The notes under the pieces are model-generated. The model was given only the letters and a program-made list of their open reading frames with translations, searched no databases and was not told where the DNA came from. From contig NW_015622543.1 in NCBI RefSeq assembly GCF_000835495.1, forward strand, positions 3,200,463 through 3,264,462: a DNA stretch of 64,000 nt, read 5' to 3'. Position numbers and translations under genes: made by a program. Every line of letters begins with the position of its first letter. Position 1 is the stretch's first letter. This stretch comes from Cladophialophora immunda (taxonomy: Eukaryota > Ascomycota > Eurotiomycetes > Chaetothyriales > Herpotrichiellaceae). Shown in pieces: positions 1 through 64,000 of this stretch.

Positions 1-157
1 TGACGAGGGGATTCGACTTCCATGCTTCTTGATACTGTTCGGCAGGAAGATCCCAAAAGATGCGGAAACGGGCGTCGCATTCTTGCTGGATGGGCGCCCA
101 GACGGGGTCGATCTGAGAGAGCCAAGCGTACTTGAAGTCTGTCGTCGGCTGCGACAT
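1..157 (-). CDS. 5' end of an unrecognised protein gene, cut by the left edge
   Basis: The minus strand reads 52 codons without a stop from an ATG at 157 (context ccaccATGt) to the window edge. The peptide begins MSQPTTDFKYAWLSQIDPVW and is rich in Trp, Gln and aromatic residues, with codon choice like real genes here. I do not recognise the family from this fragment; an alpha/beta hydrolase or another small-molecule enzyme is possible but unproven. The plus-strand reading frame across the same bases looks like its shadow. The gene points away from MET12, leaving about 730 bases between them. Confidence 0.55.
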   Translation of the reverse strand, partial: MSQPTTDFKYAWLSQIDPVWAPIQQECDARFRIFWDLPAEQYQEAWKSNPLV

Positions 158-884
158 GGTGGGTGGCAATTAAATCCTGTCCTGGCCTTTTCAAACGAAT
201 ATAAGAAGCAATCAGCGCACTCCTTCTGGGCTCTGGAAAGGAATGGGATACTTGGTGTCTCGAAACCACCGTATCCAGTCCCGATCAGGGCAGATGCTAT
301 AGCCCCCCACAGGAGAGGACGGGCATATATCAGTCATGTCTGACCGCCGTATCACGAGGTGGGGGACCGCAATAGCTTGGGTGGCCTCCTGGAGCTGTCC
401 TGATGAGTCTAAACATATCGCGTAGCATATTCCGCTGCCACGGCTGACCCTATCGGAGAGCTCTTGTCGGCTATGCAACACAACGCATATCCTCTAGCCA
501 AGGGCAGATTCGACCAATAGGAAAATGTCCACCGAGAGGGTCATAGCATCCCTTTGAAGACAGCAACACATTGATGGATTTCGGGGCGGCCGCATAGCAC
601 GGATTGTGCGGACATAACTGGCAGAAACATGGACGTACATCATCAGGGAACGGATGGAGACGGTCTGGACAGACTAAGGTCTTCTCCTGAATATGCAGAG
701 TCCCATCTATGTAGGAGCCAGCAGGGGCTCAACCCAACCGCTTTAAGTGTGTCCAAGCATATACAGACCGTGCAGTGGAATCCAGAATCCGTCTTGACTG
801 GGACAAAACAGTACCACCATTGCGCATGGGATCCTCGCTGGCTCCTTTTCTTCACTAGGTATTGACTTAGCCATTTTTGTCAGA
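158..884. other. Intergenic: upstream of the edge gene, downstream of MET12
   Basis: Holds the presumed promoter of the minus-strand gene at the left edge and the 3' end of MET12. Open frames on both strands are short and low-quality. I see no RNA gene or repeat. Confidence 0.6.
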
Positions 885-3296
885 CTATGGCTTCTCATCC
901 CCCTCTTCAGCCAACAATATCCTCCATAGTCGTGCCCCTTCTCCCTTGCCGCCGTTATGACCCCCTCTAAACGCCTGCCCCACGACATTGACCAACACAT
1001 TCTCTCTTCCCATCTTCTCCAAAAACAGAGCCTCTTGGCTTCCTCTGGGGAAGCAACGCTTCCATTCGTTCCAGATCGCGTAGGCCTCTTGTGCCCAGGC
1101 TCGAAAGGATTCGGCCTCAATGATGGTTGGAGTCAAGATTTCGCGGGAAGGGAATACGCCCCATGTCACTGCGTTCACCGTGTTCGAGGGTGAGGCGGTC
1201 GATGTCGAAGTAGAGAATTTCTGGTCTGCAGGTTGCAGAGGAGAGGCTGGTTTGGTGTTCTCCTTCTCGGTATCCGTCGACGACGGCTTGCTTTTTCGAG
1301 CTTGATCCCGAGCTACGAGTTCACTGCTTTCAAAGACTCCCTCGGCGTCCGTCTTCATCCAACCGAGCACATCACTCCCATACTTCATCAGCCGTGGCCG
1401 CAGCTTCTCCTCCCACTCGTCGCGACCACAGAAGAACTCCACAAATGCCTTTTGGAAGACAAATCCTTCACCTGGAGGTCCCCAGCCAAAGATAGGATCA
1501 GATGAAGGGGCGCCATCGACAGCGGGTTGCGAGGCAAGGGTCCAGTAATTCTGCTTGCTGATGAGGGATTGGAGCTCAGCACGAATCACGTCCGTCTCAG
1601 CGCGTAGCGCACTTGAGTTCTTGGGGCCATCGTCCGAGGCCGCCCCACCAGCAGAGATCAGATCTGGGTCGATGTCATCACTCCATGGTACAGCCATCAA
1701 CTCCCCCAACACATGGCGTCTAAACAACTCCGTGACGTCTTCTCTGCTCCTCGGGTAGCCCCATAACTTCCTCGCCATAAGCGGACTCACTTTCAGACTC
1801 GGTCCATAGCCATCAATCTCCCCAAAAGCAGGTGAGTGAGAGGGTCCCCAACGGCCATTAGGAAAATCGTCCCAGGTTGCTTCGCGACCCAAAGAGCCTT
1901 GTCCTTCAGATATGAGCAGGCTATGCCGCCGGGTAGGAGAGGCAGCAGGAATGCCGGTGCCGCGGTCTCTTGCTAGATGTTGAGATGTCAGCTTCAGGTT
2001 GGGACTGGGTCCCCGGCCAGGGGGGTCGGTGTCCGAGTCAGGTCGTCGGGATTTTGTTCGAGGTTCGGCCCTCCCATCTGTTATTACACGGTTGTGAGGC
2101 TGTGCATTGACAGAACTTCTTCTCCGCCGTATGAAGCCAGAAGGTTGCTGGCCCTTTTCATTTTTGCTATCCACAGGCCCAGTTGTGACGATAGTCGGAG
2201 GATCTTGCTTGCTGTCGACAACAACCACATCCGAATCAGATGCCGAGTCTCCATCTTTGTCTTCAACACTCCCCTCACTCGAGATCGAGGGAATCAGCCC
2301 TGTCCTCTCTAGAATGAATGATACACTCTTCTCCAGATTCAGAGTATAGAAATGAAACCCTCTAGGAAGAGCTTCCGGCTGCGGCAATGTCTTCATTTCT
2401 TCAACCAGCTCTGAAAGGATGTCGACTCCGACCCTTTTTACTGCCTCATCGTCCGATTTCACACGTTCGATCCGCTGGGAGATTTTCTCGGGTAGTTTGG
2501 CGTGGCTAAGCTTGGTAATTCGTTTGATGATCTGGTAGGATTGGATGGGCATCAGGCCAGGAATGATGGGGATCTTTTCGAACAACTTCTTCCCGTCTGG
2601 ATCAGTGTACCCCCGCAGCCTCTTCTCATACGCGGCGTAAGCCTCGATATCGTAGGTGAGCTGGGTCATGATGAAATCGGCGCCGGCCGCGACTTTCTCG
2701 GCAAGGTACGGTAAATCATGTTCGACACTCTGTTTCCCCTGCTCCGGGTGTGATTCATCTGCATGGCCCTCTGGATAACCTGCGACACCGACTGCAAAAT
2801 AGCCGCCGTGTTTTCGCCGGATATATCGTACCAAGTCCGCAGCCCATGTAAACTCTTGGTTACTCTCCGTCCCCGAACCACCACTGCCACTCTCACTATC
2901 GTCTGCGGACGTAGCATCCTTGTACTCTTCCCGAGGTGGATCTCCTCTCAAGGCCAAAATGTTTCTAATCCCAATCTCCTTGGCGCCCTCCAATGCCTCG
3001 TCAATCATAGACCTCTTCATATTCGTGCAGGTCAAATGCAGTACAGTCGTGAGTCCAACTTGTCGTTGACATACTTCGGCCAGTTCGAGGGATTTTGTAG
3101 CTGTAGAACCCCCCGCCCCCCAGGTTACAGTAACAAACAAAGGGCGCAGCGCCGTGGCCATGCGGGCAAGACGAGCTTGTAAGTTGGAGAAGCCAGAGGA
3201 CGTTTTGGGAGGGAAAAATTCGAGGGAGAAGTAATAGGAGGAGGCAGGCAGAGAGGACAGCAGCGTGGGCAGACGATCATCGTGTTCGGAGGCCAT
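885..3296 (-). CDS. MET12: Methylenetetrahydrofolate reductase, Met12 type
   Basis: An 803-residue protein in one exon. It should reduce 5,10-methylene-THF to 5-methyl-THF for methionine synthesis in the cytosol. The N-terminal TIM-barrel catalytic part (about residues 20-335) shows FSLEFFPPKT, VTVTWGAGGSTATK, LHLTCTNM, ILALRGDPPRE and GVAGYPEGH. The C-terminal regulatory part (about 465-800) shows ATWDDFPNGRWG, EIDGYGPSLKVS, FGWGPP and VTWGVFPS. These blocks resemble yeast Met12 more than Met13. Between the halves lies a polar, Ser/Arg-rich linker of about 120 residues, longer than usual, plus a Ser/Gly insert near 128-146. The start ATG at 3296 is the first in frame and gives the usual N-terminus. 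Family call is firm; the Met12 versus Met13 split is slightly less so. Confidence 0.96.
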   Translation of the reverse strand: MASEHDDRLPTLLSSLPASSYYFSLEFFPPKTSSGFSNLQARLARMATALRPLFVTVTWGAGGSTATKSLELAEVCQRQVGLTTVLHLTCTNMKRSMIDEALEGAKEIGIRNILALRGDPPREEYKDATSADDSESGSGGSGTESNQEFTWAADLVRYIRRKHGGYFAVGVAGYPEGHADESHPEQGKQSVEHDLPYLAEKVAAGADFIMTQLTYDIEAYAAYEKRLRGYTDPDGKKLFEKIPIIPGLMPIQSYQIIKRITKLSHAKLPEKISQRIERVKSDDEAVKRVGVDILSELVEEMKTLPQPEALPRGFHFYTLNLEKSVSFILERTGLIPSISSEGSVEDKDGDSASDSDVVVVDSKQDPPTIVTTGPVDSKNEKGQQPSGFIRRRRSSVNAQPHNRVITDGRAEPRTKSRRPDSDTDPPGRGPSPNLKLTSQHLARDRGTGIPAASPTRRHSLLISEGQGSLGREATWDDFPNGRWGPSHSPAFGEIDGYGPSLKVSPLMARKLWGYPRSREDVTELFRRHVLGELMAVPWSDDIDPDLISAGGAASDDGPKNSSALRAETDVIRAELQSLISKQNYWTLASQPAVDGAPSSDPIFGWGPPGEGFVFQKAFVEFFCGRDEWEEKLRPRLMKYGSDVLGWMKTDAEGVFESSELVARDQARKSKPSSTDTEKENTKPASPLQPADQKFSTSTSTASPSNTVNAVTWGVFPSREILTPTIIEAESFRAWAQEAYAIWNEWKRCFPRGSQEALFLEKMGRENVLVNVVGQAFRGGHNGGKGEGARLWRILLAEEGDEKP

Positions 3297-4118
3297 GGTC
3301 GGTGGTGTTTGGTATTTCTCCTTATGTCGTCTGGTCTCCCAAGGAGGCTCAGTAGTCTGCAGGGTGCTGCGAGCGCGTTAAGCAGGATGGTCGTGTGCGC
3401 AGAGCAATTCTTGAGTCACGGAAGATGTCTGAGGAGTTGTTGAAGTGAACTTTGGCCAGCTTGTATGTCATTGGTCCCGCAATCATGTTCCCATCCAGCA
3501 AGAAGGCAGATGATGTCTCTCTCTGGGAGTTGCAGTGGCCTTACTCACAATTTCCAAGCTGGTCGCGGGTGAAGTTGTGGTAGAAGACGAGCAAAAGTTG
3601 CCCCGCGACAACATTTTGCCAGCGGCGCCAGTTGAATTTTGGATTCTGGTCCATGACGCCAACCGCTCAACTGCCGAGCTGCGGCCCCTCAGCGCAGTTT
3701 GAAAGTGCTCTCGCCCACCACAAAGTATACAGCATGTTACCTCCGTAGAGACACACCCAGACGGTTGGAATATGACATGGACACAAACAGCGAGACTGGT
3801 AGCCATTGTCCCTATCTCAGGTCTTGTACAGAAGTCCAAAAGCATGCAGCTATACCGCCATATTCTAGCCCGTGAAACTGCCATCACCATAACCATCCGG
3901 CCATCCCTAAGCCTCCGTACCACCTCGCTGTTCTATGAGTCGTGATAACAGGATAATCCGTACAGATGAATCCCCTCAAATGTCAAAGTCCCGACAGTCC
4001 CCGAGGTAGCTGCATACAACTCCTTTTTGATGACTCGCCATACGTGCTAAGTCCCAGTGTCGATGATGGTTATTGATATTTTCCCCTTCGCGCAAACGCC
4101 AGGAATCCATACCCATCT
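3297..4118. other. Intergenic between MET12 and the KDM5 gene
   Basis: Contains the MET12 promoter and 5' leader (both genes are on the minus strand) and the 3' end of the KDM5 gene. A 146-codon minus-strand frame at 3483-3923 has poor protein quality and is not called. Nothing else is recognised. Confidence 0.55.
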
Positions 4119-7100
4119 TCAACTCTGTTCGTCTCCGTTGATAAAGTCGTCAAAATGTTTCGAGACGTTTTCTCCGTCCTCCAAGTCCGCATGGTCGTTC
4201 ACCGAATCATTGCTCGCAGTTCGAATCATATCGAGTGCCTCACTCGCGTGACTGGCCTCTTGTTCCAGACTCGGCACAGGATCGTTACTCGTGTCCGCAT
4301 CTGGATTCGTCATGTCCATGAACATATGGTCGTATTCACCCCCTCCCGAAGGAGAGCCCTCCCTGGCAGAGTTGGCGGCACTCGCAGATGCATTGGCTAG
4401 TCCACTCCGTATATCGTCGTCGGCATCCAGACCCAACCCAGTACCCGATCGGAACATGGGGAATGACGGGTCGTGGTTTCGTCCTTCCGAGCCATCTCCA
4501 CCAAATGTGGGCATCATCGGATCCCTCAACTCTTCATGTGGTGCTTCGCGAGTGGGGCTGAACAATGAGGGCGAGTTGGGTGAGAAGGGAGAAGGTCGAC
4601 GTTCTGCAAAGGATGAGCCTGACATGTAGCCAGGCTCAAACGCCCTGCTTGGGCCAGTATGATCGTTGGATCCTTGCCTCTGCATGGCAGACGAGCCTTC
4701 GGCGTTTCCACCGTTATGACTTGGGCTCGCAGTGGAGCCCGGAGCTGACGGTGATTGCGTCGACGGCTTCGGAAGCAAAGGTCCAGTGACAAACGATTCT
4801 TGCGTCTTTCTCCGCACATAGGTCTTTGTCCGTAAATGTGCTGGTAGGTCCTCGGGTTTCTCGACTCCCAGCTCCTTCATCAACTTCTGCTGCTTTGTCG
4901 GTCGGGGCTTTCGTGTCGACAAACTTTGGTCCAAAATAGGCGGGGGTTCGGGAGCAATGGGCTGCCATTTGTGCAGCTCCTGCCGTAATACATTGGTCTC
5001 AAATGCCAGGAGGACCTCTGCGCCCTCAATCTTGCGGAGATAAAAGAGCATTTCTGGCATCTCCTCAATTGTCCTACAAAGTTGACTGCCAGTCGTGTAT
5101 CGCATGAGGAACTCCCGAAATGCCTGCGCTTTATCGATTATTCGCTTGAGCAGTTCTTCTTCCTCCGGTTGAAATGGGAGATCCTGGATTTCATCCTGCC
5201 AGATTTGTAGGTCTTCAAGTTTCGGTCGGGCTGCATCGCGAGGAATCTTGACTCGCCAATCGCAAATAGGACAGGTAAACATCTCACACTCCTTGACCTT
5301 TCCTCTGGCAAGCTTGAGACATTTGGCATGGTACCTGAAGGAGTATTAGTCGGACCACAATAAATAGGCGATGCCACTCACCAGTCATGACAGATTTCGC
5401 ATTCGATCATAAGCCCCGCCTCGGGTTGACGACAAATACAGAAAACAGGTTTCTCCTCGTCGCCGAGTGCGCCCTTCTCCTGACCCTCGATGGGCGTGGC
5501 TTCTCGTGACGCGGGCTCAACCGGCGGCCTGAACGTATCATTCAGGTCGAAGCAGTAGTTGTTTTTCTCCTCCACAAACTTCATGTGTTGTTCCAGTATG
5601 TGAAGCGGAGCATTGGCCTTGCCGAAGAGTTTCTTGCCCCGTCTCATCCAATCTTCATGTCGTCTCAATTCTTTCTCCAAGTCGGAGGCGCCGTGAGGTT
5701 TCCCATTTAGATCCTCAAAGCTCTTGACGACATCCCTGACGTGCGCATACATTGGACGCTTTCGGAAGTCTGGATCGTGGCTTCGTTCGACCAAAGTTAT
5801 GATCTGGCGTTTTGCCTCGCGATTCTTGGCCAGAATGACATCCATCTGCTCCAAAGTCTCCTTGTTGACAGGGAAAACCTGATTCTGCACTTGAGAATGT
5901 AGTGATTCCAGCTGGGGATAGTGGACATCCTCGGCTGCCATGACTTCTTTTGCTTTGATCTCCCAGAACTCGCCTTGTCTCACCACTTCAGTCAGAAACA
6001 AGACTTCTGGCATCTGTAGAGAGATTTCCAGTTCCGAAGTGCGCTTAAGAAGCTCTTTGCAATCATCAAGTGTCTTTGATTGAACATCTTTCTGAACTTG
6101 TCGGACTTCTTCAAGCCAGTGGGTGCGCGCGTGAACTTGCTCCAAGTTTGTGAGTTCAGGCATAGCAGCCATGAAGCCGCGACCTTCTTCGAGCAGACCC
6201 TCTAACTCGTCGGAAGTAGCTTGGTGCTGGCCTGTGAGGATGCGGTTCACACTCGCCCGCCATTCATCGACAACGGTGACCTTTTCTCTCAAACTTTCCA
6301 GCTGAGGGGCACTGAACCCGAGCAGTTCTCCATCTTCGATCAGCTCCTTCATGCGTTCCACGGTGAGTTGTGGCTCGCTGTCCTTGTCCTCTGGCCGGCC
6401 GGTCCGAAGGGAAGATCGACGCCAGGCCTTCTCATTCTTTCGTCTGTTTTGCTGCTTCCTGGTGAGATACTGGTTCGCCTCTTCCACCCATTGGTCGCAC
6501 TTCTTGACAAAATCGGCTAGATCATCTAGACCCTTCAGCGTATGTGGTATCTTCTCACCTTCTGTCAGTAGCGTATGCATAGACTTGAGCGCAGGCCGAG
6601 CTTCGTTGGCCAGTAGGGCCTCTACTTTTGCCTCCCATGCTTCAGGTACGTTTGCTTTGTCCACCACTTTCTGGACAATATTGCTCAACTCTTGGTTGGT
6701 GTAGCGGACCAGAAGACTGTGGTTGGGTCCCCTCAGCCTTTCACTAGGAGAGTCAGAGCAGCAATCAGACACTTCAGGATGCAAAAGGCATGTGACTTTG
6801 CCACTGCGGTGGCACCGAAATTGTGAAAGGTAGGAAAATGCCTTGCAATAGCAGCACTGATATTCTTCCTCTTCAAGCTCGGCGTTCTCGATCTTGATGA
6901 TGAGGCCGCAGGACTCGGATGGCTCAGGAGCCAATGTATCGAACGTACAGTCGTCGTGGGGAAAATGCCGCTTGTGCATTGCCACAAAACTTTGACGCTC
7001 GGCCAATTCTCGAGTTCGAGTTCGCTCAAGCGCAGGTCCCAGCCACTTCGCGGTCTTAATTGTTGTATCTGACGCCGCGGCGGTGAAGAGGAGCTCATCA

Positions 7101-9542
7101 TGCGAGAAGCATGGTTGACGGCGGAATTCCTGCAGTCGCTGCACGCCCAACTCGCCAAACTCTTCCCAGTCGGCAGGCGCAAAATTAACAGCTTCGTTGA
7201 AGTTGAAACCATGATTGAATCCCGCATGGTAAGCTTGAGGGAATGTGATTACGAATTGACCTGCCCGTTGGTCGAGGGCGTAAACCTCAACCCCCGCCTT
7301 TCTCAGTTGATGTGGTGGAAGAATGGTGACCAACTGAAAAAGTAAATCAGGTTGGGTCTCAAACAATTCTGGCACTGCTTTTCGCATTGCATCTTCGAAA
7401 CGATACGCGTCCTTGCCAGGAATGCCGTACCAAGTTTTGGTCGCACCAAAGTGTTGGTAATTTGCCGAATATGCATAGTGATCCTCATTGTGCCAGCAAA
7501 ACGTCGAGAAACACATGCCCACATACAGCCACGGGACCGTCATCCCGGATATGTCACCCTTGATGTGTCTGAACAACGACTCTTCGAGGAAGGGCATGAC
7601 GTTCAAGTTCCATGGGCTCTTCGAATATGGATTGAGAGGGTTCTTCTCCACTGTAGGGAAACCGCTGCCATGAGTTGTCGAGTGAATGTCTGCACCGTAC
7701 TCAACTTCGACTGACTCGGTGATGTCTTCGACTAGTCTCCAGAATTCACGTTCGACATCGTCCTCGGTTGGCTTTCTTGGCGTATTAGAAACAGGGTCGA
7801 AGGGCATTCGGGCAGAAAAGTAATGCTCTTTGAAGTTGTTGGCCTTCTCTTGAAATTGCTTCAAAGAGTAGACGCTGCCTTCCTCGAAACCATAGTCATT
7901 TGTCCCAACCAGGCATTTCGAACAGTGCCAGTCATACTCGGGCATATGGCTCAAAGGTGGTTCCACACAATGCTTGTGGTAGCCCGTATCGCAGCTATCG
8001 CAAACAAGGATGCTCTCCTTGTTTTCTGACTTGCCGCACTTCTCACATTTCTCGCCATGTCTCCGGGGTGCCGTTTTGGTGCGCACTTGGGGGGTTGTCG
8101 GGCGCATGGCAGGAATATGGTTGCCCGGAATTGTGGGCATACCATCTTTCTTCGGCCTCTTGCTCCGTCTGCCATTTGCTGCATCGCCTTCGCCATCGAG
8201 TCCCTCCGAGCCGGACTCACCATTGAGACTATCATGGCTCAAAGTCCTCTTCAGAGGGTTCGGTGTCCCATTCGGTATTGAACTACCAGTTGAGTGTATC
8301 GTCGTGATTGTCGGCCCATTGATGGCGGGGAAGGATGAAGCCGGACTTTGAGTTGATGGCGGCAGGCCGTTGACTTCTTTCTTGACCGGAGGAGGTGGGA
8401 GGGTATTGACGGCCGTAAAACCTGAAGGGTTGTTTACCGCAGTGAAACCACTGTTGACTGCAGTGAAGCCCGAGGATGATACTGGTCGTGATTGAGCGGC
8501 AGGGGGTACCAAGGTTACGGGTGGCTGCTGCTGCGATGGGCCCGGAGAATTCTGTATTTGGGGAGTTAGAGGTCTTGCGGGCTGGGTCTTTGGAGAATCT
8601 GCTGCCATGACAGGCGGAGCAGACTGTGATGAAGGAGGTGGGTGGGTGACCATGGGCTGATGGGGCATGACCGAGGGCGAGTACGCTCCACCATGTTCGT
8701 TGTCGAGCTGCTGCTGAACGCCGGGTTTGGCATACTTCAGCCATTCCTCATAGGGATGTAGCCATCGCTGATAGGAATTCTTGAGGGACGTGGATAGTGA
8801 TGACATGATCTTCCCACTATATCCCAAATCTCTCCCAATCTCAGCCCACTTCTTGTCCTTGCAGACCCGTTCGAAGCCACCTCTGACTTCGACGGCTTTC
8901 TTGAGTTTATAAAGGTCAAGCGGACGCTTATCTACCGAGGGAAACCGATTGAGGTGTGCGCCATATTGTTTGTGAAATTTGGCCAGCTGGTCTAGGTAGT
9001 TGAGATTTGTGCGGTTCCCTGCGAAATATGTCAGAAGAGATACATCGCCCAGACTCTAAGAAAGCCCACCTCCTTCGACCAGGTTGATCTCCTGGCGCCG
9101 AGTGCGGAAATGGAAGCGCTATGATCCGTTAGCAAAGCAGTTCCGGCCCGACATTCCTTGAATGGCTCACCTCTGTATCAATGGCGAAATCTGGATTCCA
9201 GTTGTCTGGAGGGATGATCTTGCAAATACCGTATTTTCTGGCCTTCTCCGATATACTGCGAATATACTCCATCGGATCACGAAATTCTGCCTCTGTAGGT
9301 CGGAAAGTTGGGGCTTCGGGTAGGTCATGAAGTCTCCTTCTCGCTGGGGGATCGCGACTGTAGGCATGGCCCTTGCGCTCGACGGTTCGCAAATCAAGAG
9401 GTGGAGCACGGCGGGCACTGTATGGAAACGAGGGCGTGGTCATGGTGGCAGGAGGAGCACCGTTCATTCTCGGAGCGCTTGATGATGGCTTCACAGTCGC
9501 AGCCGGTGGTGCGACACCACCAGTCGAAGGTGGAGCGACCAT
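4119..9542 (-). CDS. kdmB: JmjC histone H3K4 demethylase, KDM5/JARID1 type (KdmB-like)
   Basis: Four exons, 9542-9171, 9118-9070, 9018-5382 and 5334-4119, join to 1757 codons with introns of 47-52 bases. Domain order is that of KDM5: JmjN (about 85-135), ARID (about 145-235), a first PHD finger (about 465-510), JmjC with Fe ligands H650, E652 and H738 in a WHNEDH context, a C5HC2 zinc finger, a long helical PLU-1 region, and a second PHD finger. The last intron splits that finger inside CHDW. The protein should remove methyl groups from H3K4 in the nucleus using Fe(II) and 2-oxoglutarate. Three tandem SGFTAVN copies lie between ARID and PHD1. The frame stays open upstream of the chosen ATG (9542) for about 30 codons without another ATG, so an unseen 5' exon is possible. 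Confidence 0.95.
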
Positions 9543-10468
9543 GACTGCGACAGGTGGGAAAGCCCGCTCAAGCTGCGGGATATGCTTATTCGGATAATCG
9601 TAATTGTACAGGGAGGATTCGGAGGACCGTCGAGTCTAATGGACTTGATACCGAGAGCGACGGTAGATGAGAGCTTTTGGAATTGGTTGATATTGATATC
9701 GAACAGGAAAATCGCGAAAAACGAGCGGCAGGGCGGGTTGACAGGTGAGTTTGCCTTCGGGCAGCCTTGTAGAGGGACAAGGAATGGATCGCAGGGTTAG
9801 CCTTGAACTCTGAGCTTGAGGAGCGGCATGCTAAGTGCCAGAAGAGCACTTTGAGACGCAGTGGCTCACATGCGGAGTGAGAAAAGTGCCTAGTCACAAG
9901 AGCACGGGTTGTGGTGTGAGAGGAAGGATATAGGTCGAGAGGGTCGAGAGACAAGTACCAAGTGGATAGATGGGGATCGTCGGGCAAGCGCGAGAGAGAA
10001 TCAAGAAGAGGCTCCAGATGCTCTCCAAGGGCAAAGAGCCGGAGCCAGACTCGATTGGCTGCTGCGGTGTCTTTGCTGCTGGGCCTCGCTGGGTGGCTCG
10101 GAGGCTTGTTCAATGCTGCCAAACTTGCCAAGGCTCTTGGCATTGTGCCCCCCCTCGTCTCCGGCCACGTGATGGCTTCTTCCCGCTTCTGTCAACAACG
10201 CAGGAGAACGAGATACTGGCCATTGATCAACACACATTCCTCGGTGTTAGAACGAGACAGTCCTCGGCTTCCCTGCAAGTCTAAACGCCATGCACATCAG
10301 ACCCATGAATCCAAACCCTCTTGTTTGTTGATGGGACTGGCCGACGACTGGCTGCCACCAATCACGAGTCACTAGGCGCGGTATCTTTGCTACCTTTGCT
10401 AAATGCCCCAAGCGTCCCGCCTGGATTTACGGCAGGTCGACCTGGTCTCCAAGTGATTCAAGTCGAAG
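9543..10468. promoter_or_regulatory. Divergent promoter region of KDM5 and SLX1
   Basis: About 930 bases separate the two starts. The minus-strand 185-codon frame at 9586-10143 probably lies in the KDM5 leader and has Ser/Leu-rich, non-globular content, so it is not called. No clear TATA element was seen. Confidence 0.5.
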
Positions 10469-11734
10469 ATGGATATCAAGCCCATTCCCGCGTTTTACTG
10501 CTGCTATCTCCTCCGCTCCACCGTGCGGCACTCTAGCCTCTACATCGGTTCCTCACCAGACCCAGCACGTCGGCTGGCTCAGCACAATGGTCGAGTCCAA
10601 GGCGGGGCCGTGCGCACTTCTCGGGCAAGTCTTCGTCCCTGGGAAATGGCCTGTATCGTCGCCGGGTTCCCCTCCAACATTGCAGCTTTGCAGTTTGAGT
10701 GGGCATGGCACAATGCACATTTAACACGCCATATTTCCCCAGAGCAGCGCCTCTCCTTTGCCACCACCCGAACCAAGACCTCTAGGACGGGGAAAGTCAC
10801 CAAACGACCAGGGCGGCCCAGAACTTCTTTGATTGACAAGTTATCAAATCTCCACCTGCTGCTGCGAGCGCCCTATTTCTCCAAATGGCCACTTGAAGTC
10901 CGCTTCTTCAGTGAGGATGTGTACCGTTCGTGGTCAACCTGGTGCGGACGCGTCGATACTCAAATCAGACCGGGAATCAGTGTGCACTTTGACCCGGCAG
11001 AACCGAAGCCCCAACAGCCGGAAGAGGTGGAGTTCACCTCTGCTCAGCCTCGGCCGAATCAGAGGAAGAGAAAGGCTGATTTGATCGGGAAGGGCGGTGT
11101 TGAAGGCGTCGATTCAACATACGCCCGGCTGAAAGGCGTCTTTGAAAAGAGTCGATTTCTTCTCGATGAAGATGATACTCGGAATTGTTCTGTATGTGCA
11201 GAGACGATCGATCTCCGTAAGAGCATCTTCGTCATTTGTCACACGCACAACTGTCAGAGCATGTCCCATGTTAGATGTCTAGCCGACGAATCTCTGAAGA
11301 AAACACAGTCAGCCTCGCCAGTCGTCCCAGAAACTGCAACGTGTCCAAGCTGTCGACAGGAGCATGCTTGGCTGGAATTAATGCAGCAGGTCACCCTTCG
11401 AAATAGAGGTATAAAGGAGGTTCAAAGGCTCATGGGCAAGAAGGGTAAGAGCTCGGCGACGGCAGCAGAGATAATGGAGACCGAGAGCGAAGAAGAAGTC
11501 GATCTGTCGGAAAGTGAAGAAGAAGAGCTCACCGCAAAAAGAGTAGTGGATGAGGAGGCTGAGCTGAGCCTTGGCGATGGTGATGAGGAAGACAGGATGT
11601 CCCTTGCATCCGCAGATTCCTTCACAAGCGTGGCGTCCAATGCGTCGAGTGGGCTGACGGTTAGGCCTTCCGCTGGCGCAGATGGCACTAGGAGACTCCA
11701 AATAGTCATTGAAGATAGCGAAGATGAAGGATAA
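10469..11734 (+). CDS. slx1: Structure-specific endonuclease subunit Slx1 (GIY-YIG + RING)
   Basis: A 421-residue intronless protein. The N-terminus holds the GIY-YIG nuclease fold, with FYCCYLLRS and SLYIGSSPDPARRLAQHNG at about 9-50 and a conserved RPWEM block and ALQFEWAWH. A SLX1-type RING/PHD-like zinc domain sits at about 238-295 (CSVCAETI, CHTHNC, MSHVRC, CPSCRQEH). With the scaffold Slx4 it should cut branched DNA such as flaps and Holliday junctions in the nucleus. The C-terminal 100 residues are strongly acidic and end in a QIVIEDSEDE stretch that looks like a SUMO-interacting motif. Divergent from KDM5; convergent with CDC8, whose stop is only 36 bases beyond. Confidence 0.95.
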   Translation: MDIKPIPAFYCCYLLRSTVRHSSLYIGSSPDPARRLAQHNGRVQGGAVRTSRASLRPWEMACIVAGFPSNIAALQFEWAWHNAHLTRHISPEQRLSFATTRTKTSRTGKVTKRPGRPRTSLIDKLSNLHLLLRAPYFSKWPLEVRFFSEDVYRSWSTWCGRVDTQIRPGISVHFDPAEPKPQQPEEVEFTSAQPRPNQRKRKADLIGKGGVEGVDSTYARLKGVFEKSRFLLDEDDTRNCSVCAETIDLRKSIFVICHTHNCQSMSHVRCLADESLKKTQSASPVVPETATCPSCRQEHAWLELMQQVTLRNRGIKEVQRLMGKKGKSSATAAEIMETESEEEVDLSESEEEELTAKRVVDEEAELSLGDGDEEDRMSLASADSFTSVASNASSGLTVRPSAGADGTRRLQIVIEDSEDEG

Positions 11735-11770
11735 CCATCTCAACCCTACGTTCAGTACAATCCCCGTTTC

Positions 11771-12501
11771 TCAGGACCTCTTGTCGAGCAGTGGACCCAG
11801 CTTCTGCAGGCCGCCAGACACAAGACCATCTTCCACGGTCGATCCTTGAACAATTGACAGGATTTCGGCGGCGACGGCGTCCATCGTTCTTCCAGCGTCA
11901 ACCTGATAAATGGCGACTCCATCGAGTCTGGCGAACAATTCCTTGAACAAGGTTCGGACACGAGATTGCATTTCTTCTTTCTCGTACCGCTCGGCGCCAT
12001 AGCCTCCCCGTTTGGCAGCGTCAGCAGAAGAGATATCCAAAAAGAACAGCAAATCAGGCTTCAAGAGGCCGATTTCGGGCGACCACGCCCATTCAATTGA
12101 GAGGTCCGGGTTCTGTTTCGCCGCCGAATAGACGGCTCCAGAAAAAGAATATCGGTCGACTATCACGTTGACACCGGACAGAAGGTCAAACGAAATAGAT
12201 TTGATCGCTTCCCACCTGTTGGCACTGAAGATCAAGTGGATAGAATGGTCATCCTGTTGAGCTTCGCCAGTTAAATAGCTATTGATCATCTGGCCCGTGG
12301 GCGTGGCTCGATCTACCCCGAGAAAAATCAGCCGATGAGCTTTTCTAGATGAATGATCTTTGGGTTGGACAGACCCGGAAACTTGACATAGCGGACCTTC
12401 AGACCTTGCGACTGGAATTGCTCGAAGAGGCGTTGGCACTGACTGGACTTTCCAGAGCGATCAAGGCCTTCAACTACAATGAGTCTGCCGCGTGTCGACA
12501 T
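11771..12501 (-). CDS. CDC8: Thymidylate kinase (dTMP kinase)
   Basis: Two exons (12501-12375 and 12312-11771) give 222 residues, the normal family length. Exon 1 starts MSTRGRLIVVEGLDRSGKSS, the ATP P-loop, and exon 2 continues RATPTGQMINSYL. The 62-base intron splits an Asp codon of FPDR. Other family blocks are LLFSANRWE-like HLIFSANRWE, VIVDRYSFSGAVYSAAK (DRY motif) and LLKPDLLFFLDIS. The enzyme phosphorylates dTMP to dTDP for DNA synthesis. A longer single-exon reading of the region lacks the P-loop and is a splice artefact. Divergent from QTRT2, with 276 bases between start codons. Confidence 0.95.
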
Positions 12502-12777
12502 GGTAGTGGCAGATTCTATCTGACAGGCTCCGAATCATGCAGCTGGATCAGTCTGCGGAACAGAAGTACACGTAACAAGCTGAGGTTGAGGATAGTGAGA
12601 AGTTCAAACCGTGGCTGGGTCAGCGAGGCCATGGCGCACTTCTCAATGGTACTTGTGCTCCGCACTACTCAAATCTACGGTCGATGTATAGCGATGGAAA
12701 TGCAAATGCCTTCCGTCAATTCACCTGGACACAAAATCTACCACACACTTGTCGACAAGCCACCAAACCATGCAACC
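12502..12777. promoter_or_regulatory. Shared upstream region of CDC8 and QTRT2
   Basis: This 276-base interval must carry both promoters. No TATA box or obvious cell-cycle (MCB, ACGCGT) element was found by eye. Confidence 0.5.
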
Positions 12778-14240
12778 ATGGATTGTGTAAATGGTGCTTC
12801 GCTTGCTCAGCTCCCGGACGAGATGTTCAAGTTTGTCCTTCAGCAGGCGTCCACGCCAGAATGCGCGGGCAGGCTGGGCCATTTGACGCTTCGTGGGCGA
12901 CACCCGATCTCGACACCACACTATGTCGCCCCAACTTCTCGGGGCGTGATTCCTCACCTATCACAAGATAATCTGCAGAAGCACACCAATATCTCGGCTG
13001 TCTACGTGCCCTTGGAAGACTGTACGTTCCCAACTTTCAGCGTCAAGCTGGATTGCTGACTTACGTGGCTTACAGTTGGTGGATAGTCATTGAAAAGTCG
13101 AACGCGAATGCGCCTCTTTACAGCACCCCTGTTCAAAATGGGGAGTCTCCATTACGGCAGTATATTGGCCTGCCCGACAGATATCTGTCCATATTTGGCC
13201 TGCGCAGAGTCCCAAACATACCTTGTCCTGCGCACAACACGAATTCGTCGGTGGCGATTTCGACGTCAGTTGGATTCAGGTTCCTCGACGTCGAGCAGTA
13301 TCACGAGGCGATCAGAAGGTTGAAAGCCGACATTTCCACCAGCATCCCTGATCTGATCAGCACGGAGACCGCGAGCGCCAAGAGAATAGAAAAAAGCGTG
13401 GACAGGACACATGCATGGTTGCGAGATTTCGTGGAGAGCACAGAGGAAGAGGAAGGTCTTCCCTTCTTCGCGGCAATACCACCGCATGAAACACAGCTTC
13501 TGTCCTTGTATCTTTCAGATCTGAAGGACGAATACAATCCTCACATATCCGGACTGTGCGTCTATTCGCCCTCGACGGTGGTTGGGTTGCCAGAAGCGCT
13601 CAGAGAGATACCGATAATATGTCTTAATGACCCTTCATCGCCACAAGCAGTACTCGCAGCAATCATCGCCGGAGTCGATTTCTTGACAGTACCCTTCGTG
13701 ACACGGTCATCAGAACATGGGATCGCCTTGTCATTCACCTTTCCGGGCTCTTTGGACACTCCCAATCAACCTCTCGGAATTGATCTTTGGTCCACAACAC
13801 ACGCCACTGACCTCTCCCCCTTGAGTCCCCGTTGCACCTGTTACACCTGCACACGCCATCACCGGGCGTATGTGCACCATCTCCTCCAAGCGAACGAAAT
13901 GCTCGCGTGGACGCTCCTGCAGATCCACAATTTCTCCGTCATCGATGCCTTCTTCTCTGCCGTCCGCCAAAGCATGCAGAAGCAGACATTCGAGGACGAC
14001 ACGAGGACATTCAGTCGTGCATATGAATCCGAGTTGCCGGAACGGACTGGCCAGGGACCGAGAGTGAGAGGGTATCAGATGAAGAGCGTTGGTAGGGGCG
14101 AGCCGAAAAAGAATCCCAAGGCGTACGGGAAGTTGGATGATCAGGTGGAGAAACTCGCAGAGTCGGAGAGCGGCGTCGCCACGCCGGACGGGGATGCAAA
14201 TGATATTGAAACACATGGGTTAGCGAAGAAGGTGGAATGA
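12778..14240 (+). CDS. QTRT2: Queuine tRNA-ribosyltransferase accessory subunit 2
   Basis: Two exons (12778-13021, 13087-14240) give 465 residues. The acceptor at 13086 restores LEDFIEKSNANAPLY; the nearer acceptor at 13075 would run into a stop. Family blocks include GRLGHLTLRGR, STPHYVAPTSRGVIPHLSQD, PFFAAIPP and a Zn site of form CTCYTCTRHH. QTRT2 is the non-catalytic partner of the eukaryotic TGT enzyme that exchanges G34 for queuine in GUN tRNAs, linked to mitochondria. The start ATG at 12778 (caaccATGg) gives the family N-terminus LPDEMFKF soon after; an in-frame ATG lies upstream. The C-terminal 80 residues are charged and look disordered. Confidence 0.9.
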
Positions 14241-14358
14241 ATAGAGTTATCCCTCTTCTCTCACACACACAGAGAGAATCCGAGCATGAATATGATCCCA
14301 ATACATGCAGAATCATTGGAGCGACTCAAGTAGTATACCAGATTCAATCCCCGTCGTC

Positions 14359-16020
14359 CTACAGGTTTCTCACCGCATCTCTCAACAGCGGCCCGACTTG
14401 CTTGCGACTCTTGCTCGTGTCTCCCATCCACCAGATCTTCCAGCGACCCTTGTCGCCGAACTTTCTCGTAAGCCCCTCGGTGAGTCCCTTGACCTCGCCC
14501 TCCCCGTCGCTGCTTCCGCCGGGGCCGCCATCTCCAGCCGCAGCGGCGGCAGCTGAAGCAGACCAGTCGGACAAGCGTAGCTCGTCGCGGCCGCGTGCCT
14601 CGAACGCGTCGATCGCGCCCTCGACGGCTTCGTCCAGGGCCAGCACGGCGACTTCCTTGCGCCCGTCGCCCGTGCGCGTGAGCATGCAGAACACGCCCAG
14701 CCGGCGGGCGGGGTCGGTCGCGAAGGCCTCGATCTCGGCGAGGAAGGCGTCGACGGCGCCGGTGCCGGCGTGCGCGACGAGCCAGGAAAGCGGCTTCACC
14801 AGGCTGGAGATGCCGATGTTGATTTCCTTGCCACTACCACCACCACCACCACCACCACCACCACCACCGCCGCCAGAGCTGGAGCCGGAGGTGCGCTCAG
14901 TCCAGGCCTTGTAGTCGCGATCAAACACCTCCTGCATCGTCAGAAGGTCCAGGGAGTTGGCCTTTGCGGTCGCGATGCAGGAGAAGAAGGCGTCGCGGTC
15001 CCACTCCGCCATCCCCGCCGGGGCGGATTGCCGTGCGGGCTGTGACGATCGCGGCGATGAGGCGGCGTCTCTATGGCCCGTGCCTGTCGTTGCGATCACG
15101 GATTCCAAGAACCGCACGACTTCCCGGTCCGTGTCAGAGCATTTGTCGCCCTTGGCCCGCAGTTTCCAGGTGTCGATGAGGATCGGGGCGAGGGCGAGTC
15201 TGGATATCTGTTGGAGCACCTCCGGGTCGATGTGCGGTGTGTTTGGGCCCTGTTCGTCCGGCTGCTCGCTCGAGCAGGAAGGCCACATCCCCCGCTCGCG
15301 GAAGTGCGTGACCACAAGGCTGGTGCAGCTCCCGATCCCTGTCGTGACGATCCGTGGATCTGCATCCTGGGCGACGTAGTTTTCGTCGACGTGGTGGTCG
15401 ATGCAGCCCGAGACGGTAAATCTGGCCGATATCGCTTCGTCTGACAGGCCAGGTATTGACGGAGAGTTGTGGTCGACCAGGAAGAGGGATTGTTTCTCCG
15501 TCGCATCTGAGGGCTGTGATTCGGAGTTCTTGGAGTCGGTGAAGAGCTTATGTAGCTCTGATCCCTCATCAGCCTTAATGTCCGCGATGGTGACAAGTTC
15601 CTTCAGTGCATCAGTCTTGCCCTGCTCCCGCCCCTCTTTGCCAACGGTGTCAGGCGACTCCCCCAGCGCCAATCGCAGTGCGACTCCAAACTCGGGCCGA
15701 AGTCTCCATAGGTCGCTTGCTCTGACGGACGGGAGATTCAACAGCGGAATGTAAATGGGTCTCCTGGCGTAAGCCGCATCGTTTTCAGCCAGGTTGTAGC
15801 AAAAGGAGGTAACCACGGCGGAGACGAAGCTGTCCAGGTCCGCCGAGGGATTGCCCATTACCAGGACAGGTTTCGATGATGTGCCATTGGCAGAATGCGA
15901 AGACTTTGAAGACACGCTGCTGTTAAGGGCCAGGCTCCTCATGCGCGAGAAGTAAGATGTCATAGACCGCATTTCACAGTCGTCGTTTCGGTGATGGTCA
16001 CCCGCGCGAAGGCTAGACAT
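14359..16020 (-). CDS. PPX1: Exopolyphosphatase, DHH family (Ppx1)
   Basis: A 553-residue single-exon protein. Metal-binding motifs of the DHH superfamily are present: MGNPSADLDSF near residue 55, LVDHNSPS near 200 and GCIDHHVDENY near 225, followed by the DHHA2-like C-terminal half (SLDLLTMQEVFDRDYKAW and on). It should release phosphate from inorganic polyphosphate in the cytosol or mitochondrion. Two features stand out: about 45 extra residues before the core, and a run of 13 glycines (near residue 390) coded by a CCA/CCG triplet repeat at 14836-14874. The tail near the stop has a second Ala/Gly-rich stretch. Convergent with QTRT2, 118 bases apart. Confidence 0.93.
   Translation of the reverse strand: MSSLRAGDHHRNDDCEMRSMTSYFSRMRSLALNSSVSSKSSHSANGTSSKPVLVMGNPSADLDSFVSAVVTSFCYNLAENDAAYARRPIYIPLLNLPSVRASDLWRLRPEFGVALRLALGESPDTVGKEGREQGKTDALKELVTIADIKADEGSELHKLFTDSKNSESQPSDATEKQSLFLVDHNSPSIPGLSDEAISARFTVSGCIDHHVDENYVAQDADPRIVTTGIGSCTSLVVTHFRERGMWPSCSSEQPDEQGPNTPHIDPEVLQQISRLALAPILIDTWKLRAKGDKCSDTDREVVRFLESVIATTGTGHRDAASSPRSSQPARQSAPAGMAEWDRDAFFSCIATAKANSLDLLTMQEVFDRDYKAWTERTSGSSSGGGGGGGGGGGGGSGKEINIGISSLVKPLSWLVAHAGTGAVDAFLAEIEAFATDPARRLGVFCMLTRTGDGRKEVAVLALDEAVEGAIDAFEARGRDELRLSDWSASAAAAAAGDGGPGGSSDGEGEVKGLTEGLTRKFGDKGRWKIWWMGDTSKSRKQVGPLLRDAVRNL
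14836..14874 (-). repeat. Triplet repeat (CCA/CCG)n coding poly-Gly in PPX1
   Basis: About 13 consecutive CCN triplets on the plus strand, read as Gly on the minus strand. An in-frame microsatellite, so length variation between strains is likely. Confidence 0.9.
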
Positions 16021-17119
16021 CGAGAGAGGTTTCTTTTGAGCTGCAGGAGGAATAGTATTCCATTCAATTATCGCGATGATATGAAGACGAGACCAGCGAG
16101 AATAAGAGTATGCAATGGTGCAAGTGTCGCGGATTGCTCTGGAGAAGCTCTATGAACACGGTGAGGAGAGTCCAAAGGAAAAAGGAAAATGACAGCCTCG
16201 TCGTCGATCGTGACGTAAGGCTGATGCCGAGTAGTGCCCGGTTACCAATCCAGCGCGTCCGTTGCCGGTGTATGCGAATCCCTAGTCTCTTCACAATAAT
16301 ATGGTAGATTTGTTACATCTAATCTGCACATCGTATCCTGCTGCTGGAAACAGACCTCAAAGGCATCACCGACCACGGACATTGCAAACAACCAGCATCC
16401 CCACCATCCACAAATACTGGGCCCAAGGCTCCTCAAGGGTCTGATCTATATCTTCTCGCACCATTCCCGATTCGTTCCCGTACTCGGATTTGCGTCAGCG
16501 AACTGCGCCAGTCTAACCCGAGTCGTCGATATCAACAACTGGGGTTACCTGGTATTGCCCGTCCCCGGTGGCAAGGCAGAACCCGCACGGCATCGGAGAG
16601 CATGATATAGGCAAAGTGGTACGATCACTGGCTCCCCGTCTCGAACAGACCGAGCCATTTTGGCCCGGACAAACCAATCCTGGTTGCTTCGGCTGGTCTA
16701 TTCATCCGTTGTGGCTTTCCTGCCTGCCTCTTTCGGTCATTTGGGGCGAGCAGCGAATAGTTCCAGCTCCGCCAGCCATATTAACATATACGGGATAACC
16801 TCGTGTCCACAGCCCCAGAAAGTCATGGGAAAGATGGACCATGATTTACGGCCGCAGGATTACGAGTTTCGTGGCTTTATCTGTCTACTGCAGTGGATCG
16901 AATGCGTGGTGTGAAATAGCAAGGCAGACCAGTAAAAGCGGTACGACTAGCACCTGCACTGCACCTCCAAGCACGTACACGGGGGTATAAATATGGCTGG
17001 AGTCCTCTTGAGACTATTTCCCTCAAGTCAGCCGACACGAACAAATCACAAGTCTTCAATAACCCAATCAGACACTCCGAAGCACAGACTTATATCCTCC
17101 TTAAGAGACACGAGAAGCT
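16021..17119. promoter_or_regulatory. Divergent region between PPX1 and the SDR gene
   Basis: Holds both promoters. On the right, TATAAATAT at 16986-16994 lies about 130 bases before the SDR start and is a good TATA box for a regulated gene. The leader after it is CA-rich with little G. No gene is supported in the rest. Confidence 0.6.
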
Positions 17120-18033
17120 ATGCAGTGGCTTGTGACAGGTTGCAGCACAGGCTTAGGCCTCGAGATTGCGCGGGCGGCTCTGGAAGCTGGGCAGAAGTGT
17201 ATCGCCACATCCCGCAACCCAGCCAGCTCTCCTGGTGCGGTCGAGGACATTGAGAAACTTGGCGGTATTTGGGCGAAACTGGACGTTTCTGCTCCAAGCC
17301 TTGAGAGTGAAATCAAGGAGATTGTCAAAGAACACGGACCCATAGACGTTGTGGTGAACAATGCCGGGTACGCAGATGGCGGACCTTTAGAGACGATGGA
17401 GTAAGTCGTTCTTGATTCTACCCCCACCGCAACCCAGCACCTACGAAGGAAGATCGCTGACTGCCATTCCCTGCTGACAGCCTCGACAAAGCCCGTCAAC
17501 TGTTTGAGACGAACTTCTGGGGCCCTATCCGTATCATTCAAGCACTCGCTCCATCCATGAGGAGCCGACACTCTGGGGTTATCGTCAATATCTCTAGTGC
17601 GGTCAATTGGAATGCTCCTCCTGGAGCAGCTGTGTATGCCGCGTCCAAGTTTGCGATCGAGGGCGTGTCCGAGGCATTGGCCACTGAATTGTCGCCCTTC
17701 GCGGTCAGGGTTTTGATTGCCGAGCCAGGCGCGATGAAGACTAGCTTTTACGATCTGAAGAAGATGGGGATGCCACCCATTGCAGATGCTTATAAGGGAA
17801 CTGTCACCGAGTACGTGCTGCAGGCTATTGCAGGGCTGCATGACGGAGCGCCACAGGACCCAAAGAAGACCGCTGAGGCGATTGTGAAGGAGGTATTAGA
17901 GCCATCGTCTGACCCGATGATCTCGAGAATGCCATTGGGCAAGGAGTCGTCTGGCGGAATGAGGAAAAGAGGACAGCAATATGTCGAGATAGCCGACAGC
18001 ATGGAAAAGGTGGCCGCAGCTTGCGATTTCTAA
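17120..18033 (+). CDS. Short-chain dehydrogenase/reductase (classical SDR)
   Basis: Exons 17120-17400 and 17481-18033 give 277 residues. The Rossmann motif TGCSTGLG sits at 6-13, NNAG at 80-83, the catalytic Ser at 132/133 (NISSAV), and Tyr146 and Lys150 in YAASK. The N-terminal layout LVTGCSTGLGLEIARAAL and the EPGAMKTSF block resemble fungal oxidoreductases often found near secondary-metabolite genes. It should use NAD(P)(H) on a small alcohol or carbonyl; the substrate cannot be told. A strong TATA box lies upstream. It stands at the left end of the accessory block, 7 kb from the mycosporine-like genes, so a role in the last aldehyde-to-alcohol step there is only a possibility. Confidence 0.9.
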
Positions 18034-18141
18034 TGTAAGCCGTCCCCGACGGACTTCGAGCCATGAGACTCGTGTCTAGGGAAGATGGTGCTTGTCTCAG
18101 GAAAGATGCAACCGTTCTCTCATTCGAAGACCTTTCACCTC

Positions 18142-19476
18142 TTACCACAGGGGAAGCTCCGAGCTGAGGTGGGTGGATTCAACTGCCAATGGGCGTGGCT
18201 CGGCTCCGACTTCTCCTATCTCTTTTGCTTGCTGAGCTTTGAGGATCGCCTCCCAGCCAGAAGGACTTAACGCATAATTGCTCACGCTGCTCTTGTCGAG
18301 ATACTTCGCTACCCGTCCGCCCCCGAGCAATACTAAGCTCGTAAAGACACACAAAAAGACAGCGCTCAGCGGATCGTCTCTGACTGGTGTCAGCTCCTCC
18401 GTCGAGTTGGCATACTCGCCGAGACCAAGTAGAGCGGTGAAGATCTCGAGAAGCAAGGCGAATCTTCCGCTCTCCACGGCTTTCATAGCGGCTAGGACGA
18501 ATTGATGTGTGTTGATGTTCTCTATTCCACATACAGGACTCGGCGGAATGGGCCTGATAGTCTCGGCCCTTCGAGCGGAGGTGGATATGCTCAGTAGTGA
18601 TTCGACGAGATCCACACCCGCCTCGAAAGCATTCATCGGCTCAGTAATCCGGGGGTTCACGTCGATGTAATATGGTATTCCCTCCACAAGGATTGCGTCG
18701 ATGGACAAGGCAGCATCGTACTTCAAGAACGCACCAAGCTTCTTCATATCGTCCTCGAACACAGGAAGTGGAAGAGACGTCTTTTTGGCAGCTCCTCCCG
18801 AAGGACCTTCGCGAGCACGTAGGCATGCATGCCAGCTCAACAGTCTCCCACCCGAAAACACTCCTTCTACCATCACGAGCGGCCCAGCCACCGCCTTTTG
18901 AACGAGCAGTCGACCATTGTTGCGAAATGCACCGCTATCATCAAATTCTTGACCAACACGGGCTAGGTCTTCAGCCGTCTTCGCAAATCTGACGCCTTTG
19001 CTAGCTGTGCCGATGGGGGTCTTGACAAAGGCAGGCAATAGGCCGATCTGGCCTCTCAACTCGTCAGCCGTGCCCACGGAGACGGTCTCTGGTTGGAGCA
19101 GTGATGCTTGTTGGAGTGTGCGGGAGGCCGAGATCTTGTCTATAACACGACTGACGGCTTCAAAAGACGGTACAGCGATACCCACTCCCAGATTCCTTAT
19201 CTGGTCGACCTCCGCTGAGAGAACAGCTACTTGCTCTTGCGTGCAAATGATGGTCTTGATCTTTTCCCGGATCATGACTTGGAGCGCGGACTGGAGCCAT
19301 TTGTAGGGATCTGGTCCGAACTGCGGCACAAGATGTGTCTTTTTGACCCATCCCGTGACTTTGGTAAGGGAGAGTCCCGGTGCGCAGAGGACGTGCACTT
19401 CGTCGCCTTTGCGGCCAAGAATCGTCGCCACTTGTCTGGAGGTCAAGCCCGATCCGTCAGAAAGGAGGACCTTCAT
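18142..19476 (-). CDS. Orphan ATP-grasp protein (carbamoyl-phosphate-synthase-like)
   Basis: A 444-residue protein from the ATG at 19476 (MKVLLSDGSGLTSRQVATIL). A frame 14 codons longer needs a TTG start and is not preferred. The N-terminal part is a pre-ATP-grasp Rossmann-like domain. The ATP-grasp core follows, with AFVKTPIGTASKGV (phosphate loop), LLVQKAVAGPLVMVEG and the metal-binding YYIDVNPRITEPMNA. Such enzymes join a carboxylate to an amine through an acyl phosphate. After the core is a hydrophobic stretch (LSAVFLCVFTSLVLLGGG) that may anchor it to a membrane. The substrate is unknown. Distinct from the MysC-type ligase 5 kb away, with different motifs. Ends 108 bases from the SDR stop (convergent). 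Confidence 0.8.
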   Translation of the reverse strand: MKVLLSDGSGLTSRQVATILGRKGDEVHVLCAPGLSLTKVTGWVKKTHLVPQFGPDPYKWLQSALQVMIREKIKTIICTQEQVAVLSAEVDQIRNLGVGIAVPSFEAVSRVIDKISASRTLQQASLLQPETVSVGTADELRGQIGLLPAFVKTPIGTASKGVRFAKTAEDLARVGQEFDDSGAFRNNGRLLVQKAVAGPLVMVEGVFSGGRLLSWHACLRAREGPSGGAAKKTSLPLPVFEDDMKKLGAFLKYDAALSIDAILVEGIPYYIDVNPRITEPMNAFEAGVDLVESLLSISTSARRAETIRPIPPSPVCGIENINTHQFVLAAMKAVESGRFALLLEIFTALLGLGEYANSTEELTPVRDDPLSAVFLCVFTSLVLLGGGRVAKYLDKSSVSNYALSPSGWEAILKAQQAKEIGEVGAEPRPLAVESTHLSSELPLW

Positions 19477-20275
19477 GATCTCTAAAATGGGCCGTGTAGA
19501 TGAGCGGTTCCGCCTCAATGCGCAATGGTCAGACTCCGTTTGTGAGCTCGTGTCTCCGCCAGCTCATATTGTCGCTAATGGCATACGGAAGTAAAAAAAG
19601 GTTAATTCAAGCACTGGGTGAGCGATGATGCAACAGACAGGTATATATGCTCAATTTTGCCATCCACGACAGTCCCGGTATCCGTCTTCAAGTCTGGTTT
19701 AAAAAAGGGTTGCATAAGGCGGACAACTGTTCAGATCGTGTTGGCTCGTAAGCTGAAGAGGCATTGCAATCATACGACGCTAGTTCTATTGCCCATTTGG
19801 ATGTGTTGTCGTCTTCCGAGGATGGGATGACAGTCTGAAAGGTGGTCTGATTGTTGCAGATCCCGACCAAAGTCTGCCCGAAAGGCCTTGCCGCAGTCAA
19901 ATGTTGGGTCTGCATTGTTTGCATATTGTTGTCTCAATAGTAATGTCGCTGTCGAGGCCGTCAATACCTCGATGCCGTTCATTTCGTTCACAACCTCCAG
20001 CGAATTGGTTCTGTGTCGCTCATGTCGCTATAAGACGATGAGTTTAGGTCTAGCCGAAGTTATACCAAGCGTGTAGCCCATATACGGTTAGTCCGAGCCG
20101 TTGACCACGTTGCTGGAAAAGCGGCGTAATTTCTTCCCCTGAAACGAGTCACCAGCCAAGATTTCCAACTGCGGACGCGAAATGTGGCCCCTTTTCGGGA
20201 ATTTTGGTTCAGACTCGCGTGCCATTGAGTTTGTATTCTCTATTCTTCTTCGCTAGCACTAATATTTTACCAGCC
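19477..20275. other. Divergent intergenic region, ATP-grasp gene to p24 gene
   Basis: About 800 bases holding both promoters. Small frames on either strand lack protein character. Nothing else is recognised. Confidence 0.5.
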
Positions 20276-21102
20276 ATGCGACTGCATTCCATTCTCCTCA
20301 GCCTGCTGGCCCTGGCTGTCGCCAGAGTGTACAGCACCGCTCTGACATATAAACTTGGCGCCAACGAGAAGGCCTGTTTCTTCAGCAATGTCGAGCGAGC
20401 CGGTGCCAAAGTCGCATTCTATTTTGCTGTATGATCTCTTTAGGTCCGTCTGCATGGGGGAGAGACTAACACAACTTCCCAAGGTTCAATCCGGTGGCTC
20501 CTTCGACATCGACTACGAGGTGGTAGGGCCCAACGACAAGAAGATTATGGGCGGAGAAAAGGAGAGACAGGGAGACTTTGTCTTTACCGCGCAGACTGCG
20601 GGCGAGTACCGCGTCTGCTTCAACAATGAGATGTCTACGTTCGCAGACAAGATGGTTGACTTTGAGGTCGCTGTACTAGCCCCCCCCCCCCCCCCGATCT
20701 GTTCGTCCCGGTTGGAATCAAGCATCTAACGGATGGGCTTCATGCAGGTTGAGGACGAATCCAAGTCCGCCCTCCTCCCTCAAAAGGCCGGCTCAACACC
20801 CGAACAAACCTCCGCACTAGAAGACCTGGTGTTCAAGATTAGTGGGCAACTCAGCACTGTCAGCAGAATGCAAAAATACTTCCGCACTCGAGAGAACCGC
20901 AACTTCAGCACAGTCAGGAGTACGGAACAGCGCATCTTCAATTTCAGTCTAATTGAGGTCTGCATGATGGTCGGCATGGCTGGACTACAGGTACTGGTAG
21001 TCAGGTTTTTCTTTCAAGGAGCGAGGAAAGGTGAGTTATCTCCTGGTGGTTTGAAATATTGCGGAAGAGCTAATGTGGTGGACTTCTGCAGGCTATGTAT
21101 AA
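20276..21102 (+). CDS. p24 (emp24/gp25L) family ER-Golgi cargo receptor
   Basis: Four exons (20276-20428, 20484-20672, 20748-21030, 21092-21102) give 211 residues. A signal peptide (MRLHSILLSLLALAVARVYS) leads into a GOLD domain with the conserved Cys pair in EKACFF and EYRVCFNN. A coiled-coil linker follows, then one membrane span (VCMMVGMAGLQVLVV) and a short cytosolic tail RFFFQGARKGYV carrying the FF COPII signal. The last exon codes only three residues and the stop. These proteins work as hetero-oligomers that load cargo into COPII and COPI vesicles. It resembles the Erp2/Erp3-type subgroup, but subfamily is uncertain. Intron 2 contains a run of about 16 C just after the donor. Confidence 0.9.
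20680..20695 (+). repeat. Poly-C run in intron 2 of the p24 gene
   Basis: About 16 consecutive C begin seven bases after the donor gtacta. The exact count in the genome may differ, because homopolymers are prone to sequencing error. Confidence 0.85.
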
Positions 21103-22676
21103 ATTACTGTGTCGCTGCTACCGGTTGCATAGCCCACGACATGATATCTTGTCACGGCACGGGACGGACGATCTTGACGAGGATGAAAAGGTCATAGACA
21201 TGAAAGATCCGGGAGTTTGGGAAGTCATTTTGATCGCTCGACGATTGGCGTTCCTTGCTGCAAGAGTGGTGCGAGACATTCCGTCCAAGAATAATGGACG
21301 ATGTAGAAGTGGCCTCAAACACCGCTTTCACCAGAACCACAAATTACTCCTGCTGTCAGCCTTTATGGTGGCAGCGGATCCGTCCACAGCTGTCACGCCC
21401 TGTCCATCTTCCATTACCTGCCAAGATGCTCTTACATCTTTCTGCTCCGTTTTCTACTGTTCTTTCTCCTTTTCAAATCAGGTATGGCTTCGGAGCATCG
21501 AGTTGGTCTAGGCGCCGGTGGTGTATTACAATGTCGATCGTGAGATCCAATCCCACACCAACTCTGGGGTTGTCTCTTCAGAACTTACCATCGCAGGTCT
21601 TGCATCTATCACCAGTTACGGGCTGAAATGAGGGGATGGTTTTGTGCTGACGCGACTGGCGGCGACGACAATCGAGCACATGTGAATTATCGAGAGAGTA
21701 GGGACGAAGGAGGATATGGAATAAATCGGATCAGGCTGCGGTCACCATCACACAACCAAGCCGCCCCCAATCGGCCCTTGTTCGTGTATCATCTGGCTGG
21801 CTATCTGCTCTGTGGATCTATTCGTCTTTCGCCGGGCCGCGGCAACCGCCCGCTGCAGATCCTGGCTGCAAGCTGCATATCTCAATCTATATATAAAATC
21901 TTGATATACGATCAGGGTCTTTTTGACACCTTCCACGTTCGCCCACCACCGGCACATCCCTCCCATAGCACATGCCAGAGAGCCTCACAAGTTTGGCCGA
22001 CCACTCAGACGGGAAACAGGTCAATGCACGGTCTTTCTTGCTCACTCTTGCCAAGCAAAGCTTCAGGCCCCAGCCATCTCGCTACGTCGAACGGCGCCGG
22101 ACTCCTTTGTGCGCGGGAGGATCCTATTTTCGGGGGCCGGCATCGTCATGTAATTGTCGGCATCATTAGCGGTGGTCGCAATCCGAGTTTCGAAGAGTTC
22201 GGGCCCGAAGAAATCGGCTTTTCGTCGTTCTTTGTCACGGAGACACGACGAGCGTAAAGAAGTCCGGGTCTTTAAAAGGCCTGCTGATGGGGTGTTGACT
22301 GAGTTGGATCGTCCTGGGAGAGTGCACACCACACGGCTGTGGGATTATATGTCACCGCGTGGACTAGCCTGCGGAGGACGGGCCCAGCTGGATGGAATTG
22401 TGACGGAGTGACTGGTTTGAAGTCCAGCAAACACGATCAGAGCGACAAGGACCTCGACTACCAGCGATCGAGGAAGAGCAGACATCTGGATATTCGCTGG
22501 CTTTCTGACCTTTGGAGAACTCTTTTGTTGGATCAAGAGAGACCAGCTGCTGTCCCTATCTGCGAAGCCGACGGGTGGAAACAACCTATCATCACCTCCA
22601 GCATCATCCCTTCGTCGAAACATCGCTTCCGCCTCAATACCCTTGACATCACAGCTCGCGAAATCACTGCAGAACG
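21103..22676. other. Intergenic, p24 gene to esterase gene
   Basis: About 1.57 kb. A 209-codon plus-strand frame (21628-22257) has erratic composition and no recognisable domain. A TATATATAAAA element near 21890 lies far (about 780 bases) before the esterase start and may serve a long leader or nothing. Confidence 0.45.
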
Positions 22677-23801
22677 ATGCCCTCACCACCCCTTGACGCG
22701 ATCGAGGACATCCTCGCCACCGCGACCATCGACCCAGCCTTGTCCACCGCCCTGCAATCCAGCCGTCTCCAGCCCGGCTCAAGCTACACGCTCGCGGACA
22801 TCAAACAAGGCGCCGCCGCGGGCCTTGCGCCGTTTCAGAAACGACTCGCGGACTCACGGCCGCCCGAGATCACGGAGGCTGAGCACTGGATCAAACTCCG
22901 CGACGACTGGGCATGCCGCATCATTGTGTGCTATTTGACCTCAGACCTCGAGGCCACTGCGCCGCCGCGACCACTCATCCTCCTGCTGCACGGCGGCGGC
23001 CACACTATCGGCTACCCCGAGATGCAGCTGGGGCTGGCGCGAGAGCTCGTCCTAGCCCACTCGGCGGTGGTGGTCTGCGCGTCGTACCGGCTGGCGCCGG
23101 AGTTCCCGTTCCCCTTTTCGATCTGCGACTCGTGGGAGGTGCTGCAGTTCTGCGCCAGCGAGAACCGGAAGTCCAACTCGGCCATCCTCCCGCGCTGCAC
23201 CGACGCCCGCGTGGGGTTCCTGGTCGGCGGCGAGAGCGCGGGCGCAAACCTCGCGGCCTCGCTGGCTCACCTGGCGAGAGACCACAACCTGAATCCTCCG
23301 CTGACGGGCCAGGTGTTGGTCGCCGGGACGTACATCTCACCGGGGCGCGTGCACGAACGGTACAAAGGGAGGTATCTGAGTCGCGAGCAGAACGCCGACG
23401 CCCCGATCCTGGACCGAGCCCTCCTGAAGCTGTTGACCGAGGCGTTCAAGCCGGATCCCGCTTCGAAGCTGTGCTATCCATTCGACCAGCACGACCCGCG
23501 CGATGGGGGCGGAGGCGCCGGTCGCGGGTCTGTCAAGCACGGCCATCTGGGCGTGGCGCCGGCGTATTTCCAGGTTTGCGGGCTCGATCCGGCCCGGGAT
23601 GACGGGCTGATCTACGAAAAGGTGCTCAGGGAGGAATGCGACGTGCCAACCCGGCTGGACCTGTATCGCGGGTGGGCGCATTGTTGGTGGGCGATGTTTC
23701 CAGACCTGGACATGTCAAGGAGGAGGATGCGAGATGCCGTGGACGGCGTGGGCTGGCTATTGGGTTTGAAAACGGATCGAAATGTCGGAGGCCATGTGTA
23801 A
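22677..23801 (+). CDS. Alpha/beta-hydrolase, HSL-type esterase (hydrolase fold-3)
   Basis: A 374-residue single-exon protein. The oxyanion-hole motif HGGG is at 105-108, the nucleophile Ser187 in GGESAGAN, the acid Asp in GLDPARDD (about 304-309) and His335 in GWAHCWW. ASYRLAPEFPFPF is typical of the hormone-sensitive-lipase group. No signal peptide is seen, so it is probably cytosolic. The gene is markedly GC-rich, which makes long shadow frames on the other strands. It lies beside and convergent with the MysC-type ligase (262 bases between stops). It could serve in that pathway, for instance on an ester or conjugate, but may equally be a general detoxifying esterase. Confidence 0.9.
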   Translation: MPSPPLDAIEDILATATIDPALSTALQSSRLQPGSSYTLADIKQGAAAGLAPFQKRLADSRPPEITEAEHWIKLRDDWACRIIVCYLTSDLEATAPPRPLILLLHGGGHTIGYPEMQLGLARELVLAHSAVVVCASYRLAPEFPFPFSICDSWEVLQFCASENRKSNSAILPRCTDARVGFLVGGESAGANLAASLAHLARDHNLNPPLTGQVLVAGTYISPGRVHERYKGRYLSREQNADAPILDRALLKLLTEAFKPDPASKLCYPFDQHDPRDGGGGAGRGSVKHGHLGVAPAYFQVCGLDPARDDGLIYEKVLREECDVPTRLDLYRGWAHCWWAMFPDLDMSRRRMRDAVDGVGWLLGLKTDRNVGGHV

Positions 23802-24063
23802 CAACACCGTCTCCCTCTTCCTTTAAAAGGTCACTGAAGCGGCCCAAGCCCTGTTGCAAAAGACCGGCTGGTCGATGAGAACTTGCGGCAATCGATAGCC
23901 TTTGTGCGAGCCTTCCATCTACGAAAAAAGCAATACATCAATCATATGAACCCAAGCAGGGCGAATGGGCAAGCCACCCCAACGAAACCTTCTCCTCTTC
24001 AAAAGCACTTTTCCCAATTTTCTTCTCTCTACCCTTCCCCTTTCCCCCAGGGGGCCGCTGTTG

Positions 24064-25545
24064 TCAGCACTCAAACATCTTGGCCGTGCTGACGTTGATG
24101 CGACTCCATTTCTTCCCCCAGCGGATGCAGCCCCAGAACCGCATCGGCCAGTACACGTGGTACAGCCACCACCAGGGCAGCGGGTCCCAGAGCGTGTACG
24201 TGCCGTCTTTCCAGGCCACCAGGTGGTCGAGGAAGACTGTGTAGCTGTGCCAGAGATCCCCGATCGAAACGCCAGAAAGCGTGAGGAGGGACGAAGTCGG
24301 GAGGACGACCAGGGTGACGAGATCGTGGCCGGTCCAGTAGTACTTGTCATCCGTGGCCGGGCGCACGACCCGAGTATCAGCCCGGCTGTCCTGGGGTTCG
24401 AAGACGGATAGATAGGCGTTGACCATTGCTGGCGTCCCGTTGAACAGTGCCACAGCCGTGTGCGCACGAGGATTGCACTCGATGGGATAAAGCACGATGT
24501 TTCTCGGGTCAGCCGCGTCCTCGTCCCGCACCATGAAATCGAAGGATAGATGGCCCGTGAAGTCGCTACCGCCGCTTGCAGCATACATCTTGGTGAACTC
24601 CAGCATTGCCCGACTCAGGGCAGACTCGGCAGGGAGTGCCTGGTAATGCATGAGCAATTCCGCCGAGGGACACGCCACGAAGGCCTTGACATGTCCCCCC
24701 ACGACCAGCGAGTGTGTGCAGTATTCGTTGCCCCGGACGAACTCCTGCAGTATCCACGGCGAGTCCGCCGAGATCTTGAGTCGGGCAATGTGCTCCGCCG
24801 TCTCGAGGTCGGAATTCTTGGGAAGCAGCGTCAGGTCTCCGCGGACTGCGTCGTCGACCCCGATCGTCTTCATGATGTACTTCCGGCCGGGCGGAGAGCG
24901 GCGTAATAGCCCCTGAACAGCCGTGCGGCTCGTGATCTCGTGCGTTTCAGGAATCGTAAGGCCAATGCTCTTGGTTTGTCGCATGAAGGAATGCTTCTCG
25001 TGCAGGGTCTGCGTCGCCTTGACGTCGAATTGGATGGCCCTGCAGTGAGTCCTTGCTTCAACAACCTCCTTGGCCATTCCGTCTTCGACCGCCGAGGCGA
25101 CCCCCGAGCAACTGATCCAGAGCTCGACCTTCTCCTTGATCACGACGTCCAGGAGGTTTTGAATGTACGGCGCGGCGCCGGATTTGGGATCGGGCTTTTG
25201 GAGGCGGTAGAACCTCCTCAGAGACGACGACACCCTCCCACACACCAACGAGCCGTCCGGCTCAAAGTCGGCTCCGATGACCTCGTGGCCTGCCTCGTAG
25301 AAGAGTCGTGCCAGCGCCAGTCCCTTGGTCATGCCCACTCCGGTGACCAAGACGGTCCTTTTTTGGAACCCGGCCTTGCGGCGTGCCGCTTTCCGATTGG
25401 CATTTGCTTTGCTTGGGAGGACTTTGCTCGCGAGAAGAGAGACAAACAGAATCAAGGTATCCAAAGGAAGAAACGCGAGGCTCAAAATCACAAGGCAGAC
25501 ATTCTGCAGCCGATGAGCAAGTAGCGAGGAACTGCCCTGAAGCAT
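24064..25545 (-). CDS. mysC: MysC-type ATP-grasp ligase (4-deoxygadusol-amino acid)
   Basis: A 493-residue single-exon protein. As in cyanobacterial MysC, a hydrophobic N-terminal segment (about 14-45) precedes a Rossmann-like domain beginning TVLVTGVGMTKGLALARLFY. The ATP-grasp core includes KYIMKTIGVDD, SPWILQEFVRGNEYCTHS, GHLSFDFMV and the metal site YPIECNPRAHTA. MysC couples glycine (or another amino acid) to 4-deoxygadusol to give mycosporine-glycine or an analogue. The C-terminal 100 residues, with several Trp and a second hydrophobic part (LVTLVVLPTSSLLTLSG), are fungal-looking additions. Its neighbours, an O-methyltransferase and a MysA-type cyclase, strongly support the role. The amino acid used cannot be read from sequence. 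Confidence 0.88.
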   Translation of the reverse strand: MLQGSSSLLAHRLQNVCLVILSLAFLPLDTLILFVSLLASKVLPSKANANRKAARRKAGFQKRTVLVTGVGMTKGLALARLFYEAGHEVIGADFEPDGSLVCGRVSSSLRRFYRLQKPDPKSGAAPYIQNLLDVVIKEKVELWISCSGVASAVEDGMAKEVVEARTHCRAIQFDVKATQTLHEKHSFMRQTKSIGLTIPETHEITSRTAVQGLLRRSPPGRKYIMKTIGVDDAVRGDLTLLPKNSDLETAEHIARLKISADSPWILQEFVRGNEYCTHSLVVGGHVKAFVACPSAELLMHYQALPAESALSRAMLEFTKMYAASGGSDFTGHLSFDFMVRDEDAADPRNIVLYPIECNPRAHTAVALFNGTPAMVNAYLSVFEPQDSRADTRVVRPATDDKYYWTGHDLVTLVVLPTSSLLTLSGVSIGDLWHSYTVFLDHLVAWKDGTYTLWDPLPWWWLYHVYWPMRFWGCIRWGKKWSRINVSTAKMFEC

Positions 25546-26203
25546 ATTGCCTCCAATACGGATGGATGTGTGCCGGAGTTAGAATGGGAAGAAATCCGAC
25601 GCAGAGCAAAGACTGATTGAGAGGGATGGGAAAAGGTTAAAGATTCCACATGCCTGACGCTGGAGAGTTGCTGCGGCAAGGCACCAGTTGTCTAAGCAAA
25701 AGTATTCATCGTATATAAATATAGACGTCACCTAGGGGAACAGGTGGAGGTGATAGGCAGGGCATTGCACTCCGATGCGCCAGGGAAAGTTTAATGGTAA
25801 ATAACAGGGGTCTCAATATCAAGTCTGCTACATGCTTACGTGCACTAAATGTGGTGCGTTAGACAAGGGTTTTCGCCTTGGTCGGACTGGCATGGTCAGG
25901 AAGCAGAAATGGTGGAGAACCAGGAAATGCAAGAAGTTGTAGGATTTGAATCAAAGACACGGATGACCCATCAGATGGTGTCATTCTACGGTCACAGTGC
26001 TGGCCTTGCTTGTTTATGCTGTTTCTCTCACGAGCTGGTTTAGGTCGCTTCGCACTCGACGCCACTCCTGTGCTCGGTCACCCATATGAGGAGAAACATT
26101 CGATGGTCTCGGTCCCCACGGGCAGGGAAAAAGGCATATGCGCGCCACGTACTCAAAGGGTGTGTAGATCTGTCCTATATTCTTGATTTTACATACGCAT
26201 ATA
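25546..26203 (-). promoter_or_regulatory. Promoter of the MysC-type gene; 3' flank of the methyltransferase
   Basis: A symmetric TATA stretch at 25712-25723 lies about 170 bases before the ligase start. Immediately upstream of it (for minus-strand transcription) is TGACGTC at 25724-25730, a CRE-like half-palindrome bound by ATF/CREB bZIP factors in other fungi. The rest contains no supported gene. Confidence 0.55.
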
Positions 26204-27175
26204 TCAGCCTTCTTCGGCCACTCCAACGCATTTCGTGATTTCAACAGCGTCCTGGTTGGTCTGGTTAGAATTTGGGAGCTTTGGACTGCACGATAGGCAC
26301 TTACTGGCACTCCCGACGGTTCGAAGCTGTGGACGAGTTTGCTTTCATAGATGAGCAGCGGGTTGCCCACCCTTGTCTCGTCCAGTTTGGCTTCACCCTC
26401 CCTTCTCAGGTACTGTTTGACTGTCCGATCGGCAAAGCGCGTGTCGACACCATTGACGGTCTGTGCGTTCTGCGTTGCCTGCTTCTTCTCCTCAACACTG
26501 CTCCGCACGTATTCTAGGTACGGTGGATTCCCGGGTTTGATCACATTGTCGGCGGCCAGGACGGAGCCCGGAGTAATCAGGTTCAGCTCCTCGCAGAGCT
26601 TCAGGTCGGTGGTGTATGCAGGCTTATAGTGATCCAGGAACATGAGGTCGATGTGCTGCAGGGCTCCTGTGGCATGCAACTCCTTGATGGAGGCATCACT
26701 CGAGCCTTCGATGACTTTGACGATGTCGCTCAAGCCAGCCAGGTCGACCAGAGAAGAGATCACATTGACAAACTCGGGATTTCTTTCAAGGCTGAAGTAC
26801 CTTTTGCCACCAGCCTTGCGGAGGGCGTCCCCAAACAAGATGCACGAGTACCCAACGTAACCGCCGAGCTCGACCATGACCTGGGGCTTGACTTCGGCTA
26901 TCAGGTCAGTCACAATCCGGCCTTTGTCTTCTCCCACATTCATGAGGTATTTCTGCGTGCGTGCAAATTGGTCGATAGCCGCCAGTACTTTATGCGGTGA
27001 ATTTCGCATATCCTCGACATCCGGCTTGTTGTGGATGAATTGTAAGAGTTCTCTCTCACGCCCATCATCGAACTGGGCTCGGTTAGTGCGTTTATTTACC
27101 AAAGGTCTTGTGGCTGGACTGTACAAATATCTCTTGTTGCTCCTGGTACTTCTTCTGCGGGTCAAACTCAGCCAT
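26204..27175 (-). CDS. Catechol-type O-methyltransferase (MysB role)
   Basis: Three exons (27175-27125, 27072-26305, 26251-26204) give 288 residues. Exon 1 is only 17 codons (MAEFDPQKKYQEQQEIF), joined in phase to FDDGRERELLQFI through a 52-base intron with a CACTAAC branch site. A single-frame reading gives a wrong N-terminus with a TTG start and a wrong tail. The SAM site appears as VMVELGGYVGYSCILFG; ERNPEF and DLMFLDHYKPAY fit the COMT family, and the end (GVPDAVEITKC) is typical. In the cluster it would methylate desmethyl-4-deoxygadusol to 4-deoxygadusol. It is COMT-like rather than a clear orthologue of cyanobacterial MysB. Divergent from the cyclase. Confidence 0.88.
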
Positions 27176-28476
27176 TGCTTGTCGAAATTGAGTCTCGCTC
27201 GTTAGGACAAGGTAGAAGCGACGTGTCTACCGGAAACAGACCGAGGCTTTTCCTCTCAAAAGTGGCTGAAAAAGATGGATACCTTCCCCAGGTAACCTCC
27301 CGCCCAACAATTTGGGCACAGTGTCATCAAGCTGTTCGTCCATCCACTCACAGAAGTTGATTTAACCAGTGGGGTCGGAATAGAAGAAGCGGTGTCAATA
27401 GATCTATGTGGGGTAGCATGCGAGATGCGAGATCGGTTCCGAGCCAGGTTTACCATGAATCACCATGTGTCGGCACGAAAGCAACGGACATGGTTGACTG
27501 GAGAGAATGGAAAAGTCATGATCAAAGTCGATAAAACGCAACATGTGGTGATGATTCGGTCATTTCGATGCAGCCAATGAGACAGCAGTGGGCTAGCCTT
27601 ATTAGGCCTAGCGTGTCCATAGCCTCATGCCCTCGGCCTCCACGACCAACGTCTTCCTCACCTATAGCAATACCCATGTGTGCTTGTGGAACATCTTCGA
27701 TCGTCATCAATCGCTGGATATGGACAGGCATTGGTAGAGAGAGCTGTGAAGGACGGCTTGGATACCCCGGCTGACATTTACATTATGTTCTGCCCCGCAA
27801 TGGTCACCGCACGCTGAGCCGGATCTCTAATCCTCGAGATTCAGGGGTACTGGGTCCATGAGACCGAGGCGCTAGAATCTGCACTCTTTCAACCTATGCG
27901 TGCCAGGACCTGGCATTTTACCTCAGAGCCGGTAGAGACGGCCCAGGGGCATGTACAGTCTTTGTGGATGACACTGCCGGAAGGAAAAGCCACGCCTCGA
28001 CGTTACCTCATTGACTTTTCACGACTACATCATGACTGTGACTGGTCCGAATGCTAAACCGGCGCCAAGTTGACTTTGGAGTTTTCAACATACAGAGACC
28101 GGGATCAATCCCATCGAGAAATCTGGTTTCTGCCTGCCATTGAGGACCCGCTAGTGGAAATCTTTCGCGGACTTGTTGAGTCCTGCTAAAGAAAGTACCC
28201 AGTCTCTTGACTCCACAGTCTTCTTTGCAGTCGCGGCGGTCAGAGGGAGACAATCTGTATGGTCGGAGACAGCTAGCGACCAGATACCTTCGTGTTCGTG
28301 AAGAATGTACTCTTCGATGAGCTTGTTGGGCTGGCCTGTCCATCGACCTGTTAATTGATATATTAGAGTCGACTTTTCCCCAATTGACTTCAACTTCTTA
28401 ATCCTTCACACCCTTTCCTCAAGGCACCTTGCCCAAAAACTCTCATCAACTGGGATATCCTTGGCCACGTTTTACA
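27176..28476. promoter_or_regulatory. Bidirectional promoter, O-methyltransferase and MysA-type cyclase
   Basis: 1.3 kb lies between two divergent start codons of the same predicted pathway, so joint control is likely. I saw no strong TATA box or known factor site by eye, and no gene inside. Confidence 0.5.
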
Positions 28477-30189
28477 ATGTCTGATCTCAAAGCCTCGGTT
28501 GCCGCAACGGCCTCCGGGTTTCATGTCGAGGGTTATGAAAAGATCGAATACGACTTCACCTTCATTGACGGAGTCTTTGACACGAAGCGAAGTGACCTGG
28601 CCGACTGCTACATGCGGTGGGGCCGGTGCCTCGCCGTGATGGATTACAACATCTTCAACATCTACGGCGAGCAAATGCAGAACTACTTCGATCACTACAA
28701 GATTGATCTCGACATTCACAAGACCATGATCGGAGAGAAAGCCAAGTCCATTGATACTTTCTTGAGCATTGTTGACTCGATGAACAAGTTTGGAATCTAC
28801 AGAAAGGTGAGGCTGACATTGACCGCCTACAGGAGACACAGCTGACGCATACACCAGGAACCTGTACTAGTCATTGGGGGTGGACTGGTCACCGATGTTG
28901 CTGGGTAAAAGTTACCACCTGCCGAAATGACTTCAAGGCACTCTGGCCCATATATCTCCTTAGAAATTGCACCTGCGGGCTTGTCGCTAACATCTACCCA
29001 CCAGTTTTGCCTGTGCTGCCTACCGCAGAAACACCAACTACATTCGCATTCCGACGACTGTCATCGGGCTGATTGATGCGTCCGTGTCCATCAAGGTCGC
29101 CGTCAACTACGGCAATTACAAGAACCGCCTTGGTGCCTACCATGCTCCCATGCGTACATTTCTCGACTTCACGTTTCTCCAGATGTTGCCCAAAGCCCAG
29201 ATCCGCAATGGATTTGCTGAGCTGATCAAAATTTCCACATGTGCTCATCTACCAACTTTCGAGTTACTCGACAAGTTCTGCGAGCAGCTGATCGACTCTG
29301 GTTTTGGCCGGTGTGACGGTGCACCCGACGAGGTGCGACAGGCGGCCGACTCCATCAACCGGGCTGGCATCCATGAGATGCTCAAGCTTGAGACGCCCAA
29401 CCTTCATGAGATCGGACTTGATCGGGTCATCGCCTATGGCCATACGTATGTTCCCACAGACGGATCTAGCTGCTCCCGCTGACAGTCTGTAGATGGTCAC
29501 CTCTGCACGAGTTGGTCCCAGAGGTCCCGCTCCGCCATGGACATGCGATTTCCATAGACATGGCTTATTCGGCGACTTTGGCCAACATGCGTGGCATCCT
29601 TAACGACACGGATCACCAGCGAATTTTGCGCCTTTTCTCACGAGCGGGATTGTCCATGGATCATCACCAGTTCAACGAAGAAATTCTCGACAAAGGGACC
29701 AAAGCAATCCTGAGAACTCGAGACGGAAAACTTCGAGCTGCAGTGCCGGCTCCGCTCGGGGCGTGCATTTTCCTGAACGATGTGTCCATGGATGAAATGT
29801 ACGCTGCACTCAAACGACACAAAGCCTTGATGAAAAACTTTCCTCGCAGCGGAGAAGGCATTGAAGCCTTTGTTGACGCGAGCGATACTGGGTACACGGT
29901 GAACAACAAGCCAGTGGAGACGAATGGCGTGTTGTCCGCCGGACTGAAGTCGTTGAATGTTCTTAACGACGACGTTCACAAGAATGGGGTCCAAGCCAAC
30001 GGCCACAATGGGAAGATTGCAAATGGGGTGTCAACCGCTACGAAGCATGCGTCGGATCCTGAAAAAGCTGACTGTCTCATTGAGGGGATCAGAGGTAATG
30101 GCTTGGGCGATGGCATTGTCAATGGAGTAGGAGATGGTGTTCCGACTGAGTTGAACGGGTGCAGCAAAAGGGTTGAAGTTCGAGCATAA
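28477..30189 (+). CDS. mysA: MysA-type sugar-phosphate cyclase (desmethyl-4-deoxygadusol synthase)
   Basis: Four exons (28477-28806, 28858-28904, 29005-29445, 29493-30189) give 504 residues. The fold is that of 3-dehydroquinate synthase, with [15 protein letters not shown] (NAD site), [26 protein letters not shown] and GHTWSPLHE plus LRHGHAIS (metal ligands). DAS..IK, the shape of the 150-residue N-terminus and GHTWSP fit the sedoheptulose-7-phosphate cyclases rather than the AROM enzyme of the shikimate path. Within that group, DDG synthase is chosen over epi-valiolone synthase because O-methyltransferase and MysC-type ligase genes adjoin. About 95 C-terminal residues rich in Asn, Gly and Val are an extension not found in cyanobacterial MysA. 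Confidence 0.9.
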
Positions 30190-30755
30190 TAAAAACAGAT
30201 GGACTTGATTGCCAATCGGGTTGAGAAAGGGTGGTACATCTAACGGGGTTAATTCTTTGAAAGAAGCTCTGGATTTGATACACGACTCACGGGCTCAAAT
30301 AGGAGGACAGAGATATTCAATGCCCAGCGAATGTCGAAATTAACGCAGACTGCTAGCCACGATAGAGTAATAGGGCTATACATGCTGGACACCTCTATCT
30401 TGAAGTCTTGCCCTATTTTTGTGAGCTGCGATATCTGCGTTGATTTCTGCAGTTTGAAGTTTGTCACCCTAGACTCCCACCCTTCTAGACGCGATGGTCA
30501 AATTCCTTTCGCATTTTGACACAATCTCGAATCAAGTAAGATTGAAGTGGTGTATGATGGCTATCGAAAGCCATCATCTGTCATGATGTCAGTAACGAGC
30601 CAGGCCATACCCTGAATATGGCATCATGACTGGACTTAATATAGTTCACCTCTACTCTCGCTTTCTATACTAGTATTCTGTTTTGTTTATTATGTATTCC
30701 CGTTGATTAGATTCCTGAATGGTGCCCCCCTGACTTGTTCATTCCTGTCTGGAGA
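30190..30755 (+). promoter_or_regulatory. Upstream region of the NRPS-like gene
   Basis: 566 bases between two genes on the same strand. It contains a perfect 9-base inverted repeat (30555-30578) followed by further TCATGAT/ATCATGA words, and an AT-rich stretch near 30640-30720. A small upstream exon of the NRPS-like gene cannot be excluded here. Confidence 0.5.
30555..30578. repeat. Perfect inverted repeat, ATGATGGCT arms, 6-base loop
   Basis: ATGATGGCT (30555-30563) and AGCCATCAT (30570-30578) are exact reverse complements around the loop ATCGAA, about 180 bases before the NRPS-like start. It could be a dimeric factor site or a hairpin in the leader. Confidence 0.75.
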
Positions 30756-33700
30756 ATGCAGGTTAACTATTTTACCTGCACATTAGGCCAGGCCGTCAAC
30801 CACCAGCACGGAAAGTCATACAGGACTATCGCCGAGTTTATCGACTTCAAGGCGCGAACTTCTCCCGAGATACCAGTCCTGGGCTTGTACGAGGTCATGC
30901 AAAGGCCCTCACACGAATGGACACCGCATATCTTGACGTTCAAGGACGTCCACACGGCGATCAATCTGGCCGCTGGGGCGTTATCGAAAACGGTTCATGT
31001 ACCACACGGACAAACGGTGGCGCTTCTGTGCCCCAGCTCTCCTGGTCTTTTGTTTACATGGCTTGGCCTCGCTTGGTTGGGACACCCGATCCTTCTGGTT
31101 GCGCCTCAATGCTCTCCGTCTGCGATCGCGCAGTTGTGCAAGTCCTGCGAGGTAGAATTGATCTTGTACGAGGAGCCTTACGGGGACCTGGCGGCGAAAG
31201 CCTCGCATGAGGCATCACAGATTGGGGATAGATCTCTTACCACCCACGCTGTTCCTTTCGCAGCAGAAAATCCCTTCCGACTCATCAAGCATCCTCCTAG
31301 TGGTTCTCCGGTCCCTGCAGTCAATGTTCGAGAGACTGATGTGGCGTATCTCCATCACACTTCCGGCACATCCAGCGGTGTTCCCAAGCCCATTCCACAA
31401 ACACACAAGGCAGCGGTCGGGGTGCTCCCGATGCTCGATGGCGCAACGCACGCGACCTTCACCACCACACCACTCTACCACGGCGGTGTCGCCGATTTGT
31501 TCCGTGCTTGGACCAGCAATGCTCTGATCTGGCTCTTTCCGGGAAAGGACCTTCCCATCACCGCTGCAAACGTTTGCACATGCCTCGACGTTGCGTCCGC
31601 GTCGGCGCAAGGCGGAATGGCACCAGGGACAAGGTATTTCTCTTCGGTGCCGTACGTTTTGCAAATGGTCGCGGATGACAAGAACGGCCTAGAGCATCTC
31701 AAAAGAATGGATATCGTGGGCGTGGGAGGGGCAGCTCTCCCTGCCGGAGTTGGGGACAGCCTTGTCAAGCATAACATCAACCTGATATCGCGATTCGGCA
31801 GCGCCGAGTGCGGGTTTCTCATGTCCTCTCATCGGGACCATGCAAAGGACAAGGAATGGCAGTATCTCAGAGCCGCACCGGATGGCGAGTTTCTCCAGTT
31901 CGTGCCCAGGGACGAGGGCCTTTCCGAGCTCATCATCCGACCTGGCTGGCCTCACATGGTACACATTCCACTTCCCCTTAACACTTCGTGTGCGCCTGAG
32001 AAGCTGATGGCTAACAGGCCAAACGCAACCGAGACGACGGCGCCTTCGCCACCGCCGACCTGTTCGCACCCCACCCGACCATCCTCGACGCATGGCGGTA
32101 TCACTCTCGTGCGGATTCGCAGCTGACGCTCATCACCGGCAAGAAATTCGACCCGGCACCTCTCGAGGATGCCATTCGAGCGTCAGCTTCCTCGGTTATA
32201 GAAGACGTCTTCATATTCGGCAACGGCAGACCGTACCCAGGAGCCTTGCTGTTTCCTCGTGACACCGCCCGTATGAGCAACAGCGACCTCATCCGCCAAC
32301 TAGTGCCCGTGGTCGAAGCCTTGAACCACCAGAGCCAGAGCCACGCACGGATACCGAAAAACATGCTCGTCCCGATGGACCATCTCGATCAAGGACTGGA
32401 GAAGAGCAGCAAAGGCACGATTTTGAGGACTAAGGCTGAAGAAAGGTTCGCAGAGACAATTGCAGCTGCGTACGCGGAAGAGGAACTTCCCAAGGGTACT
32501 GGTCCAGAGGTGCCGGATGATGAAATACCCGCGAGGATTCGTGACATTGTCGAAGGGGCCGTTGGCGAAGGGAGCCATCACTGTTACGAAAACACCCAAG
32601 CCCCCTTGACGGAGCAGACAGATCTCTTTGCATATGGAGCCGACTCTGTCGCGTGCATCCAAATCCGCCGTGCTCTGTCTCAACTACTGCCTCAAGGCTC
32701 AAGCTTGCCGTTGACCGTGGTCCAAGACACCGGAACCATCGCAGGCCTGAGTGATCTTGTCCTTCGCATGCGGTCGGCAAAAGCAGGCGACGAAATCAAA
32801 GCGCAGGGGCAAGACGAACAGAACCAGAGCCGGCATCAGCTGATGCAGGACTTGGTCAACGAGTATAGTGTCTTCGAGGAGCCTGCGTCCCAGCCATCCT
32901 CCTCTCAAACTCCACCTCCCACACGGAACCGAACACATCGCAAGCCAGCTCAATGCACAGGAAATGAAAAGGGCATCCATGTCCTTCTCACCGGTCCGAC
33001 TGGCTCTCTAGGCGCACATATCCTGCACCAACTGCTGTCCGACCCTTCCATCTCGACAATCCACCTGCTCGTCCGCGGCGCCACAGCTACAGCCTCGCGT
33101 GAACGTGTCTTGAAAGCGTTGTCCTCGCGCCGTCTTTCCGTCCCGGCGTCCTTCGATGCCAAAACACAAATCCACCGCTGCAGACTCTCGGACGCCAGAC
33201 TCGGACTGTCCGACGAGGGGTATCAGCGGTTGGCGGAGGACGTGGACGTGATCGTCCATTTGGCATGGAGCGTGAACTTCCTCCTCCCGCTCCGTGCGTT
33301 TGCGCAGACTCACCTCGCGGGAACCAGGAACTTGATCAATCTGGCTCTCTCCTCGGCAAAAGGTAACGAGCCACCGCCGAGATTTATATTCTGCTCCAGC
33401 GTGGCAGCCGTATCAGCCTACCCTTCCATGACTTCTCGTCCAGCCACAATACCCGAAAAGGTCCTCTCGGACCCCGCCGTGGCCGGCCCAACAGGATACG
33501 CTCAGTCGAAATGGGTCGCCGAACATATCTGCCAACGTTCGGTGCAGCAGATCCATCGGCTGAGAAACCGCATCTCCATTGCCCGGGTGGGACAGTTGGC
33601 CGGGGCAAGAGACACGGGCGTGTGGAGCGCCAGCGAAGCGTATCCTCTGATGCTGAGCAGCCTCAAGACTACCGGGTGTCTACCGGACTTGGACGGCGCG

Positions 33701-34372
33701 AGGAGGGACCAGGGCCAGCGGGAAGGAGAGGTCCTCGCCTGGCTCCCGGTTGACGTCGCCGCGAGGGCATTCGTGGAGGATATACGCCACGGCAACGACC
33801 ATCCATCGGCTTGTCAAGCGCAGAGTCACGTCAAAGACATCGCCGCGCCAGCAGAGGCGGAGGGAAATTGCTCGGGAGCGGGAGAAGGGGATGGGCTTGC
33901 GGTCCATCACGTCCTCAATCCATCCAGCAGTGCCACTTGGTCCGACCTCCTGGCCTGGCTCGCGCCGCGGCAAGCCTTCGAAACCGTCCCCGTCCACGAA
34001 TGGCTTTCCCGCTTGTCAATTTTACAGGACAGCAACCACCCGGAAAGGCGCAACCATCCAGCCCTGCGACTGCTGGGGTTCTGGGAAAAGGCGTACGGTG
34101 CTCCGGGGAAGATATCCAAGGCAACAGTGGCCCCGGCAGCGAAGACGGAAGAAGAGACGCTACAAAGAACCAGGAGTTGTCACAGCAGACCGAAGTCCAC
34201 TTGGAACCTCGAAGGCGAGCGGCAGAGCAGGGACGAGCACAAGGGAGTACCTGCTGTACACTTCGAAATGGCAAAAACATTCGACCGCATGTCCTCGCTC
34301 AGAGACTCAGAAGGGCTGGTAGATGAGGAATACGTCTCGAAGCTGTGGGAATGGATCGTGCAAGACATCTAA
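30756..34372 (+). CDS. NRPS-like adenylation-carrier-reductase (A-T-R) protein
   Basis: Exons 30756-31958 and 32018-34372 give 1185 residues. The adenylation domain (about 25-560) shows YLHHTSGTSSGVPKP (A3), SRFGSAECGF (A5) and the A10-like lysine in LEKSSKGTILR. The carrier domain (about 570-650) has the phosphopantetheine serine in FAYGADSVACIQIRR, where GADS replaces the usual GGDS. The reductase domain (about 720 to the end) begins VLLTGPTGSLGAHILHQLL, with Tyr and Lys in TGYAQSKW. No condensation or thioesterase domain is present. Such proteins activate a carboxylate, hold it as a thioester and release it by NADPH reduction as an aldehyde or alcohol. Beside MysA and MysC homologues it could make an amino-alcohol side chain. 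The first ATG is 30756; an earlier exon is possible. Confidence 0.9.
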
Positions 34373-35053
34373 ATGGCTTCTGTGGAGAATTCCTTGGAAT
34401 CTAAACAGAGCAAGAACTGAGCGTAAGACTGGATAAAGATATCCTACTTCTTTCATACCAATCACCAAGCCTGAGGAACTAGCATTTTGTCGAAGAGAGA
34501 AATAGAATCAATGGACAATCCAATAATCATAAGCTCATCTAATCGTCTGTTCTCGCCTTCCTTTTTTTGTAAATATTTCATGATGCCATGAAGCATAATC
34601 TCGTCTCTACGTTTATTGTGTACACACCGGCAGTTCGGCTTGGTCCACGCTCCTGTGTTGCTGCTCAGTCGCCCGTAACGCTCCTCTGACATCGGTAGTC
34701 CTTGAGCCACTGAGCATTCCTTCCTGTGGTCCTGTAACAACCCGTCCCCTCCGCCTTTCCCTCCACCGCTAGCTGTCACAAGCTCCAACGACCTGTAGTC
34801 GACAACACAATGGACGACAAAAGGTTGTAGATGTAGAGCAAGTGGCGCTGGCGCGACATGTGCCGTCCTTGTGCATGCTGCAAGAGAGTTCCGGCAACAT
34901 TGTGAATCCCATATTTTGCGCTTCCGCCGGATCCGGCCGACGAGTGATGTTGAGGGGAAGCACCAGATAGGATGTCAAGTAAAAGATGCATAGCGGCTAG
35001 GCATCATCACACCTCAAGCAAGAAGACGTTGGCGTGCCCCCCTCTCCACGGAT
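34373..35053. other. Convergent intergenic region, NRPS-like gene to UBP15
   Basis: Holds the two 3' ends. AT-rich stretches near 34500-34610 could supply polyadenylation signals. No gene recognised. Confidence 0.5.
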
Positions 35054-38000
35054 CTACCGAATGAACATCCCCTCGGCTCTTCCCCAGAAGTTGCGCGCCT
35101 TGTTGACATGATCCAAGCCGAGCATCTCGTCTCCGTCCTGGATGAGGTCGACGATGATGTCTTCGTCTTCAATATATCTCGGCTTTGCATAGAGTGTCCT
35201 GGAGACGAGCGCAAACTTGATTTGTTGCAACAACTTGCCCTTGATACCGGTTCTCTTACTGATACGTTCCTTCGTCTCTTTGAGCGGCTCGCCCGGCTTG
35301 AGCATAAACTTGAACGGGACACCGTGGGGTTTGTTGGCCTCTTTGTCGAAATGGTAACAATAAATGAACCGGTCATCCTCGGAAGCGTTCTGTTCTTCAT
35401 CGGGGATCTTCTCGGCATATAGCGTGGTGAACTCATTAACTCCAACCACGTTGAAATCCTCGATCAGTTCTTTGTGAATCTTGCCCCCGTGTACTTCGAG
35501 CACCCGTATATTGCGAGCCGTCTGTTCGTCCAGGTTGAGCTTTTTGGCAATGCCGGCGACCAAATCTCCGATGATGCCGTTCTTAGCGACGAGTATTTCC
35601 AGTGGTTCCTAGGTCTCGTTAGGACGATGAATCACTCATTGGCGGGTGGGACATTACCTCTTTACTGATGCCGTCACTGAGCCAGATCACTTTCATGATC
35701 TTTTTCGTCTCATAATCAGCAAGACTTGTTTCGAGAACCTCATAATACAATGCATCGCCGCGATGAGTGGCATATCCACCGTAGGAAGAAAACTGTGACT
35801 GGAGGATTTGCTGAAGGTTGTGGTTCATCCCACGTTTGATCCACATTTTGATTTTATTGTTAGTTGCGCTGATAGTGGCAAAGCGGATGTGAGTTGGGTC
35901 AATCTTGAGGTGCTCCCCGACCTTGGCAGAAAACTGGTCATAAGTCATCTTCTTGCTGAGGCTAAGCACGAAGGCTTCTCCTTCAGTGCCAGGTTTCGGA
36001 TAAAAGCTGACGGGTATGCGGTTCAGGAGGTAATCGTAATATTGTCGCGCGTCGGTATACGTGGCAGTCGACAGGTCAAGGTCAGGGAGGTTCTGTTGGA
36101 AGCAGATGATATCGCCATCTTGAATCTCGGATTGTTGAAAGGTTTGCTTCGGCTTCATAGCCTCGATCATTGAGAATTTGATCTCTTCGAACAAGAGAAT
36201 GGGCGTAGTTGGATCCCAGTTCATGATCCGATTGATCTGAGGTGCGATTTCTTGCACCTTGTCCAGTTTTTTGACATAGACATGGCCAACACCAGTCAAA
36301 GCCTGAGCCTTGACGTCGAAATATTTAAGGAAAACCAGGATCGGGATGTTGCCGCCCACGGCTTGTGCGGGATCCGGCCACTGGATTTTGCCGTCGTCGC
36401 CTTTAGTCCCATTTTCTGCCCAAAGATAAAACGGCCTGCCTCTCGATCCGTACTTGGTCATTGCTTCTTCCATGGTTATCTCGACATCCCGAATGGGTTG
36501 ATCGGGACGATTTGTCTTGTTTTGTCGGCCCACCATGACCCAGAATCGGATTTGATCAGACTCCAATCCGAGCTCCTCGGCAATGGTGGCGGCGAACTCG
36601 CTGATTTTGGTCGTGCGGAGGACTCGGTAGACTTGGGCACTGGCTGGATCCGACTGTTCGAGCTCATAACTGGTCAGGTCGAAACCATGATGGGCCTGGA
36701 AACTCTTTTCTGTTATTACGCCAACGTTCATGTAGAGATGGGCCTCCTCGCGCTCTTTCTTCTTCCTAGCAAGTTCTGCTTGTTCCTCGGCAATCTTGGT
36801 CTCGATGTGTGCAGGAATATCGGACTCGCTCACGTCGAGGAGGACTTCATCCAGTCTGCTCTTGCGGATGTACACCAACATGTAGGCATTCATGGATCTC
36901 TTAGTAGAATAGCCTCGCATGTAGGGTTGGCGCTGTCCGAGGCCACCATTGGCAACGTTGGCATACTCCCCTCCAAAGTTCTCTTCCAGCACTTCCTTCA
37001 TGGTTGACCGTGTGACTCGGTCGTCATCAAATTTGTAGAAGTGTCCGTCTTTGGTTGGTTTCAGGAAAGCGTAATAGTGGCCTGCATTGAAATCGCCGCT
37101 GTGGACTAGTACGCCGTGTAATTGGTAAATCCACGGTTCTGTCGAGGCCGCCTTGGCTTCGTCCGAGAGATAAAGAGATGCGTCGAATTCTTCGGGGAAC
37201 TCATGTCTGTCGTTGACCTTCATCATGGCGTCGCGGTTGATATCATATTCGAATCTCTTCAGTTGCAGGTGGAGGACAGGTGGGAAGGATTCGAAGATAA
37301 CGCCCTTCCGGGCATCCTGCAACTTGTAAGGTTCACCTGCGTCGTACTTGTTCTCGCCCTCCAGGGTTTCAACCTGGATGTAGTCCATGAAGCTCTCGTG
37401 CAGGTTTTTGTTGCCCCGGACATTCAGCTGGATATCCCAGAATTCCTCTATCCTCGAGGACTCAAAGTCGACATTTATGCATGAAATGTAGGTCTTGGTC
37501 TTTCCGACGAAAAGTTCGGGCAAGGTTCGTTCTGCAGGCGTATCTTTCATCTTCTTCTCCAAGACTTCCATCAATATTCGTGACAATTCTTGCACGTCTT
37601 GCTGCTCGAAGATCTGCCGAGTATCCCATCCAAAGGACGCGGTAAGCTCATTAGTTGAAACTGCGAATCTATCTTTCTGGAGCCTGTAGAATAACCGCTG
37701 CAGTGTCCAGGCACTGTTACTCCGGTTGGCTTCCTGCTCAGTGGGGATTTGGTAGACGGCCTTCCGAAACAAGTTCGTGAAGTAAAGAGATTGGAGAAGA
37801 GAGTTCAAATAACAGGTTGCGCCCTGATTCTTCAAACCAACCATGCCAGTCTCCTTCTTGGAATCATATCCTTCGAAGTTGTGCCAGAGGACGCCGGTGG
37901 GGTCTTTGATGATGCGGACATAAGCTGTCAACTTGGCTTCGTCATTTTCCACCAAATGCCTCGACCCATCTTCCCAAGGTTGGTGGAAGGCCTTCCTAAG

Positions 38001-38593
38001 TTCCACAAACCTAGTGAAGCCCCAGTCGCCTTCTTTTGCATTGAAACGATGAGTGGCGGTATGCGTTCGGTACAGGGTTGGGTCGTTCGGGTTCCACAGT
38101 ACGAGGGCAAACTGAACGCAGGCGTACCAGTCCGGTGGAGGGTCGCTCTCGAAACCGTGTTCTAGATAGAACGAAGCGCAGTCGACCTGATTCCCGTATG
38201 GGAAAAACAACACTCTCCATGGATGTCCGCCACATTCGAATATTGGGCCGTGCTCTCTCCTAGACAGTGTCCGCCATTTTTCTATGTGCCATGTATGATA
38301 TGCTTCAGCTTCCACCTCGACATCAGGCAGGTCGACAAGGACATGGCGTTTCATCGTCTCGACTGGGACATTGGTTAGTTCGCGGGCCAGCGGGGTGAAG
38401 GAGGAAAGGCAAGCTGTTGGGTGAACATACAGTCATCGGCCCGGGGGAGGGCTTCTGAAGGTTCTTCGGAGGCATCGTCCGGAGAGATGTTGACGACCTC
38501 ATTGTCCGGGGGATACTGGTCGTAGCCATCAATCAGCATGTCGGGTCCTGCTAACTGCAAGTCATCGAACCGGGAGGCGAGGTCAGTATCCAT
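35054..38593 (-). CDS. UBP15: Ubiquitin-specific protease, USP7/HAUSP type (Ubp15)
   Basis: Three exons (38593-38431, 38362-35658, 35608-35054) give 1140 residues. After an acidic N-terminus comes a MATH domain (about 75-205), then the USP catalytic domain with Cys238 in GLKNQGATCYLNSLLQ and His483 in HSGDFNAGHYYAF, followed by FYKFDDDRV. The C-terminal half holds the ubiquitin-like (ICP0-binding) repeats of the USP7 family (PILVFLKYFD, DIICFQQNL, ILVAKNGIIGDLV). It removes ubiquitin from proteins in nucleus and cytosol. The last 185 residues are only reached through a 49-base intron; without it the protein would stop early. Domain order and length match the family. Confidence 0.95.
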
Positions 38594-39409
38594 GGCTGGT
38601 GATAGGTATACAGGCGCGGAAAAGAGGGCAATGCTCAACATACGTGGTCCATGCTGAGGAGAGTCCAGACACGAGCGTGATATCGAACCGCGCGGAAGAG
38701 CAGGCAAGGGTGGCAGCCGGGGCAGCTCTTTCCTCAGATTTCCGCAGTTTGACGCTGGGAATGGAGGAGGTATGTCACAATGTGCCGGTGATTCAGGAAG
38801 GCTCGTCAGTAAGCAAGGCCAATCTCGCCACTTACACGTGAATCTAGAATCTAGATAGACGGTAGGGCCGATGGATGGCTGGTTGCGAGAATGAATGGCG
38901 CAGGTACCTAGGGGAGGGAAAAAGATGTGATGCAGCATCAAAAGGGTCAAATCATTCTTGGTCTATGGTCTGCAGGCTTCCAGAATAGACGTCAAATTAT
39001 TGTCAAGGTGTCGCCGCCAGCCCGGCGCAAGCTTTTGAATGAGCGAATAGCAAGGGTCAAACGCCCACTCTCCGTAGAGTGAGGGACGCCCACCGAATAA
39101 GCATCCTGTCACCTATTTTCCCACCAGAGAATGCCCAGGGTGCCGCTATAATTCCCAGGCTTGTGCGACCTAGGCGTCACTCTCTGGGGGACTATGCCTA
39201 AAGCGAAAGTGGCAGCCCGCACCTGGCATTTTGAACGACAATCCCTCTTGTTTAGCGCTTGGTATTATGACTCTGCCCCTCTCCCACAACCACAACCTCA
39301 CCTCGATCTTTTGCGCAACCCTTCGCTGCCCATGCGGTTACTCAGACAACAGTGACGAGATGACCATCAATAGTCTATATGACTCGTCCGGCCTGTTGTT
39401 TGGTATGAA
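38594..39409. other. Divergent region between UBP15 and the mitochondrial kinase
   Basis: Contains both promoters, about 815 bases. No TATA box or other clear element was found. Reading frames over it have no protein character. Confidence 0.5.
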
Positions 39410-40836
39410 ATGCTCCAGGTCGCTCAGCTTTCGAAGGCCCGAGCCTTGCGCCTAAACTTGTTCTGCCTTTCTGCGCAGTCGTGCAGATGGACGTCTTCCC
39501 AAGCAGGGAGAAGTCCACCTCCGTGGCGGCCAGCTTCGACGTTGGATGAGTATGGGACTGTCCTTGCCGTGGTTTGTTCTGGCCTGTTTGCTAATGGCAA
39601 CGTCGCAGTTGGGTTGACCGCCCTATTCGTCCCATCAGCCTGCGCCAGCTCTTTTTCTTTGGTCGCACTTTGACCGAAAGTCGTTTGCTGAGCTCCGCCA
39701 ACTATGTCCGCATGGAATTGCCTACAAGGTTTGTTTGAACCTCCAGCAATGTGTGCAACAGCTCACCTGGTTCCAGACTTGCTCATCGCCTGCGAGATAT
39801 GCAGCGTTTGCCTTATGTGGTGGTGACCAATCCGCACCTATCGTTCGTCTACGAGCTCTACTACAAGTCCTTTGAGAGCTTTCGTCGTGTCCCTGTGATC
39901 CGAACTGTGGAAGAAAATGATGATTTTTGCAGAGTCATCGGTGACAACTTGAAGGAACATCTGGCGGTGATTCCCAACCTGGTCATGGGAGTGCTCGAGT
40001 GCCAAGACTTGGTTTCGGTTGATACAATGGACAATTTTGTACAGGCCATGTTGCGAGCTCGAATTTCGAGACGAGTCATTGCCGAGCAACACCTTGCGCT
40101 CACGGAAACATTCAATTCGCCGTGGCACGTGCCGCAACCCAGCTCTGAGAACGAGTTTGTCGGCGAGGTTCTACTACGATGCAACGCCAAGGAGGTCATT
40201 GAACGATGTGGCCGATTCACCCAAGAGATTTGCAGGTCGACTGTAGGCGCTGATCCATTGGTGCCAGAAATTCGAATCCAAGGCCACACCGGCGCTACGT
40301 TCCCTTACGTGCTGAGTCATCTTGAATACATTGTGGGAGAATTGTTGCGGAACTCGATCCAGGCAGTCATGGAAAAGTACCGGGATCCTCGAGAACCGCC
40401 ACCACCTATTGACGTCCTGATCTGCGAGGCTCCCCAGAACGTGGTTATCCGCATCTCTGACCAGGGCGGAGGCATACCCCGAGATATCATGCCCTTTCTG
40501 TGGTCCTTTAACAAAGGACCTAGAAGCGCTTCACGGCTACAAAATTTCAGAGACGTCCCAACCCTTGCCGCCACCATGCAGGAAGTCCGATTGTCTCCGG
40601 GCGATAAGCCCAGTGGAAAGATCAGAGACACCTCTCTCAGCACTTTGGCCACAAGGCCCCCTGACCTTAGATTGGGCATGGGCTTGCCGATGAGCCGTGT
40701 GTACGCCGAATATTGGGCGGGGAAGCTCGAATTGCATAGTCTCGAGGGTTATGGAGTGGACGCATTCCTGCAAATCTCGAAATTGGGCAACCAGAACGAA
40801 CAGCTTACATCCCGAGCCACAATTGACGCGGTGTGA
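39410..40836 (+). CDS. Mitochondrial dehydrogenase-complex kinase (PDK/BCKDK family)
   Basis: Three exons (39410-39549, 39609-39728, 39777-40836) give 439 residues. The N-terminus is Arg-rich with few acids (MLQVAQLSKARALRLNLF), as in a mitochondrial presequence. Exon 2 supplies RPISLRQLFFFGRTLTE and SANYVRMELPTR. The helical domain and a GHKL ATPase domain follow, with N-box ELLRNSIQAVMEKY, G1 box DQGGGIP and G2 box GLGMGLPMSR. It phosphorylates and switches off pyruvate or branched-chain 2-oxoacid dehydrogenase E1. It resembles the fungal PkpB/Pkp2 group; LPYVVVTNPHL and the Ala/Arg-His pattern leave the substrate open. Without the two short introns the presequence and conserved N-terminal block are lost. 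Confidence 0.92.
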
Positions 40837-42046
40837 AGAGCGCGATCGGTATGGAAGAGATGACAGTCTCAAGCGGTATTGAACGGCTGAAGGATCAAGT
40901 ACGTAGGAGTTCAATGGCAGAATTCAGAAGGTAGTTCTCGAATATCTCAGAGGAAGGAGGTCGACAAGTGTCTTTCACGAGATGCTAGAATCAGACGAGC
41001 CATTATCAAGACAAGCCTAGAGATCCATAGAGTCAGCCCAAGCAGTCACAACAGTAGCAACGGTTCATACGACAGCATCGGGCAAGGGCATTTGGGTCAG
41101 AGTTTGCCAATTCACCTCATGCTCTGCCAGCAATCGCGTAGAGACGACTCTCTCCTTGCGGCTGAGCTTTCGGCTTACCAGAGCTGATTGCTTCTTCACG
41201 AACACTGCAGAGAATGGGTCTCCAATAAGGGGACAATGCCACCCACATTCTTTGATTTCCCATGTATCACTGTCCGCTATTCCAGGTCATCACCACATCA
41301 TGGGAAGCCACAGAGGCCCTCGTAATGATGGTTTTAAGATGCGGGTTCTCTTGAGAGATTGATCTCGACACACTCATCGGAAACCACCAGCTTCATGGTG
41401 TCGAGGGTTGTAGCTGACGTTGATTTGAATTGGGTGTCTGAGAAAAGGAAAAGGGAAAAAAAATCGAGGGCCGATTTTTCACGCGGGCAGTTGAAAAAGG
41501 AAGAGTCGTTCCTGGAACGCGCGCCTATCGCCAAAGGGGTTAGCTGGAACTGGGGGAAGATGGCGCAAGCGGCTCGTGGATTGGCGGGCTGCAGGGGCTT
41601 CCAGTTCGCCCAGACCAACTGAAATGCAAGCCAACTGGCCCTAGGTGGCCCTGGTGGCCCTGGTGGCCCTTGGACAGCCCTGCTCACGCTGGGAACTCCA
41701 ATCCAAACTGCGCTTCAAACCTTGTGATTTTGTATTTCATGCTCCTTGTAACTGCAACATCTTCAACATTACCTCTCCAAAAACTGTTCTATTCGATCAT
41801 TCTCGACAGATATCTTCTCTTTCTCTCTACTGACGGATCTCAGTTCACAAAGTGCATTTCCAAGGCCTGCTGATCTCTCTCGCTCGCGCCCGCCACCATC
41901 CTCCTTCCCTCCTCCCTCTCCGCCGGCCGTCTCGAACAATCCCTCGCCTCTCCGCCCTTGCTTTCGTCTCCGTGAAACATTCCTTCTGTTGTCGTTGACG
42001 GGGTGCGACACTGACCGACCTTCTTGCCACCTGACCTGATCTGCTC
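40837..42046. other. Intergenic between the kinase and the 4EHP-type gene
   Basis: About 1.2 kb. A 9-base unit GGTGGCCCT is repeated three times at 41644-41670. The last 250 bases before the start are pyrimidine-rich (CT tracts at about 41770-42000), as in promoters and leaders of fungal translation genes. Confidence 0.55.
41644..41670 (+). repeat. Three exact tandem copies of GGTGGCCCT
   Basis: Three perfect 9-base units in non-coding DNA about 380 bases before the 4EHP-type start. A frame through it has no other protein quality. Confidence 0.85.
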
Positions 42047-43200
42047 ATGGAAAACGCAAATTTGTGGACCAGACGTTCTAAGTGAGTTCTGCCGCCGTTC
42101 TGTAACGAATTGTGCATGCACCGAGACACTAATCACCTTGATAGCACTGGCAAACTATCGTTGTCTATGAGAGATCAGGAGGGTAAGGATGTCAGCAAGA
42201 TAGATTCCCCTCGCTCCTACACCAGCAGACGTTTCGGCGACACATCGTCCCACGGAAAATCAAATCCCTTCAACGCTCTTTCACCTTCCGCTACCAAAAC
42301 CCCTTCGGCAAGCGCATCTTCGGCTTTCGGACTGGGTAGCGGGGCCTTCGCTGCCTTTGGTTCAGCAAAAACGCCCAAGACCCCTGGTGCTGGGTCGGCC
42401 TTCGATTTCTCATCACGTGAGAAAGGCGAGAAGAAAGATAGGGATCCAGATACACCAGGAGAGTCCTCAGAAGCAGAGCCGCTGCAAGATTCTCCGGAGT
42501 CGCCCAAGACATCCTCGGAGCATCCACTGCGAAGCACCTGGAACCTCTTCTATCGCCCCCCTGCTAACAAGTTCTCCGACTACGAGAAGTCTACCCTCAA
42601 ATTAGCGTCCATCAGCTCCGTGGAGAATTTCTGGACAATATACTCTCATCTGAAGCGGCCGTCCCTGCTACCTACGGTCTCCGACTACCATATCTTCAAG
42701 GACGGCATACGTCCGGTTTGGGAAGACGAAGCGAACAAAAAAGGCGGCAAATGGATTGTGAGATTAAAGAAAGGCGTCGCGGACCGCTATTGGGAGGATC
42801 TGCTATTGGCAATCATCGGTGATCAATTTCTCGAGGCAGGAGAGGAGGTCTGTGGCGCAGTGCTCAGCGTCAGGAGTGGCGAGGATGTCCTGAGTGTTTG
42901 GACCAAGATTGATGGTGGCCGGAACATCAAGATTAGGTACGGCAGGACATGCGGAGACGACGAGTTCAGAAATTATAATACTGACTACACGACAGGGAGA
43001 CCATCAAGCGAATACTTGCCTTTCCCCCGGACACCAACATAGTGTGGAAGAGCCATGACGACAGCATTGCACAGCGGTCAGCACTGGATGAAGCCAGGCA
43101 GCAGAAGGCCGGTGGCGCTCCGGGGCACCCTGGAGCAGAGAGACGACGTCCAACCCTACATGAAGACTCGGAAAAGAGCAAGGGCAAAGGGATATCATGA
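42047..43200 (+). CDS. eIF4E-family cap-binding protein, 4EHP (eIF4E2) type
   Basis: Three exons (42047-42081, 42145-42936, 42996-43200) give 343 residues. Exon 1 is 35 bases (MENANLWTRRS), continuing NTGKLSLSMRD. A Ser/Pro-rich N-terminal region of about 130 residues precedes the cap-binding fold: HPLRSTWNLFYRPP, SVENFWTIYSHL, DYHIFKDGIRPVWEDEAN, GGKWIVRLKKG and EEVCGAVLSVR. The WEDEAN...GGKW block and missing second cap-stacking Trp suggest class II (4EHP), which often dampens rather than drives translation. The third exon restores the final helix (ETIKRILAFPPDTNIVWKSH); reading through the 59-base intron would truncate it. A second, class I eIF4E is expected elsewhere in the genome. Confidence 0.92.
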
Positions 43201-43574
43201 TCTTGCACGGAGATGGAATGGGATGACTCTATCCCTCTTGTAGCATTATAGCATTGATTACTGGCTTTGAATCCCTGGATAGCATGGCTAGATTCTCCTA
43301 TGGAATTCCAACTCCGGGTTGGTGCATCAAGCAAGCCTTTTTTGGTCATGACCATGTTCTTCTTGAGTGAAGCGTCAAATGGGTTGTGCATGGCTGCGGG
43401 GAAATGCTCGGATTTTGGTTCTTGCCAACAGAACCAACCGCGCGCACAGCAGCCACTGCAGCCACTGCAGCCGCACTTCACCCTCCGCATATTCATTTCA
43501 GACAGCTGAATATCTTCCTACGTCGTCCTGGGCTATGTGGTCTTGCGAACGATGCGTGGGTGGTCACTTCACCA
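43201..43574. other. Intergenic between 4EHP-type and ULP2 genes
   Basis: 374 bases holding the 3' end of one and the promoter of the next gene. A GCAGCCACT unit occurs in tandem near 43448-43470. Confidence 0.45.
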
Positions 43575-46500
43575 ATGAAACTTCCCTGGCACGAGGTCGT
43601 GCAGAGCACACTACACGACCTTAGCCAGAACGGTCTCAGTTCTTCACGCAAATCAGATGTCGGCCGGAGGGGCTCAGACGACAATCCAACTACCGCACCT
43701 CTGGTCCCTCCACGTTCAAATGCCTCTCCATCGCAGTCACAAAGGGGACAGATGCCCCAAACCCCTCCTAGACACCTCACCAAAACCATAAGTGCCTTCC
43801 TTGGTGCGCACGACAATGCCGCATGCGCGCCGATCCATGTACGTCGCGCAGCTCCATGTTGGGACCTGGGACCCAGACTGACAATCCTTTGGACGCATAG
43901 ATCGAGAGTGATGATGATATCGAGACACCGGTCGCAAAAAGCGAAACGACGACACCTAGTTTTCCTTCAACCCAGAACGCCTTAACATTCAAAGGCGAAT
44001 TCGAGGCAGCGACTGCGAATTTCACGTCCGGGTCTAGTGGCATAAGTCGACGACAAAGTTCTCCGCGGACAGGATCAAGAGACGAGGACAGGCTTGTGGG
44101 AGGATTGGTGTATGACCCCGAGCGCAGATGAAGAGTACAGACTGCTAAAAGATTGTCACAGAAGACGGAGCACCGATTCTGGATGCATCGAAGACCCAAT
44201 GAAGAAGCCTTTCAAAGTAAGCTATCCTCCAGCCCAGATGAATTTCTCCTGACAAAAGATCTAGACTCCTTCGGGGGCCTACAAACCATACAACACCTTG
44301 AACGGACGGTCGGCTTTTCTTCAACAGAGGACATCTCAGACTAGAGTCCCAGTGCCTGCCTCAAGCACGAGTTTGCCTACTAAGAACGACATCCATGCCA
44401 ACGACCATGGTACGCCTAACAAGAAGCGCAAGGTTGGAGATTGGGGAAGTCCTGGAGTGCGTGCTGCCTCAGTTGTCCCTCTCGATGACGGACAGAACCT
44501 GAATAACTCTGAAGACGAACTTGCTCTGGACACGAAGTCAAAAGATGGCAAAGTGTCTGGAAAGCGCCACGGACTGCGCCGCTCGAATGACAGAGAAGAA
44601 AATAGCCTGCCAACACTAAGAACTCGTGACAAAGTCCGCAATATACAGGTCGATCGAGTCGATCGCTCATCCCCCGAGGATGAAGGCGCTTTCACAAAAG
44701 GTTCCGCACAGCAACGAAAGGCTGAGAAGGATAAGATACTTGAAAGTCCTCCGGAATTCTCGAAACAGCCTCGAGCCTCGCGATACTTTAGCAATCGACA
44801 GAAGCAAAATCCAAAGAGGGTCCAGACGCCGGAAAGTCCAGATGCACTGCAGAGTAGCGAACCTCGGTTTGCCTCAGAGTCAAGCGTCATGAATGGTGCA
44901 CCCTATCCAGAGATGAAAACTAAGGATCTCGGAAATCTAATCATAGGTACCAACTCCAGTACTGCGGTGAGCAAGCGATCAAAGGAACTTGTGAAGAAAC
45001 CGGCCAAGACGAAGATGACCTTTTTCCTTAGAGAACTCGTGTACAGAGATTTGCTCGACTCTTCAGGCTACATAATTGAGCTCGACCGGTCAGGGAAAGA
45101 GGTCTCTATCAATGTGAAGGATCCGCTGCTAGGCGACGATCCTGTTTCCCTGCCACGTCAGTTCAACCAGATTATCAAGCTTAGACATGGATCCAACGAG
45201 TCTCCCTTAGTGAGCCTCCATTTTGTCCGAACTTTGAAGGAAGAAGAAACCATGTGGCTCAGATTCGAATCACACAAAATGGCTGTCGACTTCGTTGGTG
45301 TTCTGAAGGATATAGAGAAGACGCTGAAAGTCAGTGTTCGGGGGGAGTAAGTTTCCTGACACTGATCATCTGAGGTCTGTCTGACATTTTCTAGGGAGTG
45401 GATGGAGCAGGCTTTCTCAAAGTCCAAAAGTGGAACTTCCAGACAAAAGGGGAGATCCACGACGAAGACTCAAGCGACACAAACCTCTCCCAGGAAACGA
45501 GAACCTACATCGACGGAAAATAAGTCGACAGCAAAAACACACGCCACCCGGAAACAAATCAGGCTGGTCGACATATTGGATGCACCTGCTGAGAGTTCAA
45601 AAAAGTCATCCGCGACATCAGCCGCAGATCGAAAGATGGCTGTCAGCAACATGGACAAAACGCTGTTACCCGCCAAAAGGCGTGCTCTTGAGGATTCTCC
45701 ATCGCCCCAGGCCACAATCCACTTACCCGCTATGTCGCAGCCCCTGACCCGCTCACACGCCAGTAAAGAAGAATCGAGGACTGGACAGGGACGGGGCGAA
45801 ACTCCTCCGAAGATCAAGGCATCACAGACTGGGATTCTAGACAGTCCTTGGACCAACGATCTTAAATACCCGCCCTTTGGGCGAAGGGCTGCAGTTGTGC
45901 CGTTCACAGACTTGAAACGACTGGACGATGACGAATTCCTTAATGACAACCTCATAACCTTCTTCATGAGGTATCTGGAAACGCACATGGAGAAGAGCAA
46001 TCCCGAACTGCACAGGCGGATGTATTTCTTCAACACCTATTTCTATGACGCCCTTTCCAAGACGAAGGGTAGAAAAGGAATCAACTATGATGCTGTCAGC
46101 CGCTGGACCAAAAACATCAATCTTTTCAGCCGCGATTTTATAGTTGTGCCAGTCAACGAGAACCTTCATTGGTATCTTGCCATCATCTGCAACCTTCCAT
46201 TCTTTCTCGGAGGACGGGCAACGACGAGCGGCTGGTCTGAGGAATTCCAGTCGAGCGACCAACAAAGTGAAGGAGAGCGGGACAATGGTCTGCCAACGGA
46301 TGAGACTCAAAGAACATTGGCCGACCTCTCACTCAGTGACGACGAGAAAAGCAGTCAGTTCCAAACGGGAAAGAGACCCGGACGACGGAAAGCTGTTCGC
46401 AGGTCGCTTCCGAAGTACGACGTAACCAAACCTGTCATTATCACATTGGATTCGCTCGGCATGCCGCGACCGGCGACATGTTCACAGCTCAAACAATATG

Positions 46501-47759
46501 TAGTTTCAGAGGCCCGAGACAAGCGCAATATGGACATTGACGTGACTGAACTAAAGGGTATGACGGCCAAGGAAATCCCAACTCAGGACAATTTCAGCGA
46601 TTGCGGACTGTATCTGTGTATGTATCTGGAGCAATTTGTGGCTGATCCGTACAATTTCGTCCGCCGAATCCTTCAGCGGGAAGAGAATGCACAACAATGG
46701 CCGCGCCGAATTCATAGTCAAGATCTAAGATCTAGACTTCGCCAACTGATCTTGGAAATGCACCGGCGGCAAGAAAAAGAGCCCCCTGAAATGGACGAGC
46801 CTGCTATTGGAAGCATCTTGATTGGTACAAGAGAGGCATCTCGCTCGCCACCCGCAACACAGAGATCACTCACAAGACATGATGTCCACGAAGCGCAGAA
46901 GAGATTCGATGGAATTACACGCAGCCAACATTCCGAATCAAGAGAGGAATACTATGGAGGCTCCCCGATTCTCGAAGGAAAAGACACGAAAACAAAGAAT
47001 GCAGTCACTGAGATTTCCGAGACCCCGGAGGATTCGGAGGAGGAGAACAGGCACGACGACCTCGCGTATGGACAAATGTCAGCAGCGCCACTACATCAGA
47101 CGTTGGATACCAGGTCCAATCGGTATTCAAATGCCGAGCCCTCCCATCGGGATGCGCAATATCTTGCAGCTCTTCAAGCACGAGACGTCCACCATGCACG
47201 AGACATCAGCCCGACTTTGGACGCGTCGCCCACAGAGCGGGCGACATATCAACCCCGTCAAGATTTTGAACACCATTCAGACAAAAAAAGGAGGCTAAAT
47301 CCTACGGGTGTTCTGGATTTAGGGCGGAGGTCCCGATCACCAAGTCGAACCAGTGAATTGACAGACTACCTTTTGGGGCCTAGTTCAATCGGACCCTTTC
47401 TCCATGGGATAGAGTCCTTTGCTGCTGTCGAGAAGAGTCAGACGAAGAACCTGGACAGCGGCCGGAAGAATAATTGCCCAAGTCCTGAACCAGAAATCAT
47501 TGCTGAGAGGAACGTTGAATCCTACAGAGAGATCAACCATCTGGGGAAGCGGAAGCGACCATCTGGGGAAGCAACGGCAGCCGAGTCTGCAACTGAGCAT
47601 GAGGATCTGATCAGATCAGACGAGGAGCAGGGACTGGAGGGTCCTCGGACTCGGAGTGGTCAATTCTCATCTACGTACAGAGACATTGGAGACAGTCAGG
47701 AAAGGGGGAGAGTGGGACGATACGACGGGGAGGACCTAGAGATGCTTTTCAAGATGTGA
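43575..47759 (+). CDS. ulp2: SUMO-specific protease, Ulp2/SENP6 type (C48)
   Basis: Secure exons are 44328-45346 and 45395-47759 (48-base intron). Upstream, 43575-43838 (MKLPWHEVVQSTLHDLSQNG) and 43901 to about 44095 look coding, as does a piece ending at 44216 with donor gtaagc; the joint near 44095-44136 could not be settled. Before the catalytic domain is a PH-like stretch (FFLRELVYRDLLDSSGYIIE to DFVGVLKDIE). The C48 domain (about 45840-46760) has WTNDLKYPPFGRR, FLNDNLITFFMRYLE, His in NLHWYLAIIC, Asp in ITLDSLG, and Gln and Cys in TQDNFSDCGLYLCMYLE. Inserts split the domain, as in SENP6/7. It should trim SUMO chains in the nucleus. The tail is long and disordered. Confidence 0.88.
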
Positions 47760-50700
47760 GACGGCATCAAAGGAACATGGGCCTGATGGCGATAATAGAG
47801 ATCGTACAACTGCTGTTTGAGGGTGTCCCTTGACGCCACACTGCTTTGCAACCATTCTTCATGCGATGAGCGCCGTCTGAAAAACGTGGAACGACTATGA
47901 ACAGTTATTTTTTATGATGAACGGCCCAATTAGACAGCCAGCATAGTTGTCTTGTGTGTTTATTTGGTCACCGATACCTGTTGTCATTTCCTCTCCCTAT
48001 CCTTGTCTGCAACGGCGATGTCAGTACGTGGACTGAGTACAGATGTGTAATCCCATACGCAGGCAACCTATACTAAGGTGTCTCACCAAATATTCTCACC
48101 AGGAACTCGACTGAGGTGAGGCGGAAATCGAGTCAACACTGGTGACGAGGACTCTTCCAGAGCCAGAGCCAGAGCCAGAACCACAGATGGTTACATGTTT
48201 GACGGACCGCGATGCTGGTGCAAGACTTGGTCCTCGCTACTCGTGCACGGCTATGGCGGGTCCATATACATTGCCCTCGCTATATATCTAGGTCTATATA
48301 TCTCCACATCACGTGGACGATTAGGGCGAGGCTATATCTATCTTTGTTATACGAGGGCACTCTTCGGCTCTCATGATTCTCTCTAACCCAGATTCCCAGG
48401 CGCCCCTGAGTCTCCTTCTATTTCCATCTAGCACCACAAGTCCGTCCGGACGATGTTTCCCAAAGGGCGATTTCTTCTCCCTTCCCTTTCACAGACTCGT
48501 GCGATCCCTCAGAGTAACCAATGTTTTCCGGACTCAAGATCCGGGCTTCCCCCGCAAAGCGCAAAGCTTGCTTGAATAACGAGTTATTACTTGCATACGT
48601 GCATACGCACGTGCATGGATTGGGCCCCCGTCCTATTTTCCAGCTCGAATGAATGCTACCGGAGGCACGGCGGTTGCGCTGTTGGTACCGTTTCATTAGC
48701 CTCATTTTTGTATTCTCGTGGGAGCATGCTTTTTGGTTTGGGGAAGGAAGAGGACGTTGTTGGCGCTCTGGGGGGTGAAATGCTAGCTAGCTGGCTAGCT
48801 GGCAAAGCTATGCTGTGTCTAAAAGGAGCGAGTGGATGTTCAGCCACGTAAAACCGGGCCAACGGCGGTTTCCTCTTTCAACGCCCTCGATATTGCCCTG
48901 TTGCTCCGGAAGATACATTACATGCTCCTTTCAACGCCGCAATGCTGTGCAACGCATGCTGTGCGTTGGCATTGGAAGGTGCAGTTGATGGCGAGGAGCA
49001 GGGACGAGATTGGTCCGTCATCAACTTCCCCTGTGAAGTGCAAATTTCCTAGTGTGGCGCAAGGAGATGGATCGATCTCGAGAAGGTCTCGGATGAGATG
49101 GGTGCGCCCGATTTCAAACGAGTCATGATGCGATACTATGACACAGCACACACCGTCACATTCCCAGCGATATCAATCGACGGTTGCTATCTCCAGAGAG
49201 CTGTGTCCCCAGAGAGCCATGAACTCGAGTGATGAGAGATGGACAAACAGTGCCGCTCGGACAGCCAGAGATCCACAGCCTTGGTCGCCTGGGTCTGCCA
49301 CGATCCCGATGTCCATGGGGAGAAAAGTGGGCAAACTCCTCGTCCGTTGATAGGGAGGGTCTGGGCTTCCAAAAAGAGTCGTCGTCACAGCATTCGAACA
49401 TCACCTGTCTCCTTGGAAGAGAGGATTGTAGAAAGTCTCACGGGAGTGATTTGTGGGGGAGCTATTTGTGCTTCCCTGTGTCTGTGTGTGGATGTCTGTG
49501 GATCATGGATGTAAGTCCATCAGGGTCTCTTTTGTCCTTTGCGCTTTCGCAGAGAGAGAAATCAATGCCGTCATGGACTCCAGCCTGCAGGATTCAAGGG
49601 TGCAGCGGGTCTCACCACGCTTTGAGCAAAATAGCTCAGAGCGGCGCGCGAGGACTAGCCAGCATCCGGGCAAAATCGTTGGTCGGGAAAATCATTGGTC
49701 AAAGCTAGGGGGCTAGCAAGAACGACGAGGTCCGGCGAGACTGGCTGGTTAATGGTCAGGTTGAAGAGCCTCTATAGCTCCCTTTGCCTACAAGGCAGGT
49801 CATGTCAGGTAAGTCAGGAATAAGAGCCCCCGGGCTGGCAGACAGGTAAGTGTATCAGGGTAATAGTAAACTGGGGATTGTGTCAAGTCATTTTACAGCG
49901 GGTTTTACTCTCCTACTAGGGACTGAGGAGATATGGGACGGTGTTTTCGAGGGTGGGCACTTGCCAGCCAAGCCCCAGTAATCCCAGTGAATGCTAGATG
50001 GCAACCCGGGACGGATTTGGTTGCAGCCCTCGATATCTATCCCACCTGCAGCCTGCAGGGACACAGCCAGGATCCTGCGAAGGACAATACGTGTGCCTAC
50101 ACGAGGGGTAGGTGGGAGTAACATGGCACGATGAGAACCTGGGTGGTTGGAGTGCCTAGGTGTACGGTAAGTGCTGATGTGTGACTGGGAAGAAAGGACG
50201 ATGAGGTCGGACGACGAGTATGCCCCCATCCTTGGGTCTCGAAGACGGATGATGATCAACCGTTGTGGAAAGCAGAAGCCTCCTCCTTCCTCGTTCAGAT
50301 CGGGCCCTTCGACTGCTCATCGGGAGTGATCGTCAGAGGTGTTTGCCACGGGTCGATGACACTGGGAGAGTGTCTAGCTGACATGGGTGGGATGGCTACA
50401 GCATCCCTCCCTCCCACAGTGCGGACGGCGAAACACATTCGCGATGATGTCGACTCTCAGGCTACCGCCATGAGGATTGCCACCCCTCTCTGCTTTGTTC
50501 ACACCCAGTGAATACACAAGTGGGAAATGAAGCCAAGAGCTATCCACCTATGGCAATGAACGAGATTGATCTCGATCTCGATCGTGGAGGCAAAAGGGCC
50601 GGATGAAGACAGCCAGCTGCATACATCGAATGGAGGGACTATCTGTTTCAGAGTGATGCAGTGAGCCTCGAATATCTGACGTCTGCGAATCTGGAGAAGA

Positions 50701-52448
50701 GGAGGCTCATGATAAACGGCAGGGACGTTCTTGAGGAACCCAGTGCAGAACGACACAAGGGATATGGTATTGACCTATCACGAAGGAGTATCGCCGCTGG
50801 TGGCAGGAAGAATTCGCGCGAGGATTCTGGATATCGGAGACAGGGGAGCGTGCGGCCTGAGCAGTGAGCATCGACTTGGGGTGGAGGCGAAGCTGGGCGA
50901 CCCCCCCTCTACTGGTCGACGAGTCAGTAAGGGATGGCTGCTGTCTGCATCATCGCCGTCAGATGGTCAAGTGTCCCGTCGCCATGTCCTATGGGGCTAC
51001 AACGTCACACCGTGCTGGTCAGCCCGGGCCCCGTCCATTCTCTTGCTCTCTTTCTCCGGATCTCTCTTATTCAAAGATCTCTAGCTCTGACTTCTTGACA
51101 AGGGAATGAGAGGGTATCGGATTCGATTCTCGTGATGTATTGACGATGGGAAGGCAATCTCAAGGGAGGTGATTTTCATGCAAGCAACGCTGCAATGATG
51201 CCAAAATCTTATCGGACAATGCCAATTCACCATCTCTGATTTCGCAAATTCCCATGATTTTCCATGGGCAAAAAAACAAGACCCCTCGTGGAGTCCGGCC
51301 TGCTGAAGCGAAAAATGGGGGTTTACGTATGATGTGGCCACCTTGCTGTCGATCGACCACAGACCCATGGGCGGCGAGCAAAGGGGTTGGATGGGCAGCA
51401 AGACTGTGGAGCAAAAGCACCACGGAAAGGGCTTGGAGAACAAACACACTGCTTTGTTTTGTTTTAACATTACTAGGGAGCAAAGGCAAGAAGGAATCTG
51501 GGAGCAGCTGAGCAGGGTTGTATGACGTGCTTCTCGCAGGGAACCCAGGCCGGTTATGATGCAAGCGATCGACGAGGCTGTTGCCCAACGCAGGAGCTGT
51601 GGAGGCAACACCACACCATCGAGCCATTCAAGGGGCGGCCACACGGGAGGGCAAGAGAAGGAGATTTTGGTCAGCGGCTTTCTCTTCCTTCGTCCCCTCT
51701 AGTCTGGCCTGGTGTGGTGTGGTATGGTATGGGTGGTGCCCTGCATAGTACTAAGTATTCATCCTCTGCCCGTAGCACATACCGATCGCTGTGCACTGTA
51801 CACTGTTCCCCCACGCTTCGCTGACTTGCGTCCAGATACCCCGTAGTGCTCCCGCTTGGGCATCAAACTTGCTTGCTCCATAATGATTGTATAGACATTA
51901 TTAGATGGGGCAGAAACACAGGTATCACTAATGGCGTCGCGAAGAAGAGATAAATAGCACACAATTAGAGGGAAGCTGAATAGCACAATCGAGTTTTTGC
52001 TACAGATTTTGACGAGTACAGGAAAATAGAAATAGTTGTGAAACATTTCATTCGGCTTCGAACTCGCAAAGCCCTATGTATGATCCCTGGAAAGTATTGC
52101 GCCGCCCAATGCTGCTGGTGCCTTTTGACGAAAAAAGCAGAACATAAGATCCGAACTTGTCATGATAGAATTAGATGAAGCAAGCTCATCACCTAACAAC
52201 CCCTCCGCATAATGAAATGCCATGAAAGGGTGATTATCATGAGGGCCTGGACATGCAGAGGCTCTCCACCACGTGTCTCGAGGTTGCGAGCACAAAATAA
52301 TGTATCATTCGTCAGCCAGGACAGTTTCCCAGTCTGCTCGATGACAGCACTCATCACTTTGTGTGATTTGTGCCGAGTCCTTTTTGGAGGTACAAGTTTG
52401 GGAGCTCGAACGCTCAGGTAGGAAGGAGAGCTTTGTGGGGGTGGGAAT
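47760..52448. other. Long stretch without recognisable genes (4.7 kb)
   Basis: No frame here shows a known motif or protein-like composition; the longest (49229-49708 plus, 51081-51644 minus) are Cys/Trp/Ser-rich by chance. Small simple repeats occur: CCAGAG-type units at 48157-48182 and GCTAGCTAG-type units at 48782-48803. Low-complexity ATATCT stretches lie near 48270-48310. The 3' part (51800-52448) probably holds the long 3' flank of the small gene at 52449. It could carry a long non-coding RNA or large leaders; the sequence alone does not say. Confidence 0.5.
48157..48182 (+). repeat. Short tandem repeat, AGAGCC unit, about four copies
   Basis: Consecutive AGAGCC hexamers ending in AGAACC, in non-coding DNA downstream of ULP2. 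Confidence 0.8.
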
Positions 52449-52748
52449 TCAAAAGGATGATCGTGAAGAATTGCTGCTGTGTGTGCTCTGTTTCGACAGC
52501 CCTCCGTTGGTGTGGGCATCGACTCCAACGGGTGGACTTCGTCGTCGAGCTGATCGTGTGGCTGCATCCATCTGTTGCTTCGTGTGCATGTGCATCATTC
52601 GTGCATACGAGGTCATGGCCGCAATGGGGTCAGACTCGTAGTTGAAATTTTGTTGGGGGCTGGTGAGGTATTCAACGGCGGAAGGCATGGCTGGTGATGG
52701 TTTGGGAGTAACAGAGGGCTTCTGATGATGTTTGCTGGAAAACTGCAA
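52449..52748 (-). CDS. Small basic protein of unknown function, conserved-looking
   Basis: A complete 99-residue frame isolated in a 6.7-kb gene-poor stretch. Unlike other frames there, its composition is protein-like: a Pro/Ser start with a second Met (MPSAVEYLTSPQQNFNYES), then a Met/His-rich helix with DPIAAMTSYARMMHMHTKQQ, a basic patch (RSARRRS) and a Ser-rich tail ending in a stop. A TATATAA element on the same strand at 52871-52880, about 125 bases before the ATG, supports a real promoter. I recall similar DPIAAMTSYAR...H small proteins in ascomycetes but cannot name a family or function. No signal peptide or membrane span is seen. It may be a regulated or stress gene with long untranslated parts. 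Confidence 0.6.
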   Translation of the reverse strand: MQFSSKHHQKPSVTPKPSPAMPSAVEYLTSPQQNFNYESDPIAAMTSYARMMHMHTKQQMDAATRSARRRSPPVGVDAHTNGGLSKQSTHSSNSSRSSF

Positions 52749-54435
52749 AGGTCACCACGAGAAAGTGACTGCTCGAAGTTTAGTTGACTGTAAAGTATTT
52801 GAAAGTGTCCTGTAGATGTGGCTAAAGCTGGAGATAGAGTGATGGCAAAGGGGAAATTCAGGCAATGTGGTTATATATTTCATGGAGACCACTCAGCACA
52901 CCAGGCTGAACCACCATTGGCGAGGATGAAGGAGAAGCCACCGACGGAATGGGGGGCAAAGTCCAGGTCTAGAGACGGAGAAATGGCGTATTGCATGGCC
53001 AATGAATGTTGTGAGACCTTCTGGAGAAGTTATGCAAGCTGCCGTCAGTTGAACGGAGCTGAGTGGTCATCTCGCGAACTAGAATTTGACGGTGCGATGA
53101 TCAAACGGCAAAGGTGACCTTCGATCCCCAGCAAAAATGAAGATTCCAAGGACCAGAGCTGGGAATCGAGCAAATGACCATGAAGAACGTCGTTCGCGGG
53201 TGGAGAACGACCCTGCCGATCAGTCGAGGGCACGTCGCCCAGGGTCTGATGGGAGAGGCAATGCAGTATGATCACATCTCGCATTCGATAGGGACGCGGA
53301 AAAATTGTGGATGGAGAGGGGAGGCTCTAGACCCAACGCTTTTGTGCCGAGGGATTCTCGTGGTTAGGCATTCAAGATAAGCATGCCCCGACTTTGTTAT
53401 TCAAGAGTGATCGTCGTTGGGGGGAAAATGCTGGCGCTGAGATCCCAGCATACTTGTGTAAGCCGACGAGGGCGAGGCGAACAGCGAAGAGGCGCCCGCT
53501 AGACTGGAGGTGAGAATCAGTGAAGAAACACAAAAGCAGAGGTGAGTGGTCAAAGTTCATTTCCATTGATCGCTAATGAGTAGAAGAGGTTCGTGACACT
53601 CGTAGTGGATGGCTGATGGTGAATGTGCTATGGCATAGGGGCAGGCGACTCGGGAGGAGGCAGATGGGCCACCAGTTGCCGTGCCGTTGTTGGTGGCAGC
53701 CAATGAAAGCCAGGCAATGACGTCGGACAAGAACCGCAACGGAAGCCCAGCCTTGCGTCTGCCAAGCCCGCCACCCGGTTCCTAATTCGGCTTCAGGCGA
53801 TGAACCCTGGCAATCACCCGCCGCCGTGTCTGTGAGTGGTACGGAGTATTTCACAAGTATGCGCCTCATTCTCTGGTTGTGAGATAAGCTTCAAACTCCT
53901 CGCCGTGAAGACTGGTATGACTCGTTCTGGCCCGCCAACAAGTCGTCCTGAGTGCGTGATTTCTGAGGTGCTCAGCGAACCCAAAGCTCCATCATGCGAA
54001 GGTTTATATTTCCTCTTCCTTATCCAATCGAAGTCTCCAAACTTAAAGGTTCAGCTTCAATACTTGCAATCAAGGGTCATTGATACCCGTGGCGAATGCC
54101 CCTGAAGTTTGAGTGATGTTAGGCGCATGACCCTGGATTGATCGTTGTAGGTCGACCGTTCTGGACTGGGATGGGGTCGTCACAAGAAGTGATTGCTTCT
54201 CTTCATAGTCGATGATCATGGCAATGTGGGGTCCGTGTGGTGGACTCCCTCGAACAGCATTTTGCCGAGTCAGCTGGATGGACATTATTGGTTGGTGCTT
54301 CTGATTAGGGTCATCAACATTTCGTCTGCCTGCCGTGGACGTCTGTGGGGTATTTGTACCGAAAAGGGGAGCGGAATGGTGGCCTGATGCTCTGTCAACA
54401 AGGAGAAAGCATCAAGTCAAGCAGTGGACAATACT
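52749..54435. other. Upstream region of the small gene; 3' flank of the CID gene
   Basis: 1.7 kb. Holds the TATATAA element at 52871-52880 serving the small minus-strand gene. The remainder has only low-quality frames and no recognised element. Confidence 0.5.
52871..52880 (-). promoter_or_regulatory. TATA box of the small gene
   Basis: AAATATATAA on the minus strand, about 125 bases before the ATG at 52748. Confidence 0.55.
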
Positions 54436-56036
54436 TCAGCGTCGGTCTCCATATTGATTGTTTTGTCCAGACGGTGCACCGGGGTATTGCGACCAGCCGT
54501 CCCGCGGAGGAGCAAAGGCTGGCGGCGGCGGAGGGTGAGGAGGAAAGGGAATATTCTGGTACCCGATGTGGCCTGGAGGAAAGGGAGGAGGTGGGGGCGG
54601 AGGCCATGGGCCCACCCATTGCGGTGGTCTGGGAGGAGGTACCGGTACGCCTGTAAGAGGTAGGGGCATCGGTGGAAACGGCACTGCTGAAGAGGGTGGA
54701 GGAGGTGGAGGAACAGGCGTGGTGTTTGTACTGACGCGTGTAGTTGATGGATCGAATCTCGGAGGCTGCTCGAACCGCGGACGATGATTGTGAGGAGAAT
54801 ACGGGCGGCTTCTGGAGCGTGACCGGCTGCGACTTCGACTCCATTGTCTCATAGGTTTGTCGGAGTTGCGTGCGGGTGGTGAGCGGCTGTACGACTTTGA
54901 TGACCTGGAGCGTCCATCGGTTGAAATACTACGACGTCTGCGCTTCCGAGGGGTGGCACTTCGACTGCGATCCGAACTTCTTGATCTTGATCGTTGGGAA
55001 GATTCGCCCGAACTCCTCCTGCCACGCTTCTTCATCTTGTCACAAAATGCCCGGGACCATCCGTAGTAGGTATCACCGACCACGTCTCCCGCCTCATCAT
55101 GGTATGAGATCTGACCCATCTCGTCGATATCCGGAGACAAGCCCGACTCTTCAGGTCTTGGAACGGTACTCTCAATACCCTTGACGTCGTTTAAAAAGTC
55201 CTTCAGGGCATTGACCAAGCTCTCGTCCGCGGGGCCAGCGGAGAATTGGAGTGCTCGGACCTCATCAGGGCGAATGGGCTGTGAGCTGTTCGGGATAATG
55301 TGACGCATAATATTACCGGCTGGGAGATCGTAGAAGGGCAATGAAGGGTCACCGTGAGTCGAGGGGATAAGATATGGGAGTTCTTTATCTGTATTCTTGC
55401 GCTGAACTTCTCGTTCAGATGATAGTTTGACCTCGGGGGTGACGCCGTCGAGGGCATCGTGCAGTTGATCAATAACTTGTCTGCCAAAGTACTCCTCTTC
55501 TTTCCACAGATCGATCAAATCGTGTAGCCGTCTCCGCACGCGTGCTTTGGCGTCTGATGCACTAATTTGGAATAGGTCAGGCAAGAATGGCTGGAGAGAC
55601 TGTGCCAGATTGTTGCGAAGAACGGCATCGGTGTCGTGATATTTAGCATGGTGAAGAAGGTCATTCAGTAGGTAGAGGATATGAAGTCGCCGGCGCGAGA
55701 CTCCTGCATGGATTGCTTCTTCTGGCTGGTCTGCAAGATATCGGGCTATGGCAACCAAATATTTCCCTAGAGCGGTGGTCCTTGTCGGTGAGACGGCAAC
55801 ATTTTGCAACAGCCATTGTTTACATGTCTATAATTCTTCAGTCAATCCAGCCTCGGTGTTTTATGCCATTCTTGAATTTTCCAGACCTGTATATTGCGAC
55901 TCGAGCATCGGGTAAGGGTGGCGTCGAAGGCGCTGTAAAAGATGGGTAGGTCGTCCCGCGCGACCTTTGTCACGTCGGGCCGCAGGAGAGAAGCCCCAAA
56001 AGAGGCTTTGGCGAGAGAGATATGATGAGCAGCCAT
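54436..56036 (-). CDS. CID-domain, RS- and Pro-rich RNA-processing protein (CHERP-like)
   Basis: Exons 56036-55887 and 55827-54436 give 513 residues. The N-terminus (MAAHHISLAKASFGASLLRPD) and the segment TCKQWLLQNV to HILYLLNDLLHH form a CID-type helical domain (about 1-160), the fold that reads the RNA polymerase II C-terminal tail. Later parts contain YYGWSRAFCDKMKKRGR, an Arg/Ser-rich tract (about 315-400) and long proline runs to the end. The order resembles human CHERP, a U2 snRNP-associated splicing factor, so a nuclear role in pre-mRNA processing is inferred. Starting at the internal Met of exon 2, as a single frame would, cuts the domain. The 59-base intron joins RNIQ to TCKQW in phase. 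Confidence 0.82.
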
Positions 56037-57043
56037 CTGGGTTATACAGCAAACAGAATGGACGATTTAATCATTGTTCCTTGGGCGTGTGGTTTCGGTT
56101 TCCGAGGCATTGACATGGTCACCGACCGGCTTGAATATCTTTTGTCGCAGTCCAAGGTTGGCGAGGCTGCGCAGGGAACTCCAGCCACACTCTAGCCACA
56201 GTCACGTGCCAGTGCGCCACGATATTGCGGGAGCCGGTTCATTCGCGTACTCATAGGGTCTTTTCGGACAAGGCTGTAGCCATGCCTGTTTTTCCTCTGG
56301 CACGCCACCCAACGCCACCTTCGTCACGCTGTCCTATGAAATGAAGTGGTTTTCAAAGACTCGCATCTCATAGGGTATCCCTTTCAAGCGGCTATCCCAG
56401 ACGAGTTAGAGCTCGGCACCGATTCCGTGGGTATTTCGGATAATCGGGGCCGATTTATCGGCATAGACATTGCCTCCCATTGCCTATTGTCTCCCCACGA
56501 AATGCGCACGCCCTCATGCTCAGCTGAGGGCCCGCACCCATCTTACAAACAATGGACAAATTCACTGGCCGGTAGCATACGCTGTTAGGGCGTCTCAGGC
56601 CACTGGCCCTCTGTCTACCACCATCCTGGCCAACCTGATGCCCAACAGCCGCTTTGTTCTCCGTGCCTGGCATCCCCATCCACCAGCAACATCATTTCTA
56701 TTGCTCAGCACGCAATCACCTCCCTCCAACTAGTGAATCGCAGCCCTGTTTCCACGGGTTCGGCGAAGGCTCTGAGTCAAAAGGTCCCAACACTAGTCAC
56801 TGCCTACTACTTGACGCCTTGTGATCCCACATTCAGCCCCCCTTAAAACATTCCGACTCCCCCTCTCCTTGGTTTCCTTGAACTTCTTCCGTACTGTACA
56901 AAAGATCACAACGGAGAATTCCTCTATTTCTGAAACGGGAAGATTCCGCAGTCGAGGCCTCTGCTCGGGCCCTCACCTTTGACCAACCTCACCGCGATTC
57001 ACTCTCTCCATTGTATAAACGCGCTATCTCTACGTCCGCAGCC
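56037..57043. other. Intergenic, CID gene to the candidate small gene
   Basis: About 1 kb holding the CID gene promoter. The last 200 bases are rich in C and T, as in fungal promoters. No gene supported. Confidence 0.45.
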
Positions 57044-57277
57044 ATGAGTCTCGCAGGCACCGTCACCAGCACCTTCACACAAACGGCGGTCCGCCATTTC
57101 TCCTCGCAAGTACCCAAACCGGCTACCAGATTACAATCGGCCGTCGCTGGGACTCTAATAACCTCCGCGGTCCTTTTACCTTTTGTTCCTCCTGCAATCG
57201 AGTCGAAGCGCGAACGAGACTCAGGACACCCAAATGCTTCGAGGAAGCACTATGCACCCCTTTGCTGCCACGCATGA
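57044..57277 (+). CDS. Candidate small protein with presequence-like start
   Basis: A 77-codon frame from an ATG in good context (gcagccATGag), after a pyrimidine-rich leader with a TATAAA word at about 57015. The start (MSLAGTVTSTFTQTAVRHFS) has Ser, Thr and Arg but no acids, like a mitochondrial presequence, and a hydrophobic stretch AVAGTLITSAVLLPFVPPAI follows. The tail (SKRERDSGHPNASRKHYAP) looks less protein-like, so the true gene may be spliced or the frame may be chance. No family recognised. Confidence 0.3.
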   Translation: MSLAGTVTSTFTQTAVRHFSSQVPKPATRLQSAVAGTLITSAVLLPFVPPAIESKRERDSGHPNASRKHYAPLCCHA

Positions 57278-57560
57278 CGGGAATGTACTGGCGATATGAG
57301 GAATCAATCAAGCATGGTGTTGGCGTTGTATTCATTCGGGTACACAGAGGCGTTGGAATGATTGGCAGAGCGTTCAGCACAATACCCATTTCATGGTCAT
57401 GGCCGGAGTAACAACAGGAGTAACAAAAGGTTGAGATGCGACTTCGGCTTCGAGGAAATTTGGTCATCAATGTACACACCAACTCAAACACCTCGGGCCT
57501 CCCCCATACACAATAGATCAGGCATTGAGAACATAGCTTCTTTCTTTTTCTTTCATTCGC

Positions 57561-58133
57561 TCACCCCAATCTGTCACCTTTCTTGCTTCGGTACGGCTCT
57601 GCAGCTTCGTACTTGCTCTTCTCTCGGACTCTCTGTTCACCGTCGACCGGAGCATGTCCGACGGGTGCCGCGTCTTCGCTTATCTCGCTGCTAGGACTGC
57701 CTGCATGATCTAGCCCTTTGGTATTTTGAGATCCCTTCCACGGGTCGGCCTGCTCTTTTGTTTTGGCTTTCGACTTCGAGGTAGAAGGTTGTTTGTTGAA
57801 AGCAATGTGCGAATCCTCTAGACGTTGTAGGCGAGCTTTTCTCTGCTGTTCAGCTTCAAATCGGGCAGCTCGGTCGGCATTGATGGATTTCTTTGCAAAA
57901 TAGTAGGCGCCTCCTCCGGCGACACAGAGCACTCCCCAGCCGATCCTATGCAATGTGATCCGTTAGTATGATACCAGAAATTATGCGCAGCTCAACGCCA
58001 TAGCACGGGCAAGTGAAAGCTGAGTGCTGCAGCACACAACCCAAGGGCCCATACCACGTCGACCTTATCTGCGCACAGGATCAGCCATTAGAGTCAAAGT
58101 GACGGCAAAGAGGATTTACCCACAGTATTCATC
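57561..58133 (-). CDS. Small membrane-anchored protein built from micro-exons
   Basis: Three exons (58133-58121, 58068-58041, 57945-57561) of 13, 28 and 385 bases give 141 residues. The joined start MNTVDKVDVVWALGIGWGVL runs into a membrane span (WALGIGWGVLCVAGGGAYYFA), then KKSINADRAARFEAEQQRKAR, a basic helix, and a polar tail. Reading exon 3 alone with its internal Met loses half of the span. The short anchor plus charged helix recalls small fungal mitochondrial inner-membrane proteins (DUF4748 group, e.g. yeast YPR010C-A), but this is a pattern-level guess. The middle donor (GTTGTG) is not consensus, so exon 2 to exon 3 is the weakest joint. Confidence 0.6.
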
Positions 58134-58528
58134 TCGACCCAAGTTTACCTTTCCATGCCCAGAATTGAGAGGTAGGAAGACAGGAGGACGCGAGTTTCTG
58201 AAAGCTCGCTTGCAGAAAAGCTCGGGCGGAAAATCGGAGACCAAAAACGTGCAATTTACCCACGCTGCAGGTGACGTACATTTCCGCCAGCGGCTGCTAT
58301 GCGCCACCGTTGGGCTCGGAGGACGTTGAAGTTCCTCCGATCAGGCAGATAAAGCGGTGGCCTCAACGAGTCGTCACCCATGATTCACCATTCTTATCTT
58401 TTGTCTTTCTTCCCAGTCTTGTCCTCTGAGTCTCCGACTACATTGTCGTTCGACCAAGAACGGTACGCAGTCTATCGAGTGACCCCTCCTCCTGACGCAG
58501 TCCGCCACAGCGGCTGCTGTCTGAAGCC
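58134..58528. promoter_or_regulatory. Divergent region between the micro-exon gene and XPB/Ssl2
   Basis: 395 bases holding both promoters. No TATA box seen, as expected for housekeeping genes. Confidence 0.5.
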
Positions 58529-61075
58529 ATGTCGCTGAAACGAAAAGCCCTTGCGGATGCTGCGAATGGTCGGTCCTCCAAGCGCTCCACGCCTGCTCCT
58601 TCGACGCCTGTGAGCCTCGATAGCGACGATGACTACTTCGAAGGATCCGATGCACGCTCCCAAGAACCCAGTGATAGCGAGCAAGAGCACATTCGAAAGG
58701 CCAGAGCAAGGTTGGACTTTAGTTCCTTCCAGAGTACAAAGCACAAACAGAAGCCCTCGATCTTTGGAGAGAAAGATTTCTCCTGGCTCTCGTTGAAGCC
58801 TGATCACGAGAATAGGCCGCTTTGGATAGACCCAAATGTGTCGGTTGGGTCAAAAAAAGGCCCCAAGATCACCCTAGAGAGCTTCTCTCCGTTATCCGCG
58901 CAGGCTACGGATCTGCTTACTACCATCGCAGAACCTCAGTCCAGACCGTCCTATCTCCACGAATATAGATTCACAGAGCATAGTCTTTATGCCGCCCTCT
59001 CGGTAGGTCTACGTGGTGAAGATATAATACGTGCGCTAGAAAAGCTGTCTAAAACTCCCGTTCCCGAGACCGTGATCGAATTCATCAACCGCCACACAAA
59101 AACGTATGGAAAAGTACGGCTGGTTTTAAGGAACAACAAGTTTTTTGTCGAGTCCGATGAGCGCCCCATCATTGACATGCTCCTGAAGGATCCAGTTATC
59201 GGGCCCTGCAAAGCCGCCGGCACGGACGTCCAAGTTGGGCGAATCCAAACAAAGGCGACTGTCATTCAAGGAACCAGCAACGCCAAAGGCATGACACAGG
59301 CGGGTCAGGCAAATGTGGAGATGCCCAGAGATGACCCGGCCAAGGAGAACGAAGCGATGATCGCGGCTTTGAGGGACGAAGAGGATGAAGAAGATGCCTA
59401 CAAGGAAGCTACCAGCTTTGAAATAGCGCCGAACAAACGTGACACAGTGGCGAAGCAATGTTTGGACATTGGTTATCCTGCCATCTCGGAGTACGACTTC
59501 GCCAACGATTTCGAAAACGCGACTCTCCCGATCGATCTAAAACCCTCTACTCAAATCCGGCCGTACCAGGAAAAAGCACTCAGCAAGATGTTCGGTAACG
59601 GCCGCGGCAAGAGTGGCATTATTGTCCTTCCTTGCGGCGCTGGGAAGACTCTGGTCGGCATCACCGCAGGTTGCCATATCAAGAAGAGCATTGTTGTTCT
59701 GTGCACAAGCGCAATGTCCAGCTACCAGTGGGCCAATGAATTTAGAAAATGGTCTGATATCAGAGAAGAGGATATCGCCGTATTCTCTGCCACTGAAAAG
59801 AAGAGGTTCAATGGAGACGCGGGTGTGCTAGTCACTACCTACTCTATGATCACGGCGGGTGGGAAGCGAGCCCACGACACCCAACAGATGATGGACTGGG
59901 TGTATGGCAAAGAATGGGGATTGATGCTCCTCGATGAAGTGCATGTGGTCCCTGCGAAAATGTTCAGAAAGGTCGGCGAAAACATTCGCTCCCACTGCAA
60001 ACTTGGTCTCACCGCCACTTTGCTCCGAGAAGACGATAAGATCACTGACCTCAACTTCATCATTGGGCCGAAATTGTACGAAGCCAACTGGATGGAACTT
60101 GCCGATCAGGGGCACATCGCCAAAGTGCAATGTGCGGAAGTGTGGTGTCCGATGTCCATGGAATTCTATCAAGAATATCAGAACGCAACCACGCGGAAGC
60201 AGCCCTTATTCTACATCATGAACCCTGAAAAATTCCGGGTCTGCCAGTACCTTATCAATTACCATGAAACTCGTGGCGACAAGATCATCGTGTTCAGTGA
60301 CAACTTGTTTGCGCTGAGGCACTATGCCGAGAACATGAAGAGGGCTTTCATCTACGGTGAAACCAGCAATTACGAGCGGCTAGAAATTCTCAACAGATTC
60401 CAGCACGACGATCGCCCAGAATTCAGCACCATCTTTTTATCCAAGATCGGCGATACGTCCCTTGATCTGCCCGAAGCAACATGCCTGATACAAATCTCTT
60501 CACACTATGGATCTCGACGTCAAGAAGCACAACGGCTGGGGCGTATCTTGCGGGCAAAGCGTCGCAATGATGAAGGTTTTAATGCATTCTTCTATTCTCT
60601 TGTTTCCAAAGATACAACCGAGATGGCATACAGTGCAAAGAGACAGGCTTTTCTGGTTGACCAAGGCTATGCCTTCAAGACCATCACGCATCTCGCCGGT
60701 ATGGACAAGATGGACAAGCTCATGTACTCAAGGCCGGAGGAGAGGAACGAGTTGCTTGCGAAGGTCTTGCTTCAAAACGAAACGGCTGCCGACATCGAGA
60801 AAGTCGACGACAATATGTGGAGTCATCTGAGTGGCGGCGGCTCTTCGAAGGCTAAGGCGCAGAAACTGCAGGTGCGTAGGCAAGCTGGCCTGTTGGCGGA
60901 CGTGAGTGGCGGCGGTACTATGGCCCCCATGTATCGTGAACAAGAACGAAGGAGCAAGAAGAGTCAGCAACCCGACAGCGAGTGGTTCCGGAAAGAGGCT
61001 CGGCGGCGTGAACTTGCAGCCAAGAAGAGGAAGAAGGAGAGAATGGAGGCAGAGAAGGGTTCGGGTCGTGCATAG
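58529..61075 (+). CDS. ssl2: TFIIH DNA helicase XPB/Rad25/Ssl2
   Basis: An 848-residue intronless protein. The acidic, Lys-rich N-terminus is followed by a damage-recognition-like domain, then the two RecA folds of an SF2 3'-5' helicase: IRPYQEKALSKMFG (Q-like), Walker A LPCGAGKTLVG near 367, LLDEVHVVPA (DEVH) near 468, LTATLLREDD including the RED motif, and the later HYGSRRQEAQRLGRILRAKR (motif VI). It opens promoters and drives DNA unwinding in nucleotide excision repair as part of TFIIH in the nucleus. The tail is basic and coiled. Length and motifs agree with yeast Ssl2 (843). Start MSLKRKALADAANG is normal for fungi. Confidence 0.97.
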   Translation: MSLKRKALADAANGRSSKRSTPAPSTPVSLDSDDDYFEGSDARSQEPSDSEQEHIRKARARLDFSSFQSTKHKQKPSIFGEKDFSWLSLKPDHENRPLWIDPNVSVGSKKGPKITLESFSPLSAQATDLLTTIAEPQSRPSYLHEYRFTEHSLYAALSVGLRGEDIIRALEKLSKTPVPETVIEFINRHTKTYGKVRLVLRNNKFFVESDERPIIDMLLKDPVIGPCKAAGTDVQVGRIQTKATVIQGTSNAKGMTQAGQANVEMPRDDPAKENEAMIAALRDEEDEEDAYKEATSFEIAPNKRDTVAKQCLDIGYPAISEYDFANDFENATLPIDLKPSTQIRPYQEKALSKMFGNGRGKSGIIVLPCGAGKTLVGITAGCHIKKSIVVLCTSAMSSYQWANEFRKWSDIREEDIAVFSATEKKRFNGDAGVLVTTYSMITAGGKRAHDTQQMMDWVYGKEWGLMLLDEVHVVPAKMFRKVGENIRSHCKLGLTATLLREDDKITDLNFIIGPKLYEANWMELADQGHIAKVQCAEVWCPMSMEFYQEYQNATTRKQPLFYIMNPEKFRVCQYLINYHETRGDKIIVFSDNLFALRHYAENMKRAFIYGETSNYERLEILNRFQHDDRPEFSTIFLSKIGDTSLDLPEATCLIQISSHYGSRRQEAQRLGRILRAKRRNDEGFNAFFYSLVSKDTTEMAYSAKRQAFLVDQGYAFKTITHLAGMDKMDKLMYSRPEERNELLAKVLLQNETAADIEKVDDNMWSHLSGGGSSKAKAQKLQVRRQAGLLADVSGGGTMAPMYREQERRSKKSQQPDSEWFRKEARRRELAAKKRKKERMEAEKGSGRA

Positions 61076-61175
61076 ATTGCATAGACGGAAAAGGCTTTGT
61101 TATCTGCATCTGTAACAAAAGTCGGCGCCGGGGACGTTGGACGTTTGACCATGGCGCGATGCTGCAGGCCAGAGT

Positions 61176-62548
61176 TCAATTGAACTTGACTTCTACCTTG
61201 GGCACAGGCGGTATCATCTTTAACTTGGCAAAGTCTTCAAATACTTCCAACAGTGATTCTGCAGAGTCGACGAAACCGTGCCAGCCGAGTTTTCGAGCTT
61301 TGTCGGTCCTGTTTGCCATCTCGTGTCAGCGTTTTCCTATCGTTCCCACGCTGTTATCCCAAGTAAGAGATTACTGGGGATCACTTACGAGAATACAAGG
61401 GGCGCTGCACGACAGAGGGTGCCATCCAGAAAACCGAATACGCGATCAACGTCCTTCAGTTCCTTCTGGGCCAGCTGATTTTGCTCTGCGATCTCCCTCC
61501 ACGCTTGTGTCACCTCTTTCCTTTTTGCCCACTCGGCAAACGTGAATCTTCTGCGTGAGACGCCTTTCGCGCCATACCCCCGGGGATTGAAGCGTGTTTC
61601 ACGTGCGACGTGCTCTGCGTTGTCATCGGGCCCTGTCCAGTCAATCCCATACCAGCCCGCAATCCTGGGCCAGGCAGATTCCCAAGTGAAGGCACTATTG
61701 TCGCAAGCGTTGAACTTTTGATTCTCCGCCCCCGGGGTCAAGACTGCCCATTCCTCCATATACGCATTCATCATCGAACTCGACATGCTGCAAAACGCCT
61801 GCCACGACACAACGTCTGCGGGGAACTCGAGCGGAGTATGCATGTGTCGACAGACGCTGGCGTAGACCGCCAGGGGGAAGGCCGCGTTCATCGCCGCGTC
61901 CGGGACGGCACCCAGAATGGGTCCAGGCATGAGGATGTTCCACCCGACGCCCTGTTCACGACAGTACTTGAACAGCGCGTCTTCCTGGGGGTAGTAGAAA
62001 TTGGGCTCCAGCTCGACCCTCGGGTCCGACTCTTCCTGCGGCAGCTTGGTCGGGCCTAGGTGCACGCCGTAATTCTTCGCGCCGGTCTGGAGCATGAAGC
62101 GCTTGGGCGTGATCTGGGCGTGGACGAGCGCGCCCAGGAAGTTTTGCAGCAACAGCGTGTTGACGCGGCACATCTCCTCGGCGTCGCTCCATAGTCCTTG
62201 GCCCGGCTTGGGCTCGACCTGGATGTACGAGAAGAAGAAGACGTGGTCCACCCGGTCGACGTTATGGGACTTAAGCACGGCCGCGATCTCCTCAGGCTTC
62301 TTCAGGAAATCCAACGCAATGTGTTCGGCGTTTTTGGGCAGGCCGCCTGGGACCAGGGGTGGACGCCGGCTCAGGCAGATGATGCGCTTCCAGCGCTCGG
62401 GAGCCTGGGAGAGGACCCGTAGCATGTAGTATCCCGATATGCCGTTGGCGCCGGTCACGACAGCCGTCAGGTCTTTGACATCTGGGGGGTAGGTTGGCAG
62501 GGCATGGTAGATGCCACGAGAGCGGACTTGTTGAACAGCACCAGGCAT
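61176..62548 (-). CDS. PRISE-type NAD(P)-dependent reductase (SDR superfamily)
   Basis: Exons 62548-61389 and 61308-61176 give 430 residues. The Rossmann motif is AVVTGANGISGYYMLRVL near 33, with SRRPP after the second strand. VFFFSYIQ, MLQTGAKNYGVHLGP and the Tyr of PNFYYPQEDALFKYC (in place of the usual YxxxK) are features of the progesterone 5-beta-reductase/iridoid synthase (PRISE) group. The C-terminal exon (KARKLGWHGFVDS) is typical and needs the 80-base intron. The family reduces activated C=C bonds of enones. The start at 62548 (MPGAVQQVRSRGIYHALP) is preferred over an ATG ten codons earlier. Natural substrate unknown; the adjoining aldo/keto reductase may hint at a small metabolic set. 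Confidence 0.88.
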
Positions 62549-63720
62549 GGTGGAGGACTGCGCTTCAAATCTATACACGCAAATTGAGAGATATACCTTT
62601 GACCTGGAGGCAGTTTCTCCTCTCGAAAACAGACCTTGAGCAGTGCTTTAAGTATGTTTATACAGCGATGTGTTCTTCTGCCCAAGCTGACAAATGTGCG
62701 ATAGTTGGTACTGGCATTATATCGATTGCCTTTCGGCTGAGTTCTCGTCTGGGATAGCCGAGCCTCGCTCGAAGGAATGCGGGGGAAAGGGGGCGAGGGG
62801 AATGATTAGGAACAACATTATTCCCTCCCGACGTCAAGGAACAGAGCCATCGACGCCGACGACGGCCTTTGTGAACTGAGGTTGACCTGGAGAAGTCTAT
62901 ATCTGGCCGTGCTCTATATAATGATGTAACTGAGAAGGGGAAATTGTGGTCAAACTGAGCCTGTCTGAGGAGGCGCTTATTGCTTACCAAGGTTGAGCTG
63001 TGACGAGCCATCTAGATTACCCCAGCGAAGGCGGGAGACCTTCCGTGCCAATATGCACTTCATGCATGCAGCATCCGACCCAGGATCTCTACTCGAGACA
63101 GTTGAAGTGCCCGACTCATTCCTTTCAATTATTCCTTCTTGCATCGAGCCTTGCAGCTCAAAACAGCTTGCCAAGAACGACAAGGCTGAGCCCCCTTATC
63201 TCCGACCCAGGTTGATAGGATGGCTTCTTGCGACTCGGAAGCTTCCGATGGGCTAAACTGATTCGCGATATTACTGAGGACAGAGGGGTCGTGATGATGG
63301 ACTTTATTGTCCTGTGAAGAGGCTTAAGTCCCCCACGGCCAAGACATCTTCGACGTTGTCCATCTGGAAATTGCGGTGATTGGACACTTATCACCGGCCA
63401 GCAGGGGGACGCGCAAGGTGAGCCTGGATATCTGTTGCCGTGGCCCCAAGGATGTATCCGGGGATTGGATCTCTGTTCCGCGCGTATGCGTATAATGGGA
63501 TGGAGGGCCACGGCTTAGTTACAGCTCAGCCCACTGCAATGCGGGAAGGCAAGGATATAAAAATGGAAAGGTTTCCATCGCGATTCTCAGGCCCAGCTTC
63601 CTATAGATTTATTCGACGCAGGCTACATCACGACATCCAGCTCACAAAGCCTTCGCATCCTGACCACCAACACCCTATTTGCCATAGACTCTGTACTGCC
63701 TACAGCTCTTGGAAAACAGT
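62549..63720. promoter_or_regulatory. Divergent region, PRISE gene to aldo/keto reductase gene
   Basis: About 1.2 kb between two divergent starts. Contains the promoters of both. A 117-codon minus frame at 62658-63011 is Ser/Arg-rich and not supported. No other feature recognised. Confidence 0.5.
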
Positions 63721-63929
63721 ATGACGACCCCTTCCGCACCGCTGCCTCGGTCTGTCCTCGGACGCCATCGGCTTCTCGCCCCTTCCGCCAGCGTCCATGT
63801 CAGTCCACTGTGTCTAGGCGGTATGAACTTTGGCGATGCCTGGTCCAGCATCATGGGCGAATGTACCAAGGAGACGGCGTTTGAGATCTTGGATTATTTC
63901 TACGAGATGGGTGGGAATTTTATCGACAC
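63721..63929 (+). CDS. Aldo/keto reductase, first exon only (right edge)
   Basis: From the ATG at 63721 a 209-base exon codes MTTPSAPLPRSVLGRHRLLA and on to CLGGMNFGDAWSSIMG, ETAFEILDYFYEMGGNFIDT, followed by a gtaagt donor at 63930. The GGMNFGD and NFIDT blocks belong to the AKR family (aryl-alcohol dehydrogenase/norsolorinic-acid-reductase-like group), where the Asp of FIDT(A) is the first catalytic residue. The rest of the gene, including the Tyr, Lys and His, lies outside the window. It probably reduces an aldehyde or ketone with NADPH. Confidence 0.85.
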
Positions 63930-64000
63930 GTAAGTCCGCTCGAAATGAGATGTCGGCGGCCACGCCTTAAGAGCTCTGTATACTCCTTTGAATTATCCCT

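What the first reader, a model, noticed from the sequence alone, without database searches (positions are those of the whole stretch)
24064..34372. Four-gene fungal mycosporine-type cluster ending in an A-T-R reductase
Adjacent genes encode a MysC-type ATP-grasp ligase, a catechol-type O-methyltransferase, a MysA-type sugar-phosphate cyclase and an NRPS-like A-T-R protein. Seen: the domains, the order and the divergent MTase/cyclase pair. Known: cyanobacterial MysA, MysB and MysC convert sedoheptulose 7-phosphate to a mycosporine-amino acid; fungal mycosporines carry amino-alcohol side chains (glutaminol, serinol). Inference: the reductase module supplies the missing carboxyl-to-alcohol step, replacing MysD/MysE. 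Fungal homologues of the core three are known; whether this reductase-bearing arrangement has been characterised I cannot say.
Basis: partly seen in the sequence, partly recalled or inferred. Interest (0 to 1): 0.88.

Follow-up and report, generated by a model that had tools for sequence, protein, structure and literature searches.

The report
Fungal sunscreen cluster with carboxylate reductase
A black-yeast-type fungus carries the three known genes for making a UV-absorbing sunscreen beside a fourth gene, a carboxylate-reducing enzyme that probably makes the alcohol side chain typical of fungal sunscreens; several related species keep them together, but the fourth gene's role is untested as far as I could find.

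Summary
The four genes are real, with intact frames: an ATP-grasp ligase (24064-25545, -), a catechol-type O-methyltransferase (26204-27175, -), a desmethyl-deoxygadusol synthase (28477-30189, +) and an NRPS-like A-T-R reductase (30756-34372, +). The cyclase is MysA-type (at least 50% identical in 59 of 61 bacterial loci found with it). The ligase is MysC-type (homologue in 55 of those 61). The methyltransferase is of another subfamily than the one MysB tested. No A-T-R was found at the 61 loci. Of 13 fungal assemblies with listed locus tags for both reductase and ligase, 12 have them 3-8 tags apart; Cercospora berteroae does not. By cyclase tags 2 of 7 are adjacent. Linkage is tight in Chaetothyriales and patchy or absent in the Dothideomycetes seen. 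The pocket lacks the usual amine-binding Asp in 120 of 121 sequences, which mildly favours reduction after coupling. A 2021 survey of Hypoxylaceae mentions NRPS-like mycosporine-like clusters in its A-T-R paragraph, so the arrangement is probably not wholly new.

The parts
24064..25545 (-). ATPG: MysC-type ATP-grasp ligase, 493 aa, single exon, N-terminal hydrophobic helix (residues 8-42)
   Evidence: frame; ATP-grasp fold; homologue in 55 of 61 bacterial loci, 29-34% identity
26204..27175 (-). OMT: catechol-type O-methyltransferase, 288 aa; exons 27125-27175, 26305-27072, 26204-26251; introns 27073-27124 and 26252-26304
   Evidence: model; PF01596; best PDB match catechol O-methyltransferase 5zy5, 1.1e-46; 73% identical over 237 aligned positions to the OMT part of P0347
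27176..28476 (.). 1301-bp divergent intergenic region between OMT and DDGS, candidate shared promoter
   Evidence: gene models; promoter role inferred
28477..30189 (+). DDGS: 2-desmethyl-4-deoxygadusol synthase, 504 aa; introns 28807-28857, 28905-29004, 29446-29492
   Evidence: PF01761; orthologue P0121 best PDB match 5tpr 9.6e-148, next 4p53 8.2e-63, then DHQS 3.1e-30; 61 bacterial loci
30756..34372 (+). ATR: NRPS-like adenylation-thiolation-reductase protein, 1185 aa; exons 30756-31958 and 32018-34372
   Evidence: PF00501, PF23562, PF00550, PF07993; Ser611, Lys533, Tyr895 and Lys899 in 121 of 121 aligned; homologues beside ATPG/DDGS
35619..38354 (-). Right border: USP7-type ubiquitin hydrolase, not part of the cluster
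22677..23801 (+). Left neighbour: alpha/beta-hydrolase (PF07859), tail to tail with ATPG; membership unknown

Best explanation
A four-gene cluster for a fungal mycosporine whose side chain is an amino alcohol. DDGS cyclises sedoheptulose 7-phosphate, OMT methylates the product to 4-deoxygadusol, and ATPG couples an amino acid (glutamine, glutamate or serine are candidates). The A-T-R enzyme then adenylates the free carboxyl of the mycosporine-amino acid, holds it as a thioester on its carrier domain, and the R domain reduces it to the alcohol, directly or through an aldehyde. Shown here: gene content, domain types, catalytic residues, linkage in relatives. Known for the Phaffia trio from PMC10057719: the first three steps (with glutaminol as the coupled unit). 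Inferred: that the A-T-R acts on this pathway, that it works after coupling, and which amino acid is used.
For: Linkage: 12 of 13 same-assembly tag pairs ATR-ATPG lie 3-8 apart; in Exophiala spinifera and E. bonariae the DDGS tag is next to the ATR tag. 26 of 120 listed ATR hits share a contig length with one of 120 listed ATPG hits, 8 of them on contigs of 11-85 kb. The gene has one copy; the best-scoring other place in the genome is 32% identical to the orthologue P0003 and 29% to the window protein. Catalytic residues are intact in 121 of 121. The pocket position that holds Asp in NRPS domains of the same genome is Gly in 120 of 121, as expected if no free alpha-amine is bound. The R domain's best solved neighbours are the N. 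crassa carboxylate reductase (8aep) and the myxalamid R domain (4u7w, 4w4t). Chemistry: one fungus, Pyronema omphalodes, is reported to hold an acid form (mycosporine-serine) and alcohol forms (glutamicol, glutaminol glucoside) (PMC4665425, passages); [quoted passage not shown] S. nodorum is recalled to be placed elsewhere today).
Against: The Phaffia trio is reported to give mycosporine-glutaminol in S. cerevisiae without any A-T-R (identity by HPLC only). ATR homologues lie far from the trio in Cercospora berteroae and, by DDGS tags, in 5 of 7 assemblies. Pseudocercospora fuligena and Exophiala viscosa have listed DDGS and ATPG on one contig and the listed ATR on another (possibly other assemblies). 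No named Lecanoromycete ATR is among the best 120 of 916 hits although lichens carry DDGS, and a Cladonia is reported to make mycosporine-glutamicol (PMC9318770, search listing); the list cuts at about 44% identity, so this is untested. Pyronema itself is not named in the ATR list, and the acid and alcohol forms cited from it are of different amino acids. A missing Asp is also normal in aryl- and acyl-activating enzymes (recalled), and another reductase of the same genome lacks it too (L005), so the pocket argument is weak alone. The A-domain model was poor at the pocket.
Confidence: 0.55

Rival explanations
1. Same pathway, other order: the A-T-R reduces free glutamine, glutamate or serine to the amino alcohol, which the ligase then couples to 4-deoxygadusol, as stated for Phaffia.
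For: PMC10057719 states that the ATP-grasp ligase incorporates glutaminol. Same linkage evidence as the best explanation.
Against: No Asp at the alpha-amine position in 120 of 121 sequences, against FDVS in the NRPS domains of the same genome. An acid form and alcohol forms of mycosporines are reported from one fungus, though of different amino acids.
Confidence: 0.2
2. The A-T-R enzyme serves an unrelated acid and is a neighbour by inherited gene order only.
For: Homologues in several Dothideomycetes are about 25 or more genes from DDGS or on another contig; the A-domain's only PDB sequence matches are 4-coumarate CoA ligases.
Against: Tight linkage persists in Fonsecaea, Cladophialophora, Exophiala, Knufia, Cyphellophora and Zasmidium while reductase identity to the window falls to 46-52%; the genes on the right flank are of unrelated cellular types.
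Confidence: 0.12
3. The A-T-R works on the mycosporine but stops at an aldehyde, which cyclises or condenses, giving another product than the simple alcohol.
For: The nearest solved R domain is that of a fungal carboxylate reductase, a class recalled to release aldehydes.
Against: The next structural neighbour is the myxalamid R domain, recalled to carry out the four-electron reduction to an amino alcohol. Many reported fungal mycosporines are alcohols, though acid forms are reported too.
Confidence: 0.1

Closest known systems
Phaffia rhodozyma MYC cluster DDGS-OMT-ATPG (PMC10057719)
   Same: Same three core enzymes, DDGS divergent from OMT and ATPG, OMT and ATPG in one direction; matching stretch LETxNLHEIxLDRVIAxGHTWSP in DDGS.
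   Different: No A-T-R gene is reported in it; reported to suffice for mycosporine-glutaminol.
Cyanobacterial and actinobacterial mysA-mysB-mysC(-D/-E)
   Same: MysA-type cyclase (at least 50% identity at 59 of 61 loci) and MysC-type ligase (29-34% at 55 of 61).
   Different: The methyltransferase is of another subfamily than the MysB tested; no A-T-R found at 61 loci; no MysD-type or condensation-domain gene found in the fungal cluster.
NRPS-like mycosporine-like clusters of Hypoxylaceae (PMC8403587)
   Same: NRPS-like gene, in the paragraph on A-T-R enzymes, with mycosporine-like clusters in most Hypoxylaceae; compounds unidentified.
   Different: Other class of fungi (recalled); the passages seen give no gene order, do not state the domain order for these clusters, and give no role for the reductase.
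Neurospora crassa carboxylate reductase (8aep) and myxalamid MxaA R domain (4w4t, 4u7w)
   Same: R-domain fold and sequence relatives.
   Different: Substrates and pathways unrelated (recalled); about 21-22% identity in the fold alignment.

Membership tests
[quoted passage not shown]
   Orthologue P0121: 5tpr 9.6e-148, 4p53 8.2e-63, best DHQS 3.1e-30; 5tpr is deposited as '3-dehydroquinate synthase' and 4p53 as 'Cyclase'; that they are the Anabaena DDGS and a valiolone-type cyclase is recalled
2-desmethyl-4-deoxygadusol synthase (MysA/DDGS) | Converts sedoheptulose 7-phosphate | not testable with these tools
   needs enzyme assay
MysC-type ATP-grasp ligase | ATP-grasp fold and homology to the ligase encoded beside MysA | tested here: met
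   (55 of 61 loci)
MysB O-methyltransferase | Same subfamily as the bacterial MysB | tested here: not met
   Window OMT is nearest to COMT (1.1e-46; family-3 type 2.7e-13, CCoA types weaker). One MysB (L027) is nearest to bacterial O-methyltransferases (1.5e-32) and CCoA types; classical COMT chains 7.2e-11 or weaker. One chain deposited as catechol-O-methyltransferase, 2avd, scores 6.2e-32 there; it is recalled to be the COMT-domain protein 1, not COMT. Window OMT gives weak hits at 13 of 61 bacterial loci
NRPS-like A-T-R reductase | A, T and R domains with catalytic residues; no condensation or thioesterase domain | tested here: met
MysD / MysE (second-residue enzymes) | D-Ala-D-Ala-ligase-like or C-A-T-TE gene in the cluster | tested here: not met
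   none among 24 window proteins scanned (not every window frame); 11 condensation-domain matches in the genome, none in the window
Fungal mycosporine cluster (Phaffia type) | DDGS, OMT and ATPG clustered, DDGS divergent | tested here: met
Mycosporine amino-alcohol pathway | Product carries glutaminol, glutamicol or serinol and depends on the A-T-R | not testable with these tools
   needs metabolite analysis of a deletion strain

The most novel reading that the evidence does not exclude
This A-T-R family is the missing enzyme for the alcohol side chains of ascomycete mycosporines. It loads the finished mycosporine-amino acid onto a carrier domain and reduces it off as the alcohol, a post-assembly use of an NRPS module, and the homologues of Ascochyta, Hortaea, Aureobasidium and others do the same, from a separate locus where they are unlinked.
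Probability: 0.35. Interest if true: 0.75.

Novelty: new variant of a known kind. Interest (0 to 1): 0.55.

Why it matters
Many fungal mycosporines differ from cyanobacterial ones by amino-alcohol side chains, and in the papers seen no gene has been assigned to that reduction. A reductase held beside the core genes across many black fungi gives a single testable candidate, separates two possible reaction orders, and could allow mycosporine-alcohols to be made in yeast. It also frames the Phaffia result, where the passages read do not explain the source of glutaminol, as a question that can be tested.

Tried and rejected
Pfam for the ligase gave nothing and sequence search of PDB gave only weak SDR-type matches; a fold model settled it. 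NCBIfam gave no specific name for the ligase, the cyclase orthologue or the reductase orthologue. The idea that the ATR is Cochliobolus NPS10, or that the name 'Nps10' in Fulvia tells its function, was dropped without a direct sequence test: numbering differs between species (recalled), and the C. fulvum paper lists its NPS10 among pseudogenes or truncated genes (passages). The idea of clade-specific pockets (linked versus unlinked reductases) was rejected: segments A3-A8 are about 70% identical to the window in both clades, with one clade-specific site (306) in residues 196-455. An AlphaFold2 model of a full-length relative was too uncertain at the pocket (mean pLDDT 73, pTM 0.53) to read a substrate from it. 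A search for an ATR at 61 bacterial loci found none at 1e-5 (up to 8-kb flanks, frames of 120 aa or more, 19 of 61 loci shorter than 17 kb); relaxed, two loci (L053, L021) gave weak matches to the A domain only (8.6e-4 and 0.008), and a spiked distant reductase was found.

Rows set aside before counts: for tag distances I used only assemblies whose tag prefix shows in both lists; JGI protein numbers (M409DRAFT, COCMIDRAFT) were left out because they are not positional; species present in both lists under different assemblies (Fonsecaea multimorphosa, Exophiala xenobiotica, E. mesophila) were not counted. Only the best 120 of 916, 3193 and 1392 hits were listed. 61 bacterial loci include one (L081) whose cyclase is only 28% identical and is hardly a MysA.

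Full report
What is there. The window lies in a 42.2-Mb genome of 39 contigs. The closest named relatives of the cluster proteins are Cladophialophora, Fonsecaea and Exophiala, so the host is most likely a member of Herpotrichiellaceae (classification recalled); the ligase is 90% identical to one of Cladophialophora immunda. The four genes of the finding are present. I placed the introns by hand; all six are GT-AG and carry branch-like motifs, and the ATR junction reads through into sequence conserved in relatives. Two borders differ from the raw frames: the OMT runs from 27175 to 26204, and the reductase start is taken at the ATG at 30756.

What each gene is. DDGS: Pfam DHQ_synthase; its orthologue P0121 matches 5tpr far better than a valiolone-type cyclase or dehydroquinate synthases (identities of 5tpr and 4p53 recalled). 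The stretch [27 protein letters not shown] corresponds to the stretch that PMC10057719 (parts 1 and 2 of 7 read; passages) uses to tell fungal Ddgs from Dhqs. The genome shows one other place of this family, in an open frame of 1728 aa as expected for AROM. Ligase: no Pfam family, but an AlphaFold2 model with mean pLDDT 87 falls among ATP-grasp enzymes, first an L-amino acid ligase, 3vot. A scan with the fungal cyclase alignment found 61 bacterial loci; the window cyclase is at least 50% identical at 59 of 61, 49% and 28% at the other two, and 55 of 61 carry a homologue of the ligase at 29-34% identity. Methyltransferase: nearest to catechol O-methyltransferases, whereas the one MysB tested (L027) is nearest to the bacterial/caffeoyl-CoA type (among its top hits is 2avd, deposited as a catechol-O-methyltransferase but recalled to be a COMT-domain protein of that other type). 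Reductase: A, T and R domains.

The reductase is intact and distinctive. In an alignment of the window protein with the 120 listed relatives, Ser611 (carrier), Lys533 (adenylation), Tyr895 and Lys899 (R domain) are the same in 121 of 121 (roles of these residues recalled). There is one copy; the best-scoring other place in the genome is 32% identical to its orthologue P0003. At the A4 motif the NRPS adenylation domains of the same genome read F-D-V-S, the window reads Y-H-G-G; the position of the Asp is Gly in 120 of 121 and Asp in one, P0006. That this Asp binds the free alpha-amine in amino-acid-activating domains is recalled. Its absence fits a substrate whose amine is already bonded to the ring, but fits aryl and acyl acids as well, and the nearest paralogue (L005) lacks it too.

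Co-conservation. Locus tags in the homologue lists allow a synteny test. Of 13 assemblies with tags for both ATR and ATPG, 12 have them 3 to 8 apart (Fonsecaea erecta, F. monophora, F. nubica, Cladophialophora yegresii, C. carrionii, Exophiala bonariae, Zasmidium cellare 3; C. chaetospira, E. spinifera, Cyphellophora europaea 4; Knufia peltigerae 5; C. psammophila 8), and one, Cercospora berteroae, has them far apart on different contigs. Of 7 assemblies with tags for both ATR and DDGS, 2 are adjacent (E. spinifera, E. bonariae); in Meristemomyces frigidus, Oleoguttula mirabilis and Dothideomycetes sp. NU459 they are 69, 76 and 118 tags apart on a shared contig, in Neocucurbitaria 250 tag units (about 25 genes if numbered by tens), and in Hortaea werneckii on different contigs. 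Pseudocercospora fuligena and Exophiala viscosa have listed DDGS and ATPG on one contig and the listed ATR on another. In a FastTree tree all 26 ATPG-linked rows fall in one clade of 66 rows (support 87); of the other 55 rows (named ones: Pleosporales, Dothideales and relatives, classification recalled) none shares a contig with a listed ATPG and five share one with a listed DDGS. That absence is partly a limit of the lists: few ligases of those orders are among the 120 listed. The A-domain core is about 70% identical to the window in both clades, so the substrate may be the same.

How it probably works. The first three steps follow the Phaffia genetics (PMC10057719). The fourth is inferred: activation of the side-chain carboxyl, thioester on the carrier, reductive release. 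The R domain's nearest solved relatives are the N. crassa carboxylate reductase and the myxalamid R domain. Fungal chemistry is compatible with a reduction after coupling: Pyronema is reported to hold mycosporine-serine as well as glutamicol and glutaminol-glucoside forms (PMC4665425, passages), and genus names in the ATR list are reported producers of glutamicol glucoside (Ascochyta, Cladosporium, Septoria; other species). The main difficulty is the report that the Phaffia trio alone makes mycosporine-glutaminol in S. cerevisiae; it rests on HPLC co-migration, and the source of glutaminol is not explained in the passages seen. Acid-type mycosporines also occur in fungi, for example mycosporine-alanine signals in Beauveria (PMC8952764, passages), so an A-T-R is not expected in every producer.

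What was known. The three-gene fungal set is known: PMC10057719, and a table in PMC10384724 lists Aspergillus clavatus and A. nidulans genes (passage). PMC8403587 (passages) says, in its paragraph on A-T-R NRPS-like enzymes, that NRPS-like mycosporine-like clusters occur in most Hypoxylaceae, with unidentified products. Ten full-text searches of the open-access library showed no paper, by listing or in the passages read, that assigns the amino-alcohol reduction to such a gene; most subscription papers are not in that library. Hence: a variant of a known cluster, with a clear and testable hypothesis for the extra gene.

Noticed in passing
G000:C8:597356-598792 (-), outside the window: A second MysC-like ATP-grasp gene (33% identity to the window ligase, 563-aa open frame); the genome shows only two dehydroquinate-synthase-type places, on C3 and C7, so it has no cyclase beside it.
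   Followed up: no
window 26204-27175 and L027:9220-10065: The fungal and bacterial clusters seem to use methyltransferases of different subfamilies for what should be the same step: a likely case of enzyme replacement, checked with one bacterial MysB only.
   Followed up: partly
P0347 (Oleoguttula sp. LTR04_001464): One annotated protein of 743 aa joins the methyltransferase and the ligase; it may be a fusion or a merged annotation.
   Followed up: no
window 25420-25524 (ligase residues 8-42): The ligase has an N-terminal hydrophobic helix, kept in the consensus of an alignment of 30, which suggests a membrane-bound enzyme; the whole protein has no Pfam family.
   Followed up: partly
Meristemomyces frigidus, Oleoguttula mirabilis, Dothideomycetes sp. 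NU459 (P0066/P0154, P0067/P0158, P0114/P0150): Reductase and cyclase lie 69-118 tags apart on the same contig of 0.3-0.55 Mb, which looks like retained chromosomal linkage without a tight cluster.
   Followed up: no
window 22677-23801 (+): An alpha/beta-hydrolase gene ends 262 bp from the end of the ligase gene, tail to tail; whether it belongs to the cluster in relatives could not be checked.
   Followed up: no
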